DNA of 64,000 nt from Heliocidaris erythrogramma (taxonomy: Eukaryota; Echinodermata; Echinoidea; Camarodonta; Echinometridae), in assembly GCA_025617745.1 (NCBI GenBank), contig CM046870.1, positions 29,903,927 through 29,967,926 on the forward strand, read 5' to 3'. Shown here piece after piece: positions 1-64,000 of the stretch. Numbering within the stretch: the first letter of the stretch is position 1; each line of letters starts with the position of its first letter. The notes under the pieces were generated by a model that did not search any database, was not told the DNA's origin, and saw nothing but the letters and a program-made list of their open reading frames with translations. A program made the translations under genes and the position numbers.

Positions 1-1315
1 TTGTGTAAGTGTGAACATGCCCGCGTATGATAATAGTAGTAGAGCTATATAGGGTGTACCGTTAATTTTGTTTTGTAGTTTTCTTTATTGCATTCATTCA
101 GTACACACGAAAAATCATACATCTTCATTTTTAGTTATGTACATAACATATCATAAGTAAAGGACATTATACAAACTTCAGTAATACATAACATAATCAA
201 ATACATGAATAGTACATAGTGCACTCAAATTAATTACACTGAATGAATATTATAGATTAAAGCCTCCCCCTCCCCTACAAACAAACAACAAACACAATGA
301 AAAATCTCGCTATAGTTATCGCTATCGGACATTTCTGACAAGCCATTTAGGCCCCTTACCTTCCTCAAAAACACTACATTAACTTGTGTTTATTTATAGG
401 TGTACGTGTGTGTGTGCGTTGGTGTTCACCGGCAACCGCGGACACTTTTATGAAAACACACCATCGAACCGAGGACACACACGAGACCGAGGACTGTCCT
501 CGTTTAGATTTATAGTTTGTTGGCTTAATTACACTGTTGACCTTTCGAGCATTTCTGAGCAGAGTCAGCGTTTGGGTGGTAGTGAAATTTTTCGTGGGTA
601 TAATTTTTTTATTTTTTTTTTTTCTTGGCTTACGCACTCTATCCAATAGACGGGCACGCCCGGAAAGCATGTTACAATTGAACAGGATTTATTTTTAGTC
701 TTCCAGGATTATTCTCTTCAAAAACAATTGAAAAATAACTGTGAATAGTTAATTATGAATAATTATGAATAAGTCCACGGTTGGGTAATGTTGACACACG
801 GTCCTCGTTTTCCGGTGGAAACACGTATGTGTTTGTGGGTGGCATTGTATGTGTGCGTGTGTGTATGTGTGTGTGTACGTGCATGTTACCAACAACAGAC
901 ATAAAGCAATATATTTTCACTATCACAACGTCCATGATTCATTGTTTGGGCTTTGATCACAGAATGTTTGACTATGTTGAATACACTGTAATAGTGACAA
1001 AATACACAAATCTCAGAGGTTTTCATAAGTATCCTCCTGAAATTCTTCCTTATTGTCTTTCGTTTCCACCGATCACTGAGCCATTTTGACTACTTTCCTC
1101 TATCCTTCTTTATGCAATACCGATATTTTGCGTCAAGTAGATGGTAGAGTAAAATTATAGTTCAAATGCTAAAGTAGGTCCACATTTCAATCAGCTTGAT
1201 CTCAGTCAGACCCTCTTACCTCCACGTATAAGCATATTTTATATTTGTGTAACTGGTGACAGTAAATCTGCATTTGGTTTAAAACAACTACAATAAAACA
1301 AATATTGCTTGTCAT
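1..1315. other. Gene-free AT-rich stretch
   Basis: No ORF here has recognisable protein features. The stretch holds short GT-rich patches around 400-420 and 840-890 and a T-rich run around 602-624. Candidate ORFs on both strands are short and low in complexity, and I treat them as chance. Confidence 0.6.
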
Positions 1316-1469
1316 GGCTCCCGTTTCATAAATCTCTTTTATCAGTAACAACTGCCACGTTTCTATGACAAATGCGCTCTCAGCCAATCAGATGCAATGA
1401 TTTCAATAACTTATTATAACTGTCATTGCAACTTGTGAGTGATAACAAGTTTTATGAAATAGGGCCCAA
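1316..1469. repeat. Foldback MITE, family B (CTGGGCCC ends)
   Basis: The ends are complementary: it begins near GCTCCCGTTTCATAAAT and ends TTTATGAAATAGGGCCC. The arms fold back around a core containing an inverted CCAAT motif (AGCCAATCAGATGCAA, antisense ATTGGCT). The same ends and core recur at 49049-49199, in better condition. It has no coding capacity, so it is a non-autonomous DNA element. The left terminus is eroded relative to the better copy. Confidence 0.7.
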
Positions 1470-1518
1470 GTTTTGAAAGAGACTTGCATTTTATGGACAT
1501 TAACCATGTTAACCTAAC

Positions 1519-1876
1519 ATAATAATAATAATAATAATAATATGGACATTTGTATTGCGCCGGTATCCATCATGAAAGATGCTCATGGCGCATTATTATT
1601 ATCACCGGTCATTGGATTTTGGCACGCCCGCACACAGTGTGTGCACATTCTCCACTCCCTGGGGAGCATTCCAGCCAGGCGTCTGTTAAGCGCACACATG
1701 CTAAGCAAAGGACATTACCTTTCGCCATCCTACCGGGTACCCATTTAACACCTGGGTGGAGAGTGGCAAATGTAGATTAACGTCTTGCCAAAGGACGCTA
1801 GTGCTGCGGTGGGATTCGAACTCCGGACCTCGTGGTTCACAGTCCGGGGACTTATCCACTGATCCACTGATCCACA
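1519..1876 (-). mobile_element. tRNA-derived SINE (tail type c)
   Basis: Read on the minus strand it starts with a tRNA-like head carrying a B box (complement of GGATTCGAACTCC at about 1813-1825). The core shared with five other copies follows (complement of CACCTGGGTGGAGAGTGGCA and of GTCTTGCCAAAGGAC). It ends in a tail with ATT repeats at 1519-1541. The tail differs from the other tail types in this window. Internal Pol III promoter boxes are family knowledge; activity of this copy is unknown. Confidence 0.8.
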
Positions 1877-2101
1877 TCACATATGTGATACCAAAAAAAT
1901 AAGAAAAAAAAATGAACAAGTATACATTAATATTTACTTTCATGTGATCTTCTGAAACGTTATATCCAAAATATGCCTCATTTCCATCATAAAGTTTTAT
2001 ATTTGTTCCATAATAAATAAACCAAATGCAAAATGAACACTGTAATATCAACTAAGGAATGATAATGAAATTTTTGTGATGCTTTTTTTTCCTCTCTTTA
2101 G

Positions 2102-2230
2102 GCAGAGATTGTGGCAACATGGTTTTTCCGTGAAAAGAAAACCCTTCTTTTCCATCCTCCAAAGAAACTTTATTCCGATTTTGTTTTGATCATCGACCGA
2201 CAAGTACTATTCTCAGAGCATTATCTTTAG
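2102..2230 (+). other. Possible terminal exon, unsupported
   Basis: A strong acceptor-like pyrimidine run ending CTCTTTAG (to 2101) precedes 42 open codons ending in TAG at 2228-2230. The predicted peptide begins AEIVATWFFREKK and ends SEHYL. I recognise no family, and no partner exon was found. An open stretch of this length by chance is quite plausible, so this is recorded only as a candidate. Confidence 0.12.
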
Positions 2231-2882
2231 CGAAAGAGCCAAATTACCATATCAAGCGACAATACGCTCAGTTCGAGCCGTAAACACGGTGAGATATGAA
2301 AAACAATTCTTTTCTTATTTGGAAGCTCGTCCCTCGGGTCATTATTTAAGACAAAATATGCTCTCTTTCGCATGATCGCGGCTGAGTCTTCCGAACCAAA
2401 TCTGAGATATGACTTGATTTAAAGTGGTAGGGGTTATGCAGAGCATCACTGTATGGTAATTGGGCAATTTGAAGGAAACTAGCGCCATGCAATTCAGTGT
2501 GCGTAAATGGTACAATGAAATTTTGATAAAGAAAGCCTAGCTTTTTCAATTTATGTGTTTTGGTCATAGCCCCATATCTCGAGGGTGGCGATATATTGTC
2601 TGTATCATTATGTATGAATTCTGCACAGATTGCTAGACACATGAACAATAGATAACGTTTCATGTAATATAAAGGACTGAGTGGTAGATTACAGACAGAA
2701 AGCAACACATAAAAATGAAAGAAGCAATAATGTCCAATGGTTTTATAATTATGATATCCTTTTTCGACCTACCTTTGATCCAGTATCAAAGACCAGTTAA
2801 CCTCATAAACATGTATTATACAATAAACGAAGTCAATCAAGGCGGGATTGTAACAAATGCTCTCCGTTTGAGATGAACAATC
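2231..2882. other. Gene-free stretch
   Basis: No supported gene. A 120-codon minus-strand ORF at 2346-2708 has no recognisable motif, start context or splice context. The last part may belong to the LINE relic that follows, but I cannot see a conserved reading frame before about 2883. Confidence 0.4.
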
Positions 2883-3060
2883 ATGTACTCCACCGGAAAC
2901 TCGGTTAATTTCCACATTCCTATGATTAGAACAATAGCATCAAATAATTTTATTTTCTTCAAGGGCCGTATGGTATGGAAATCTATTTCCCTATTCAAAA
3001 CAGTCCAACTTTGCAATGCTTTAAAAGGAGACTTAAATTTACTCTATTGGAAAATCAAAA
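2883..3060 (+). pseudogene. LINE reverse-transcriptase C-terminal relic
   Basis: Two overlapping reading frames together resemble the C-terminal tail typical of CR1/Jockey-type LINE polymerases: FHIPMIRT...FFKGRMVWKSI in one frame, then FPIQNSPTLQCFKRRLK and FTLLENQ in the next. The usual family pattern is a G-x-x-x-WN-x-(L/I)P motif, a stretch with serine-proline-leucine, then FKRxLKxxLL. The switch of frame around 2975-2990 shows a frameshift, so it is dead. No polymerase catalytic core is seen upstream, consistent with the usual 5' truncation of LINEs. The clade call is inference from the tail alone. Confidence 0.5.
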
Positions 3061-3476
3061 TGTTAAGGAGCTAAATGATCAGACTTGTATTTGTATTTTT
3101 ATATATTCTCTTCTCTCCTATCATACTTCTTTTGCTCATTTCTATTCTGTCCCCTTGTCTGCTTGTTATCTTGTATACATGCCACAGTAAATGCCAACTG
3201 CAATATTACTGTATTTTATTATATCTATTCAATTTAATTTCATGCAATTTCCTTGTTCGTGTAGCTATTATATAAGACTTGCTCTTCTCAGCTGTCCTCA
3301 ATCGCATAATAAGATCGTTTCGGTAATGTTTTGTATTACATTTACACATGTATTTGTATTATTATTTTATTTTATTTATTTATTTATTTATTATTATAAT
3401 TTATTTATTTATTTTTTATTTTATTTATATATATATATATTTTATTTTTTTTTGGGGGGGGGGGGGGGAGGGGGGT
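3061..3476. repeat. Likely LINE 3' region, TTTA repeats and G run
   Basis: This is AT-rich sequence following the reverse-transcriptase relic. It ends in a (TTTA)n/(TA)n block (about 3361-3450) and a G run interrupted by one A (about 3454-3475). The simple repeat could be the degenerate end of the LINE, but no target duplication was identified. Confidence 0.5.
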
Positions 3477-5459
3477 AATGTTTACTCTTTGGATTTTTTT
3501 TTAAAGTAATAAGTTTGTATGACCTGTCTTTTATTATGTGTTTTACATAAATTCAATTGATTTGAATTGAATACATGTAGACTTGATATCATATGTGCCA
3601 AACGACGGAAAGATGGTAAATTGCCCAATGCATACTTATTATGGTTATACGTTGAATTGTTCTCATTCATAACCATATACCTCATTTATTTCTGTATGCA
3701 TTCAAGACTGTTTCTTGGGTTGTGTACTAAATCAGAAAGCCATCTCTTTCGTACACCTTTTAAGATTCTGCATAGGTAAAGATCTTAAATTGTTTAGATT
3801 CTCAATAATTTTCAGTTTTTCCTCTTACTGGTAGGTAGGTTTAAAGAAGAATTCATTGGAAGCGGGTTACCTGACCTATTTACATGTAAATCGTTTTTGT
3901 GAAATACTTTACCCAAAACTTGTTACACGTCACTTGTTAAAAATCACTACAACCACTTCTTCGTACATGTTTTTGACTTCCAGGAAATATACATTTAATG
4001 TCATCATATCATCTAAGTCCTGAAAAAGATCTACATCCCTTTGGGAAATTATAGTAGTGATATGAGATTTTCCTATTTTCTTAGGAAATAGCTTTATGGA
4101 TATGGGGAGACACTGCCAAAAGAAATCAAATTAAGACAGTGTTTACATTAGATAATATGATCACACTGTTTTTAATCGGTAAATGTGACCCCTGGGAATC
4201 TTAAGATACGGGATTCAGTTTTATTCAGTGCCTTAAGAGTATGATTGAATATTCCTGTCTAGGATGAATTACAGGTGAGTGAACAGTCATACCGAAGACT
4301 GTCCGATACAGTGCAGATTTGTTTCCATTACAAATAGTACAAAAATACAGGAAGCATGCCTAAAACTAGAATGTCTATAGGCAATTCATAAAGTGACTGA
4401 AATGCTGCCGACGGGGCCTGAATTGTTCGTACATCATGTCTACTTCCAAAATATGCTGTCCTTCTCATTTTTCCTGTCTGAATAAAATGCTCTCAACGGG
4501 GACTGGAAAACGTCATGTTTAAAATCGCCTTTTAAAATATAATTGCCGTTCGGGCATTGAACCTTACACGACAAAAATGTAGACAAACAGCTATGGTCTA
4601 TTTCCCCCTCAATCGTTATTTAACACGTCTCACAGGGGCCAAAGATTGAAAAAACGTTTCAGGTGGGTAGAATGAAATCCCGCTTATACTTCGTCTCATG
4701 CCCCCGTGACCTAACGATTCTGTTTCTTTTTTCATGTCGCAGGTTTCTCCCCGTTACACGATCCACGTCTGATCGTCGAAGTAGCGAGCCGAGGCTTGAG
4801 GGGTAAAAGTGCGACCAAAAGTAAACGACGTGGAAAAAATAAAACAGAGAGCGGAGGTTTGGAGCAAAGGTTTGCAATCAGTGAACGCAGTGCTACCCCG
4901 ATTGGCTATCGACTGATATACGATGAGAGTTAGCGTGCATAGATCGCCGCTTCTGGCTCCATGGCTTATTGATTAAGACCTAACACCGCTTCAACAAGCC
5001 CATGTGAGGAAAACGTCTGGTGCACAACAACTAGCTTTCCATAACTACTCTTGCTCGTCCACCGCCATTGGGCAGAAAAGTACGTGCACGATATCCAATA
5101 GGATGCAGCCCGAGAGAGCATGCGCTGTGGATTGTGCTCGGGAGCTGAAGGCACGCATTCCCATTCTTGCCGTTAAATGAAGTAGTGATATGATATAAGC
5201 GCGTGAAACGTGACTGGGTTGAATCAATACAGCAACAAACACACGTGCTGGAAGTGTTTCTCCTCGCCTTTCGGAAGGCAAGTTTCAACTGCACTTAAAA
5301 TACATGTGTGATTTCACGGCTATGCTTTGATATACCTCCAAGGAATGAACATGTCATCAGGTCTTACGCAAACACTGAACCGAACAGGTACGACACTCAT
5401 AGCTTTGTTACATTGCCACCTTAGAGATATGCCACTGGAGTAGGAGTCAATTTCTCACC
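3477..5459. other. Gene-free stretch upstream of the receptor gene
   Basis: No other gene is supported. The last several hundred bases must hold the 5' UTR and promoter of the receptor at 5460, unless an upstream non-coding exon exists. I see no clear TATA or initiator element to assign. Overlapping minus-strand ORFs at 4966-5294 have no recognisable domain. Confidence 0.4.
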
Positions 5460-6599
5460 ATGGAAGCAAGTACTTTTGAAACGGAGACATACTACCCCGA
5501 TAATAACGGGACTGAAATGTTGGAAGAGGAACCTAAAGTGGTCTTCTGGGCTTGGTTCCAGATGATGTGCCTTGTTCTTGCCATTGTGGGATTCCTCGGT
5601 AATTTGCTGGTCGTTTTGGTGATCATACGTCAGCAACGACGTCGAACGAGCACGGATAAACTCATTCTCGCCCTCGCCGTGGCCGACCTGCTCACCTCAA
5701 TCTTCATCATCCCCATTCCTACCCCGACGAGCCTTCCATACGGTGTACTGGGGGAACTCTACTGTAAAGTCATCTATTCTTCTGTGTGCATGTGGATATC
5801 GATTATGGCTTCGGTTTTTACGTTGATCATGATATCAGGGGAACGTTATGTTGCCGTGTGTTACCCTTTTCGCTACCAGCGGTTGTTTGCTGGCTACCGA
5901 CCCGATGTCATACTTTGTGTCATCTGGATCATCTCCTTTATAATAAACACCAATAGTTTCTATGTATCGTTCGTCGATACACCAGGTGTAAATTGCACCG
6001 TTAAGTTTCCAACACCGGAGTTCCAGATGTTCTTTGGTATCGTACTTTTTTTGGTTGAGTATCTAATTCCTGTAATCATCATGCTGATTGCGAATGTATA
6101 CACAATCCGCGCCTTAAACCATCAAGCCAGATCATTAGTGGCCAAAAGGGATAAGAGATCGGGGCCTGCATTAAAGCTACTACAAGCGCGGAGAAAAGTC
6201 ATCGAAATGCTCTTCATCGTAGTCATAATATTTGTTATTTGTTGGACACCTGATCAAATAGGATATCTTGCCTTCAATATTGGGTTGGTAGAGGTAGATT
6301 TTCTTTACAGCCCCGTCTACCGATCATTTGTTGCGCTTGCATTCTGTAACTCCTGTGCGAATCCCTTTATTTACGCAGCACGGAATCCAAATTTCAGGCG
6401 AGCTCTTAAGGAATTAGTTATGTTTTCACCTATTGGCGGATCAATTTTTAACCAAGGAGGTCCTGGATTCACCGACAGGTTTGAGCTAAGTCAAACACAG
6501 GGCACTATCCGGGGAGTCCTGGCGAATGGTCGCAAACCATCTTTACAGGGTTGTCTGGATGTGCCAGAAACATCACAAAAGACAGCATCAACAATGTGA
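5460..6599 (+). CDS. Class A (rhodopsin-like) GPCR, orphan peptide-receptor-like
   Basis: This is a 379-residue seven-transmembrane receptor in a single exon. It would sit in the plasma membrane and signal through heterotrimeric G proteins. Seen in the sequence: an N-glycosylation sequon at N16-G-T in the extracellular N-terminus; TM1 about 28-57 with GN48; TM2 about 66-90 with LALAVAD76; Cys102 at the top of TM3 and Cys179 in loop 2 for the conserved disulfide; E128-R129-Y130 at the end of TM3; W156 in TM4; P204 in TM5; C261-W-T-P264 in TM6; N301-P-F-I-Y305 in TM7; then an amphipathic helix 8 (NFRRALKEL). Length is normal and no motif is missing. The start TCACCATGG is an excellent Kozak context. 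The loop pattern resembles neuropeptide-type receptors, but I cannot name the ligand. Intronless class A receptors are common in echinoderm lineage expansions (family knowledge). It has no functional neighbours here. Confidence 0.93.
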   Translation: MEASTFETETYYPDNNGTEMLEEEPKVVFWAWFQMMCLVLAIVGFLGNLLVVLVIIRQQRRRTSTDKLILALAVADLLTSIFIIPIPTPTSLPYGVLGELYCKVIYSSVCMWISIMASVFTLIMISGERYVAVCYPFRYQRLFAGYRPDVILCVIWIISFIINTNSFYVSFVDTPGVNCTVKFPTPEFQMFFGIVLFLVEYLIPVIIMLIANVYTIRALNHQARSLVAKRDKRSGPALKLLQARRKVIEMLFIVVIIFVICWTPDQIGYLAFNIGLVEVDFLYSPVYRSFVALAFCNSCANPFIYAARNPNFRRALKELVMFSPIGGSIFNQGGPGFTDRFELSQTQGTIRGVLANGRKPSLQGCLDVPETSQKTASTM

Positions 6600-6947
6600 A
6601 AGTTAAAGAATTTGATGTAAAGATCACGATTACAATTAATCATTGAATCCATTTCATCAACAATATCTTCTCACATCAAAGTTCATTCTGTTGCGATGTT
6701 AACAGGAAATTGTCCAGGAAAACGGCCGTTCAAATCATCACGATAACATCTTTGATATGATTTACATCTACAGTACACTTTGACAATGAACTACGAGTCA
6801 TCACGCGGTGAATGCGGAATGCCATGAAGAGACATTATGGAACACATGTCAATATAAAAGTCACAGGAGCTTGATTACAGATTTTACGAGTAAATATCAT
6901 GTATCCTCGTTTGTACTTAAAGACACGTCAACTGCTTTTACAATAAA
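6600..6947 (+). other. Probable 3' UTR with AATAAA signal
   Basis: The stretch after the receptor stop has no other feature. The first canonical AATAAA hexamer I noted lies at 6942-6947 and is a plausible polyadenylation signal. The short ORF at 6808-7038 has no recognisable content and spans this site. Confidence 0.35.
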
Positions 6948-9900
6948 AATCTGCGAGAAAATATATTTTGGCCAGCACACAGATGGAGAGGCAGTATTAC
7001 TGCACTCAAACAAGCAGTGGAATAATCTTGAATCTTGATTAATGCAAGCTATCCTTAAACATCACAACACGCACGCGTATTATTACATGTGGTTTTCATT
7101 GAATGAACACACCAGAATGCTGTATTTATCCGTCTACAAAATATCGAGTCGAACATTCTATGACGTCATGGCGACATAAATGTACTGTCGAGACAATGAT
7201 ATGGGTTGAGAGACAAGAAAGGACTTAGATCAGAAATGGACTGGTTGTCCTTTTTATTGACCCATTAATCACAAAGTCATAATGAACTCCAATCGGATTT
7301 GTGTGTCATAACAGTTATGTCAATATATGGGACCACCAATTGCCATCCAAACTGCGATGTGACGCTGCAATATTTTCTGCATGCGGACCTCCACATTCAA
7401 ATGTATAGAGAGTAATATATTGATAAACAAAAACGAGTTATGTTTTGTATAAAAATGAAATAACAAAAACACGTTAGAATTTGTTTATTGCCAAAAGGGT
7501 AAATATGAGCAAATGGACAAGGAAGATGTTAATACAGAAGTTTAAATGGAATTAATGATAATATTTTTCATTGGGCTATATAGATTTCTGTCAAGATATA
7601 GAAGATTGAATTTTATTCATTGTTATTCTCCTCTTGAATTCTGTGACAAATTATTAATTACAATTGTTATATCCAAAGGATACTCTACAAATATCTCTCT
7701 GTAAGAATTTATTATAATCACTAGATTTTATAAATCGATGCCCTACATGAAAATATAAATGATGGTATTAACGTCATTCAATATCCATTTATAATTTTGG
7801 AAATCTGAATGCTTCAAGATTTGATAAATCCGATAATATATTTATTATTTATCAAAGCGTTGAACTTGTTAGTAATTAGTTAACGCATCATTAAGTCGAA
7901 AACCGGTTTTATCAATCGTTCTTGCTTAAAAGTGAGGGATTGGAATTACATTGTTTAAAGAGTGAAATCAATTTGAAATTCGTTTAGTAAATTTTTATAT
8001 CCAAGTCAAATGTGACCCTCTTGAGAGGGACGGGGTTGACGTCATTATTACAAAATGTAACTGGTAATCCGCAACTCATTTCCGCAATACCTAAAATGAG
8101 ACAATTTTCTTGTCTCTGTTATAAATGCCGGAAATTTAAGGATACTGTATCATGCGGGAAGGTGGACGTTATTCGGGAAATCGTTTATCCAAGGATTTCA
8201 GACAATCCTATTCCAATTGTTCTAACGAATTCTCATAAGCAAATTCAACCAAGAACTATAACAAATTATTTCTCTGCGACGTCCTTTGTGTTTTTGCACG
8301 AATTTTAGTGCATGGATATTGGTATTCACCAGTGGCCGCGGGTTTTGCGACATTGGATAAACCATACTGATGTATTGTTCAATTCCATACACATACGCAC
8401 CTTGACTTGCATATCGATGATTGAAATCATTGTAAAATCGAATGCTTGCAAATTGCAATGATACATGGTGTTGGCAAAGGTTGAATTGGTCAAAATTAAT
8501 TTTCTTACTGTAATCGGAAAGCATAAAACCTAAAAAATTAGCTGGTAAAGGCCTGCTTATTTTGAGAAATCACATGATAAATGTTGATTTTAAGGAGCTA
8601 TGAAATTACACGCATATAATGAATATTTCTTTCTTGCTTGGGATTTATTTTCCTTCAAATGATTGATCTTCTACGTATATATGCTTATAATCATGTTTAA
8701 ACGATTGACAGTATCCATTCCACAATGCTTACTTGTGAAATCTAAAAACAAAGTTTAATCCTTTAAATTACACTGAGATAAATATGATATTTACTGGACG
8801 TAACTGTACACTCGTAATGTTACTTAAAAGGTATCACTGATTTGTATTTATGTAATGGGCCTCACAGAGAAGTAGTACTGAAAACTTAGAGTGGAAATGT
8901 TTGAAATTCGTAAATGTGTGTTGGGTGTGTATGTTAATGTGTGGATATGTTTGTGCGGGATGTATTTCTGAATTCATAATGGCGCACTTAGTTTTTTTTA
9001 TAATTATGTGCAGCGTGGACATACACGATTAAAACTGTTGTGACTTTGGAGAACTGATTAAAACCTATTTGGATTTCGAAAATAAATTTAGTATGATATA
9101 AAACAGAGACACACAAAAGAGGGAGTGCAAAACCAGTGTTTGTGATTTCGAGACAGAAAATGTGTAATGGCAATTTCAAGAATAAAGTACATTATGATGA
9201 ATTTCCCTAAATTTCACAAATATGTTTTTTTTTTAAATAATTATTTAAAGAACAAACATTACTTCCAGCTTATTCGAGATTCACACCCCATCTGTACTTT
9301 CCGGTATGCGTTTTTTATGTTAAGGTATAATTAATGTGATATTCACCTGTCGTTTCCTTGTGGTATTACTCTGTTCCTACTCTCAATCAACTGCCGCTGG
9401 GGGAGGAACATTATATTCCGGCAACATTTCTGAAGTAAAGATCACTTGTTTTGTTAGAGCTAAATATTTTGCTCCCTATGGTCGCAGTGTATTAATGGCT
9501 CTTATATAGATCGATAAATGTCGGGGCAAACAAGATTGTGCTTGAAAAACACAATTCGCCGACAATGTGCCGTGTCCTATAGAATTGTGTGACGGAAGAG
9601 GAAAGACCCTCTTGTGATATAATTTCCCTATCGGTACCTAAGATGCTAAGTGTTCATTAGTTATTGGCCGTCCAAAATGGGATGGAGCAAAATCTAATTT
9701 GTTCATCAATGTCTTTCACCTGTTTGGCCAGAGGCGTGTTGTCAAAAGTTCACTGCCCGATCTTTGGTAATAGAGAATTGGAAAGAGCGGAATCATGTCG
9801 GCAGAAAACGTGAATATGAAAATGTTGCTAATATCCCGTTCCCGAAATACTCACTTCATTCAATTAAGGACTAAGGTCTAAACTTTCCTTTCCGATTAAT

Positions 9901-10315
9901 AAAACGTGTGTATTGACGACATAACTTCCAGGAAGTACCTTTTAACGTAAGTCCGTAGTTTATCGAATGCAAGCACAGTGTAATAATCATGATGATGTAA
10001 CATTTATATTTAAGTGAGGAAATGGAATATGAAAGAAATCATTTTCCTGGAAATGTGTCAGGATTTCTGGTTAGGGGTTACTTTGTGGGGAGAACGTTCT
10101 ACAGAAGAAATTCAAGGGGTTTCCTTATAGGTTTATTCCTATTTTTATCATGCCACATTCCTGGAGATTGGAAAAATATGATAAAATCGATTAGCCTATG
10201 ATTATGAGTTTCACCTAATTACAGAATTGGTTCCATGTAGTCATGTGGTATGAAGATATTGCTCACTCTGTTTTTGCGGTTGCGATACAACACAAATTTC
10301 CCTCACATTACCTCC
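6948..10315. other. Gene-free AT-rich stretch
   Basis: No ORF has recognisable protein features and I saw no clear repeat structure in this 3.4 kb. It is the longest stretch here that looks free of obvious mobile elements. Conserved non-coding regulatory DNA for the receptor could lie here but cannot be recognised from one sequence. Confidence 0.4.
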
Positions 10316-10563
10316 TTGTTGCTCAGGAAAACTGTTTTCAGAAATATATTGCCACGCTAACTGATCGAATTATGGAAAAATTGGGGCTTTAAAAATTTCA
10401 AATTGGCAACACAATTTTCCATCACAAAGATTAAAATAATTTTTAGATCTTACCTGTTTGTTGCTCCAATTAAACAATAAAACTGTTTTCAGAATATATT
10501 GCCACCTTAACTGATCAAATAGAATGGGAGAAAAATATGAGAAATTCGGGGCTCTGAAAATGT
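10316..10563. repeat. Local direct duplication (two ~90-bp units)
   Basis: Two diverged direct copies lie at about 10316-10400 and 10458-10563. Shared words are AAAACTGTTTTCAGAA, ATATATTGCCAC and TAACTGATC, followed by GAAAAAT and GGGGCT. The spacer resembles neither unit. It is not coding. Confidence 0.6.
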
Positions 10564-12019
10564 TATGATTTATCGGTGTCAATTGTCTTGTGACAATGAA
10601 CTCTCAAGTGACAAGAAGGTTTCTGCTTATCCAAATCAAACAGAAGCTTCTTACAAAACTGCGTATCATTTCCACTTTGTATTTTATTTTACTCAGTATT
10701 GGGCATTTGATTTTTGTTGTGATAGGAAATGGGAAAAACGCACCAAACGGTATGTGGAAATCACAAGAAATAACAGTATGTGCTGTTAAATATTATTGAA
10801 TTAGACTTGGGCTTCAACATCCCTTTTTAAAAAGAATCTTAAAGGATGTTTTCAGGCCGCATCAGTATAGGTTGTCTCAGAGCACTGCTTGATAACCTGT
10901 TTTGTGTATTGGTGAGAGGATCTTCAGCCATCTGTCTTTGACCTAGTTTGGTGATACGTACACCCCTCACATACGTCATGAAATACTGCTTTTCCGACTG
11001 ATGCGTGAGAGCAAGAAAAGGATATAGTTTTGAGTTTCATGTGGGCTTTTCTTTCTGCTGGTCCCTTTGTATTTTCCATTCCTGTTTGTGTGCAATGTAT
11101 CCTGGATTGAACAGAGGAACATGAATTTGATTGGCAAGCAAAACGGATGGAAGTCCTTATTTCGCTTCAAGAAAATTTACAATGTTCTTTCTAGGCACCT
11201 GTTCTTTCCTTTTGTTTCTCTTCTCTTTCTTCTTTTTCTTTTATACTGTGCGGTTTTTTCTACTCTATTGTTTCTTTCCCTCCTGATTGTCCACTCAGTT
11301 CTAGCTATGACATCTCCTCAAGTATTGTGGTTATATCCACAAGAAGTAATTCCAGAGTTTGCGGGTTTATATAATATCGTGTTTAGTGTGAAGGCAATCG
11401 AGAAAAAGCATGTTTCAAACCGACAGGACATGTGTTACGATGAGGCCAAACCATTTTAATGATTCAAAAAATAAGATAGGAAACCTAATCTATTTCTTGG
11501 AATTATTAATCCTTTCTCATTTTTGAAATTAAAATCCATATGTCATTTATGGAATCATTTATGAATTTTCAGTATCCTGAACCCTGTTACATATTCGGAG
11601 TGACACGAGTGAGAACATTTTGGAATAACGAAGTTCTGGAATGATAAGCATTTAAATGACGGGACGGGGGAAAATAAGCCATATTTCATGTTCGATATTT
11701 TGTAAACATAAATTGTTTTACCATCATCAAAGAATAATTATATGGAAGAACTTTCATAGCGATTTGTAACATGGCTGGGAAGAATGGAAATGTGATGGCC
11801 ATTATGATAGCGAATGAAAAAAAAACAATTGGCATATCCGACATAGAATGGATCCGGTTTAGGCCCATCCCCCCCCCCCCCCCCCCCCCCTCCAAGTATG
11901 AATTCATTATACAATGGGTCTAGATGCATGCCCATATACAAGTGTAGAGCACATTCCGTCACTCTGCCCGGGGAGGATACACCGCTGACAACAGCAAAGA
12001 TATTGAAGAAAAAAGAAAC
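10564..12019. other. Gene-free stretch with a C run
   Basis: Several ORFs (10565-10799, 11067-11459) are hydrophobic or low in complexity and match nothing I recognise. A C run of about 20 bases lies at 11871-11890. Confidence 0.4.
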
Positions 12020-13893
12020 AAGAGAAGTAGGCATGTAGGAGGAAGTTGGGAAGGTAAATCAATGCCGGAGGTTGGTAACCCCCTAACCAAGCAATTTCAC
12101 CCTCAAAGCATCTGTAGCATACAAGAGAGTAGATTCGATAATACTGAGGCTGGCCCGAGCACCTTGCGCAAATGCTGACAAGGAAGAGTATGTTGTGTCA
12201 ATTGAGTAACATCGCCCGAAGGAGTATGTACATGGTGACAGATTACTTGAAGCGTTTAACTCACCTTTTGGCATTGTTTAGACACCTTGAGGGCATGGTG
12301 TAAGGTTGGCATGATGGAGTATCATAACCGAATATAAACTCCCTTCGCTGGCAGCCCTACTTAACGTGCAACATTGTCAAAAGGAAAATAAAGTCAATGT
12401 ATCCGTAATAATTGTGAGCATCCACACAATGGACATTAATAAACAGTGTAATCGTGAAGGATCTCACAAAATTTCTGTCTTTTAATAGGTCACTCGTAGA
12501 ATGAGTTTCAGAAATCGAGTCATGTTTCTCCCCTTTCCTTTTATTTACATGACGGTACGGAGCGAGAAGCAGGACGGAAATGCAGGATAATTATGACAAA
12601 CGGTATATTTTCTCATTCTGCTTCGAGCAAATGTGACAAGCAAAATATTTGCAATTGTAAATAAAAATCATGACTTCCTAGAATTTCAACTGTTTCTCTA
12701 ATATCACCGTCATACTAATATTAAGAGCATACCCTACTATGAGAAGATTTGCTTATAATTACATTTGTAAAAAGAATTGTCAAACAAGATTTGTTAAAAA
12801 ATTAAAATATTACGTATACTTTCATTCTCTCTGAAATCATGATAAAAATAAAGACCACTTTCGCAGAATCTTTATGAATGCATAGATTCAGTCAAATAAG
12901 TTATTGCATATCTCGGAACGAAAGAAAGGAAAAAATCATTGTCAAATTGTTAACTTTTGCATAATATTATCAGGATTCTTTAAAATAGACTCCTTTTAAA
13001 AGAACCCCCGGCTGTAACGCTCCAATACTACGTATACTAAAATAATTGGAAGCCCTGTAAAATACATCCGTTAGACGCAGGAATAACATCATCACAATTT
13101 CGCAAACATAACAATTCCACATTAATATATTTTTTGCACATTCGTTTGTTCAGTTCAGACATCGTCATTTTGTAAAAGGACATGGCAAAATGCATTTCAA
13201 CATATTATGTCACCTGAAGGGACTGGTGTTTAATGTTTTTGATCTGTCAATAGAAATCCGACCAAACCTGCCAAAGTAAATACTAATCATCATGTCTAAT
13301 ATTTACATGTTTCCAGCAAAATGGCACATTATCTCGGTCAAAATAACAGGAGTGTACATGTACGTATGCCCTCCCCATCAACTGGCAATAGCTATGAAAA
13401 TTAACATTTTAACAATGCATCTGAACAAAACCTCAAGATTTTGAAAACTTTGAACTGCCCACACTCGCTCATCACAAACACACGCACAATTCTTTTCTCC
13501 CTTCTCCTTATATTCCATTACACATTATTTCTACCCATTTCTACCCGTCTAGCCTTTCCAGTTATTCCTATTCTTTCTGGAAGGCGTCGGAAATCAATGG
13601 TAACAAGTAGAAATCATTAAGGGCCAGTAAGGTACTTGTTGCACAAGTTTTATGCGAACCTATACTTCAGCTAGAAGGGTCTGTATACCATTCCCCCACC
13701 TGCGCCGTCTTACAGAAGACGTAAATCTCATGAGTCCATGTTTACCTGGAATTATGCTTTCAAATGAAAATACATTGATGTGTCTGCACATCAGGTTGAT
13801 TTCAATGGACAGTTTCTCACTAAGTCTTAGGGGGTTACCAACCTCCGGCATTTATTTACCTTCCCAACTTCCTCCTACATGCCTACTTCTCTT
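12020..13893. mobile_element. 1.87-kb element with 67-bp terminal inverted repeats
   Basis: The left arm 12020-12086 and right arm 13827-13893 are inverse complements over 67 bp with one mismatch noticed (CAATGCC versus AAATGCC). The outer ends read AAGAGAAGTAGGCATG. The 1.7 kb between them has no transposase and no long ORF, so it would be a non-autonomous DNA transposon. No target duplication is obvious, so the class is not assigned. Two opposed copies of a shorter repeat are the alternative. Confidence 0.6.
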
Positions 13894-14029
13894 CTAATGT
13901 TAATGTAGACATGATACTTAGTTTGTCCCAATCTGACAATTTTACTTATATTTATATTTTTATTATTTCTTTAGCCTTCTTTGGTTAATTTTCCATTCCA
14001 CGTAATGTAATTTCAGAAGGAGTGGTTTT

Positions 14030-15050
14030 GAATTTTGATGCGGGTTTGTGGTTGAGTTTCATTGTATGTATGCTTGGTTTATGAGAATTGTCAGGAAAAC
14101 AAGTCACACAATGCGCTTTCGGTGAATGTGTTGTAAATACTTTGAGGAATGTGTGTATGTATAATGTTGTGTGTTGGGAGGAAACATTTTACACGCTCAA
14201 ATTAGTAACTAATGTTATGACTGTTCTGTTGAGTTCATGCGGAAATGTTAATACGTAAATGTGTGTTTCTTGTCAAGGGGGAGTGTTCTGATGAGTGCGT
14301 GCTGGAATCCAAGTCGAGTTTGTTTGATTGTGAGTTTGTAAATGGATGTTTAATTTGTTTGCACTGCGAGGATAATATTTGACACAATGGAATTAGAAAC
14401 CGAAATTCTGTGATTGTGATAATTCTGATGAGTTTTCTGGGGAGCGTTTCATCAAGCGTTTTGTCAGTGATTTTTACCTACAAATTTGCTCTCAGCCAAT
14501 CGGATGCAAGTATTTCAGTAGCTCATAACAGTTGTCGGTAAAAATCACTGACAAAACACTTGATGAAACGCTCCCCTGGTGATGGGTCTGGTGGGTGTAT
14601 GCAGTCGTGTGAATGTGTACATGCATGTTTCATGTGCATTGGGTAGAAAGACTTTTTACCCAGTGAAATTACTAACTGAATTTCTCTAGCAGGTGAGTGG
14701 TTTGGAGAGTATATGTGGTAATGTAAGAGAGAAAATGCATGTTTTATGTGGACTGCGAGGGCTTTTTTTTTTTGCTCAAAAGTCTGAAATAGGGGGAGGT
14801 TTTTTGGTGAGTATATGCGGTAATGTAAATGTGCGTTCCGAAGAAAGATTCTAATCAAAGGAATAGGTATCTCGAGTGTTCTGGTGAATTGATGGCGGAA
14901 TATTAATGTGTGAGTGCATGCTTGACATGGACTGTGAGGAAATACTTTGCACAATGAAATGAGCGTCTCAAATTCTGTAATAGAAGAGTGTTCTGGTGAG
15001 TTTATGATGGGATGTGAGGGTGTATGTATGCTTCATTTAGGTCCATTACG
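14030..15050. repeat. Degenerate tandem array, units roughly 65-140 bp
   Basis: Repeated words occur in the same order: TTCTG(G/A)TGAG, then GTATATGCGG-like, AATGT, GCATGCTT/GCATGTTT, GGACTGCGAGG, CACAATG, AATTCTGTAA. Unit starts are visible near 14221, 14284, 14421, 14690, 14805, 14877 and 14988. Spacing is irregular, which suggests an old array with internal deletions. It is interrupted by the MITE at 14438-14576. Confidence 0.5.
14438..14576. repeat. Foldback MITE, family A (GGGGAGCGTTTCATC ends), copy 1
   Basis: Complementary arms begin GGGGAGCGTTTCATCAAGCG and end with its complement CTTGATGAAACGCTCCCC. They continue inwards as GTCAGTGATTTTTACC. The loop contains AGCCAATCGGATGC. Three more copies lie at 22076-22218, 57943-58085 and 60844-60980. 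It is inserted within the tandem array. Confidence 0.85.
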
Positions 15051-16577
15051 GGGGAACAAATATCTGCACAATGCCACCGGTTCTGTTTGGAATATGATGT
15101 GCATTATGCTTGTTTTTGTGTATTGCTAGAAATGGGAGTCAGAGCTGTTACTGTATAACTAAAACTTTAAAAATTCCGCGTGCCTGCATCTTTCATGAAA
15201 GTGTCATACTGCGAAATGACCGATTTTTTTTTCAGTTTGCACCCTTTTTTGGGGGGGGGGAAGAAGGTGGTCAAGGAATCGAGAAAGTGTTTGGTTTTGC
15301 AGTAGTAAAGTGGCAGGGAGTGAGGCTAATTTTCAATTAATTTAAAAGTTTTTCAAGTTTGAAATGCGTATCTATGCTTCATTTTGGATGAAAGGTATTC
15401 AAATACATGCATAAGTTGGACATTCATTATGTTTTGGATTCGTGATCGATGAAGTACAGATCAGTGACTCTACTATCATGATTATGTGACTTGCGAGCAG
15501 TGATTCTGCTATTGTTTTCCACTACGCGTTTCATGAAATATCATTTTATTCAAAGGAAATAATCTATCGTATCTGTGTCCTATTGAACACACGTTTGTAC
15601 ACTTCCTCTTTGGGGAAACGTATCTATTCTGTTATCAGTAACAAGGTAGCGAAATATTTTGAAATACTCACACAAAACAAATGGAGAGCTGCTCGCAAGG
15701 AAGATGATCGAACTGCCTATTTGTGTATGATCTGATGATCAGCTGTATAAATTAGGAATCTTTCACTATTTTCTCCTTTTCTGCTATTATCGAAGATATG
15801 ATAGAATGGCAGACCTTTCCCTTTAAGCCACTGCTACTTTCTAAGTTTACTTTTTATGCCATTAGTTCGATAAACTTAAAGGAAAAAGAACTTTTTTGCT
15901 GTTTAAATGCACAGGTTCCCGATAAATAGTTACCTGTAAATACATGGTGCACTTTAAGTGGATTTAGTCATCTGTACTATGTCAATTACCAATTACAATG
16001 TATCACTAATTGTAAATATTTCATAAACTCTGTCTAATGTGTGGAGTAATTCATCCATATAATTGACAGTGTTACATTTTTTTTATGAAAAACTTGTCAG
16101 GCACAAGAATATAGTTTTGTGTCAAACAATGGACCACCTAAGTCTGAGTCCAAGGTCCATTAGTTTCAGTTATGTAATTTTATTGGTGCAGTGATGAAGA
16201 TTAATGTACAATAAATGCACATTATTTCAAACATAAACAATCGTCATGGATATTCTGTTCATGTTTAGAAGGCTATCATTTCCAATCTATAAATGTATTA
16301 TTTCAAATCATGTCGTATGAAATATGACATTAAAAGAAATCTTCAGTTTCGGCAATAACATGAACTGATATTGAATAACATTGACATCAGTCATATTGCA
16401 TTTTAGAAGAAAGCTGGGTAATACGCAAAGAAAGGTAAATATGCGGGAATGAAATTCAACTATAAGTACTTATCATGTGCGTAAAGAAGCTGTTTTCTTT
16501 GTGCAGCTACAGCAGCAGCTGTGAGTAGCAAGTTTCATTTATTTAAGCTATAAGTTCCTTATCCAAACGACCCTGCG
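15051..16577. other. Gene-free stretch
   Basis: No recognisable protein or repeat, except a short T run and G run around 15226-15259. The rest is ordinary AT-rich intergenic sequence. Confidence 0.4.
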
Positions 16578-16805
16578 TGATGAAGAATGTGGGAGCACTG
16601 TGGTATATTGTTGAAGGCTCTTGACTCTTATACGAGAGGTCTTGGATTCGATCCTCGCTGGGTGCTTACATACTTGGACAAGATGTGTTACCCACATTTG
16701 CCCCTCTGCAGCAAGGTGAAAATGGGTATCTGGCAATAGCCTGGGTAATAATAATTGCAGGGCCCTCAGAAAGAACAGCACTGATGGTGATGAGGCTTCC
16801 ATTGA
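16578..16805 (+). mobile_element. Diverged tRNA-derived SINE
   Basis: A head with a B box (GGATTCGATCCTCG at about 16647) is preceded by TGTGGTATATTG...GGCTCTTGACTC. A degraded core follows (ACCCACATTTGCCCCTCTGC, AATGGGTATCTGGCA, CTGGGTAATAATAAT). It resembles the other SINEs here in order of blocks but belongs to an older or different subfamily. Confidence 0.6.
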
Positions 16806-16837
16806 AAAACAAAATTATTATTTTAGTTTTTTATCAC

Positions 16838-16960
16838 AGATAACTCCTTGGTAAAACACCCTGTCCAATAGGGGAATCATCGAGCACGAATCGAATCCAG
16901 GGCCACTCGTGATAGAGTCAAGAGCCTTCACAATATACCACGATGCTACAGCAAATAAAG
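16838..16960 (-). repeat. SINE head fragment, inverted relative to its neighbour
   Basis: Read on the minus strand it gives GCATCGTGGTATATTGTG, GGCTCTTGACTC and GGATTCGATTCGTGC. That is the same tRNA-like head as the SINE at 16578-16805 in opposite orientation. No core or tail remains. The two heads could form an inverted pair in RNA. Confidence 0.6.
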
Positions 16961-17347
16961 TTTCAATCTACCCAAAAATTGAATGTGACAGCTGCGTCAC
17001 GGGCAGCGTCACGATCATAAATTTCACACCAAGTTTCGGGTATCTGAAGTTTTACAAGAAACAAATTGTTCTTGACATCCTATGTTCCACAGAGCTTTGA
17101 CATCCGTCAACAATATTTGGAAGCGCCTTGTTTTACCTGTTAGGCTAGAATTATTTCCACATTACAAGTTGATTAATTGTGACGAAGACAGTTTGGTCCT
17201 TTTCCAACGATGACATTTTTTTTTCGTTACCATCGGTTTTCAATTGCATATCGTAAAAAGCCCTTTTCAAAGAAAATGGGTAAATCATTATTTTAACAAC
17301 AACACTTTTTATTTAGTAGGAAATGTATCTCTTTCCCCGATGGATAT

Positions 17348-17769
17348 TGGTCTTCGTTTTGTGGATAATAAAGTAAAATTCGAATATGAAAATAAACTGA
17401 AACTGATTGGCTATTAATATTCTCCAGGCAGATAGGAAGTGCCATCATTTTAGTCGTCACAATCATCGTTAAGTGAACAACATGATATTACAAAGAGGTT
17501 GAGTAGGCCTCAGGGGGAAAACAATTAAAGCCAAAGCAATAGGAAAGACTGGTATCTTAATTTTCCACAAGAGTCTTGATTCCTAAACTGCAAATCTGTA
17601 CCAGGATTCAACATTAAATAAGGCAACGCATATCTTTCTTTTCAATTGATATTAACGAATTGCCTCGGGTCGGGTGAATTATTGATATTTTCTTTTATCA
17701 GGCTTGCCAATCAGTTTCAGTTTATTTTCATATTCGAATTTTACTTTATTATCCACAAAACGAAGACCA
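17348..17769. mobile_element. MITE with perfect 64-bp inverted arms
   Basis: 17348-17411 and 17706-17769 are exact inverse complements by eye over 64 bp. The outer ends read TGGTCTTCGTTTTGTGG. The total is 422 bp with no ORF. The perfect arm identity suggests a young insertion or gene conversion between the arms. I see no certain target duplication, so the superfamily is not assigned. Confidence 0.75.
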
Positions 17770-18170
17770 TTACACAAATTTAGGCATAATGCACGAAAAT
17801 AAACTAATTAAAAGGGCCCTAAAGTATAAATTTTCCGTTATTATTATTCTCATATTGATGTAAATCGACACAAAATACACAGACTCTTGCCTTATTAATT
17901 CTCTTTTTTTATTCTTGAGAAATCGTGAGCCCATTACACGCAATCTGATGAATCAGTATTTAGAACCATGAAAAACAGAAAGAGATGTTTAAAGGATTTT
18001 CTCGATAATGCAGACAGAACGGGAGTTATGTGTGTTCATTCACGCCAATGTCTCAAAGTTTGAATTTTTAAAGAACTGTGTCTACTCTTTGTATATATAT
18101 ATATATGGGTCCCAAGTCCTTGTGTTGCCATAAAGCCATTATGGTAATAGCCGGGAGGGCGCATTGTTTG

Positions 18171-18205
<35 letters not shown>

Positions 18206-19265
18206 GTGTGTGTAATTATATATATGGTTATATAAACTTTTTGATCTTGATTTGTCTTTACTCTGTTCAAAATTAATTACATTTAATCCTTTTTTTAAAC
18301 ATTAACCATTATCAAATATCAAAACAACGACTGGGCCATTTTTGTATTGAATACTTTCTGTTTGGTATTTTTATAAAATTCCATAACGGTTTAAGATCTC
18401 ATTTCATCTAGCATCATCTAGAATGCACATATTTAATGCAATTAAAAACGAGATTGGGATCTTACCATTTTAGCCTTTTTTTTTTTTTTTTTACAAAAGT
18501 GAAGGTCAAACGCGATGTCTATGCTTAAGAAACAATCAGAGATATGCATATTTATGTGCTGTTTTTTTTAAGCCAAACTGGAGAGCCTATAAAATTAATT
18601 TTCGACATAAACAATGATAAAAGATCAGTTGATTGAGGCTTACAACGGATTCGTTGCATCGTAGGAATACAGAATTAGAAGAAAATATCATATAATTTCA
18701 TTTTAGTTTCTAATCAAATCTCGTCTTACCAAGGCACGTCATACAAGGTAGCTGGAAAAATTAAAATCTACATGTATGTATATTTTATTTAATCAACTCC
18801 CAAAATATCTATCATATGATTTCAAAGCCGCCTTTCTTTATCATTCGGTAGCAAAATTCACTTATCGATGGTGAATGCACAAAAAACGTGATTTTTCCCT
18901 ACCAAAAAACATTAAATATATGGACAGATATAATTCCATTTTACAATTATCTTCTAAAGATCTACGACGATACTTTAATCAAATGTAAATAGATGGTACA
19001 AAATAAAAATTCGAATGAATAATTGATTTACTAGAAGTTATTAACACTGTCTTTTGATACCAAGTTATTCAGCAATCCATTTCAATTTTGAAGTTTATCA
19101 ATACATAGTACTAGTAAGCCATGATAAAGCAGATTTATCATGTGACAATCGGTCACATGATATTATTAGAGAATTTTGATAAACAAGTTCCTTCAATCAA
19201 TAATAGGGCGGGCTAATGAACAGTAAATAAAAACATTCATGTATGAATATTCTTTAAAAAATATA
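17770..19265. other. Gene-free stretch with TA/TG microsatellites
   Basis: (TA)n blocks lie around 18093-18106 and 18171-18190, followed by (TG)n to about 18213. A T run lies at about 18477-18492. A small palindrome (ATCATGTGAC...GTCACATGAT) lies at about 19136-19160. No coding signal. Confidence 0.45.
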
Positions 19266-20224
19266 TTAAAGGAGAATTATCCCCAGGCTTTTAAATGTAA
19301 ATAGGGTCATAGTGAATAAAATAACATTTAATTTGATATAAAAATCACCGTTTTAGACCAACTGATGCCGTTGTAAGAGCAGAAAATAGAGACCACTTTT
19401 TACGATGATTACAACGTCGTCTACTCCTACTGGCGGCGTCCATTTTCTCTAAATTTCCCATAAAACCTTGCGCGTGATGACGTAGGGGATGGAGAACTCA
19501 CTAGCTAGTAGCTAGCTTGCATGAAGCGCGCGCTGCATATACACACGGTAAACATGGTGTATTGTCAAGCGTTCGGCTGTTGTAACTGTTCCAAGAAAAC
19601 GATAGGGAAATCATTCCATCGGTTCCCAGACCCGCAGAAATGTCAGCAATTGTTCAAGCGTTGGGTGACCATATTGAACGTGGAAAAATTCCAAGGAAAA
19701 GACTTCAAACTTGATCGGAAAAATGATGTGATCTGCAGTGATCATTTCACGGAGGCCGATTATCACGTAGATCTGCGGGCTAAGCTTATGCCCGGGCGAA
19801 TCGTATAATCAAGCTAGTGTGTCCTGGAACACGTTTTACTTACGATGATTATTTTACTCTAATAGATGTTTTTCAAATGTGACAGTTACGTAGATAATAT
19901 AAATTGATTTATTTAATTTAAACTCTTGCGTAATTTATGTTATTATTAATAATAATAAACTCTTTTTAAAATAATGTTGGTGAACTATTGCGAGCCAATT
20001 ACAATGCGCTACGGCCAACTCCATGCCCTACGTCACACAGCTCGATCGCACCGGGAACATGGCGACGCTGCTTTACTCTCGAGAACAATAAAAATCGGAG
20101 GATTCAATCGACAATTCCCATCCTCTCGATTCTCGAATATACAATGTTTTTACTTTATCAGAAACTGTTTAGAATTCTGTTTTAGGTCATTGATAAAAGT
20201 CTCGTGGGGATAATTCTCCTTTAA
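19266..20224. mobile_element. TTAA-flanked DNA transposon carrying a THAP domain (Kolobok-like)
   Basis: TTAA at 19266-19269 and 20221-20224 flank a 951-bp unit. It begins AGGAGAATTATCCCCA and ends with the exact inverse complement TGGGGATAATTCTCCT. More internal blocks are also inverted: GATGACGTAGGGGATGGAG near 19476 pairs with CTCCATGCCCTACGTCAC near 20019, and GCGGCGTCCATTTTCTC pairs imperfectly with GGGAACATGGCGACGC. This implies long imperfect arms surrounding the THAP ORF. Kolobok elements are known for TTAA target sites and THAP-containing transposases. This unit is too short for a full transposase, so it is probably a non-autonomous derivative that kept the DNA-binding domain. The Kolobok name is inference. 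Confidence 0.75.
19554..19808 (+). CDS. THAP-domain (C2CH zinc finger) protein, truncated
   Basis: The ORF runs from an upstream ATG at 19521, but the ATG at 19554 gives the classic THAP start, M-V-Y-C-x4-C. From 19554 it is 84 residues. It shows the C2CH zinc ligands (first Cys at 4, second in FGC, late Cys and His in the CSDHF block), the FHRFP block, the conserved Trp (KRWV), the CSDHF block and Tyr after it. The usual AVPTIF-like end is replaced by LMPGRIV and a stop, so the domain is nearly complete but the C-terminal signature is missing and no catalytic part follows. THAP domains bind DNA, and in P- and Kolobok-type transposases they bind the element's ends. It lies between the inverted arms of the transposon. 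The alternative is that it is a first exon whose splice site lies near its end. Confidence 0.7.
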   Translation: MVYCQAFGCCNCSKKTIGKSFHRFPDPQKCQQLFKRWVTILNVEKFQGKDFKLDRKNDVICSDHFTEADYHVDLRAKLMPGRIV

Positions 20225-22075
20225 TTATCCGGTAATATAATAAAATCTAGTCATCATACCAGAGAAAAAACATGATGCGAAATCGTAACATAAATGTCAT
20301 GCAATTTTTCTTGAATTTAATGGATACCTTGGGCGATTTGTGTTGTTTTGTCAAAACACTGACGAGAGTGCAAAGTTGGTGAGGACTAAAACTGCACAAA
20401 TATAGAAATATGTGCCTTTTTACTGCAAAGTGTGATGCATTCCACAAAACTCCATATGGATAATAAAACTTCAGGATTGTGTTTCTGAGACGACACTGGA
20501 CTCGGGTAAAATATGAGACTCTATACTGCACTTATGAATGCATCAAATGAGTCATCTGTCTGGCTGTCTGCATCTTTATTTTCCCCTTCTCTACTATGGA
20601 TATATATTGTATTATATTTAGGTCTATCCTATTAAACGGTCGATTCTCATTTATCTTCTCTTTTCCTTTCACTCTCTCTCTCTCTCTCTCTCTTTCTCAC
20701 GTGTCACTTTCTCTATCTTTATTTCTTTATGTTTTGATGTTCTTGTTGCAATGCAATCCAATTTTTCTTCTTTTTCATTTTTCATGTTCCTGTAATAGAG
20801 AAACTTAGCTTAACACTTTCTCTCTCTCTGTTTCTTTCTTTCTCTTTCTCGTCCGGTCCTGCTTCTGTACTTATCAATTTTCTAATATTCCTTGCATCTT
20901 CCTTATTAGAACTTTATATAGATATGCCCAGGAGAATTAAAATGTTGTGCTACTGTTATTATAAAACTGGTGAAATTTTCACAAGAAATAAATAGAATGA
21001 ATCCAATTCCTCCGAAGAAGTCCTCAAGGCGAAAGTTACCACTTCTCTTTGTTTCAACGGTATTTTCGTCATTCCACTATGAATATATATTTATCATACA
21101 TGTATAATACATGAAACAAAAATATTCGTGGAACATATTTCTTCTTTGAAGCTACTTGTTCTCCTTTGAGCTCTCTTTCTTATGTTCTTTTCCCCATAGA
21201 GTTCTCCGTTTCATCCTCCAACACAATGCTGTAACAACATTCGTGGAATTAGTTCAGCCCCCTGAACAGTGGCGGGGCGCCAGGGACATAAGGGGTACTT
21301 GCCCATCCTCAATCAAATAAACAATCAGAAAAGGGGTCAAAGAGAGAAAGACCACTTTTGAAAGAATCGGAGAGAAGATGATAATTATGAAAAATAGACT
21401 GCACATCCCATTAAATAATCCTTAATTCCTTTCAACAACATTATAATTAAAAACATACCAGTTCAATCGCCACCCCACCCTCCTTATGGCTGCACTCACG
21501 CAACGCCACTAGCAATGGACGCCCATAATACATATTTTACACGAGACAAAAGTGAAATCGAGACGTTATGGTTTCTAACCGCTTCTAGGTATGAAGATAT
21601 TACATGTCCAACATTCCAATTGCCTTCAGGGTTCCTTTTTTCCCCGCAAATTACAGGTGCTTTCAAAAGGAAACATAACTTTCACCCCACCATGTCTTCC
21701 AAACTGAAAATCAATGTCACAAATATTGGGAACAGTTATACATTTTGTAAATTTGATACGATAATCAAATTACATTAAAACAATTATGTGATCTATAAGA
21801 TGAGAAAACAAATTTCTAGAAATTGTTTGTTACACATGCACCAAGGATGTTTGTTAGCATGGTTAAAGTGACATTGATTTAGATTTTTTTTTTATCTGAA
21901 AAGAACAAACTAAATATTAAGGTAATTTGTAATGGTTGAAAAACCAACTAGTAACGTGAAAAGGATTACTGCTATTGGAAAAGTTCACAGTCTTTATTTC
22001 AAGTTTGAATCACGAATATTCTAAGATCGACTTTCCTACTTTTTGCTGGTATCCTAAACGATTATTTTCTTATAT
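20225..22075. other. Gene-free stretch with CT tracts
   Basis: (CT)n tracts lie at about 20671-20700 and 20818-20850. Around 21269-21510 is a GGCGGGGCGCC...ACGCAACGCCACT unit that resembles a worn dispersed repeat. A plus-strand ORF at 21515-21778 has no recognised domain. Confidence 0.4.
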
Positions 22076-22218
22076 CTGGGGAGCGTTTCATCAAGTGTCT
22101 TGTCAGTGATTTTTACTGACGAATTTGCTCTCAGCCAATCAGATGCAAGGATTTCAGTAGCTTATAGCAGTTGTCGATAAAAATCACTGACAAAACGCTT
22201 GATGAAACGCTCCCCTGG
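22076..22218. repeat. Foldback MITE, family A, copy 2
   Basis: Same ends and core as 14438-14576: it starts CTGGGGAGCGTTTCATC and ends GATGAAACGCTCCCCTGG. The centre carries AGCCAATCAGATGCAAGG and TTTCAGTAGCTTATA. It is well preserved, with no coding content. Confidence 0.88.
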
Positions 22219-23427
22219 TTTCAGTTTACCACGTTACATATATTGCAATGAAGCTTCCCTTCTCTGCAGGAATCATTGAACTTCTGATATGCAGACACTG
22301 CACTGTGACACATCTTTAAAACTAACTTTCTTGCTTAAAATGAAATTGCTTCCGTGAACAAGATATTTGATACATCTAGCAGTAATTATAGAAGCCGTGC
22401 TTTCTCCTGGTATGTCAAGATTCAATACAAAACAAAATGTATTGTTTCAAATCCAAAAGTCTCAGTACTTCATATTTCACATAAAAGAACAATCAATGTC
22501 CATTTTTATAAGATTACCTTTCATGGGTCACGTCTAATTCTGGCAGCATATATTGTAAAAGTTTCTCCTCCAACTTAACATTTATGAAATTTCAGTAGCT
22601 GACTTGCAGAAAACCCTTTTTTTAAACTCTCAGTGCATCATATTAAGAAACTAGTTGGAACTGTCAATTACTTGGTGTTCAGTGATTTGAAATAGAATAT
22701 CCTTTATCTTGTAAACAGAACGCATCGATTTATGAAGTTTTTACAAGATTTTTCAAAGTAGCGGTATGGGATGGGGGAGGGGATACCCCAAATTAAACGT
22801 ATTGAAAATATAGTTGTGGGGGAGGGGCTTGACTGGATACAGCTATTTTCGATCCAATATTTGCAATGGTGTAAGGTTTTGTGACAGTAAATCATGAACA
22901 ATTCAGGTATCTATATTTGGAGACTATTCCCCTCTAGCTCCTCTTTGTCAACAAATGATATAAGCATTCTACACTTCACATGTTGAAGACATTGTATAGC
23001 AAGGCATAATTTGCAAGAGCTATATCATTCGTTTGTGAGGAAATTTTACAGGATTTATTAAGAGAAAGTCGAATATGCTTATGATCAGGAATTAAATATA
23101 CAATTTAATTTCATGATTTGTTTAATAGCATTTCATTTTATATGGTTTACGAGACATCAAAGTTGCACTATCATATCTACTCACCAGTTTTTTTAATAAA
23201 AGGTGTGAGAGTTGTTTATGTGGTTTTGTGAATTAGACATACGCGAAAATGTATCTTTATGGCTTTTTTTATTCTAGGATTGGCGTTAGCGGTACTCTTT
23301 ATCTTTTGAAATTGCAGACAGGTCAAAAGGTTTATGGAAAGCAAGACTTTATGTAAGATACATGTAAAATCCCTTTTAATTTTTTAAAACATTAAGTTTG
23401 TATCATGGTTTTATCAATGCATAGATA
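22219..23427. other. Gene-free stretch
   Basis: No recognisable gene or repeat. Short ORFs at 22354-22578 (+) and 22704-22901 (-) carry no motifs. Confidence 0.4.
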
Positions 23428-23759
23428 TAATAATGATAATAATAAAAAGTTCTTGTATAGCGCATATCACATTATGATATAACCAAGGAGTTATAACAGA
23501 ATAACTCCTTGATATAACGTCCCTATGCGCTTCCAAAGGGTTTGGATATTATTACCCTAGCTTTAGCTCCGATGGCCGTAATCAGCGCACATTGTATTTC
23601 AAGGAATAACTCCTGCCAGGTACCCATTCAACACCTGGGTGGAGAGTGACAAATGGGGATTAATGTCTTGCCAAAAGACGCTAGTGCCGGGGTGAGATTC
23701 GAATCCTCAACCTTTGGATTGAGAGTCAAGTGAATGAACCACTATACCACGACACCTCC
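23428..23759 (-). mobile_element. tRNA-derived SINE with internal alteration
   Basis: Read on the minus strand: head with A-box-like GGTGTCGTGGTATAGTGG (at 23759-23740) and B box (complement of AGATTCGAATCCTC), core (complement of CACCTGGGTGGAGAGTG and TGTCTTGCCAAAAGACG), and a tail ending in AAT repeats at about 23428-23443. The tail region contains an extra short inverted motif (AAGGAGTTATAACAGAATAACTCCTT near 23481), which the other copies lack. Confidence 0.8.
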
Positions 23760-23914
23760 AACTTGCAGAGCGGTAATAATTAATGAATTACAATGAATAA
23801 AATCAACATTTTAAAATAAACGTTCATTTTTCCTGAAACAACTCATCATATCAGACACGTTCCTTTAATACTTTGAAGGGTCTCATCTTTATTTGGAAGT
23901 ACCCGATCCCAGGC

Positions 23915-25465
23915 ATTGACAAAATCCCACGTCTCGCATTGATAGTCTGGGAGCCTGTCCCGAAATAGTCACCCCATTTAACATATGAGATTTGACCCTT
24001 TAAAGCTACTTTGACCTGTGCATGTGATTCACAAAAAAGGTTGTCAGCTCGAACGAAGGCGCCGTTTGGTCCCCAGAGGCCCCCCCCCCCCCCCAAAAAA
24101 AAAGGGCCCCAAAGTCGGGTCAAATTTCAACACATCTAACATATACGCCAGCTTTTTACAGAAGGAAGGTGTATGACTATACATTAACAAAACACAAAAA
24201 CTGACAAAATTTTCCATCGGGAAGGGGGTGTAAAAACATGCCACTGAAAAAACACCAAAGTGCCCATAAACCAAGCTTTGCTGCCCCAAAGGCTCTGGAT
24301 GTAGAAAAGAAAATCCAGTTTTAGGAGTTACAACCTTAATAACTCCAAAGTGTCTCATTCAATTCATGTCAAATTTACATAGAAGTATGTTGAGTATTTT
24401 CTTGGGGTGCATTTTGTGTCAAATGATTATTTGAATAATAAGTTAATAAATTGTTACAATTCTCTTGCTTTCTCAAAAGTAGTCGCATGATATTGTCAGG
24501 ATTACGTAAACACACTCATTGTCCATCTACACCTGTTTGATAAGACATAATAGAGGAGCTTGTTAATTACCTGGGCTATGTGGCGGCCATGCTGAAATCT
24601 ACCATTCATGTGTTAATTACCCAAACAATTGCAAGGTTTCTATTATGCCTTGTCAAACAGGCGCAGATGCATTGACGTAGATCCGTGCATTCCTTCTTTT
24701 CATTGGGGGGGGGGGGGGGGAGGCTTTGTTCTCCATGAATGGTCACCCCCCCCCCCCCCAAGTTGCATATTTACGCCCGTGCGCATATGGACAATCGGTG
24801 TGTTTACATAATCCTGGCAATATAATTTATTATTACATTATTACGAGTTATTACGGTTGTAATGGCAAAAAAATGCTTTTCTCTGCATCCACAGCATTTC
24901 GGGCAGCAAAGCTTGGTTAAGGGGCACTTTGGTGTTTTTTTTCAGGGGCGTGTTACACCCCCTTCCCGCTGGAAATTTTTTTCAGTTCAAATGTATAAAT
25001 TTGGTATCAAAGGATGCGTAAGACTGTAGGCAATAAAGTCGTGAAACCTCAAGGCGCAAAATAAATTATCTTTTGAATATATTGCGGCAAACGTCCGGGG
25101 GGGGGGGGCTGGATTCCACCCCGGCCCTTTTAGGGTTAAGGGGGAAAATTTGCCCCATTTTTTAGAGGCGGACTGACAACCCATCCCGACGGAAGTTTGT
25201 GTCAGGTGGTTCAATTAATGTATAGTCATACACCTTCATTCTAACATATGTTAGATGGGTTGAAATCGACCCGACTTTGGGGCCCTTGGGGGGGGGGGGG
25301 GGGGCTCTGCGGGGAGGCAAACCTGAGCTGACAAGCTTTCTTGTGAATAACATGGATGGTCTCAGTAACTTTAAGGGGTCAAATCTCGTATGTAAAATGG
25401 GGTGACTGTTTCGGGACAGGCTCCTGTCCTATGAGGGTATATTTGCGAGATTTCGTCATGGCCAA
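23915..25465. mobile_element. 1.5-kb foldback element, copy 1
   Basis: Nearly the whole unit is one large imperfect inverted repeat. The outer block GCCTGTCCCGAAATAGTCACCCC (about 23952, key words GTCCCGAAA and GTCACCCC) pairs with 25394-25428. GTGTATGACTATACATTAA (24170) pairs with TTAATGTATAGTCATACACC (25216). CAAGCTTTGCTGCCC (24273) pairs with GGGCAGCAAAGCTTGG (24902). At the centre, CACCTGTTTGATAAGAC (24530) pairs with CTTGTCAAACAGGCGC (24649). Several arms carry G or C runs of 11-17 bases. It has no transposase. A second, rearranged copy is at 42161-43325. Confidence 0.75.
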
Positions 25466-28400
25466 ACGCACCGAGTTTGTAAGATATATCACATTTTTAT
25501 CAAAGATCAAAGACTCACACATTGCCACTGCCTATCCATTGATGTAGGGGCACAGTTTTGCCATGGTGCGAGGGCTGTTATTTATTCATTTACATTTTCT
25601 TTGTCCGAATGACCACTTTCCAGTTTCTAACTTTTTAACACCACACGGAAACCCAAGCATAGCATCCGATACTACCTCTAGGCATCCTTCACATTGCCAC
25701 CTTTTCCTACCTGTTTATCAACGGTCAGCTGGCGTGAATTGCTTTCTCCAGTAGACGAGCTAAGTTCTGCGCATATACTTTCTATGCGAACCGTCCGTCC
25801 CTCCGTGTACAAGCCGCCAGAACTGCTGAGAAAGGAAATGAATGGACTCATTAATAGCACCACATAATTTCCCAGTGGGATTGTTTGAAAGGCAAAATTT
25901 GATTAAACGTTGGGATTGTAGTTTCTGGCAGTTGAACTCAAAGTAGAGAGAACTGGTTTAAACAAAATACTCAAAACCGTATAACACTGCATTGCAGAGT
26001 CCAGGTTTTGCCTCGAATTCATATCCCTCGTGCGATACCACCACTACCTATAGATAATTACGTTATAAATATTTCAAAATAACTGAAGCAAAGATTGAAC
26101 CTAGATCATTTTTACATTCAAATTTGGATTTCGCCTTTCATCCGTACGAAGACCTTAATGTGAAGTGGAAGGTAATGCAACTTATGGAACAACAGTATTT
26201 CGAACACCCTAATGTTACCACTACATGATTATTAATGAATATGAATGTTGAAAAGCATAGTCAGTTGTACTTTAGATGTAGAAATATTTAAATGGAGTGT
26301 GTCTTACTCCATCCCGAACAATCTTACCCTATTGATTGATAATTATATTTTGAAAGTGTAAAGTAAGATATCTAAAGATCCTTAGAAATTGTATTAATTA
26401 TCTCGTTAATATAAGGATTGCTATCAAGCATTTTAAATCTATTTACAGTTAATTTGCAGGGAAACTACAAAAATAATTTACCAATGTAAGTATTTTTTTA
26501 ATGTATTCAATTTCTGCATTTCTATCTTAGCTTGCTTTGTAAACGCACTTCAACGAATCACATAAGGAATAAAAAAAAAATCATGTTTGTGTTCAAACCT
26601 TGTCATTATTTTTTCCTCTCAAATTGTTATTATAATAAGTTTATAAATAGGTCAATATATGTAAGTATTAAAATCTTGTCAAACTGATATAATTTGGGGG
26701 TAGTTTGTGGAAAATATAGCCACCAAATGGCTGTAGCATGGGTTTAACTAGTAGTCGATAAAAGAGTTCTTCCACAGCATTGACAGTATCGTCCTTCAAA
26801 GAAATATCCGATGGTGTACGACAAAATGAACTCTCGTATCGCTTTGACAATGATTAAAGAACAATAACAATGAAGTATATCGGTTGATTGAGTAACTCGT
26901 TTCGAAACACAAAACATTACAATATAACATACAGCAATATACAACAACTGAAATAAGTTGGCAATAAATATAAAGTACATGTACGAAACCTGGCATGATT
27001 ATACAAGAGATAAGAAGAAAACATGACAAATGAGGAACTAAAAGAAGCAGAGCTTGTTAGTCCCTCGATAATTAAGTACATTTTGAAAGTTATAAAATCA
27101 GAATGAATTAGTACATCCAAAATATGGAGTATTGCACATTGCCTTGAAAAAACTATATAGAAATACAAATTTCAAATAGAGGGGAAAAAAGAAAAAAGTA
27201 AGTACATGTATACCCTCCCTTGTCAAAAGTATAACAATATAGTGAAATTCATTCGTTCTGCCGAGGAGGATGCGCGCCATTATCAGAAGGCGCAGATACC
27301 CGACAAAAATACTAGAACTTGATGAACTTTACATGGAAAATAATTATTGACATGTTAATGAAATGTACCTGATAACAAGATCTTAATGTACTAGAAAATT
27401 CATTAACACATCGCGCAATTACACTGATGTTATAAATTGCCTCCAGCGTAATCCATGTGTCTATGTTGCAATACATTTTGCAAGGGAAGGTATATACTTT
27501 TTCGTATCTTCCCTTTCTCTAAATATTGGCCGTTTTTAGATTTCATTTGTAAGTCATCCACGTATATTTATAATTGTCGAACGTCAAGTTTTGACGTATG
27601 CCTGCTTAAATCAATATCACTCTGTCCGGCCGAGGTATCAGTAAGTTATAGTAGAAGTAAGACGAACCAAGATGCTTAACCAATTTATCGCGTTGATCCC
27701 TTTCAATTAGGGTTTCATTTTATAGTCTGGCCGTTTGTTATCGTGCTTCCAGTAACGAAACCTGATTAATTCAAGGTTTAAAATGGAAACACTTCTTGCT
27801 GTGAGTATATAGATTCCGGTTGGTTGATCTAGTTGCAAAGAAACAGGTTGCAAAGAAATTTAAAAGAAGCGAGACGCTCTTTTGCTTTTCTTCTTGCGCG
27901 GCGATATACCATTACAATCAGGTCAACTTTGTTATTATTAAAATAGGCCTATATGCTTCTTGGTGTAAGTCTCCTGGTTTTGATACCAGGCAGTAAGATT
28001 GCACAGTGTGAGGTCGCTCGCTCATCAAGGCTACCTTAATACCTGAAAAAAAATTACTTTTCAGAAACGCGATTTGAAAAAGTACTTTCAAGTACAAAAT
28101 CAATGGTTCCGGATTGGTAATGATTTTGATATTTGCAATGCATAATGTTGGTAACGAGGTAAATCAGGCCCCTATTTATAAAGCAAAGTTGGATTTATTA
28201 TCATTATACATGTATAAGTTTTAAGTTAGACACTATTGTCCATACTTTGATAACATCATTGTGTTTTGTTATAAAGTTGATATTTCGTGATGAACAGATA
28301 TTTTCTAAGGTTAACAATGATATGATTTTTTTTTCATTTTTGTATGATGGGTGTTTATTTTGAATATCAAAGAGAACTGAGAATGATGAACAACAGAGGC

Positions 28401-29485
28401 CCCATCTCTGATCCCTGCGGGCGCCGATTTGGAATGTACGACACACAGACGACTATTGTAGTTTGCCAAGTATTACATTTTCAACTTCAATACTCCACGG
28501 GAATTCAACGGTAAATAATCAATTTCATCGATAGACAATGTAAATGACCAACAATTCTTGAAAATACATATATCAATTTATTAGCATTTATTATCAAACG
28601 GAATGACGATATCTATACTTAAGTCGTCGGGAATATATTTTCAATATTTATTTTTTAAATATTGTTTGTTGAATCTTTGACTGTTTGCTGCATGGGAAAG
28701 GAGGAATAATGAAATACCTAGTAATTTGTTTTTAAATACCTGCAATTTTAACGTTTACTGCATTATTATTCGATATTTCGTAATTAAAAAAAGAACATTC
28801 CGTTGTGTAAATTCAGAACGAAAGTGAAGTTACATTTGGATATCCATTCGTCAATATCTATGTAATTTAAAGTCAAATATTTGTACAACAGGTTTATCTC
28901 CATATCACAAAAGATTGTAATTTTAATTGATATTGATTATGTTGATATGATATTTAATGTTTAGCTAAATAGAGTGCAAGAAGAAAAAAAAAGACTTGTT
29001 TGCTTGTAATCAACTGTCTAGTATGCTATGTGTACGCAGCAGTGGCGGATCCGGGATTTTTGTGAGGGAGGGGGCCCAATATTCACAATTTTCTGACAAG
29101 CAAGAAATAAAGGTCATCAGCGTTTTGGGGTCTCTTTTTAATAACTAAAAAAAAATATCTGACAAGCAAAAAAGAAAAAAATGATCATCAGCATTTCTTT
29201 TTTTTTCCGGGGGCAGGTTCCCCCCCCCCCCCTACGTAGTACAATAACTGCTTGCATTTATGACTTTACTAGCCGTTTGCTTTACAGAACCACCTGTTAT
29301 ACTTATAACAATCTTGTACTGAATAATGTCGTTTTGTAAAAAATGTTCAAATGTATTTATATCAAACTTTAATGTCACATAAATCCACATGCAATATGTT
29401 GTTATTGTCCTGTACATGAAAAGTATAAGACAACTTGAAATTGTGTTTTGTTATAAAATGTAGATGTTATAGGAAATGTAAAAAT
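25466..29485. other. Gene-free stretch
   Basis: 4 kb of AT-rich sequence without a supportable gene. There is a small duplication GTTGCAAAGAAA around 27832-27858. Around 29040-29235 is a worn repeat-like unit (AGTGGCGGATCCGG, AAGCAAGAAATAAAGGTCATCAGC, a diverged direct repeat of it, then a C run at about 29220-29232). ORFs on both strands are short and motif-free. Confidence 0.4.
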
Positions 29486-29591
29486 ATAATTCCATTAGAA
29501 AGCAACATATTGCTGGTCAGCTCATATAACATTATAAAAATATTATGTTACATAAGCTCACCAGCAATATGTTACTTTCTAATGGAATGAT
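29486..29591. repeat. Small palindromic MITE
   Basis: About 100 bp of almost complete inverted symmetry. ATTCCATTAGAAAG, CAACATATTGCTGG and TCAGCTCATATAACAT pair with the right half, which ends CAGCAATATGTTACTTTC and TAATGGAAT. The loop is only a few bases around ATAAAAATAT. It would extrude or transcribe as a single long hairpin. No target duplication is certain. Confidence 0.75.
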
Positions 29592-30298
29592 AATCAGATA
29601 ACCTGAATTTGTAACACGATCGCAAAGACATTTAAAAAAATCACCCTGAGGCAATATCAATAGTCTTGTCGATCACCTTTTGAAAAGTGCGAATATTACA
29701 ATAATATATTAAGTAATCTGAACCTGATCTCTAAAGGCAATACAATGGGGTATTTTGAAATTGCCCTTTAATTTTCCAAGTGTACATTGAGATTGACAAA
29801 GGCGCCTCATAAAATGTCTCAAAATTATTTCTTCAGTTTTCCAAGGATATAGTTGTCAATACCTCCACGATAGCATGATGTTGTGTAGTTGTCAGTACCT
29901 CCACGATAGCATACTTGTCGTAATATTTGACATCACAATAAAACATAATGAATGGGAATTTTGAGAACTCGTGTACTATCGCCTAAGGCTTTTTTAAAAA
30001 TTGGGTCAACTATCACTATACCGCCAGGCTCATCTATACATATTGGTTGCCGTTATATGCCTTATTGCTCCCCGTATGACCTAGATATCACGTGTAAGGA
30101 TCAATTGCATAACGGGATCGGCCATTGAGAGATCCATCCATCACGTGCACGTAATACGAAGTGTTTCAACCAAGCCCCCTCCCTTTTCGGGACCAAGTTG
30201 GACATATATTTACGATTAATCCGAGAGAAATATTTCATTTTACACAATCATAAAAGTAAAGGTATCGCTCATCTTGTATTAACAATGAAATGAGTCTC
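29592..30298. other. Gene-free stretch with a short tandem duplication
   Basis: Two adjacent copies of a roughly 36-bp unit lie at about 29849-29922 (TAGTTGTCA(A/G)TACCTCC followed by ACGATAGCAT). Nothing else is recognisable. Confidence 0.5.
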
Positions 30299-30830
30299 TT
30301 AAAGGGGAGGTCCACCCTGATATCAAGATGGGTTTAAAACAAGCAGAAAATTGAAGAAACAGAGTAATGAAATTTTGAGCAAAATCAATAAAAATGAGAA
30401 AGTTATAAATTGTTGAAGGTGTAATTAATCAAGAACAAATTGGCAACTCCGTAACCTGTCTCCCGAGCCCCTTTCCCATGTATTAAAAAAAAATGATAAT
30501 TCCATTTTATCCAAGGAAAATGTTCAATGTACATGTACTCGAGATATAATCATTGCAAATTGTTTTTGCACAAAACCTATATGAAACAAATATATTCATT
30601 TATCGATAACTGAGAAAATGAAAATCTATGAAATATTATGTACAGAACAAATGGGATAGGAGTTGAAAATATACGTCAAGGAATTGCCAATTTGTGTTCG
30701 ATTGATTATAACATCAAAAATGTATATATTTTTTTTTTTCTGGATTTTGCTCAAACGTTCACTAATCTGTTTCCCCCTCTTATTGCTCTTATTCAAATCA
30801 ATTAAATATCAGGGTGGAACTTCCCTTTGA
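30299..30830. mobile_element. TTAA-type MITE (AGGG ends), 524 bp
   Basis: TTAA at 30299-30302 precedes AGGGGAGGTCCACCCTGAT. The right end is the inverse complement (ATCAGGGTGGAACTTCCCT, to 30826), matching at 19 of 21 positions, followed by TTGA (one change from TTAA). It has no ORF. The end layout AGG...CCT with TTAA resembles the THAP-bearing transposon at 19266-20224, which suggests the same superfamily. Confidence 0.75.
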
Positions 30831-33800
30831 GTGGTATGTTGTAGAGATATATAAACACGCCCAACCTGGCTGACATCAGAACATTGACCAAGCAGGAATA
30901 GATTTGTAGTTAAGATATGGTTTCCGAATGGTATAGAGGGCCTCCTAGGACGTGCAAGGGAACTCGGAGTTGCGCTTGCGACTGATCGCAACGGCTTGTT
31001 CAACTGCTCCTCAGTTTCCCAACAGGCAGAATCAAATGACTCTCAATTCACTTTTACTTGATCGGTATACCAATGAAACGTTACAAAGAACATTTAGGAT
31101 ATATTCAGAAAATAATATTTGCAACTCCAGGCTAATAAAATATAGGTCACACATCTGCTGTTCCACGTTTAAAGTATCCATCTATCTCTTTCCAAACAAG
31201 TTCTATTTCTGGAGATATTCGAGGCAGTAACAAGTATCACTCTCCGAAACAATCAGTTAGAGTCACATGAGATAAAATTGCATCCAGGACAGTGGAATTG
31301 GAGAATGATTGTCATATCATAAGCGAGGTTGATTCTGATATAAAAAGGTAAGTTTTTTGGTATTTTCCGTTTCAATAAAAGACCGCGAAAATCACGTCCT
31401 CGGAATGTTTTTTAAGCACCTTATAGAAAAAAAACCAAGATACTGTTCTGGAGGCCAAAGTAATTGTAGGCATTTCGCCAACTAAACATTTCTTTCTCGT
31501 TCTTCTTCTTTTGACACTTCAGAAGAGCAGTCAAGAAAATGTAAAAAGAGCATGTTAATGAATACCTTTTTATAATATATATAAAGCAGAGGTCATTGTA
31601 AAACTAGAATGCAACCTTTAATTATCATCATCGCATAAGACCGTTGACAAAGAGTGACCTGAATGTCTTTATTTTAAACTTTATTTCAGTCAGTGCCACG
31701 AGAAATTTTCTATTTAGATACTACATACAAATAATAAATAACAAAATATTATACCTTTTCATTGCTCCTAGTTTTTATATTGATTTAGAAAATAATTTTC
31801 AATTGAAAATCTCAATCGTCTATTAGAAATCATGATAAGTTGCTAATGACGAATATTTTGTATACCCACCCTCAAGCCTCTCCCTCTGTCTCTCTTTTGT
31901 TTTCCATCTTCTTCATCGAGTTTCTTCTTTGAATAGTCAATCCTACTCACCTTTACACTCTTTCCCTCAGTCTCTGTCTCTGTCTCTCTCCCTCTCTCTT
32001 ATATTTCCCATTATCTACGTTGTTCAATTTTCTCTCGTTGTCTCTCTTTGCCAATCTAGCTTTACATGACCCCTATCCCATCTCCTTCTCTCAATCTCCT
32101 TGTTCTGATACCCAAACCGGAAAGATGGTTCAGCTCGTACTTTCTTTCCTCCTTTTCTTGTTCTTTTCCTCGGTAACCCTGGATGAATTTTCAACGTGAT
32201 AAATCAGCGAGCATCCGACCCCAACCGCTTCCGCCGTACTACCACCTCAAGTTCCGTACCCTGATCATGTAGCACAATCGAGGTAAGATACTCTTCCCTT
32301 CGCTCCCTGATCGCCCTCGGCGTCGAAGACGAAACCGATCGCCAGACTGAGGGCAGGAGAGATTTCGTACCACCGTCCGTGAATGGACAAAGCAAAACAA
32401 CGAGTAATATTCCGAGATCTTGTTTAAGCAACCGTGTGTAAAATAACACGCTAAGCGTGCTCGTGAAATCTCGATTAAGATGTGCCTTAAAAGAATCGAG
32501 GTTAACAAGCAGCCAATGAACTCTTAGTCACAAATCACTAAAATAAGGATTACAAAAAAACAACGAAAACAGGGATTTTTTTTCACCAAAGAAAATGCTG
32601 CAGGGTCATATGGCTTGAAGTAAGTATCAGTGTGTTTAATTCATTGAGAATGGGGAACCTGAGCTTGAGCTGTTTCAGGTTTGGCACAGTGAGCAGTGAG
32701 GGAACTTATTAGTGACACCAGGTACTCTAGGTAATGGAATAAACGGGTTTAGTTTTCGACGCTCCAATAGACTTGCTCTATACAGCGAGAGGATGTCGGT
32801 GAAAGCGTTAAAAAATCAAGAGTCTTCTCTAAGCTTAGCAATTTTTAAAATTAAAATCGTCTTGAAATCCATCTTTTTATGTGAATGAATTATCAATTAC
32901 TGTATTTGCAATTTGTAATTGTACTTGTACTTTTTAAACCAAAAATATATCTTTTTTTAAAATAAATTTTACTTAATTGCATTTTAATTACTTAAAATGG
33001 AAAACCTTAAAAAATTATTTGGGTGTGTGTGCGTGTGTTGTGTGTGTTACTTTTTATCCACAACTACGATGAAATTGCACCGAATTATTGGTGCTGTTGT
33101 CGTCGTTGTGGTTCTTCTATTACTTCGTCCTCACGTATTGTCCATCTTGTGTTTGATTCGTTCCCCTTTTTTCTCCTCGGTTTCGTTTTTGATTCTTTTC
33201 CACTATATATTGCTGTACTTTCAGTGTCCATTTTTAATGAATAGATTACATCATTCTTTTGCATTGCAGTTGATGCGAGATGGAGGTCCTAGGCTATACT
33301 GTAGGTTTACAAACTTTAATAACTGTGCAGCCCCTTGACTGTGAACAAGTCTATAATTCCTCGGGCTAAAACTGCCTTTTGATGCAAGGTTTTACCTTTA
33401 AAATGGGGAGGGGAAATTGTTGTTGTTGTTGTCGATTTTTTGCATAAGATAGCTACAGCGATTGAGGGGCATTGTTCTTCCCAGGTTGATGAAGTACGTT
33501 TTCATTAGATTTCCTCAGATCATCCTATCTAAGGTAGATGGAAAATATGTAATCACATGCATTATAAGAATGGAACTGTTGAGGCAAGATGCAACATGTG
33601 ATTGATCAAGGTTTCCCGAAAAATAAGTTCAGATATCTTCAATATATTTAACTTTCCTCAATATATTTAACTTTATACTATTATGTATCCATCGTTGAGA
33701 CTTGTCTCAGAGGAAGACTGTAGGTGCAAGATCAAAACTACAGAAATGTGCAATTGTCTTGCTACCAAAGAGACCACTACAAATGGAGCATATATATATC

Positions 33801-34414
33801 ATTTAATATGATCATATCGTATCTACCGGAAACAATTGAAAGGATTCGTGAAAATGACTCATACACTCCTTCCTCTCCAACACGGATGACTGCCGTGACT
33901 AGTGGTACAAAAGGATCCAAGTTTTACTTTTGTTTCGGTATCACCCCCACGTCTATTTTTGCTCATTTATATGCTTTTTCTCATGAGGTCAAAGCAGATT
34001 TGAGGAAGATTAAAAAGTAGATTGGAGTGGAAGATATCACATCATCAGGCAAATGGTTACAACAGGTAGAATGAACAATATCAAATATGAGATAACTTGC
34101 AGTGCAATAAGAATAGTATAAACACTCAGTTCACACATAGGACACAGTAAACAACTGTGAAAAAATTATGAAAAACACATAGTTTATACCGTACAGATTA
34201 TGTAATCCCTAAGCTGGGTTACAGATGGAACACGTTAATGAACTGTACCTGTCATAACCTGGATACGAGACACGTTGTGTTCACCGGATTCATGATTTTT
34301 ACCTATTGTCCAGGACGATAATGCAAAAGTGTTCAACTAGGGTCGGCCCGTTTGCGACCTCTTTGCCCTAGCTCTGTTCTCTCGACCTCTGCGAACCAGC
34401 TTTATGCATCCATA
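30831..34414. other. Gene-free stretch with pyrimidine-rich tracts
   Basis: Pyrimidine-rich DNA lies at about 31860-32170. (GT)n is at about 33022-33050, (GTT)n at 33418-33432, and a short direct repeat TCAATATATTTAACTTT at about 33639-33673. ORFs at 32204-32508 (-) and 33724-34020 (+) have no recognisable domain. Confidence 0.4.
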
Positions 34415-35445
34415 TACAGTGTGAGTCAGAACAAATGTTACACTTTTTAAATTGAGTATTGTTTTAAAAATTTGGGATAAACAGAGTACTTTTTAGCATG
34501 TATGGATAGAGTATATTATATTCCTTTGTTGTTTGGTAACATTTTTTTTTTTCAATGTTGCTGTTGCGGTTCAGTGCACAACAGCCATTGTTTGAAAGAT
34601 AGTCAACCCTTATTTGCGCCAAGTCGTATGATTACCTGCTGAAACAGAGACAACAACATTCATACAAACAATGAGCGTAAACATGGTACAGTTTATGCAT
34701 ATGTTCAATCAAGAAAAATAAACATGAGAACCAATGAATAAATGAATAAATGAATAAATAAATAAAGCCAGAAATCATAACTTTTTCATAGTCATTTTGG
34801 GCACTTGGACATAGCTTTCAATCTTCCAGTCGGCGTCCGTTTCTCTCGATGCATTTCTGAGCTCGATAGAGCATCGCTGCCATGGCCCTACGAAGTGTCT
34901 GCATTTCTTTTGGCAGATTGGTTGCTTCTCTGACAATTCGTTGCTGCAAGTCATCCAGGTCTGCAGGTGGGCTGCTGTACACCTTGGACTTCAGGAACTC
35001 CCAGACGAAGAAGTCCATGGGTGTTAAATCAGGACATCTTGGGGGCCATTCTACAGGTTCGCCCAACGCTATCGCTTCAAGCTACTTAGCTTATGATGGC
35101 TGGCCCCTGCATTCACTTAATTTCGATATATTATTATATTTCAAGTTTTAAGATTTCAGAATATATTTGTATATATATATGTTTATATTTTTTTTTCATT
35201 ACAATTTAAGTATATTAACTGTCGCAATTCTTGTTTATCAATCGCCTTATAAATTGTATGATGAAGAAAAAAATAAATGTTAATACTTGTTTCATCAACT
35301 CGATTATCATTACTAAAGGCTTTCTTGCCCATTGTGCAGTGGAATCCAAATCAAGCAAGGCATTGTTGATGTTGGCGCACATGGGTTTTCAAAAATTAAA
35401 AAAAAAAAAAATTTAAATTGTAGCATTTTTCTGACTCGCACTGTA
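34415..35445 (-). mobile_element. Internally deleted mariner-like element
   Basis: TA dinucleotides at 34415-34416 and 35444-35445 flank complementary ends: left CAGTGTGAGTCAGAACA and right TTCTGACTCGCACTG, which differ at one position in the shared part. TA target sites and short inverted ends are typical of Tc1/mariner. The unit is about 1.03 kb, shorter than an intact mariner of about 1.3 kb. It contains only the C-terminal part of the transposase on the minus strand. Confidence 0.88.
34818..35066 (-). pseudogene. Mariner transposase C-terminal fragment
   Basis: 82 residues contain GEPVEWPPRCPDLTPMDFF, the signature surrounding the third catalytic acid of mariner transposases. The aspartate of PMD is at residue 18 of this fragment. 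LKSKVYSSPPADLDDLQQRI, typical of the family's C-terminus, follows. The stretch begins at a TTG codon. The frame is open only six codons further upstream before a TAG, so the N-terminal DNA-binding region and the first two catalytic aspartates are gone. It cannot be active. The family is cut-and-paste transposases in the nucleus. Confidence 0.9.
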
Positions 35446-35455
35446 CAGTCGATAG

Positions 35456-38400
35456 TCGGGTCAATATAGGGCTTGATCTATAAAAAAAAAAATGGCAACA
35501 AAAAGTTTTTAAACTGTTCTTGGTACTATTTGGCATTAGGAATACTAAAGTCTAAGAAAATCTGACCTCCGGATAATGGATATTTTCAAAATGGCGTTCA
35601 GGATGGCCGCCAGTACCTAAATATCGCATTTAATCTTGATATATCTATCCTCGAGATGTAACTTTGGTGTCTATACCTAGATTTTGGGGGTCAAGAAATC
35701 CATTCAGACCACTTACAATGTATTATGGCGGTCAGGTTACATGGAAATGCAAGGTGGCGGCCAAAATATCCAGCAATTCTCTCAAACTGACCGGAAGTGG
35801 GCTATTATTTACAGTAGAGATGCAATTAATAATTTGAATAGTTCATATTAGGGGTAATGATATTCATTGCTACACAGAAAGTATCACTGAGTATTATACT
35901 AGCCTTCATGAAAGATGAAAGCTACGATGGGCGCCATTTTGCCATCCAAGATGGCCGATGGCCGTCGGCACCTATAAATCATTAAATACACATCCTAGAG
36001 AGGTAATTTTAAGTCTATCCCTAGGTTTTGGTAGTCCATAAATTCATTTAGACCACTTAATATGTCTAACTGCGGTGAGGAAACCTAGAAATCCAATAAG
36101 ACGATTTCCAAAATGTCTGTTAATATTGCCTGATATGACAATGGGTTACTCTATAGTCTATACAGTACAAATATACAAACGATATGTTAAATTTTTTTCA
36201 GTGGTGAATATATTCAATGATACGCAAAATAGTATCATTGGATCATGTTGAGTGCCACTAGGCAACATGGCATCGCTTCAATAGAGTTGATATGATAGCC
36301 TGAGCTGCAAAACGGTTTGCAAGATTGCCATCATATTGCCATCCAAGATGGCTGCAGCATCTCAAAGTAGTCATAAATCATTGATTAATCATCTGCCTTA
36401 TTAATATTTTTGTATACATCTCCTGTTTAGGTGGACACAGGGGTATAACATTCATCAAGACTAGTTTGATTGTCCTTTAGCGGACATGAACCATACAAAT
36501 CCAATACTGCGTCAAAACGACAGCAAAATTCCCAAAATGACCGGAAGTAAGTTTCTATTAAAAATAGAAATTCTCTTTGTTATTAATACATGTAAAAATG
36601 TCATTAAAGCTTTATAATTCCAGATGGTATCGAAGATCCAATATTATTTTATTCAAGGTGGCTCCTTATTCTAAGATTGTAAGGGAGCTTTTGGCCGTCT
36701 AGTTAATTGTATGATTTACATTTCACAGATTTCACTGCCTGTTAACTGCCAACGATCAAATTGATTCGTGCGGTGAAACGTAAACATTACCCTAGCTCTC
36801 ACTCTGCTTCCAAAGAAGATAGAAACAGAAACATATGTAAGACCAAAATATCATAGGACAGAGCACCTGTGTGGGACTCACAACTGAGCTTGAATAGGAT
36901 GACATAAAAAGTGATTTAAAACTTCTAGTAGGTCGTACTATAACTCTAATCAGTAGCTCTAATTATATTGCAGAATATAACAATGTGATATAAGTGAAAA
37001 AATTTCTCCACGGAAAAACACATCCAATGGAATATCCAGCATAGTAGGGCTGATGCACCTCCTCGCACATTAATCATCCAGACCCAGAAATAATAATAGT
37101 AATATAATGTATACTTTCGTATAGCAGATGTCTCTCTAATGTGCCTCAGATTACAGGATGCTGGCTTGAATAGGCAAATGTCTTAGTCACTATTATGATT
37201 GTACGTATTGTGGAAGCGAATCCAGAATTCGCATTACTATTATTATTATTATTATTATTATTATTATCAGTATTATCATTAAGCAATATGTACTTTCAAA
37301 ATCACTTTGGATACCGGCTTGTATAAAGGGCTACAGTAATAGGCCAACTCAATGATACTTTGTCGAGTATCAATGAATATATTTAACCCTTAAGTATACT
37401 TTTACACTTAAAGATATAGTTGAGTTCCGGTCATGATATTGACTTGTGAAAGAAACTGTCTCAAAGCAATTGGGAAAGGTTGATGATAGCACATAGGAAT
37501 TGGTGTATGCTGTAAGGTTTTGGAATCACCAAAATGATAAGTAATTGACTCAATCCTGCTGAGAGTCACATGCACTGCACACAGAAATATGTACTGTATA
37601 TGGAACTACACACAAATGTTCGGCCCGAAAATTCCAGCTATTTCTTCGCATATTTTGAATGTGAGGGCATCTGACGAGCCATCCTTTTCCGGGGACATAT
37701 CTACCATATCTACTATGATAATCTTTCAAACCAACATAACGTTACTGTTTTCACGAAGTGACGGATGAGCGCGCAACTAAAAGAAAGTTAGTTTTGAGTA
37801 AATCGCTTTCAAAGATTTAGAGCATAATCTCAACCTCTTTAATGTATGGAGGTTGAATAAATTTTATATCCTGGGATAAATCATATTGCAATGTTTAGTT
37901 CTATGTTTAATTATTTTTTTATATTTTGGGGGGAAATGAGCTGTAAACATAACCGTATTTCGTGAAAACACAAAATTCAAGGACGCCGCTTTGATTTGTT
38001 TTCACGAAGTGACGGATCTCAGCCGCGCACGTAAAACATACGTGACGGCTGTTAGCTGTTAGTCGTCACTTCGTGAAAACAGAAAATACTTTACTAAGTA
38101 TTTTCTTGTTGACGTTATCGCCATAATTACATAATTAGACATTATTATGGTCTGAAACTTTGTGAGGTTCAATATGTTAGTGAATAATTAGTGAAAATAA
38201 AACTCAAAATCGAAAAATATGCGATTTTCCTCATTACCGTCACTTCGTGAAAACAGAGACGATAATAAGCATGAGAAAGCTCACAAATTATTTTTTACCT
38301 TTCCCAGAAATCAACTTCCCTTAACCTTGTACATAGTAAAACGTAGCTCAAATCCGTTTACATTATTAAATTTGCGGCTATTTTGGATGCCATTTTGGAT

Positions 38401-38975
38401 TTCCAGGTTTTCTAGTGTATAAATATATGGATTTCTCGACCCCCAAACCTAGGTGTAGACACCTCTGGGATTCATATTTCATGATTTATGGCTATTTTTA
38501 GGTGCCAGGCTGCCAGCTGCCACCTTGGATGGAAAAAAAATAATGGCTGCCATCTTAGCTACCAACTTGAATATGAGCTACTCTAATTGGGCCTATTTTA
38601 TTATAATTTCGCAGGTTTCAAAGTATACCCTGTCCCCTATAAGATGCACTTTAATCTACATAATAACCTATACACTTCCGGTCATTTTTAGAAAATTGGC
38701 GGCCATTTTAGACGCCTTTTTTGAATTACCAGGTTCCATGAACGCAATAACGCATTGTAAGTGGTCTGAATGTATTTGTCGACCCCCAAACCCAGGTATA
38801 GACACCAAAAGTACGTCTCTAGGACAGATATGTCATGGTTTAAGGCCATCTGTAGGTACTGGCGGCCATCTTGGACGCCATTTTGAAAATAACCACTTTA
38901 CGAAAACCGTTAAAAACCTTTTCTTGCAATTCTTTTGGGGTGGGGTACTTTTTCCCATAAATTGACCCACCTACA
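35456..38975. mobile_element. 3.5-kb inverted element with tandem 'CCATCTTGGATGGC' units in its arms
   Basis: The left arm (about 35456-36600) has three diverged direct units of about 350-400 bp. Each has the order GGCCGCCAGTACC / GCCATCCAAGATGGCCG, TAAATCAT, 'GGTTTTGG' next to 'TCCATAAATTCA', GACCACTTA and ACCGGAAGT. The right arm (about 38300-38940) carries the same words in inverse complement: CACTTCCGGTCATTTTTAG, TAAGTGGTCTGAAT, GACCCCCAAACCCAGG, GGCGGCCATCTTGG. The outer ends pair as GGGTCAAT (35459) and ATTGACCC (38960). The middle has no transposase and contains further nested repeats. It lies 10 bp from the mariner element. Confidence 0.65.
37745..38256. repeat. Nested inverted quartet TGTTTTCACGAAGTGACGG
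   Basis: Two forward copies (37745-37764, 37997-38015) and two inverse copies (38064-38082, 38237-38256) of an 18-20-bp motif are arranged forward, forward, inverse, inverse. The inner pair delimits 86 bp with GC-rich content (CCGCGCACGTAAAACATACG). The outer pair delimits about 510 bp. This looks like one small inverted-repeat element inserted into a relative of itself, or an element with doubled ends. Confidence 0.7.
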
Positions 38976-39106
38976 ATACACGCTCGTATGCGTAATTTCA
39001 AAGGCAGATTATGAGATTATCAGGAGTATACTGTGTTCTAGCCAGGAAAGGAATTACATAATCTGTACAATATAAGCTGTGTTGTTTTTATAAGTTTGGG
39101 AATCAG

Positions 39107-39205
39107 GTGCTATAAAGCTGATCGTTTGTCCTTCATGTTGTACTCAACATCTCCCTTTGTTAACCCATTCATGTACCAGGCACGCAATGGACTGTGGTAT
39201 TTTTT
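39107..39205 (+). pseudogene. Class A GPCR TM7-like fragment
   Basis: The frame reads CYKADRLSFMLYSTSP then FVNPFMYQARNGLWYFL. It contains the NPxxY motif (NPFMY) and a following ARN, matching the receptor at 5460-6599 (NPFIYAARN) in pattern. An AG at 39105-39106 could be the acceptor, but the pyrimidine run is weak. A possible donor (GGTATTT) lies at about 39200 and a strong acceptor-like run (GTTTGTTTTATTTCAG) ends at about 39246. No TM1-TM6 sequence is visible nearby. It may be a relic, or one exon of a gene whose other exons I cannot see. Chance similarity is possible but this combination is specific. Confidence 0.4.
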
Positions 39206-39296
39206 ATCATCTCATGTCTGGTCTATTTATGTTTGTTTTATTTCAGTCATCAAAGCGGATATATACTTTTCACCTTTCGAGTTAAACAAAAAATAG

Positions 39297-42160
39297 GTAC
39301 TTCCGTCAGACTGCAAGGCGTACGTGTTATCATATTCACTGACTATATAGATTTGATATATCTAGAATGCACTCACATATATTTAATTTATCAAACATAG
39401 CAAAAAATGTGTGCGAGGAAAAAAAATATGTTATTCAGATAATTGCGGTTTGCTTTGAGAGTAAAGCGAAATTTACCCAATGATATATTTTCATTGAAAG
39501 CATATCAGAGCTAAGTAATGAAGAAAATGACCCTTTGAGATTCATTTGGAGTTCCGAATCCAGGATACTCAGTCAGTTACCCCTTTCTTTCATCAAAAAG
39601 GGAGAACCGCCTCACGTCAGTAAGATTGGCACAGAATGAATTGATCAAGTCAACGAAAGCGTCAATAAACGTAATCAAATGGTAGCTGGAAAATTTCCAG
39701 GTCCTTTGGTTGACCACGGTGAGACACATTATACCATTCTTTTTTTTTAACAATCTATGTAAATCCATTTTAACGGGTAATCCAGGCTTTGTAATAAATT
39801 GAGAGAAATAGATGGAATGGGTGTTAATGGATTGATTGAGATCGGACAAATATTAAGAACACTGTATGTGAGAAAGCAGAGAGTCTCTATGATCTATATA
39901 GCAATTAATCGAATGTATTCAGAGTGAAATATTTCATTTCTTATACACTGAAATATCGTGAATCCAATTTTCTACTAAGTAACTTTTCTAGGAGGAGGCT
40001 GTGCCTTACTCAATGTATATTATAGATGGGATGGCACGTCCGCACGTTTATTCAAAGTGACTTGCTATCAATGTTTGATTAATATATCTTTAAACCTCTA
40101 TTGTCAGGTTTTTAATTTAATTTGTTTTTTGTTTGAGGCGGATGTGTCACAAAACAGCCCATATCATTAATCAAGGTTGGCACAAATATACAGTCACATT
40201 TGAAAAAAAAAAAATTATCACTTCGCGCACACGTATTCACACACGCACATTCACGCGCGCACACACGTGCACAGTGTAGAGAAATACATGAGTTAGTTGG
40301 TTTAATCGCATGGTTTTGTATATATGACGAGGTAAGAAAGACATGTTTGCTTGGCCCTTTCCGGATGGAACATTAACTGAACTGAATATCCTTTACCTCG
40401 TACTTAAGATGTGAACCAGCTAATACCAGATTTATAAACTACAAAACATTCTTGTAGATGGATTTGCTTTTCCTCTATACTATTCTCAAACTTCTTTAAA
40501 CCAAACCCATTACCATCATCCCACGTCTTCATTTTTAATGTCAATATAACAGACAAGACGCCCTCCAAATGCCCTGAAGATTGAAAATAAGACTGCTTTA
40601 TCGTGACAAGGAACATCCACTTAGACCTTTTATGAAACCCAAGTCTAGGTAAAGATTGTACCCTATCACTGCGCAGAGATATCTATCGAGTCAAAGTGTT
40701 TTCGAAACAAGCGAGAAATGTGTTTGAACACCACTCTGTACTGTAAACAGGAGTTAAACACAGTGATATGCATCTGTGGGAACGTTCGCCACAGCCATCG
40801 TTATCATGTCCCAATATTGTGTACTTTTATTTCATCTATTTGGTGTTCAGTAAAGTGATGATCTCATTATGAGTGTCCTTAATCGGTTTGGAACTGCAGC
40901 AAAATGAACGTCATTTCAAAAGTAATGAATGGGCTATGCCTTGAAAGGTATTGGCCAAGAACGTTAACCGTTTGGGGTGCCTGTTTCTTTTTTTTCTAGG
41001 AATTGTATGAATCGGCTGTGTTTTGACACTTTAAAGTCCAATCAGGATATATATGGTAAAAAGGGTGCAAATGTTGTTCTCAAGGACTTAAGATAGGCAC
41101 GCAAAAACAGGCCCGATGTTGGTAAAAGGGGAGGGGGAAGAAAACTTCAATCAGTTCATCTTGTTCATGGTGTCATGCATATTTCCAGTGCCTCTGAAAC
41201 TCCGAATTAAAAGAATATCGCAACTATTGGGTAGTAATCAATTCGATAATGACCTAAAGAAGTGAACTACATGATTACTGGTATAAACAAATGTTTATTT
41301 GCAAACACGAATTCATGAGAAATAAAAAATATATATATATAAATTATCTACAATGATCTAGGTGTCACAATAAAGTGACAATTTGCACAAAGTTCAATAG
41401 TTGTGTCAGTCTGTAATTCTTTAGTTGAGAGATTGCAATTAAAGTCACGTGAAATTAGTCAGAATATGGAGTTAGCCTGACTGTGTACATGTGATGGCAT
41501 TTAACAACGAATATGGTATTACAAAATAAAATCCAATCAAAGTGAAGAGGAAATATATTGATTACTTTTGACGAGATATTACATCCCGTAATAAAATATT
41601 CCATAACGTATGGTTTTCAGTTACATCATGCAACTAAGTACCCTGCCCTACGCCTCCACATCTCGTTATTCTAAAGAGGTTTTCGTTATATCCCTCGACC
41701 TTGTGGCAGCTCGAGGTTGCCGGTGTTATTTGATATTCATTTTTTGGGGGGCCAATTAGATTTTCTAAAATTACGATGAGATTGCAGCATACTAGATTAC
41801 ATATGCTCGGGAAAATTAGATACAAGTACTATGTAACAACAGGCTATTTGATGCGATATATTTTCTAGTATTTTCTGTTACGCTGACAAATAGTTTATTT
41901 TGATTTTAAATCTTACCAATAATATTTCAACTTTTTGAACTTGGAAGACTAGTAATAGAGTGATAAATAAGTCGAAAGTTGCATCTCATTTCACCATACG
42001 TTATCAGTGTGTGATTTTTTAATGTGAAATAACCAACTCTTGCTGTGAAAGGATATCTTCTGTGAAGTAATTACGTTCCAAATTTCATTCCAACAACATT
42101 TGTCAGGTATGTAATCATTTGTATAATGCAAAAATAATAGTAACGTCACAAAAATAAAAG
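39297..42160. other. Gene-free stretch
   Basis: No recognised gene or repeat in 2.9 kb. A CA-rich patch with CG steps (ACACGCACATTCACGCGCGC) lies at about 40236-40270. Confidence 0.4.
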
Positions 42161-43325
42161 AACTGGAAAAAAAATGTCCATCGGGAAGGGGGTGTCAGAA
42201 CCCTTTAAACAAAATACACCAAAGTTCCCTTTGACAAATCTTTGCCCCTTAAAATGGTCTGTATGTGAAGAAAAGGCATTGTTTTACCTTCTGACTATGA
42301 TAACTCAGAAGTATCTTATTCAATTCAGTTCAAATTTGCATAACATATATTTTGAGTATAGGTGCAATGTGGTACCAATTGATCATTGCATTAATAAATT
42401 GTGAAAAGGTATTGCTTTAAAACTATTGTCAGGAAAATGTAAAGACACCTATTAATCATCTGACAAAGCATAACAGAGGATCTTGAATAGTACATTTCAG
42501 CCTGACAGTTACATATCATAGATACCTGACAAGATCTTCTGTTATGCCTTGTCAAACAGGTGAAGATGAACAATGGTTGTATTTACGACAGACGCCGAAA
42601 AGTCGGCGATGGGTGCCGCCAGGGCTATCTTAGCCGATCGATCGCAAAATTTTAACTCGCACTTAAAAATAACCGACAGGCCGCCGAAATGTAGGCGATC
42701 AGTCGGCGATAAATGAACAACGATGGAAATGACTGCCCAGGTTCGCTGACATGCTGTAATCGGACGGGGAATTTTTGATTTATTTATTCTCCACTCATGG
42801 GTTGGATTGCCCTTGTCAGCTAATAGCTGTTTTTCAAAGGGGTCCAAGCCAAAAAAAAATAAAAAGAACATATGAACAAACAAATATACTTATAACAGGC
42901 AATCATAAAAATATGAATCATGTACATAGTAACAAATATTAAAACAAAACAAAAGAAATTCATATGAAATTATGCATTGGTGAAAGTAGAGAACAATGAC
43001 TAATCGGCGGCGTTTCGTCTATTAATCTGCGATTGCACGCCGACAGCCGCCGAAAAGTCGGCGATGGGTGCCGCCAGGGCTTTCTTAGCCGATCGATCGC
43101 AAAATTTTAACTCGCACTTAAAAATGACTGACAGGCCGCCGATCACCAAAAATAGTCGTTTCTGTCGGCGGAAAAACCGATTGATCGACGAAGCATCTCA
43201 GACTTGCCGCCGAATGTGCCCCTCTCACCCCCAAAATCCATCGTCGGATCGTTTATGTGAACCCAGCTTAAGGGTCAAATCTTATGGGTAAAATGGGGTG
43301 ACTATTTCGGGACAGCTCCTGGCCT
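42161..43325. mobile_element. Foldback element, copy 2, interrupted
   Basis: 42178-42560 aligns with the inner left arm and loop of the element at 23915-25465: TCCATCGGGAAGGGGGTGT, ACACCAAAGT, TCTTATTCAATTCA, and a hairpin from CATCTGACAAAGCATAA to TTATGCCTTGTCAAACAGG. 43264-43325 aligns with its right outer end (GGGTCAAATCTTATGGG, AAAATGGGGTGACT, TTTCGGGACAG). Between the two lies unrelated CGGCG-rich DNA, so this copy was broken by an insertion or a rearrangement. Confidence 0.65.
42574..43271. mobile_element. CGGCG-rich insertion with 94-bp direct repeats
   Basis: Direct copies at 42594-42687 and 43049-43142 are 94 bp each and differ at only three positions by eye. They are rich in GCCGCC, GTCGGCG and CGATCGATCG. 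The right end, inverse complement TTAAGCTGGGTTCACATAAA followed by CGATCCGACGATGG, resembles the end of the 61128-63666 element (AAGCCCGGCGCACACTG, then CGATCCGACTGCGAT). The left end is less clear (GGTTGTATTTACGAC). No coding signal. Confidence 0.55.
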
Positions 43326-43379
43326 AATCGCTTCGTTTCTACTTTATCATGGAATGATATACATGACTTTTACTTCAAA

Positions 43380-43618
43380 TGACAGGTTCGCGGTTCGAGT
43401 CCCGCCGCGCCACTAATGTCCTTTGGCAAGACATTAATCTACATTTGCCACTCTTCACCCAGGTGTAGTAAATGGGTACCTGGTAGGAATTTATTCCTTG
43501 AAATGCTTTGAGCGCCTTATAGGGCAGCTCGGCTACAGCCAGGGTAATATTGGAGCGCCTTGAGCACCTTTGGTGGATACGAGCGCTATATAAATACCGA
43601 ATATTATTATTATTATTA
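43380..43618 (+). mobile_element. 5'-truncated tRNA-derived SINE (tail type a)
   Basis: It starts within the head, at the B box GGTTCGAGTCCCG (43391). The core follows (TCCTTTGGCAAGACATTAAT, CATTTGCCACTC, CACCCAGGTG, AATGGGTACC), then the type-a tail (GGAGCGCCTTGAGCACC, GCGCTATATAAATACC) and (ATT)n to about 43621. The A box is missing. Confidence 0.85.
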
Positions 43619-43772
43619 TTACTATAAACTCAATAAAGGGCTTTTTCTGCATTCCTCTTGGACATCGATTCCTACTTTACATTGTATGATTTTAAATCTT
43701 ACTTAATGTTTCGATTAACAATTAAGCATCCAGTACCGTGTAACAGCTACAAAGCTATATTTTGAAGTAATC

Positions 43773-43883
43773 CATAAAGCCGGGGTAATAATGTGATACT
43801 TTGTATTAAGCGCAGTAGAGTATATCCATATAGTGGCTGCGCTATATAAATGGGCATATTATTATTATTATTATTATTATAAT
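43773..43883 (+). repeat. SINE 3' tail fragment (tail type b)
   Basis: Only the last part of a SINE is left: AAAGCCGGGGTAATAATGTG, TTGTATTAAGCGCAGTAGAG, GCTGCGCTATATAAATGGG and (ATT)n. The same tail occurs at 50361-50655 and 56503-56794. Head and core are absent. Confidence 0.75.
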
Positions 43884-44885
43884 AACCGATCGGTAATCTG
43901 AGAGGATTTCTACCTGCCATCACCACGCCATGAATATGTGTTATAATCTTGCGTGATGTATAAAGATTCAACTTTAAATCTGAATGCAAATTGGTTTTAT
44001 TTCCATCATGAATTACAGGGTTCATCATAAATGAGTTCATTCACGTCTACACTCTGAATCTAACCATTGACAACTATCCATCATGATAGCTCTCAAAAAA
44101 TTATTATTTGAATGTTGTTGTCATCTCGGTGTTTCAAAGACAGTGTCGTCCATCTGGCGCAGATGAATGAAGCAGGACTCATCCGTTTCTCCCAGGATCG
44201 TCTTGCGCGATTTTCTTTTCGCATTCACGCGTCATCGAAGCAATTCAATCAGGGAAGCGTCGCCAATGTATGGAAGACTCTGTCATGCGCGGCAAGCTAA
44301 TTGACGTGTAACGCACAGTGCCCAGACTACACGAATGTGACACTACCCATCCGGTTTTACTTGAGTGGCAAAGTGTACATGACATCCATTTTTATTTCCA
44401 GATATCATACGTAAAATGGATAAATTGAAAGGAACTGACATCACGTATACTTCTAGCTTTGAGAAGTTTACTCATTTCAATTTGATTTCTTGGTTAATTT
44501 CGTCGCGCTGAAGTGCTGTCATTTCTTTTAACCCTAAAAGTATTCCTGGCCATTGCATTTTAATTTTTTTCCTGAATCACTCGCGAGTGCTACAAACATA
44601 TACTCCCGAGTCATTTGTTCCCCTCCTCCATAGATGTTACAGTAATTATGTTTCCAAAATAATTATCAAATCCCTTATCAATTCAGTATGGTATAGTCTA
44701 TAAATTTTATATTGAAATTACGCCAAGATAATGTCGCAGTATTTTTGACATGATTATAGCACATGATCCTAGCCTATGGCCTACTCAGAAATCATTGCAA
44801 AAGGGGGAAACAAAATTCACCTGCTGTCTTCCATACGTATGCCAGAGCTGAAGGATTGGGGTATATGCTTCCCCCACTAATATAT
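43884..44885. other. Gene-free stretch
   Basis: The region around 44100-44340 is somewhat GC-richer, with an ORF at 44112-44300 (+). It matches nothing I know. No repeat structure is obvious. Confidence 0.35.
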
Positions 44886-45304
44886 TTAACCCTTTCCGCA
44901 TGACAGGAATTATTTAAGGGCTAAATTGATCACATTTGTTCTTCAGATTGGCAACAATAATTGTTTTCATTTAATGCTACATGGTTCTAATAAAATGTAA
45001 CATCTTTGGAAAAATATACATGGTTAGCAACTTTGACGAAAAGTTGAAATAATTGCCAATTTTTATTTTAAATAAAGTGATTTTGAACCGCTCAATGTAA
45101 TGCCAATTTAAGGATTTTAAAGCTTATTCGCGCTTTTAAAATTCCTGGCATCAAATGCTATATGGTCATGCAACAAGAGTAGACACAGAATATGCAGAGA
45201 TTTTGGCTCTTTCTACTCAAACATCTGGTATTTTTCTTAGGTCTCTGATTCAAAAGTTATTGAGCCAAACCACAAAATGTGGTTAATTTTCTCGAAAGGG
45301 TTGA
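44886..45304. mobile_element. piggyBac-like MITE, copy 1 (TTAA-CCCTTTC...GAAAGGG)
   Basis: TTAA (44886-44889) is followed by CCCTTTCCGCATGACAGG. The right end is CTCGAAAGGG (to 45300) followed by TTGA, one change from TTAA. Short CCC/GGG termini with TTAA targets are the piggyBac signature. It is about 411 bp with no ORF. Interior words (GATTTTGAACC, CAAAAGTTATTGA, ACAAAATGTGGT) are shared in order with 49209-49504. Confidence 0.8.
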
Positions 45305-45422
45305 GAGATTTCTACCCTGCAATCTCATGCTGACTGGATCCAGTGAAACTTGAAAGAAAGAAAGTTTAAATATAGACAGGTGACGCAGATAGTTTTGCTG
45401 TTCCGTATGGTAACTAAATGGA

Positions 45423-45712
45423 AGAGGTGTCGTAGTCGAGTGGTTTAAACACTTGACTGGAGATGCGAAGGTTGTGGGTTCGAACCCCGGCACGGCACTA
45501 GTGTTCTTTGGCAAGATATTAATCTACATTTGCCACTCTCAACCCAGGTGTTAAATGGGTACCGGTAGGAAGGAATTCCTTGAATGCTGTGAGCACCGAA
45601 TTCGGTAGCCTATAGCTAGAGCCGGGGTAATGTTGGAGCGCCTTGAGCACCTTATTACGAGGTGGATATGAGCGCTATAAAAATACCCAATATTATTATT
45701 ATTATTATAAAC
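45423..45712 (+). mobile_element. tRNA-derived SINE (tail type a)
   Basis: The head is complete: A-box-like TGTCGTAGTCGAGTGG (about 45428) and B box GGTTCGAACCCC (about 45478). The core (GTTCTTTGGCAAGATATTAAT, key words TTTGGCAAGA and CATTTGCCACTC; CCCAGGTGTTAAATGGGTAC) is followed by the type-a tail (GGAGCGCCTTGAGCACC, GAGCGCTATAAAAATACCC) and (ATT)n. It is the best preserved copy of this subtype. Confidence 0.88.
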
Positions 45713-45825
45713 ATTATGAACATCTAGTATATTCCTCTGCGATAGCGTATCAATAAACCTGTTTAAACCAACCAATCATTTTCTTCTTACCCGGTGAAAT
45801 CGTGTTTAATTCAGTGTTACAAAAG

Positions 45826-45880
45826 TAACTAAATGGTAGAGGTAGTGGTTTAAACACTTGACGAGATGCGAAGGTTGCTT
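45826..45880 (+). repeat. SINE head fragment duplicated with its flank
   Basis: GTAACTAAATGGTAGAGGTAG, TGGTTTAAACACTTGAC and GAGATGCGAAGGTTG repeat the head at 45413-45475, including about ten bases (TAACTAAATGG) that lie before the SINE itself. So part of the locus was duplicated locally, after the insertion, with small deletions. Confidence 0.65.
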
Positions 45881-47047
45881 ATTACACACAGGTCCTATTG
45901 TGTAATATTATATCTACTTTGTGAGCCTCACTAAAAGAAACTTTAACATATTCCTATTATACCCTTTCGGTTATTGTCCTCTTTTTATCTCCTGCTGCTA
46001 AACTTTGAGATTTATTTCCTTCAGCATAAATCATCGTCTCGAAAATTCTGTCCTGACACAAATCCCTTCTTGCACATAAGTGTCTACTCCTAATACATTA
46101 AGTGTGTGGCAGATAACAAAGCTGATCCATTTGATGCTTCTAATGAAAGAAAATATTGCAAATCTTATGATACGATATGAATATTTATACCTGAGTGTAA
46201 GTGTGGAGGTACGGGGGTGTAATAATTCGACTTGGATAAACAAACATCCTTCTTAGATAAACTCATATTTTTATTCCCTGCATGTACATGATGTAAAAAA
46301 GATTATGAATAATGGTGCAATTATGTGCTCTTACTTGAGAGACTGAATGAAAAGAAATTAATCATATATGTTGAAAGGGATTATAAGGAGAGTGTTATCG
46401 GTTAATGTATATTATTTCCATATATGGCGGGTATTCCTGGTTAATGCATTTGTGGTACTTTTTTAACTGAAAAATGGGCTTCAAAAAAGGTTACGTATTA
46501 AAGGTAACAGATGCATAAGACAACGGTACAGGCAAACTATTCTCGTTTTGGGGGCCCCCTCATTTATCATGACAAGATTATCATTGGATATCACGTTCAA
46601 CTTCATTTTCCATATATTACACAGAACTGTATGTATGTATTGGTATATCCTGCACAGTGTTTTTGAATCTTCAAAATGTTCTATTTTCACTACGTAGCTT
46701 TTGTTATCCCTCAAGGTACCTTCATATGCATCTGAGGTATTAGTCTTTAGTGGTTTCTAGGTTCAAGTTTCATATTCACTATCTTCTGCTGTTCATACGT
46801 CATGACATATCATACACGAGTCACATTACTTCGCCGATATACAGACTGATGATCTATTTATTTATTTATTTATTCAATGGTTTATTATGTACACAATAGC
46901 AGATACATTTTGCAGCCTGGTGGCTGAATTGCATGTTCTGTTACAATCGCATGAGTACATGTATAAATACAAATCTAAAACAGTTAATATATACAGTAAT
47001 GGTAGGAACGGTAGTAACAAAATGATAGCTAGGCAGGGAGGGAGAGG

Positions 47048-47087
<40 letters not shown>

Positions 47088-49048
47088 AGATTAACAGAAT
47101 GTGTATAAAATACAAATGCATAGTTGCATATTTACATATTCATGTAGTAAATGTACAAAGCATGCACAATTGTTGACATCAGTATTGAGAAAAATGTGGA
47201 TTCTTTGATAGGTAGAATTGAACATAAGCTTCACTGCATATTATATACTTTTATGTTTTGTCTGGATATTAAATTAAATTAGAGTAGAGAAGTTTGGTAG
47301 TTGTGTGGAACGTCTCACATCCCTGCTACTCAGGCATGATCGCCAAAACTTTGATGAGGAATAAATGCTAATACAGTTTTTGTTTCGATCTATTGTTGGT
47401 CTGGTGTCTGCCTAGTCGATACAGCGCCGTATCACCTCCTGACATATCCCTGATGAAAGATATTTCCGCTTAATAGGAGAGATTTTACATAGTATGGACA
47501 GTGAAATGTTATCAATATGAACCCTGATGGGAATCAGATTGTGAAGGCCGGCATAATCAGACATTGGCGTGGCTTACGTCCTGCCACCGGCCCGGAGGCA
47601 TATTCGGATCATGGTGCACGGTTGGGGGGGGGGGGGGTGGGGGCGGGGGGACCTGAATAACTAGGTGGATAAACTGCGGGAGAGCAAGGACGTTGAGTGA
47701 GGGGATAGTATGGAAATGGAATGTATCATCTTCTTCTCACGTTGTATTCTTCTTCTCCCTTTTTTCTCTCTCTATTTCTCTCTCTCCCTCTCTCCTCTCT
47801 TTGTCCCATGTTCGCCATTCGATAGGAGGAGTCCCTCGTGCCCCCTGTATCTACGCCGCCACATGAAGCTACAATGTTATCAGGTGTTTATTCCCAATGT
47901 TTGAAGATAAGTCCCTGGAGATGGAGTGCGATCGAGGGAGAATGATGTGACGAGGGGAGAATGAGTAGATGATGAGAGGCAATCGGAATCTAATGCGATT
48001 ACAAAGTGCGAAGGGACCTCCTCTGGCTTTTGTTTATTCACACGATACTCGTCTCCCAAACTGACCTTGAACGCGATCCTGAAGATGTTTGCTGGAAGCT
48101 CCTCCACTCACATTACTCCTTAAGATTTTTACGTATCTCAAAACTTCACGCATATTTCAAGATGAGTATCACGATTTAAAATTTTGAATTTGGGTTTGTA
48201 GTTGAAAGACATTCTGAAGATTTGCATAAAAAATGGCTGAACAACAGAAATAAAGAAGGTGAAAAAGCTTTTTAATAGCTTTTGAATGTCAGGTGAAAGA
48301 TCATCGATATCATGTAAACAAAATATATTTCCTTGAATGTATTTAATAACAAAAGACAGAGGTTAGGATATGGATATGGGGAAAAACCTTTTATTTATGT
48401 TATGTTGGACGTTTTATTATAATCTGTTTCTGTGTGTCTACATTGTACCAGTCGAATTAAATATTGTTTCTATTATTTGACCTTGTTTCTGTTGGAACAA
48501 CTGATCCTCTATTTTGACCATGCAGCAAGAGTATTTAATTTTTAGTAACATCTCGAATAACATAGAAACAAGGTGAAATGATAGAAATAAATATATAATT
48601 CGATTCGTACACTGTATAAGCACACATAAATGGATAAGAAAACTATTGTGAAGTGTCCAATTGTTTACACTAGTTTCAACGTACTTTTAAACGCGTTAAT
48701 GTCGTACCCGTTATCAGTTATACCTGATGGGTATAGGGGAAAAATGTTTAAAATGTATGCCAGATTTAATTATTATACGCCTCCATGGTTGTAATTAATA
48801 CAGAACAGTGTGTCAAGCCCTATTATAGAAATGGCCTTTGCCACCACATATATATAATTATAATGATAAAGAAAAGGTGATTCACTTACTTATCTATCAT
48901 CGATACCTTGCAAAGCTGTAATATTGTCCATGTAAAATTCTGCATTGTAATTTGGTAAGACATTCAAGATGAATAATATGCAAATCAAACATGAGCTTAT
49001 TCACTGAATAGTTTACTTTGCCCATAGAGCATTCATATCTGGATATCC
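45881..49048. other. Gene-free stretch with simple repeats
   Basis: (TTTA)n at 46857-46875, (GA)n at about 47053-47088, a G run at about 47624-47640, and (CT)-rich DNA at 47760-47800. A slightly GC-richer stretch at 47530-48110 has short ORFs on both strands, none recognisable. Confidence 0.4.
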
Positions 49049-49199
49049 TGGGCCCTGTTTCATAAAACTTGTTATTAATAGCAAGTTGCGATAATTGTTA
49101 TAAGCTACTGCAATCGTTGCATTTGATTGGCTGTGAGCAAATTTGTCATAGAAATGTGGCAGTTGTTATTAATAACAACTTTTATGAAACGGGGCCCAG
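49049..49199. repeat. Foldback MITE, family B, copy 2
   Basis: It starts CTGGGCCCTGTTTCATAAAA and ends TTTTATGAAACGGGGCCCAG, nearly perfectly complementary. The inner arms (CTTGTTATTAATAGCAA / GTTGTTATTAATAACAA) surround a core with GCATTTGATTGGCTG and GAGCAAATTTGTCA. The core is shared with family A, but the ends are different. It lies only 9 bp from the piggyBac-like MITE that follows. Confidence 0.85.
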
Positions 49200-49208
49200 G
49201 TTGTTGGT

Positions 49209-49504
49209 TTAAACCTTTCATGACAGGATTGTTTTAAGGGCTAATGGAAACAACAAACATGGCTATAGGAACTATGTTGAAAAGTTTTTTAAAAATGGCA
49301 ATTTTGACAAAACACAATGATTTTGAACCTCTGAATGTGTTGCCGTTTGAAAGATTTTAAGGCCACTTCTCCTTTTTTAAATGGACACATTGTGTACAGA
49401 AATGTTTGCTTTTTCTATTCATGCATCTGGTATATTTTTAGGGCTCTGAATCAAAAGTTATTGATGAAACTACAAAATGTGGTCAATTGTCTCGAAAGGG
49501 TTAA
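49209..49504. mobile_element. piggyBac-like MITE, copy 2
   Basis: TTAA at 49209-49212 and an exact TTAA at 49501-49504 flank a unit that starts ACCTTTCATGACAGG and ends CTCGAAAGGG. It is 288 bp, shorter than the copy at 44886-45304 through internal deletion. Shared words: ATGACAGGA, TTTTAAGGGC, GATTTTGAACC, CAAAAGTTATTGA. Confidence 0.82.
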
Positions 49505-50360
49505 ACCAAACACCAACAAGAGGCCTGGAAGAATCTCGTCTGTATAGAGAAGCAGAACATCCGTTATTGATATAGTTTTATCTTTTCTTGTATCACTATA
49601 ATAGACGGTTATGTCCCAATGCCTATATAGTGGCATCATTTTCTGAGACTTTTAGTACTTGTAGAATTAATGTACATATCCTCACGTTATATTTAGTACT
49701 TTGCTATATTAATTGATTACCATCGTTAAGTATCTAACTTAACTTCTCAAGTGACGTATTTATGTTAAAGATAATGATGTTTTCATTGCGATGTTTCACA
49801 TAATATGTACCCATTACAATTTAATAGAAGAATTAATTGGATTTTGCGTTCTGATTTATAACCATGAAACTGCTATCACTTAACCGTAAGCTATATTTAT
49901 AAATATTTACACGTTTAATCACGGCGTTAATACCGCAGTTCGTTCAATACTTTAACTTTACCTTCCATTGATAATGGTGCTTTAATTACTTTTCATTGAA
50001 TTTAGTTTCACTTTAACATGTTAATCACTTTCTGTTCAATAATTGCTTATTGTATACATGTACACCTTTGTGTACTTAACATCTGAATCATCATATTTGT
50101 ATAGATATCTGATTTCATATCTACATGTTTATACCTCTTTGATTTCTTAAATTAAAACGGTACTTTCAGTATCTCGGTTACATGTTTGACATTTAATATG
50201 TTGTTAAGTTAGGATCATATAATGCAATTTGTTTTAACATTATCTATCATGACCACCTTAGTGATGCTTAAAAAAAAGACCTGACATGTCATTGTTTGGA
50301 AAATATCATTATCTTAATCTCTTATGTTAGGTTATGAATGTTCTAGAGGTGTATGAACGT
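49505..50360. other. Gene-free stretch
   Basis: AT-rich DNA without a recognisable gene or repeat. Confidence 0.45.
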
Positions 50361-50655
50361 AGAGGTGTCGTGGTCTAGTGGATACGTCACCGGACTGTGG
50401 CTCACATGGTTCGCGGTTCGAATCCCGCCACGTCGCTAATGTCCTTTGGCAAGACATTCATCTACATTTGCCACTCTCCACCCAGGTGAAGCAAATGGGT
50501 ACCCGGTAGGAAGAAATTCCTTGAAATGCTTTAGCGCCTATCATGGCAGCTCGGCTAAAGCCGGGGTAATAATGTGATACTTTGTATTAAGCGCAGTAGA
50601 GTATATTCATATAGTAGCTGCGCTATATAAATGGAACATATTATTAACATATTAT
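50361..50655 (+). mobile_element. tRNA-derived SINE (tail type b)
   Basis: A near-complete head (AGAGGTGTCGTGGTCTAGTGG, key A-box word GTGGTCTAGTGG; B box GGTTCGAATCCCG at about 50410), then the core (TCCTTTGGCAAGACATTCAT, CACCCAGGTG, AATGGGTACCCGG). The tail is type b (TTGTATTAAGCGCAGTAGAG, GCTGCGCTATATAAATGG), ending in ATT-like repeats. The head pairs loosely like a tRNA but lacks proper acceptor-stem pairing. Confidence 0.88.
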
Positions 50656-50662
50656 TATTATT

Positions 50663-50991
50663 CTACACTTTGAGTAATAGGCACAACATGCAGAGAACGA
50701 TTAAAAAGCATTCGGTATAGTAAACTTCCACGGATAAATTACATCATTGGAAATATGCTGGTACCAATTTTTTATTTCAATTTATTAACCGCATTACATA
50801 TACAAATCATTCATTGAACTTACATGCTCAGCACTTATGAGCCTGTAAGTTCATGATTTGTATATATGTAATGCGGTTTATATGAGGCTGAATAAATGGT
50901 ACCAGCTTTAATTTTTTAGTTTATTCTCAAAATTTTACGATACCGAATGGTTTCTAAACGTTGCTTGTTGTGCCTATTACTCAAAGTGTAG
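50663..50991. mobile_element. Full-length palindromic MITE, 329 bp
   Basis: The ends CTACACTTTGAGTAATAGGC and GCCTATTACTCAAAGTGTAG are exact complements. Pairing continues inwards through TTCGGTATAG/GATACCGAA, CTGGTACCA/TGGTACCAG, AACCGCATTACATATACAAA and TGAACTTACA. Only a few bases remain at the centre (near 50825-50845). It starts a few bases after the SINE tail. A single-stranded copy would fold into one long hairpin. Confidence 0.85.
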
Positions 50992-52252
50992 TCAATAAGA
51001 GTACACTGAAATACTGAGGGACGAGGTTAGCTAGTTTAGTCTAACTTCACTAAATATATTTAGAATATTCAGAAACTAACATAACAGATTAAAATAATGA
51101 TATATTTCAAATACTGAAATTTCAGGTCTTGAGTATCATTCCGACTTGGGTTCAAGTTCAGAGCGCCTCATAGCTACCTAGCTACTTTTAATACTCATTT
51201 TCTAATAATGTAACTTCTTTTTATAGAAAGTTGCAAGTTCGTTTTGATGCCACTAGCACATGTACACGCACAAGGATATGCTGTTTTGTTTTCTCCAGCA
51301 GAATGATAATAAACTAGGAACAAAATCATTGGATTAAAAATGACGGCATTTTCTTTTTACAACTTTTCTTCAGCAGTGATCCCATTCTAACAACTGAGGC
51401 GAGATGTGGTACAATATTATCAAAGGTATGCACTGGAGGGGAGGCGGAGCGCAATGTGAGGAAACAACAAATATGTCCGCGTTTGTACCGAAGCTGGTGA
51501 GGGAGAGAGAGAGAGAGAGGGGGGGGGGGGGGGGGGGGGAGAGGCTTTGGCTCGTCTATTGCTCGTACGAAATACATTTAAACACATATTGAGCTGAAAA
51601 CAGTTGTGAATAATGAAAATGGGTCCGTTTTGATGGTCATGGGATACACGACTTCCTGTATACCAAATCATAATTACCTACGTTGGTGATACGGGCTTAA
51701 GTTCGAGTTGACACTTGATAGCATGTCATGGTAGTTACAAGTTTCGCAATCTTATCTCGCCCTAATTATTGTAACTTGGGAGTGGGAGCAGGGAATAAAA
51801 TACATGTAATGTTGGCAACACGCCATATCCTTATCAGCCCAGTTTGGAACAGTATATTATTTCTTTATTTAAAAATATTTGTATTTTTACGATGTATTCA
51901 TGTTAGGGTAACGTTATGTCTAACAGTTCCAATTTGTTTTTTTGTTTTTGTTTTTTGTAATTTACGCTCTTTGTTTTCTAAACACAATTTGTAACATATA
52001 AACCAATTTGGTAAAATATTAATGTATGTTGAATATACATTTAAGTTTAAATTAAATGATGATAATACATAGTTAAAACCAGTTCGATATTGCCTTTCTT
52101 TTCAAAGGTTTGTTCCTCTGCACATACAAGTTTACGGCAGTTGCACACTGCATAAATTGATTAAAAGTATCAATGAAAAGTGTTACTTATAAAGTATATT
52201 TTCTGTTTCCATTAAATGACAAATCTTCTGAAAGCGGTTTTCCACTTTGGAC
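50992..52252. other. Gene-free stretch with GA/G tract
   Basis: (GA)n followed by a G run lies at about 51502-51542. ORFs across it are artefacts of the tract. Nothing else is recognisable. Confidence 0.45.
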
Positions 52253-52543
52253 TTAAAGGGATACGCCACCGGGCGGCAGTGGGGAAAGTCAGGATTGCGT
52301 AAACCCCATTCACTCGTACACAAAGTTTGTGCGTCGAACGCGTCCGTTGGACTAAGTGGGATTACATTTCGACTGCACGAAGCCGACCGAATGTCGCACG
52401 AGAGCTCGAGCTCAGGCAGAGCGTGTATGTTTGTTTATCCGAGGTGGTTTGCGCCCCGCGGGGCAAACGCATGATCAGGTGACGATCACGGTGCCCTCTA
52501 GCGGCAAAAAACGTCCACAATCTGCGGTTGAGTATCCGTTTAA
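52253..52543. mobile_element. TTAA-type MITE (AGGGATAC ends), 283 bp
   Basis: TTAA at 52253-52256 and 52540-52543 flank a unit that starts AGGGATACGCCACCG and ends CGGTTGAGTATCCGT. The ends match at 12 of 15 positions after inversion. The interior is unusually GC-rich for this window (GAGCTCGAGCTC, GCCCCGCGGGGC). ORFs inside it are probably by-products of the GC content. Confidence 0.65.
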
Positions 52544-52640
52544 TATATAGAATAGGTGGTCGTACGACAACTCAGTACTCCGCGGACTATTTCCTAGACT
52601 AACCGAATTCCTTACCTCAACCCTGGAACCAGAAAATATA

Positions 52641-52674
52641 CCTAACCCTAAACCTAACCCTAAACCTAACCTAA
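52641..52674. repeat. Telomere-like CCTAACCCTAAA patch
   Basis: About five units alternate CCTAACC and CTAAACC, with another CCCTAACCC at about 52688. It resembles the metazoan telomere motif (CCCTAA)n but is very short and impure. Confidence 0.6.
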
Positions 52675-52699
52675 AAGCCAACTGCAACCCTAACCCTAT

Positions 52700-53395
52700 A
52701 TCATTTACGAAATAAAGTAAATTTCGGAGCATGAAATATTTGCATAAAATGACAGTTGGGGTTAAGCAACTTAAAATATTGTAGTTCCTACATATCAATC
52801 ACAAGTATTTAAATCCATTAGTTGGTAAAGTGGTCAATACCAAAGTTGTTGAACCTGTCTTAAATAGATTTGAACAATTTAACTGTATTTGAATTTCGCT
52901 TATTACACTGCTAGAAAGGAAATACATGTATACGACATAAAGCATTTACGGAAGTACAATGCAATATATGTAATACAACTCTGACTGGTGACTCTCCAGG
53001 AGAAAACAGTTAGCAAATTAGCACAACCCGGTGGGCGATTCGCTTCAGGGTAGAAGATGTCTTTTCTTCGTTGACGGTGTTCAAGGCATCTTGACGTGTC
53101 ACACGAAAAGCCACCATCTCATGTTACAATTCGAGGGCTTTTCACACTGGTCATAGAATACTTTAAGTGGAAAAGAAGGGTGCCGTAGTAAAGATGTTTC
53201 CAACAACAAGCAAACTAAGGAAATAATGTCGACTTATGGCTAATTTACTCAGGCATGATAGGTACTCAAATCTGAAATTCATTCTAGAAGAGATCGACGT
53301 TGTTGCTGAGATGATGCACTGGACTATCTTCACCATAATCATCCAGAATCATAAGCAGCAGCATAATAATGCTTTTCAAAATGATTAACGTCTAT
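52700..53395. other. Gene-free stretch
   Basis: No recognised gene or repeat. Confidence 0.45.
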
Positions 53396-53751
53396 TTTAG
53401 CAGCAGCAGTAGTAGTAGTAGTAGTAGTAGTAGTAATAGTAGTAGTATAGTAGTCGTAGTAGTAGTAGTAGTAGTAGTAGTAGTAATAGTAGTAGTATAG
53501 TAGTCGTAGTAGTAGTTGTTGTTGTTGTAGTAGAAGTAGTAGTAGTAGTAATCTTGGATTACTAGCAGCTGCAGCATTAGCATTAGCATAAGAAGTATTA
53601 GTAGTAAAAGTAGCAGTAGTAGCAGCATCAGGAGTAGGAGTGGTAGTAGTAGTAGTAGTTGTTGTTGTGGTAGTAGTAGTAGAAGTAGTAATGGTAGTAG
53701 TAGCAGTAGTATTAGCAGCAACAGTAGTAGTAGTAGTAGTAGAAGTTGTAT

Positions 53752-53795
<44 letters not shown>

Positions 53796-54128
53796 GTAGT
53801 AGTAGTAGAAGTAGTAGTAGCACTAGTACTAGTAGAAGTAGTACTCCTACTAGTAGTAGTGGTAGTATTAGTAGTAGTAGAAGTAGTAGCACCAGCAGTA
53901 GTAATAGTAGTAGTGGTAGTAGCAGTAGTAGCAGCATCAGGAGTAGGAGTGGTAGTAGTAGTAGTAGTAGAAGTAGTAGCACCAGCAGTAGTAATAGTAG
54001 TAGTGGTAGTAGTAGTAGTAGTATATAGTTATAGTAGTAGTAGTAGTAGTAGACGTAGTAGTAGTACTAGCAGCAGCAGCAGCAGTAGTAGTATAGTAGT
54101 AGTAGTAGTAATAGTTGTAGTAACAGTA
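53396..54128. repeat. Long AGT/ACT trinucleotide array
   Basis: About 730 bp of (AGT)n on the plus strand with many point changes. Some larger units recur, for example AGCAGCATCAGGAGTAGGAG at about 53621 and 53931 and AGCACCAGCAGTAGTAATAG at about 53887 and 53976, which shows local segment duplication. The apparent poly-Leu and poly-Val reading frames are only translations of the repeat. Confidence 0.97.
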
Positions 54129-54872
54129 AAGTCATGATATTAAAAAATTCTAATATTAAAAAAAGATTATAAATGCTACCGATTATAACACTTTAAACAA
54201 ATAGAGAGGTCCTATTACAGAACACATCCACTTTACTGTAACATGTGTACGTGCAAAAAGAGAGACTATTCTTCTATTGTCACTTTATTACCCACTCTGA
54301 AATGAGTAATTTTTTTAATACTCTGCAACTAACTATATAAAAATTTCGGAGGTATTATCGAGTGATGTGAGGAACTTGGTAGGTCGCATTAAAACAATAT
54401 ACTCTACAAATGAGCTGAGACATTATGTACAGCAGATATAGGGATATTTTTCTTTTGTTTTAAAAATTGTATTGTAAAAGGCATGCTCTGATTGCGTTAA
54501 AATTGTTTCATGCTAAATAAGATTTTTAAAAACGTTAGTTTTCATTTTCTTGCAAGGCTGCTGCAAATTTTGTCACTTCCAATAATCGTACATATATTGT
54601 ACATGTACATTTAATCAAATGTTTTCAAAGGCTTGATCAATGACGGATCACCGAAAGTTCTTATATCTGGAGATTGAAACGAAGATTTCCTGAAATAGAT
54701 CTTGCAGGCATTTGTGAGTTAGCATTGGCGCTGCTGACCATAAACTGATCGCTTGATTCCAAAGCTTTTGACTGGTTTTGGTACACAGTACCTATGGACA
54801 GGGTAAAGTTATACAACTGAAATTTTGACGGATCGCGGTAAAATATATTACAGCCTCGACGAAGGCGTCTCC
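54129..54872. other. Gene-free stretch
   Basis: No recognised gene or repeat; AT-rich. Confidence 0.45.
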
Positions 54873-55022
54873 TGGGGCCTCTTGCATAAAAACTTACGAT
54901 TAATCGCAACTCAAAAAATTAATCGTAAGTCACAAATACTGGAACTTGATTGGCTGAAAATCAAGATACGATTATTTTTTTGAGTTGCGTTTAATCGTAA
55001 GTTTTTATGTAAGAGGCCCCTG
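54873..55022. repeat. Foldback MITE, family C (GGGGCCTCTTGCATAAAAAC ends)
   Basis: The ends GGGGCCTCTTGCATAAAAAC and GTTTTTATGTAAGAGGCCCC pair. So do AACTTACGATTAATCGCAACTC and the right-arm GAGTTGCGTTTAATCGTAAG. The loop has CTTGATTGGCTG, the same inverted CCAAT word as families A and B. It is not coding. Confidence 0.82.
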
Positions 55023-55413
55023 GTCATTTTCTTTTTTATATTTGTTCGCACATTGAGAGAGTGTATTTATAGAGAGAACCGATACAATGCTGTTTGAAAA
55101 GGATTTTGAGGCCAGCCTAGAGGTTCGTGAAATTGGCCAGCGACTGGTCACGTGGTGTAAGTGATACACAGCTTCTATCACGCCATCTGCTTGGCTGGTG
55201 TCATTTTGGCTATGAGTATTACACCGGGAAACACTTGTCGATTATCACCGAGAAACGCAGCGAAAGATGTCAATTTTCAGCCAAATCTGACCTCGATTTG
55301 TAGGCTCTAATTACTAACTCTGATTGAATCTGTCACCTATCAATTCTTCAAAAATATAATTTTTCAATGTGTACATCCTTTTAAAAAAATACTGGTCTCT
55401 CTCTGTCCGTCTC

Positions 55414-55444
<31 letters not shown>

Positions 55445-56502
55445 GTTTTTCTTTTAATCACTAATTTATCTCTCTTTGTCAGTCTATATCTCTCTTTCTC
55501 ATTCTTTTTTATCTTCTTTGTATCTCTCTTTTTGCAAGTATCTCTTTCTCATTCTCTTTCTTCCTTTCTATCTCTCTCTCTCGCTTTCTCTCTCTCTCCC
55601 TCTCTCTTGCTCTCTCTCTCCCGTTCTCTCGCTCTCTATATATATATCTCGAGAGCTCTGTCTCTGTCTCTCTCTCTTTTGCTCTTTCTCATCAGTGTCT
55701 CTCTTTCCTGTTATGTCTGCCTTGATATTTCTATTTTCCTTTACTCCCCTTTTCTTCTCTATATCCCATTCTATCATTCTCACTCTCTTCTAGTATGCTG
55801 TTCTTACTTGCGTTTTTACCGCACGTGTGTTTTGTACCATAAATCGAATTAGGTAACAAAATCTTACCGCCAGAGGCCATTATTTGGGGTAACGCTGGGC
55901 GTCTTGGATAGTCAGTCAGTCAGATCTTGATTAGCAAAAAAAAAAAGAGAAGCATTATTTTCTCCCATATTCATCCATCTCTTTCCCTTTTTCTATTTCA
56001 CTCTTTATATCTCACTCTTTTCTCTCTCTCTCTCTCTCTCTCTCTTTAATATCACCCCTTTTTCTCTGCTATTTCTCTATAAATCACTTTATCACGTGCT
56101 TATTTTCACTCATGGGGTCATGGGGTCATGGGGTCCTCTTTTTACTTTCATCATAACCCTCTGCAAATGAAATAGGCTTTAGCATACATTTGCCTATTTG
56201 GAATATGAAAACATGGATAATGTAGATGATGGTGGTGGTGGTGGTGGTGGTGATGATGATGATGATGATGATGATAATAATAATGACGATGGCATAAAGA
56301 CAATCATGTACGACTTAATTCATCATATAATTCAGCAAATATTTCAAAATATATGATTCACTTATAATGCAGTCTAAAAACGTCAAACTTTATGCGATTT
56401 AAACAAAAACAAAAATCATCTCCAGAATATCCGATCCGCGCTTTGGTCTTACCTTTTTTTTTCATTTTCCCCCTCATTGGGAATGGGTGCTACACATTTT
56501 CT
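55023..56502. repeat. Stretch dominated by polypyrimidine and microsatellites
   Basis: CT-rich DNA runs from about 55395 to 55800, with another (CT)n at 56021-56046. CATGGGGT occurs three times at about 56111-56136, and (GGT)n/(GAT)n lies at 56228-56280. ORFs across these tracts are low-complexity shadows on both strands. The first 370 bp holds nothing recognisable. Confidence 0.7.
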
Positions 56503-56794
56503 ACAATAATAATATTGCCAATGTATAGCGCAGCTACTATACTAATATACTTTAATGCACTTAATACAAAGTATAATATTATTAACAAGGCTTTAGCCAA
56601 GCCGCCATGTAGGCGCGAAGGCATTCAAGGAACTTCTTCCTACCGGTTACCCATTTACTTCACCTGGGTGGAGAGTGGAACATGTAGATTACTGTCTAGC
56701 TAAAGGAAATTAGTGCCGCTGCGGGATTTGAACCGCGAACCATGTGATGCCCGTCAGATGAGTCAGACGTATCCACTAGACCACGATACCTTTA
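56503..56794 (-). mobile_element. tRNA-derived SINE (tail type b)
   Basis: Minus strand: head AAAGGTATCGTGGTCTAGTGG (key word GTGGTCTAGTGG), B box (complement of GGGATTTGAACCGCG), core (complement of CACCTGGGTGGAGAGTGG), type-b tail (complement of TTTAATGCACTTAATACAAAG and AATGTATAGCGCAGCTAC). It is more diverged than the copy at 50361-50655. Confidence 0.83.
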
Positions 56795-57942
56795 CACATT
56801 ATAATCATATGTACATTGTAATAACATTATACATGTTATAAGGAGAATAAAACATGTAGCTCTTGTCTTTCTTTCCGTTTTGTTTTGTTTGCACCGCACT
56901 TGTTCAGGTACCGCAGCTCCTCGAAACCACAAGTAGGTCGAACTTGACCGCTGCTGAATATTTGCCTTTAATTGTCAAGTGATGTCACCTTCACATTTCC
57001 GCCATCTAAATAAAATCGAAGTCATTATTGTTCTACCCTGGGCAATAATAGCATTTGTTTACAGTACCAGCACTTCTTCATACCTTTCGGGGGACTGAAG
57101 CATATTGTGGTCAGTTTTCCTGCCACTCGACCGCTGATTAAGGTTGAAAAAAATGGGTAACGCGTGAGGGGGTAAAGGATTATCCCCGTCTCTTATTCCT
57201 CTCTTGCCCCTATCTTTGTTTTGCTCCCCCTCCCCATATCTCTCTCACTCTCTCTCCCTCTCTCTCTCTCCTTCTTTCTCTCTCTGCTTGACGGAAGTTA
57301 AGTTAGCAATTTATATCGTTATCCTAACTTTCATGAATAAAGATAAGCAACATCGCAGACTTGAAGAAATATAACTATTGATCCCTAACGATACTCCATA
57401 TCCCTTTTGAATAAAAAGGAAGATACGCCGCCTTCGTCCATTTGCTGACCTGGGCCAACAGTGAAACGGACTGAGGGGAAGGAAATGAATTTTAGAGTGT
57501 TACATCTGGACAGATTATCTGTTCGATGCCCGCGAGGCGGAGTAATGGTTTCTATAGAGGAATATATTGTAAAGGTAGTAAAAATGCCTTCATAGAGTTG
57601 GGGAAAATAAAATAACAAGAACGAACTAAGGAAAACAAAATGTAGAGAAGTATGAAGATGTGTCTTCGAGTAGTTAACAATGGACCAATAAAAACAAAAA
57701 ATCACGATAAATTTCTTGATATACAGTGCAGACCAGTAGCGTAGAAACAGGAAGCAAGGGATCGCTTACCCCCCCCCCCCCCCCCCGCATCCCTCCTCCA
57801 CCTCAGAATGGCGAAGGGGGAAAAAGAAAGAAAAAATAAGTGAGAAAGAAGAGGAGAGGAGAGAGGAAACGTGAAAAGAATATGATAGGACATTTTCTCC
57901 ACAACCTATATTTTATCAGTGGCCTTGTTAACCCGTTAACTA
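56795..57942. other. Gene-free stretch with CT and C tracts
   Basis: (CT)n-rich DNA lies at about 57236-57290 and a C run at about 57769-57786. A minus-strand ORF of 106 codons (57385-57705) has no recognised features. Confidence 0.4.
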
Positions 57943-58085
57943 CTGGGGAGCGTTTCATCAAGCGTATTTTGTCAGTGATTTTTACCGACAACTGTTATAA
58001 GCTATTGAAATCCTTGCATCTGATTGATTGAGAGCAAATTTGTCAGTAAAAATCACTGACAAAACGCTTGATGAAACGCTACCCT
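57943..58085. repeat. Foldback MITE, family A, copy 3
   Basis: It starts CTGGGGAGCGTTTCATCAAG and ends CTTGATGAAACGCTACCCTG. The core has TTATAAGCTATTGAAATCC and GCATCTGATTGATTGAGAGC, so the CCAAT word of the other copies has mutated here. Confidence 0.87.
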
Positions 58086-58124
58086 GAATTCTCAAACTGC
58101 CAAATACTTATACAGTTAACATCC

Positions 58125-58530
58125 GGTTCCCGTAATAGATACGTTCATACGGCACTCGTGGTTTCGAGACTTTAAGTTACCGAAACTTAAAGTTTCGAAA
58201 CCACGAGACCCTAACCGCAGCGAGGGTTCACTCCAGCCTGAAACAACGAGCTCAAACTACAAGCCGAGCGAGCTTCGTGGTTAACCCCGGAAGTAGATAC
58301 TGCCGATTGTGTGTAAAGTACACTGTGACGGAGGACCACCCACATGGGCAGGGACTTCGATGGAGGACCCCCAGCTTGTGGTTCTAGAACCACCGTGACG
58401 CATAAACTTACACTTTTGAAACCACGAGTCCGTTCATACGGGCTGAAACTAAAAGATAACTTCAAGTTAACTTAAAGTTGTGAAACTACAAGCGAAACTT
58501 AAAGTTTAGCTCCTATCGTGTGAACGTAAC
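58125..58530. repeat. Inverted element with 'AAACCACGAG' hairpins
   Basis: The outer words TAGATACGTTCATACGG (58135) and CGTGTGAACGTAACTA (58518, inverse) are complementary with changes. Near the left end CTCGTGGTTTCGAGACTTTA pairs with AAAGTTTCGAAACCACGAG (58156-58207). CCACGAGTCCGTTCATACGG recurs at 58423-58441 and AACTTAAAGTTGTGAAAC further on. It is probably a degraded MITE with internal end copies. Confidence 0.55.
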
Positions 58531-58784
58531 TAATGGGTTAATTCGCATTCCATACATCGAGTAAAACCCTCCCCGACGATGCCAGTGCCCCCTTTATGGC
58601 TGGACCCACGCATCAGCACTGGTCAGGGGTAAGATTGATTTTCCAAAAGTAGCATTCCTAATAAAAAAGGAAAGAAAAAAAAATCATATCGTCAGGGGGC
58701 GCATACGCAGCAGGTGTTCTTGGAATCGAAAAATTTAATTCCATCAAACAAAAAAATTGTAAACATGTATCAGCCATCATAAAA

Positions 58785-59302
58785 CAGAGTATGGGGGGGG
58801 GGGGGGAGTACTTGTTTTTCCGAAGGTTCGTAATTCCGAAACACAAATTTCCCATAGCGGGGAGTTCAGAATTCTGAAAATGAAATAGGGTTCATAATTC
58901 TGAATATTTGATTCATATCTCCAAAGATTTGTTATTCCGAAGGTTTGTAATTCCGAAAATGAAATAGGATCCATAGCTCTGAAGGTTTGTAATTTTGAAA
59001 ATGAAATAGGGTTCGTAATTCCGAAAATGATAAAGGGTTCACTATAATTCCGAAATCGAAATAGGGTTCATAATTCCGAAAATGCGATAAAGTCCTCCAT
59101 AACTTTTCGGAATCACGAACCTTCGGAAATATGAACCCTTTTTCATTATCGGAATTACGAACCCTATTTTATTTTCAGAATTATGAACCCTATTTCATTT
59201 TCGGAATTATGAACCCTGTTTCATTTTCGGAATTATGAACCTTCGGAATTACGAACCGTCGGAATTATGAACCTTCGGAAAAACGACATGTAACCAGAGT
59301 AT
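58785..59302. mobile_element. Palindromic minisatellite element with 8-bp target duplication
   Basis: CAGAGTAT occurs at 58785-58792 and again at 59295-59302, on either side of the unit. Inside, the left half repeats a roughly 27-bp unit (TTCGTAATTCCGAAAATGAA, then ATAGGG) about eight times. From about 59100 the right half repeats its inverse complement (TTCATTTTCGGAATTATGAA, then CCCTAT). The outermost ends pair (TTTTTCCGAAGG at 58815, CCTTCGGAAAAA at 59272). No ORF. Long tandem-repeat arms with an 8-bp duplication resemble Foldback-type or hAT-related non-autonomous transposons. The exact class is inference. Confidence 0.8.
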
Positions 59303-59908
59303 CATCATACTATTTTATATATAATCTGAGGATAAAAAATGAATAAATCGGTATAAAATCATTCATTTGGATGACGTAGCAACAATGTTGCCCACCAACC
59401 ATCTGTAATGTTCCTTTTCATTCCCACTGTTTGTGTAAAGTCAACCAAGCATTCAGTCCAATGTCAGCTGCTAGGTCAGGAAAGCTGAATGGTTCTTACT
59501 TAACTATCCACTCATTTGGGCAGAAATCAAGCATGTTTTCATTTTACTTGTTCTCTGGCATACATCATTCATTTTTTTTAAGCATGAGGTGCTATATAAA
59601 AGATAAAAATTTCTTTAATGTCATGTTTTTCAAAATAATTACGTTTACTAACCTAAACATTCACTAATAGTTGCAATTTTTTGCGTGCAATTAAATTTTG
59701 GTAGCACCGCATTCGATTGCTTTAATTCAATCATGCGTGAATTCTGAGTAATAAGTTGTGTATCAAATGAAAGAGGAGAAGCAGAGCTTCTCATATATAA
59801 ATGTATATCTCATCAAAGAAATTATTCATGATGATGGAATATTTGTGCCATGAAACCCGGTTTCTTCTGGGACACACTGTATATTAAGAAAGAAGGCGTA
59901 GAGTCCCA
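59303..59908. other. Gene-free stretch
   Basis: No recognised gene or repeat. A plus-strand ORF at 59431-59667 has no motif. Confidence 0.4.
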
Positions 59909-60562
59909 TTAAAGGACAAGTAACCCCACGTGATATTCTAGATGCACCTATTGTCTGCTACGTCTTTCCATGGAGGCTGCCATTTTGTGCATGACACGGA
60001 TCATTAGGTACCATATGCATTGATAATAGCCTACCTTTACAACAGATACGTCGCTTTGTTCTGATTGTATTACGATTGTTATTGGCCATGGGCCTAGATA
60101 ATTGACGACCCATGAGTTCTAATAGCCATCCTGTAAAGCAGATTCCTCGCTTTGTTTTGGTATTGTTACGATTGTCTCCGTCCTTGACGTCAATTCTCCG
60201 TCCTTGACGTATATTTTTTATGAAGTATATTTTTTATGAACAAATTAAGACCTTTTAAAAAATATATAAAACTAAACTTACATTTCAGAATATGTGACTT
60301 TATCTAATATATATTTGTCCTCTAAAAATCAATTACAAGTTAACGATGAAGGAAATTTTACTTGGGATGAAAAATATGTTCGTGTACACATAAAGTAATG
60401 GCAGCCCCCTTATTATTGCTAGCAGACGATAACTTGGCTGGAAAATAGTGATTTATATCTATATCCTGTGTTTTTACATGAAATTGCATGTATCAAATAA
60501 GAGGCATATACTACACCATTCAAAATAAGCTAATTCATACGCTGAGGTTAATTTCCCTTTAA
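59909..60562. mobile_element. TTAA-type MITE (AGGACAAG ends), 646 bp
   Basis: TTAA at 59909-59912 and 60559-60562 flank a unit starting AGGACAAGTAACCCCA and ending TGAGGTTAATTTCCCT. The ends match at 12 of 16 positions after inversion. Inside there are short tandem duplications (CTCCGTCCTTGACGT twice at about 60175-60211, TATATTTTTTATGAA twice at about 60211-60240). No ORF of note. Confidence 0.6.
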
Positions 60563-60843
60563 GCAGAAAGCCTGCGTTGGGTACGTGTGAATGGTTTATA
60601 CGATTCATTAAACACACAGAGGCCAAACTGTGCAGACTCTACACAGGTTGCGCTAATCCAGTTTCTTCCCAACACAATAACCTTTCATTGCCACCAGTGC
60701 CAACTGGCATTATCGCTCGTTTGCCAAGTGTGCCGATCGGCACAAAATAGGCTCAAATTAACAGGACCGCCTAAAGCAACACAAAAGTTTGCGAAGGAAC
60801 CCATTTCTGCTCTTGATTAGCCTCATGGCAGTCCTTCTAACAC

Positions 60844-60980
60844 CTGGTGAGCGTTTCATCAAGCGTTTTGTCAGTGATTTTTACCGACAACTGTTATAAG
60901 CTACTGAAATCTTTGCATATGATTGGCTAAGAGCAAATTAGCATAAAATCACTGACAGAACGCTTGATGTAAGGTCCCCT
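60844..60980. repeat. Foldback MITE, family A, copy 4 (diverged right end)
   Basis: It starts CTGGTGAGCGTTTCATCAAG and ends GCTTGATGTAAGGTCCCCTG; the right arm has mutated away from the usual GAAACGCTCCCC. The core GCATATGATTGGCTAAGAGC is present. Confidence 0.82.
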
Positions 60981-61051
60981 GTATACGTTAATTTAGACTG
61001 GAGACATTTAAATCCACTCGAAACATTTTGTGAAAATATTCCATGACAAAG

Positions 61052-61084
61052 ATGATTTGATTTGATTTGATTTTGATTTGATTT
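61052..61084. repeat. (GATTT)n microsatellite
   Basis: About six units of GATTTGATTT-like pentamers with one irregular unit, directly before the TIR element that starts at 61128. Confidence 0.8.
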
Positions 61085-61770
61085 ATTCATATATATGTAT
61101 AGATATACATCATGGTAAATACATGTAAGCCCGGCGCACACTGTACGATCCGACTGCGATGCGACTGACCAGAGAGTCGACATGTTGAATCTTCTGCGAT
61201 GAGTCGTGGGATTTTAATCTTTTGGCCAATCAGAATCGTGCAAAATGATGACGTCATCGTCAATTTGCTTGAGATGATCACCAAAACCAGGGAAAAGCTC
61301 ATCGCGCAAAAAAGCACAACTCGCTCCCACAACTCTGGCGGGCTGAAACCTGCGTACCGTATAGACCGTGCTTGAATTGCTGAAGCTCTGAGCAGTGGAG
61401 GTCGAGGACAATGTCTCCTCTTACCGTATAAGTGGACGGTCTGGACAAAATAGACTAGTTAGAAAATGATGAGCAAGAGAAACAATATTAGTCAGTATTC
61501 ATTCCTAATTCCAAAATTCCAAATAATAATAATAATCCACTCCAAATTTTATTAACCGAAATGGAAATTCTTTTTGCCCAATTGATCCTGGCAACAGCCA
61601 GCCTGTTCCAGGAAAAGACTTCGAGGAGTGTCAAATTCAAAGTCAAAGACAAGACCAGTCCCAGCTATCCAGATCGAGGTAGGCAACAATAATTTATTTA
61701 CAGATCTAACAAAATGTTAGCTCTGCAAAGTAATTGTTAAAACTGAAGTAATAAAAGTGAAGAACTTAAT

Positions 61771-61922
61771 TCTTCTTCTTCTTCTCCTCGATCCTCCTCC
61801 TCGATCCTCCTCCTCCTCCTTCTTCTTCTTCTTCCTCTTCCTCTTCTCTTTCTTCTTCTTTTTCTGTTCCTCCTCCTCCTTTCGAGTTTTGCCTTCTTCT
61901 CAGACTCTTCCTCCTCCTTTCT

Positions 61923-61954
<32 letters not shown>

Positions 61955-61985
61955 CAATTCTTCTTTTTCTCCTTCTTATTCTTGG
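61771..61985. repeat. CTT/CTC polypyrimidine block
   Basis: About 215 bp of almost pure pyrimidine on the plus strand. The apparent Arg/Glu-rich ORF on the minus strand and the Ser/Phe-rich ORF on the plus strand are translations of the repeat. Mirror symmetry could allow triplex (H-DNA) structure. Confidence 0.95.
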
Positions 61986-62689
61986 ATCTATGCTCGAGAG
62001 TCTACTCTGCATGGAGTCTAACATTTAGATCTTGATCCAGATCTAACTCGGTTTAGACCTAGATCACTAGTGTACCCAATGCCAATGGGGGGGGGGGGGG
62101 GGGGCAAAGAGTCAGACTGCCCCCGACAACTTTTTAGCCGAACAAAAATATCAGAAAGACAAGTACAGATTTCTCATCAACATTGCTACATGCATTTTAA
62201 GTACTTCCAGAGCAGATAAAATAACAGGAGAGGTATGAAGGAAATTAGAATGAAATTGCTAGATAAAGATGGTTTCAGGAGAAAGAAAATTAATGAGTCC
62301 GAATATGTGCCAAGAATATAGTTGTAAATGAATGTTTCCATACAAATGATTTGGAGTTGATTATTGACTTGGAATGGAAGGGAACTTGATTCATAGAGAA
62401 GTTGAAAAAGGGGATTGAGAGGAAGGAAGAAAAGGAGAAAGAGAGAGAGAGACAGGGAGATGAATTATGGATCAACATTTAAAGATGATCTCGAAAAAAA
62501 TTTTGAGTGAGAAAGAGAGGGGGAGGGGGACTGAATCGCGTATAACCATTTTTTTAAGTCTAGAACCCCCTCCCCCTTTTCATTCCTTCATATATACCAC
62601 CCTATATCTTCCTACGTCGAATCAATTTCTCTCTTTGTCCTCAGTGTCTCTCACTCTATGAATCTTATTCTTATTCCAGTCTTTCCTCG

Positions 62690-62960
62690 CTTTCTCACCC
62701 CCTCTCTCTCTCTCTCTTTATGCTCTTGCTTCTTTTCTTTCTCCTTCCTTTTAACTCCTCTCATTTTTACTCTTCTTACTCTTCTCACATTCTTTCTATC
62801 TCACTCAAGAATCCCCCTTTTTTCCTTTTTTTTTTTTTTTTTTTTTTTTTTTGGGGGGGGGGGGGTCTTTCCTTCTTTCTTTCCTTTGCCGTTCTTCTTT
62901 CTTTCCATATCGGCTCAATGCTACTTTGCTACAATATGGGACCCGCCTGCATCTTTCCCA

Positions 62961-62991
<31 letters not shown>

Positions 62992-63230
62992 CTGCTCTAC
63001 TTTCCGTGTCTCACTTTTACCCTATTTCTCTCTTTTCATTTCCACCTTCTTTTCACCTCTTCTGTTTCTTGCCCACTCTTTCTCATTCTCTTTATTTTAC
63101 CCCATCTTTCTAATTTCCCCCTTAATAACTCTACAGCCAACCCCCTCTCTGTCTGTCTCTCTCTCTCTCTCTCACACACTCTTTGTCTTTCATTCTCTCT
63201 TAATCTGTTATTCTTTACTTCTCTCCTTCC
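62690..63230. repeat. CT-rich tract with T and G runs
   Basis: About 540 bp strongly biased to pyrimidine, including (CT)n at about 62971-62991 and 63156-63173, a T run at 62829-62852 and a G run to 62865. Three overlapping long ORFs (62658-63387) arise only because the tract lacks stop codons. Confidence 0.93.
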
Positions 63231-63666
63231 CCTTGCCCTTGATCGAAGTCCATCCCCCAGCAGACATGTCGGCAACCTCTTTCTCATATACCCTCGTCCT
63301 CATCTTCTAGTTCTCATTCCAACCCCACTTTCTCTCAGGGCTGGGTCTTGTGACTATTTTCAAAAAAGAATAAGCTATTTTGTGTAAACGATGCATGTAC
63401 CCTTTTCCCGATTGTAAAACAGGACAATTTGTTTTGTAAATCAATGTTATTTTCAGACAAGATACTTCGTCTTCTTAATATAATATACAGGACATGATGA
63501 AAATGGTTACTCCGATGCAAAATACGCAAGCGCTGCAAAATAATCGGATATAGGTTTTAGTGAAATCGTAAAAATCAGTCTGCGATGTCCTGCGACTGCG
63601 ATCGGATTGGGCTCACAGTCGCAGAGCGATCGGATCGCAGTCGGATCGCGCAGTGTGCGCCGGGCT

Positions 63667-63953
63667 TATGAATGGATCGTCAAAGCTTTCATCTAAAGAT
63701 TGATGGAGACGTCCAACGAAAAAAATAAACAATATTAAAATATGGAATGATGCAAATTTACTAAGTGAGAAAAAAAACATAATATTAGAGAGAGACATAG
63801 AGAGAGGGGGATGAAGTGTAAAGAAGAGAGTTGAGAAAAGAAAAAGTAGCTACATCATGAATGTTACGTAAAGATAATACCAATTCAAGATCCTGGCATT
63901 AACAATGGTTCGTTAATTTAAACCATTAGGTAATTTGTGACTAAGGGAATATT
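63667..63953. other. Gene-free stretch
   Basis: Under 300 bp of AT-rich sequence with a GA-rich patch near 63787-63845. No gene. Confidence 0.5.
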
Positions 63954-64000
63954 TTAAAGGAGAATTACGCTCAAAAATAAAGACCATAGTGTTAAAAATA
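63954..64000. mobile_element. Start of another TTAA-type element (cut by window end)
   Basis: TTAA at 63954-63957 is followed by AGGAGAATTACGCTC. This matches the end of the THAP-bearing transposon (AGGAGAATTATCCCC) over the first 13 bases. Only 43 bp of the unit are in the window, so whether it has a matching right end or a THAP ORF cannot be seen. Confidence 0.45.

What the first reader, a model, noticed from the sequence alone, without database searches (positions are those of the whole stretch)
19266..20224. Compact TTAA transposon whose only visible ORF is a THAP DNA-binding domain
A 951-bp unit has exact 16-bp inverted ends, TTAA on both sides and longer imperfect inverted arms. It encloses an ORF with the THAP zinc ligands, the HRFP block and the conserved Trp but no catalytic domain. 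TTAA plus THAP fits Kolobok. A non-autonomous element that keeps only the end-binding domain could encode a trans-acting repressor of its autonomous relatives, like truncated P-element repressors. Repressor function is inference.
Basis: partly seen in the sequence, partly recalled or inferred. Interest (0 to 1): 0.78.

Follow-up and report, generated by a model that had tools for sequence, protein, structure and literature searches.

The report
Young non-autonomous Kolobok-type THAP transposon family
This is one copy of a young, high-copy jumping-DNA family that inserts at TTAA and carries a small, cut-short piece of a transposase-type DNA-binding domain, most likely a leftover rather than a working repressor.

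Summary
In detail: window 19266-20224 is TTAA + 951 bp + TTAA with exact 16-bp inverted ends and an 84-aa THAP ORF. It is a real transposon. The source genome (1.06 Gb, unnamed) has 248 exact left and 266 exact right ends, reversed controls 0; two empty paralogous sites carry a single TTAA. TTAA, AG...CT ends and THAP fit a non-autonomous Kolobok/T2-type element. Long inverted arms are weak.

The repressor idea is not supported, though not excluded. The ORF stops where the THAP AVPTIF box should begin. Coding changes match neutral expectation. In a 46-copy census 27 keep the 84-aa frame and 36 keep the zinc-ligand core. One pair of copies at unrelated sites shares a core-breaking indel. No transposase-bearing unit with these ends was found among 83 of 248 left ends (two not resolved).

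Best reading: a young internally deleted Kolobok derivative, moved in trans, with the THAP fragment as near-neutral cargo. Unexpectedly, small indels cluster in the interior and spare the arms, suggesting repair scars (post hoc). Transcription, binding and repression were not testable.

The parts
19266..19269 (.). left TTAA target site copy
   Evidence: TTAA at both ends in 37 of 40 best-scoring copies (window included) and 40 of 40 further copies, the latter chosen by a pattern that contains the left TTAA
19270..19285 (+). left terminal inverted repeat, 16 bp, AGGAGAATTATCCCCA
   Evidence: 248 exact left ends (TTAA + 16 bp + 2 bases) in the genome, reversed control 0
19407..19418 (.). 12 bp missing in the youngest (954-bp) subfamily, present in this copy
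   Evidence: consensus 142-153; 27 of 46 census copies lack it
19478..19494 (+). left subterminal inverted repeat, TGACGTAGGGGATGGAG; possible transposase-binding or promoter site (inference)
   Evidence: (94% complementary to 20019-20035)
19554..19808 (+). 84-aa THAP ORF, C2CH ligands C4, C9, C61, H64; stop codon 19806-19808 lies where the AVPTIF box should begin
   Evidence: identical to the family consensus ORF
19919..19920 (.). junction of a 7-bp deletion found only in this copy among the 80 compared (959 bp against the 966-bp consensus)
19954..19959 (+). AATAAA, possible polyadenylation signal downstream of the ORF (motif only)
   Evidence: consensus 696; sequence
20019..20035 (-). right subterminal inverted repeat
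20205..20220 (-). right terminal inverted repeat, 16 bp
   Evidence: 266 exact right ends in the genome, reversed control 0
20221..20224 (.). right TTAA target site copy

Best explanation
The unit is a non-autonomous DNA transposon of the Kolobok/T2-MITE type. A Kolobok transposase made elsewhere in the genome most likely binds its ends in trans, cuts it out and inserts it at TTAA, which is duplicated. It probably arose by internal deletion of a THAP-bearing Kolobok, keeping both ends and the first THAP-coding stretch. Recently it amplified into at least about 250 copies in two subfamilies (966 bp and 954 bp). The 84-aa THAP ORF is still open in many copies because the family is young, and behaves as near-neutral cargo. 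Without the AVPTIF box it is unlikely to be a competent DNA-binding repressor.

Shown: copies, ends, TTAA duplication, low divergence, no detected constraint on the ORF, no transposase inside. Inferred: Kolobok transposase as the mover, origin by internal deletion, loss of binding, repair as the source of interior indels.
For: Copies: 40 scored of 327 candidates at 98-100% identity, window included; 248 left and 266 right exact ends, reversed controls 0.

Target site: 77 of 80 compared copies have TTAA at both ends, though 40 of them were chosen by a pattern holding the left TTAA; two empty paralogous sites (L031, L046) carry one TTAA with matching flanks.

Kolobok type: TTAA plus 5'-RR/YY-3' termini (PMC9587614, section 3) and AGGRR of T2-MITE (PMC6004289, passages); termini here are AG...CT.

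Youth: mean divergence from subfamily consensus 0.39% (954 type, n 27) and 1.03% (966 type, n 13, best hits left out).

ORF as cargo: distinct variants N 31, S 13, stop 1 against expected 29.3, 11.3, 2.1 in 40 copies; copy-counted N 50, S 15, stop 2 against 61.6, 23.9, 4.8 in the 40 best hits; 84-aa frame kept in 27 of 46 census copies; L069/L083 share a core-breaking indel at unrelated sites.

No transposase: 40 of 40 fetched left-end places are 859-970 bp units. Of 83 left ends on C1-C6 paired by coordinates, 75 give 859-975 bp, one 303 bp, three 1.6-6.5 kb, and four have no exact partner. The 6.5- and 3.6-kb cases are copies interrupted by other DNA.
Against: No autonomous element or Kolobok DDE transposase with these ends was found, so superfamily assignment rests on target site, termini and a partial THAP. 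The ORF is open in many copies: 150 of 150 scored protein hits are at least 96% identical and only 3 contain a stop (the best 150 of 1099 candidates). The C2CH core with W and F is kept in 36 of 46 census copies. Two of the three pairs with shared frame-changing indels (L057/L062, L058/L067) share only a change in the tail. Across all 80 copies the N/S ratio is 0.83 of expectation, so weak constraint is not excluded. The consensus of each subfamily keeps the ORF. That the ORF is a leftover first exon was not shown by comparison with a full-length parent.
Confidence: 0.7

Rival explanations
1. The THAP peptide is a trans-acting repressor: it occupies subterminal sites of this family and of its autonomous relatives and blocks transposase assembly, as the P-element KP and 66-kDa proteins do.
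For: C2CH ligands and P/W/F residues kept; core kept in 36 of 46 census copies; many copies encode the same peptide; KP (207 aa) and the 66-kDa P protein are precedents (PMC7776569, passages); domesticated Kolobok transposases without catalytic residues were proposed as competitive suppressors in Xenopus (PMC6004289, passages).
Against: AVPTIF box missing; nothing after THAP for dimerisation; N/S near neutral expectation; indels hit the core about as often as the non-coding interior (11 events in 195 bp against 17 in 245 bp, counted by hand); a core-broken lineage spread (L069/L083); no target autonomous element found.
Confidence: 0.12
2. The THAP ORF is exon 1 of a spliced product: transcription of the element joins it to a downstream exon (in a parent element or a host gene) that supplies AVPTIF and more protein.
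For: The ORF's THAP match stops at profile position 61. By hand count 27 of the 150 scored THAP hits in this genome also end at profile 61-62. One multicopy THAP piece is an exon with splice-like borders (L091). No scored THAP hit lies in an open frame above 234 aa, so THAP genes here look split.
Against: No GTAAGT or GTGAGT on the + strand of the consensus; no Pfam match in the downstream frame scanned. The one sampled 1-62 relative (L090) ends in a stop codon, not at a clear donor. No RNA data.
Confidence: 0.13
3. A MITE captured a THAP exon of a host gene or of an unrelated THAP transposon (P-like), and the THAP domain has nothing to do with the transposase that moves it.
For: The genome has 3966 first-look THAP candidates, so THAP DNA is common material. 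Identity to the two sampled THAPs is only 28-32%.
Against: Kolobok transposases usually carry THAP (PMC6004289, passages), so derivation from the parent needs no capture.
Confidence: 0.13

Closest known systems
T2-MITE / Kolobok (XKol) elements of Xenopus (PMC6004289)
   Same: TTAA target, AGGRR termini, non-autonomous high-copy units. Some published XKol ends begin AGGAG, AGGAC or AGGGG and look similar by eye; others begin AGCGA or AGAGC. XKol transposases usually carry THAP.
   Different: Passages read do not describe a T2-MITE with a THAP-only ORF; here the unit keeps an 84-aa THAP ORF. No transposase with the same ends was found.
KP element of Drosophila P (PMC7776569)
   Same: Small internally deleted element encoding the THAP end of a transposase without the catalytic part.
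   Different: P elements have 8-bp target duplications. KP encodes 207 aa, against 84 aa here without AVPTIF. KP inhibits P transposase in published work (reference titles seen); nothing of the kind is shown here.
KolobokP and other Kolobok lineages (PMC9587614)
   Same: RR/YY termini, short inverted ends, non-autonomous derivatives; KolobokP occurs in three echinoderm classes.
   Different: KolobokP has long terminal direct repeats, and its solo repeats have TSDs of 3-5 bp; neither is seen here.
Galileo (THAP, P superfamily; PMC3688188)
   Same: THAP domain binds subterminal sites away from the tip (most proximal about 70 bp in).
   Different: Long TIRs (1.2 kb in Galileo-G) and a P-type transposase; binding was measured there and not here.

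Membership tests
Kolobok superfamily | 4-bp TTAA target site duplication | tested here: met
   37 of 40 best hits and 40 of 40 left-end-selected copies have TTAA at both ends; two empty sites with a single TTAA
Kolobok superfamily | termini 5'-RR and YY-3' (PMC9587614); AGGRR in T2-MITE (PMC6004289) | tested here: met
   AG...CT; AGGAG
Kolobok superfamily | DDE transposase with H2CH in an autonomous relative with the same ends | tested here: inconclusive
   none inside the unit; none found at 83 of 248 left ends, of which the 1.6-kb unit and one unpaired place are unresolved
THAP domain | C2CH zinc ligands and conserved P, W, F | tested here: met
   C4, C9, C61, H64; P25, W37, F65; Pfam E 1.8e-10
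THAP domain | C-terminal AVPTIF box | tested here: not met
   profile match ends at 61 of 87; ORF ends LMPGRIV-stop
MITE (non-autonomous DNA transposon) | short unit, TIR, constant target duplication, many copies, no transposase | tested here: met
piggyBac | TTAA target but termini unlike RR/YY; piggyBac transposase | tested here: not met
   termini are RR/YY; of two frames of the unit scanned, only THAP matched Pfam
P-element KP-type repressor | 8-bp target duplication; THAP plus further regions (207 aa) | tested here: not met
   4-bp TTAA, 84 aa
P-element KP-type repressor | measured repression of the transposase | not testable with these tools
   no expression or binding data held

The most novel reading that the evidence does not exclude
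Hundreds of loci encode one nearly identical 84-aa half-THAP peptide, which acts in trans on TTAA elements (repressor, decoy partner or co-activator) without the AVPTIF box. The family, and perhaps a second THAP family of this genome cut at the same profile position (L090 type), would form a layer of transposon-encoded transposon control.
Probability: 0.09. Interest if true: 0.72.

Novelty: new member of a known kind. Interest (0 to 1): 0.38.

Why it matters
It gives a clean, young test case of a KP-like derivative in a Kolobok/T2-type family: hundreds of copies, low divergence, intact and altered ORFs side by side, and empty sites. It warns that single-THAP gene counts in such genomes may include transposon ORFs like this one (inference; a sea cucumber preprint reports 24-85 THAP genes in echinoderms, 37 of 51 with a THAP domain alone in Holothuria glaberrima; PMC13228809, passages). 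If the interior clustering of indels holds up, it would be a genome-scale footprint of gap repair after excision.

Tried and rejected
Chance: rejected.

Single-copy gene or host exon: rejected as the whole story by copy number and empty sites; splicing itself not testable.

Autonomous partner: sought four ways. (1) 40 left-end places fetched, all short units. (2) Protein search, 150 scored of 1099, none with a frame above 127 aa. (3) Pfam THAP search, 150 scored of 3966, none above 234 aa. (4) Pairing of exact ends by coordinates for the first-listed 83 of 248 left ends. Two long units turned out to be copies interrupted at consensus 817 and 732. The 1.6-kb unit at C5:20508626 and the unpaired end at C4:25454712 were not read. 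The 63954 element is a different 1320-bp TTAA unit in which no THAP was found.

Long arms: whole-arm score reached by 30 of 500 shuffles.

Errors of mine, corrected. (a) The 40 left-end copies were first treated as unbiased, but the best-40 hits had been left out of them. For ORF and indel counts I used a census of 46 (those 40 plus 6 best hits) of the 47 exact left ends listed on C1-C3; C3:53953964 was not fetched. I lowered the best explanation from 0.74 to 0.70 and raised the repressor, capture and novel readings by 0.01-0.02 for that reason.

The 241-740 interior boundary was chosen after seeing the data. The 40 best hits alone show no such clustering (9 arm, 6 interior events), but they were selected for similarity to the window copy.

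Viral contigs gave no relative. Rfam and ARAGORN gave none in the window. A script failed on a file name. Paper searches listed no THAP-only TTAA element; I saw listings, and this covers open-licence PMC text only.

Full report
OBSERVATION. The window holds TTAA, 951 bp and TTAA at 19266-20224, with exact 16-bp inverted ends. It is the only 16/16 inverted pair among the window's 522 TTAA sites within 8 kb; the same-orientation control has two 16/16 direct pairs from other repeats. The 84-aa ORF 19554-19808 matches Pfam THAP (E 1.8e-10, profile 1-61 of 87) and human THAP1/THAP2 by sequence. C4, C9, C61, H64, P25, W37 and F65 are present. The ORF ends LMPGRIV-stop, where AVPTIF should begin. The other frame of the unit that was scanned, 19959-20213, has no Pfam match. 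Longer arms are weak: 30 of 500 shuffles reach the whole-arm score, although one 17-bp subterminal inverted pair stands out.

FAMILY. The window lies at C18:29903927-29967926 of an unnamed 1.06-Gb genome in 26 contigs. A DNA search scored 40 of 327 candidates, all close copies, the window's own included. Exact left ends number 248 and right ends 266; both reversed controls are 0. A protein search scored 150 of 1099 candidates, all at least 96% identical and with frames of at most 127 aa. These lists are the best hits, so older copies are under-sampled.

TRANSPOSITION. Most copies have different flanks; L033/L038 and L076/L080 share flanks and are duplicated loci. TTAA stands at both ends in 37 of 40 best hits; the other three have an altered or truncated end. 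It stands at both ends in 40 of 40 further copies, which were chosen by a pattern that contains the left TTAA. L031 sits in a repeat whose neighbouring unit is uninterrupted and has one TTAA. L046 has a similar empty paralogue.

AGE AND SUBFAMILIES. The majority consensus of the 40 best hits is 966 bp. The window copy has 5 substitutions and a 7-bp deletion, none in the ORF. A 12-bp deletion defines a 954-bp subfamily, 27 of 46 census copies. Mean divergence from consensus is 0.39% for the 954 type (n 27) and 1.03% for the 966 type (n 13, best hits left out).

THE ORF. In the 40 best hits 38 ORFs are intact, but that set is biased. In the census of 46 copies (of the 47 exact left ends listed on C1-C3) 27 keep the 84-aa frame: 20 of 27 of the 954 type and 7 of 19 of the 966 type. 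The C2CH core with W and F is kept in 36 of 46; two 84-aa copies have lost a core residue and several copies differ only in the tail. Distinct coding changes match non-coding expectation: N 31, S 13, stop 1 against 29.3, 11.3, 2.1 in 40 copies, and 46, 20, 3 against 57.2, 20.7, 4.4 in all 80. In the census, indel events fall on the core about as often as on the non-coding interior (11 in 195 bp against 17 in 245 bp; counted by hand from the lists). Three pairs of copies share a frame-changing indel at unrelated sites (L057/L062, L069/L083, L058/L067); the shared change breaks the core only in L069/L083 and alters the tail in the other two. A fourth pair, L076/L080, has the same flanks. So a copy with a broken core most likely moved, and selection on the peptide was not detected. 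Repeated mutation at one site or gene conversion could also explain a shared indel, and a weak effect is not excluded.

IS THE PEPTIDE COMPETENT? Papers link AVPTIF to THAP folding and stability (PMC6944463 and PMC7334247, passages). That single residues there are required for binding is recalled from THAP1 work; the paper was not held. Loss of binding is therefore an inference.

MOVER. Kolobok is defined by TTAA and RR/YY termini (PMC9587614, section 3) and T2-MITE by AGGRR (PMC6004289, passages); both fit. No unit with these ends and a transposase-sized interior was found. 40 of 40 fetched left-end places are 859-970 bp units. Of 83 left ends paired by coordinates, 73 give 940-975 bp, with others at 859, 927, 303, 1627, 3625 and 6458 bp, and four have no exact right end. 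The 6458 and 3625 units are copies interrupted by other DNA at consensus 817 and 732; only 561 and 381 bases of them were read. Of the four without a partner, two (L055, L086) were read and are ordinary full-length copies, and one (C5:26798077) has the usual ORF by coordinates. The 1627-bp unit and C4:25454712 were not read.

AN UNEXPECTED PATTERN. In the census, 38 distinct indel events lie in 241-740 and 5 in the arms, against 96 and 77 distinct substitutions (Fisher p 3.9e-5). Some insertions look like filler at a rejoined break. This fits interrupted repair of excision gaps, which leaves both ends intact. The boundary was set after seeing the data, and the biased best-40 set does not show the pattern (9 arm, 6 interior), so it is a lead only.

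RELATED THAP DNA. The genome has 3966 first-look THAP candidates, 150 scored. By hand count 27 of the 150 rows end at profile 61-62, 15 of them on contig C2, and 27 start at 18. One of the former (L090) is an ORF ending in a stop at about the same place as ours but only 32% identical. One of the latter (L091) is an exon with splice-like borders. This leaves open that position 62 is a common exon border.

MECHANISM AND VERDICT. Most likely an internally deleted Kolobok-type element, moved in trans, young and numerous, with a leftover THAP fragment. It works like a MITE, and it resembles KP in anatomy but fails KP's tested features. Superfamily membership is likely but not closed, because the DDE partner is missing.

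Noticed in passing
window 59909-60562: A 654-bp TTAA unit with TTAAAGG ends (12 of 16 inverted match), probably another Kolobok/T2-type element; genome search for it did not complete.
   Followed up: partly
window 63954 to end, continuing in L048: A 1320-bp TTAA unit (ends AGGAGAATTACGCTCA / AGGAGAATAAAGCCCT, 12 of 16) in which no THAP was found, running off the window.
   Followed up: partly
consensus 241-740 of the family (46 census copies): Small indels cluster in the interior and spare the arms while substitutions do not (38 against 5 events).
   Followed up: partly
L090 (C2:9415750-9416650) and 27 rows that end at profile 61-62: A second THAP ORF, repeated and 15 of 27 rows on contig C2, that also ends at THAP profile position 62; copy search did not complete.
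   Followed up: partly
L091 (C3:47688450-47689050): A multicopy exon coding THAP 18-87 with AG/GT borders, probably from another THAP transposon.
   Followed up: no
window 5403-6599 (+): Single-exon rhodopsin-type GPCR ORF, 398 aa, Pfam 7tm_1 E 3.1e-46.
   Followed up: no
window 14437-14584, 22076-22219, 57943-58086, 60842-60981: Copies of a roughly 140-bp hairpin repeat, also found beside a family copy in L011.
   Followed up: no
window about 61130-63680: By eye, long inverted ends (GCCCGGCGCACACTG...) around 2.5 kb, a likely further transposon.
   Followed up: no
window 58820-59290: Tandem 16/26-bp units (TTCGGAATTATGAACC) arranged as two opposite halves.
   Followed up: no
L020: Left end of this copy looks replaced by sequence resembling the end of a different TTAA element that lies beside it.
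   Followed up: no
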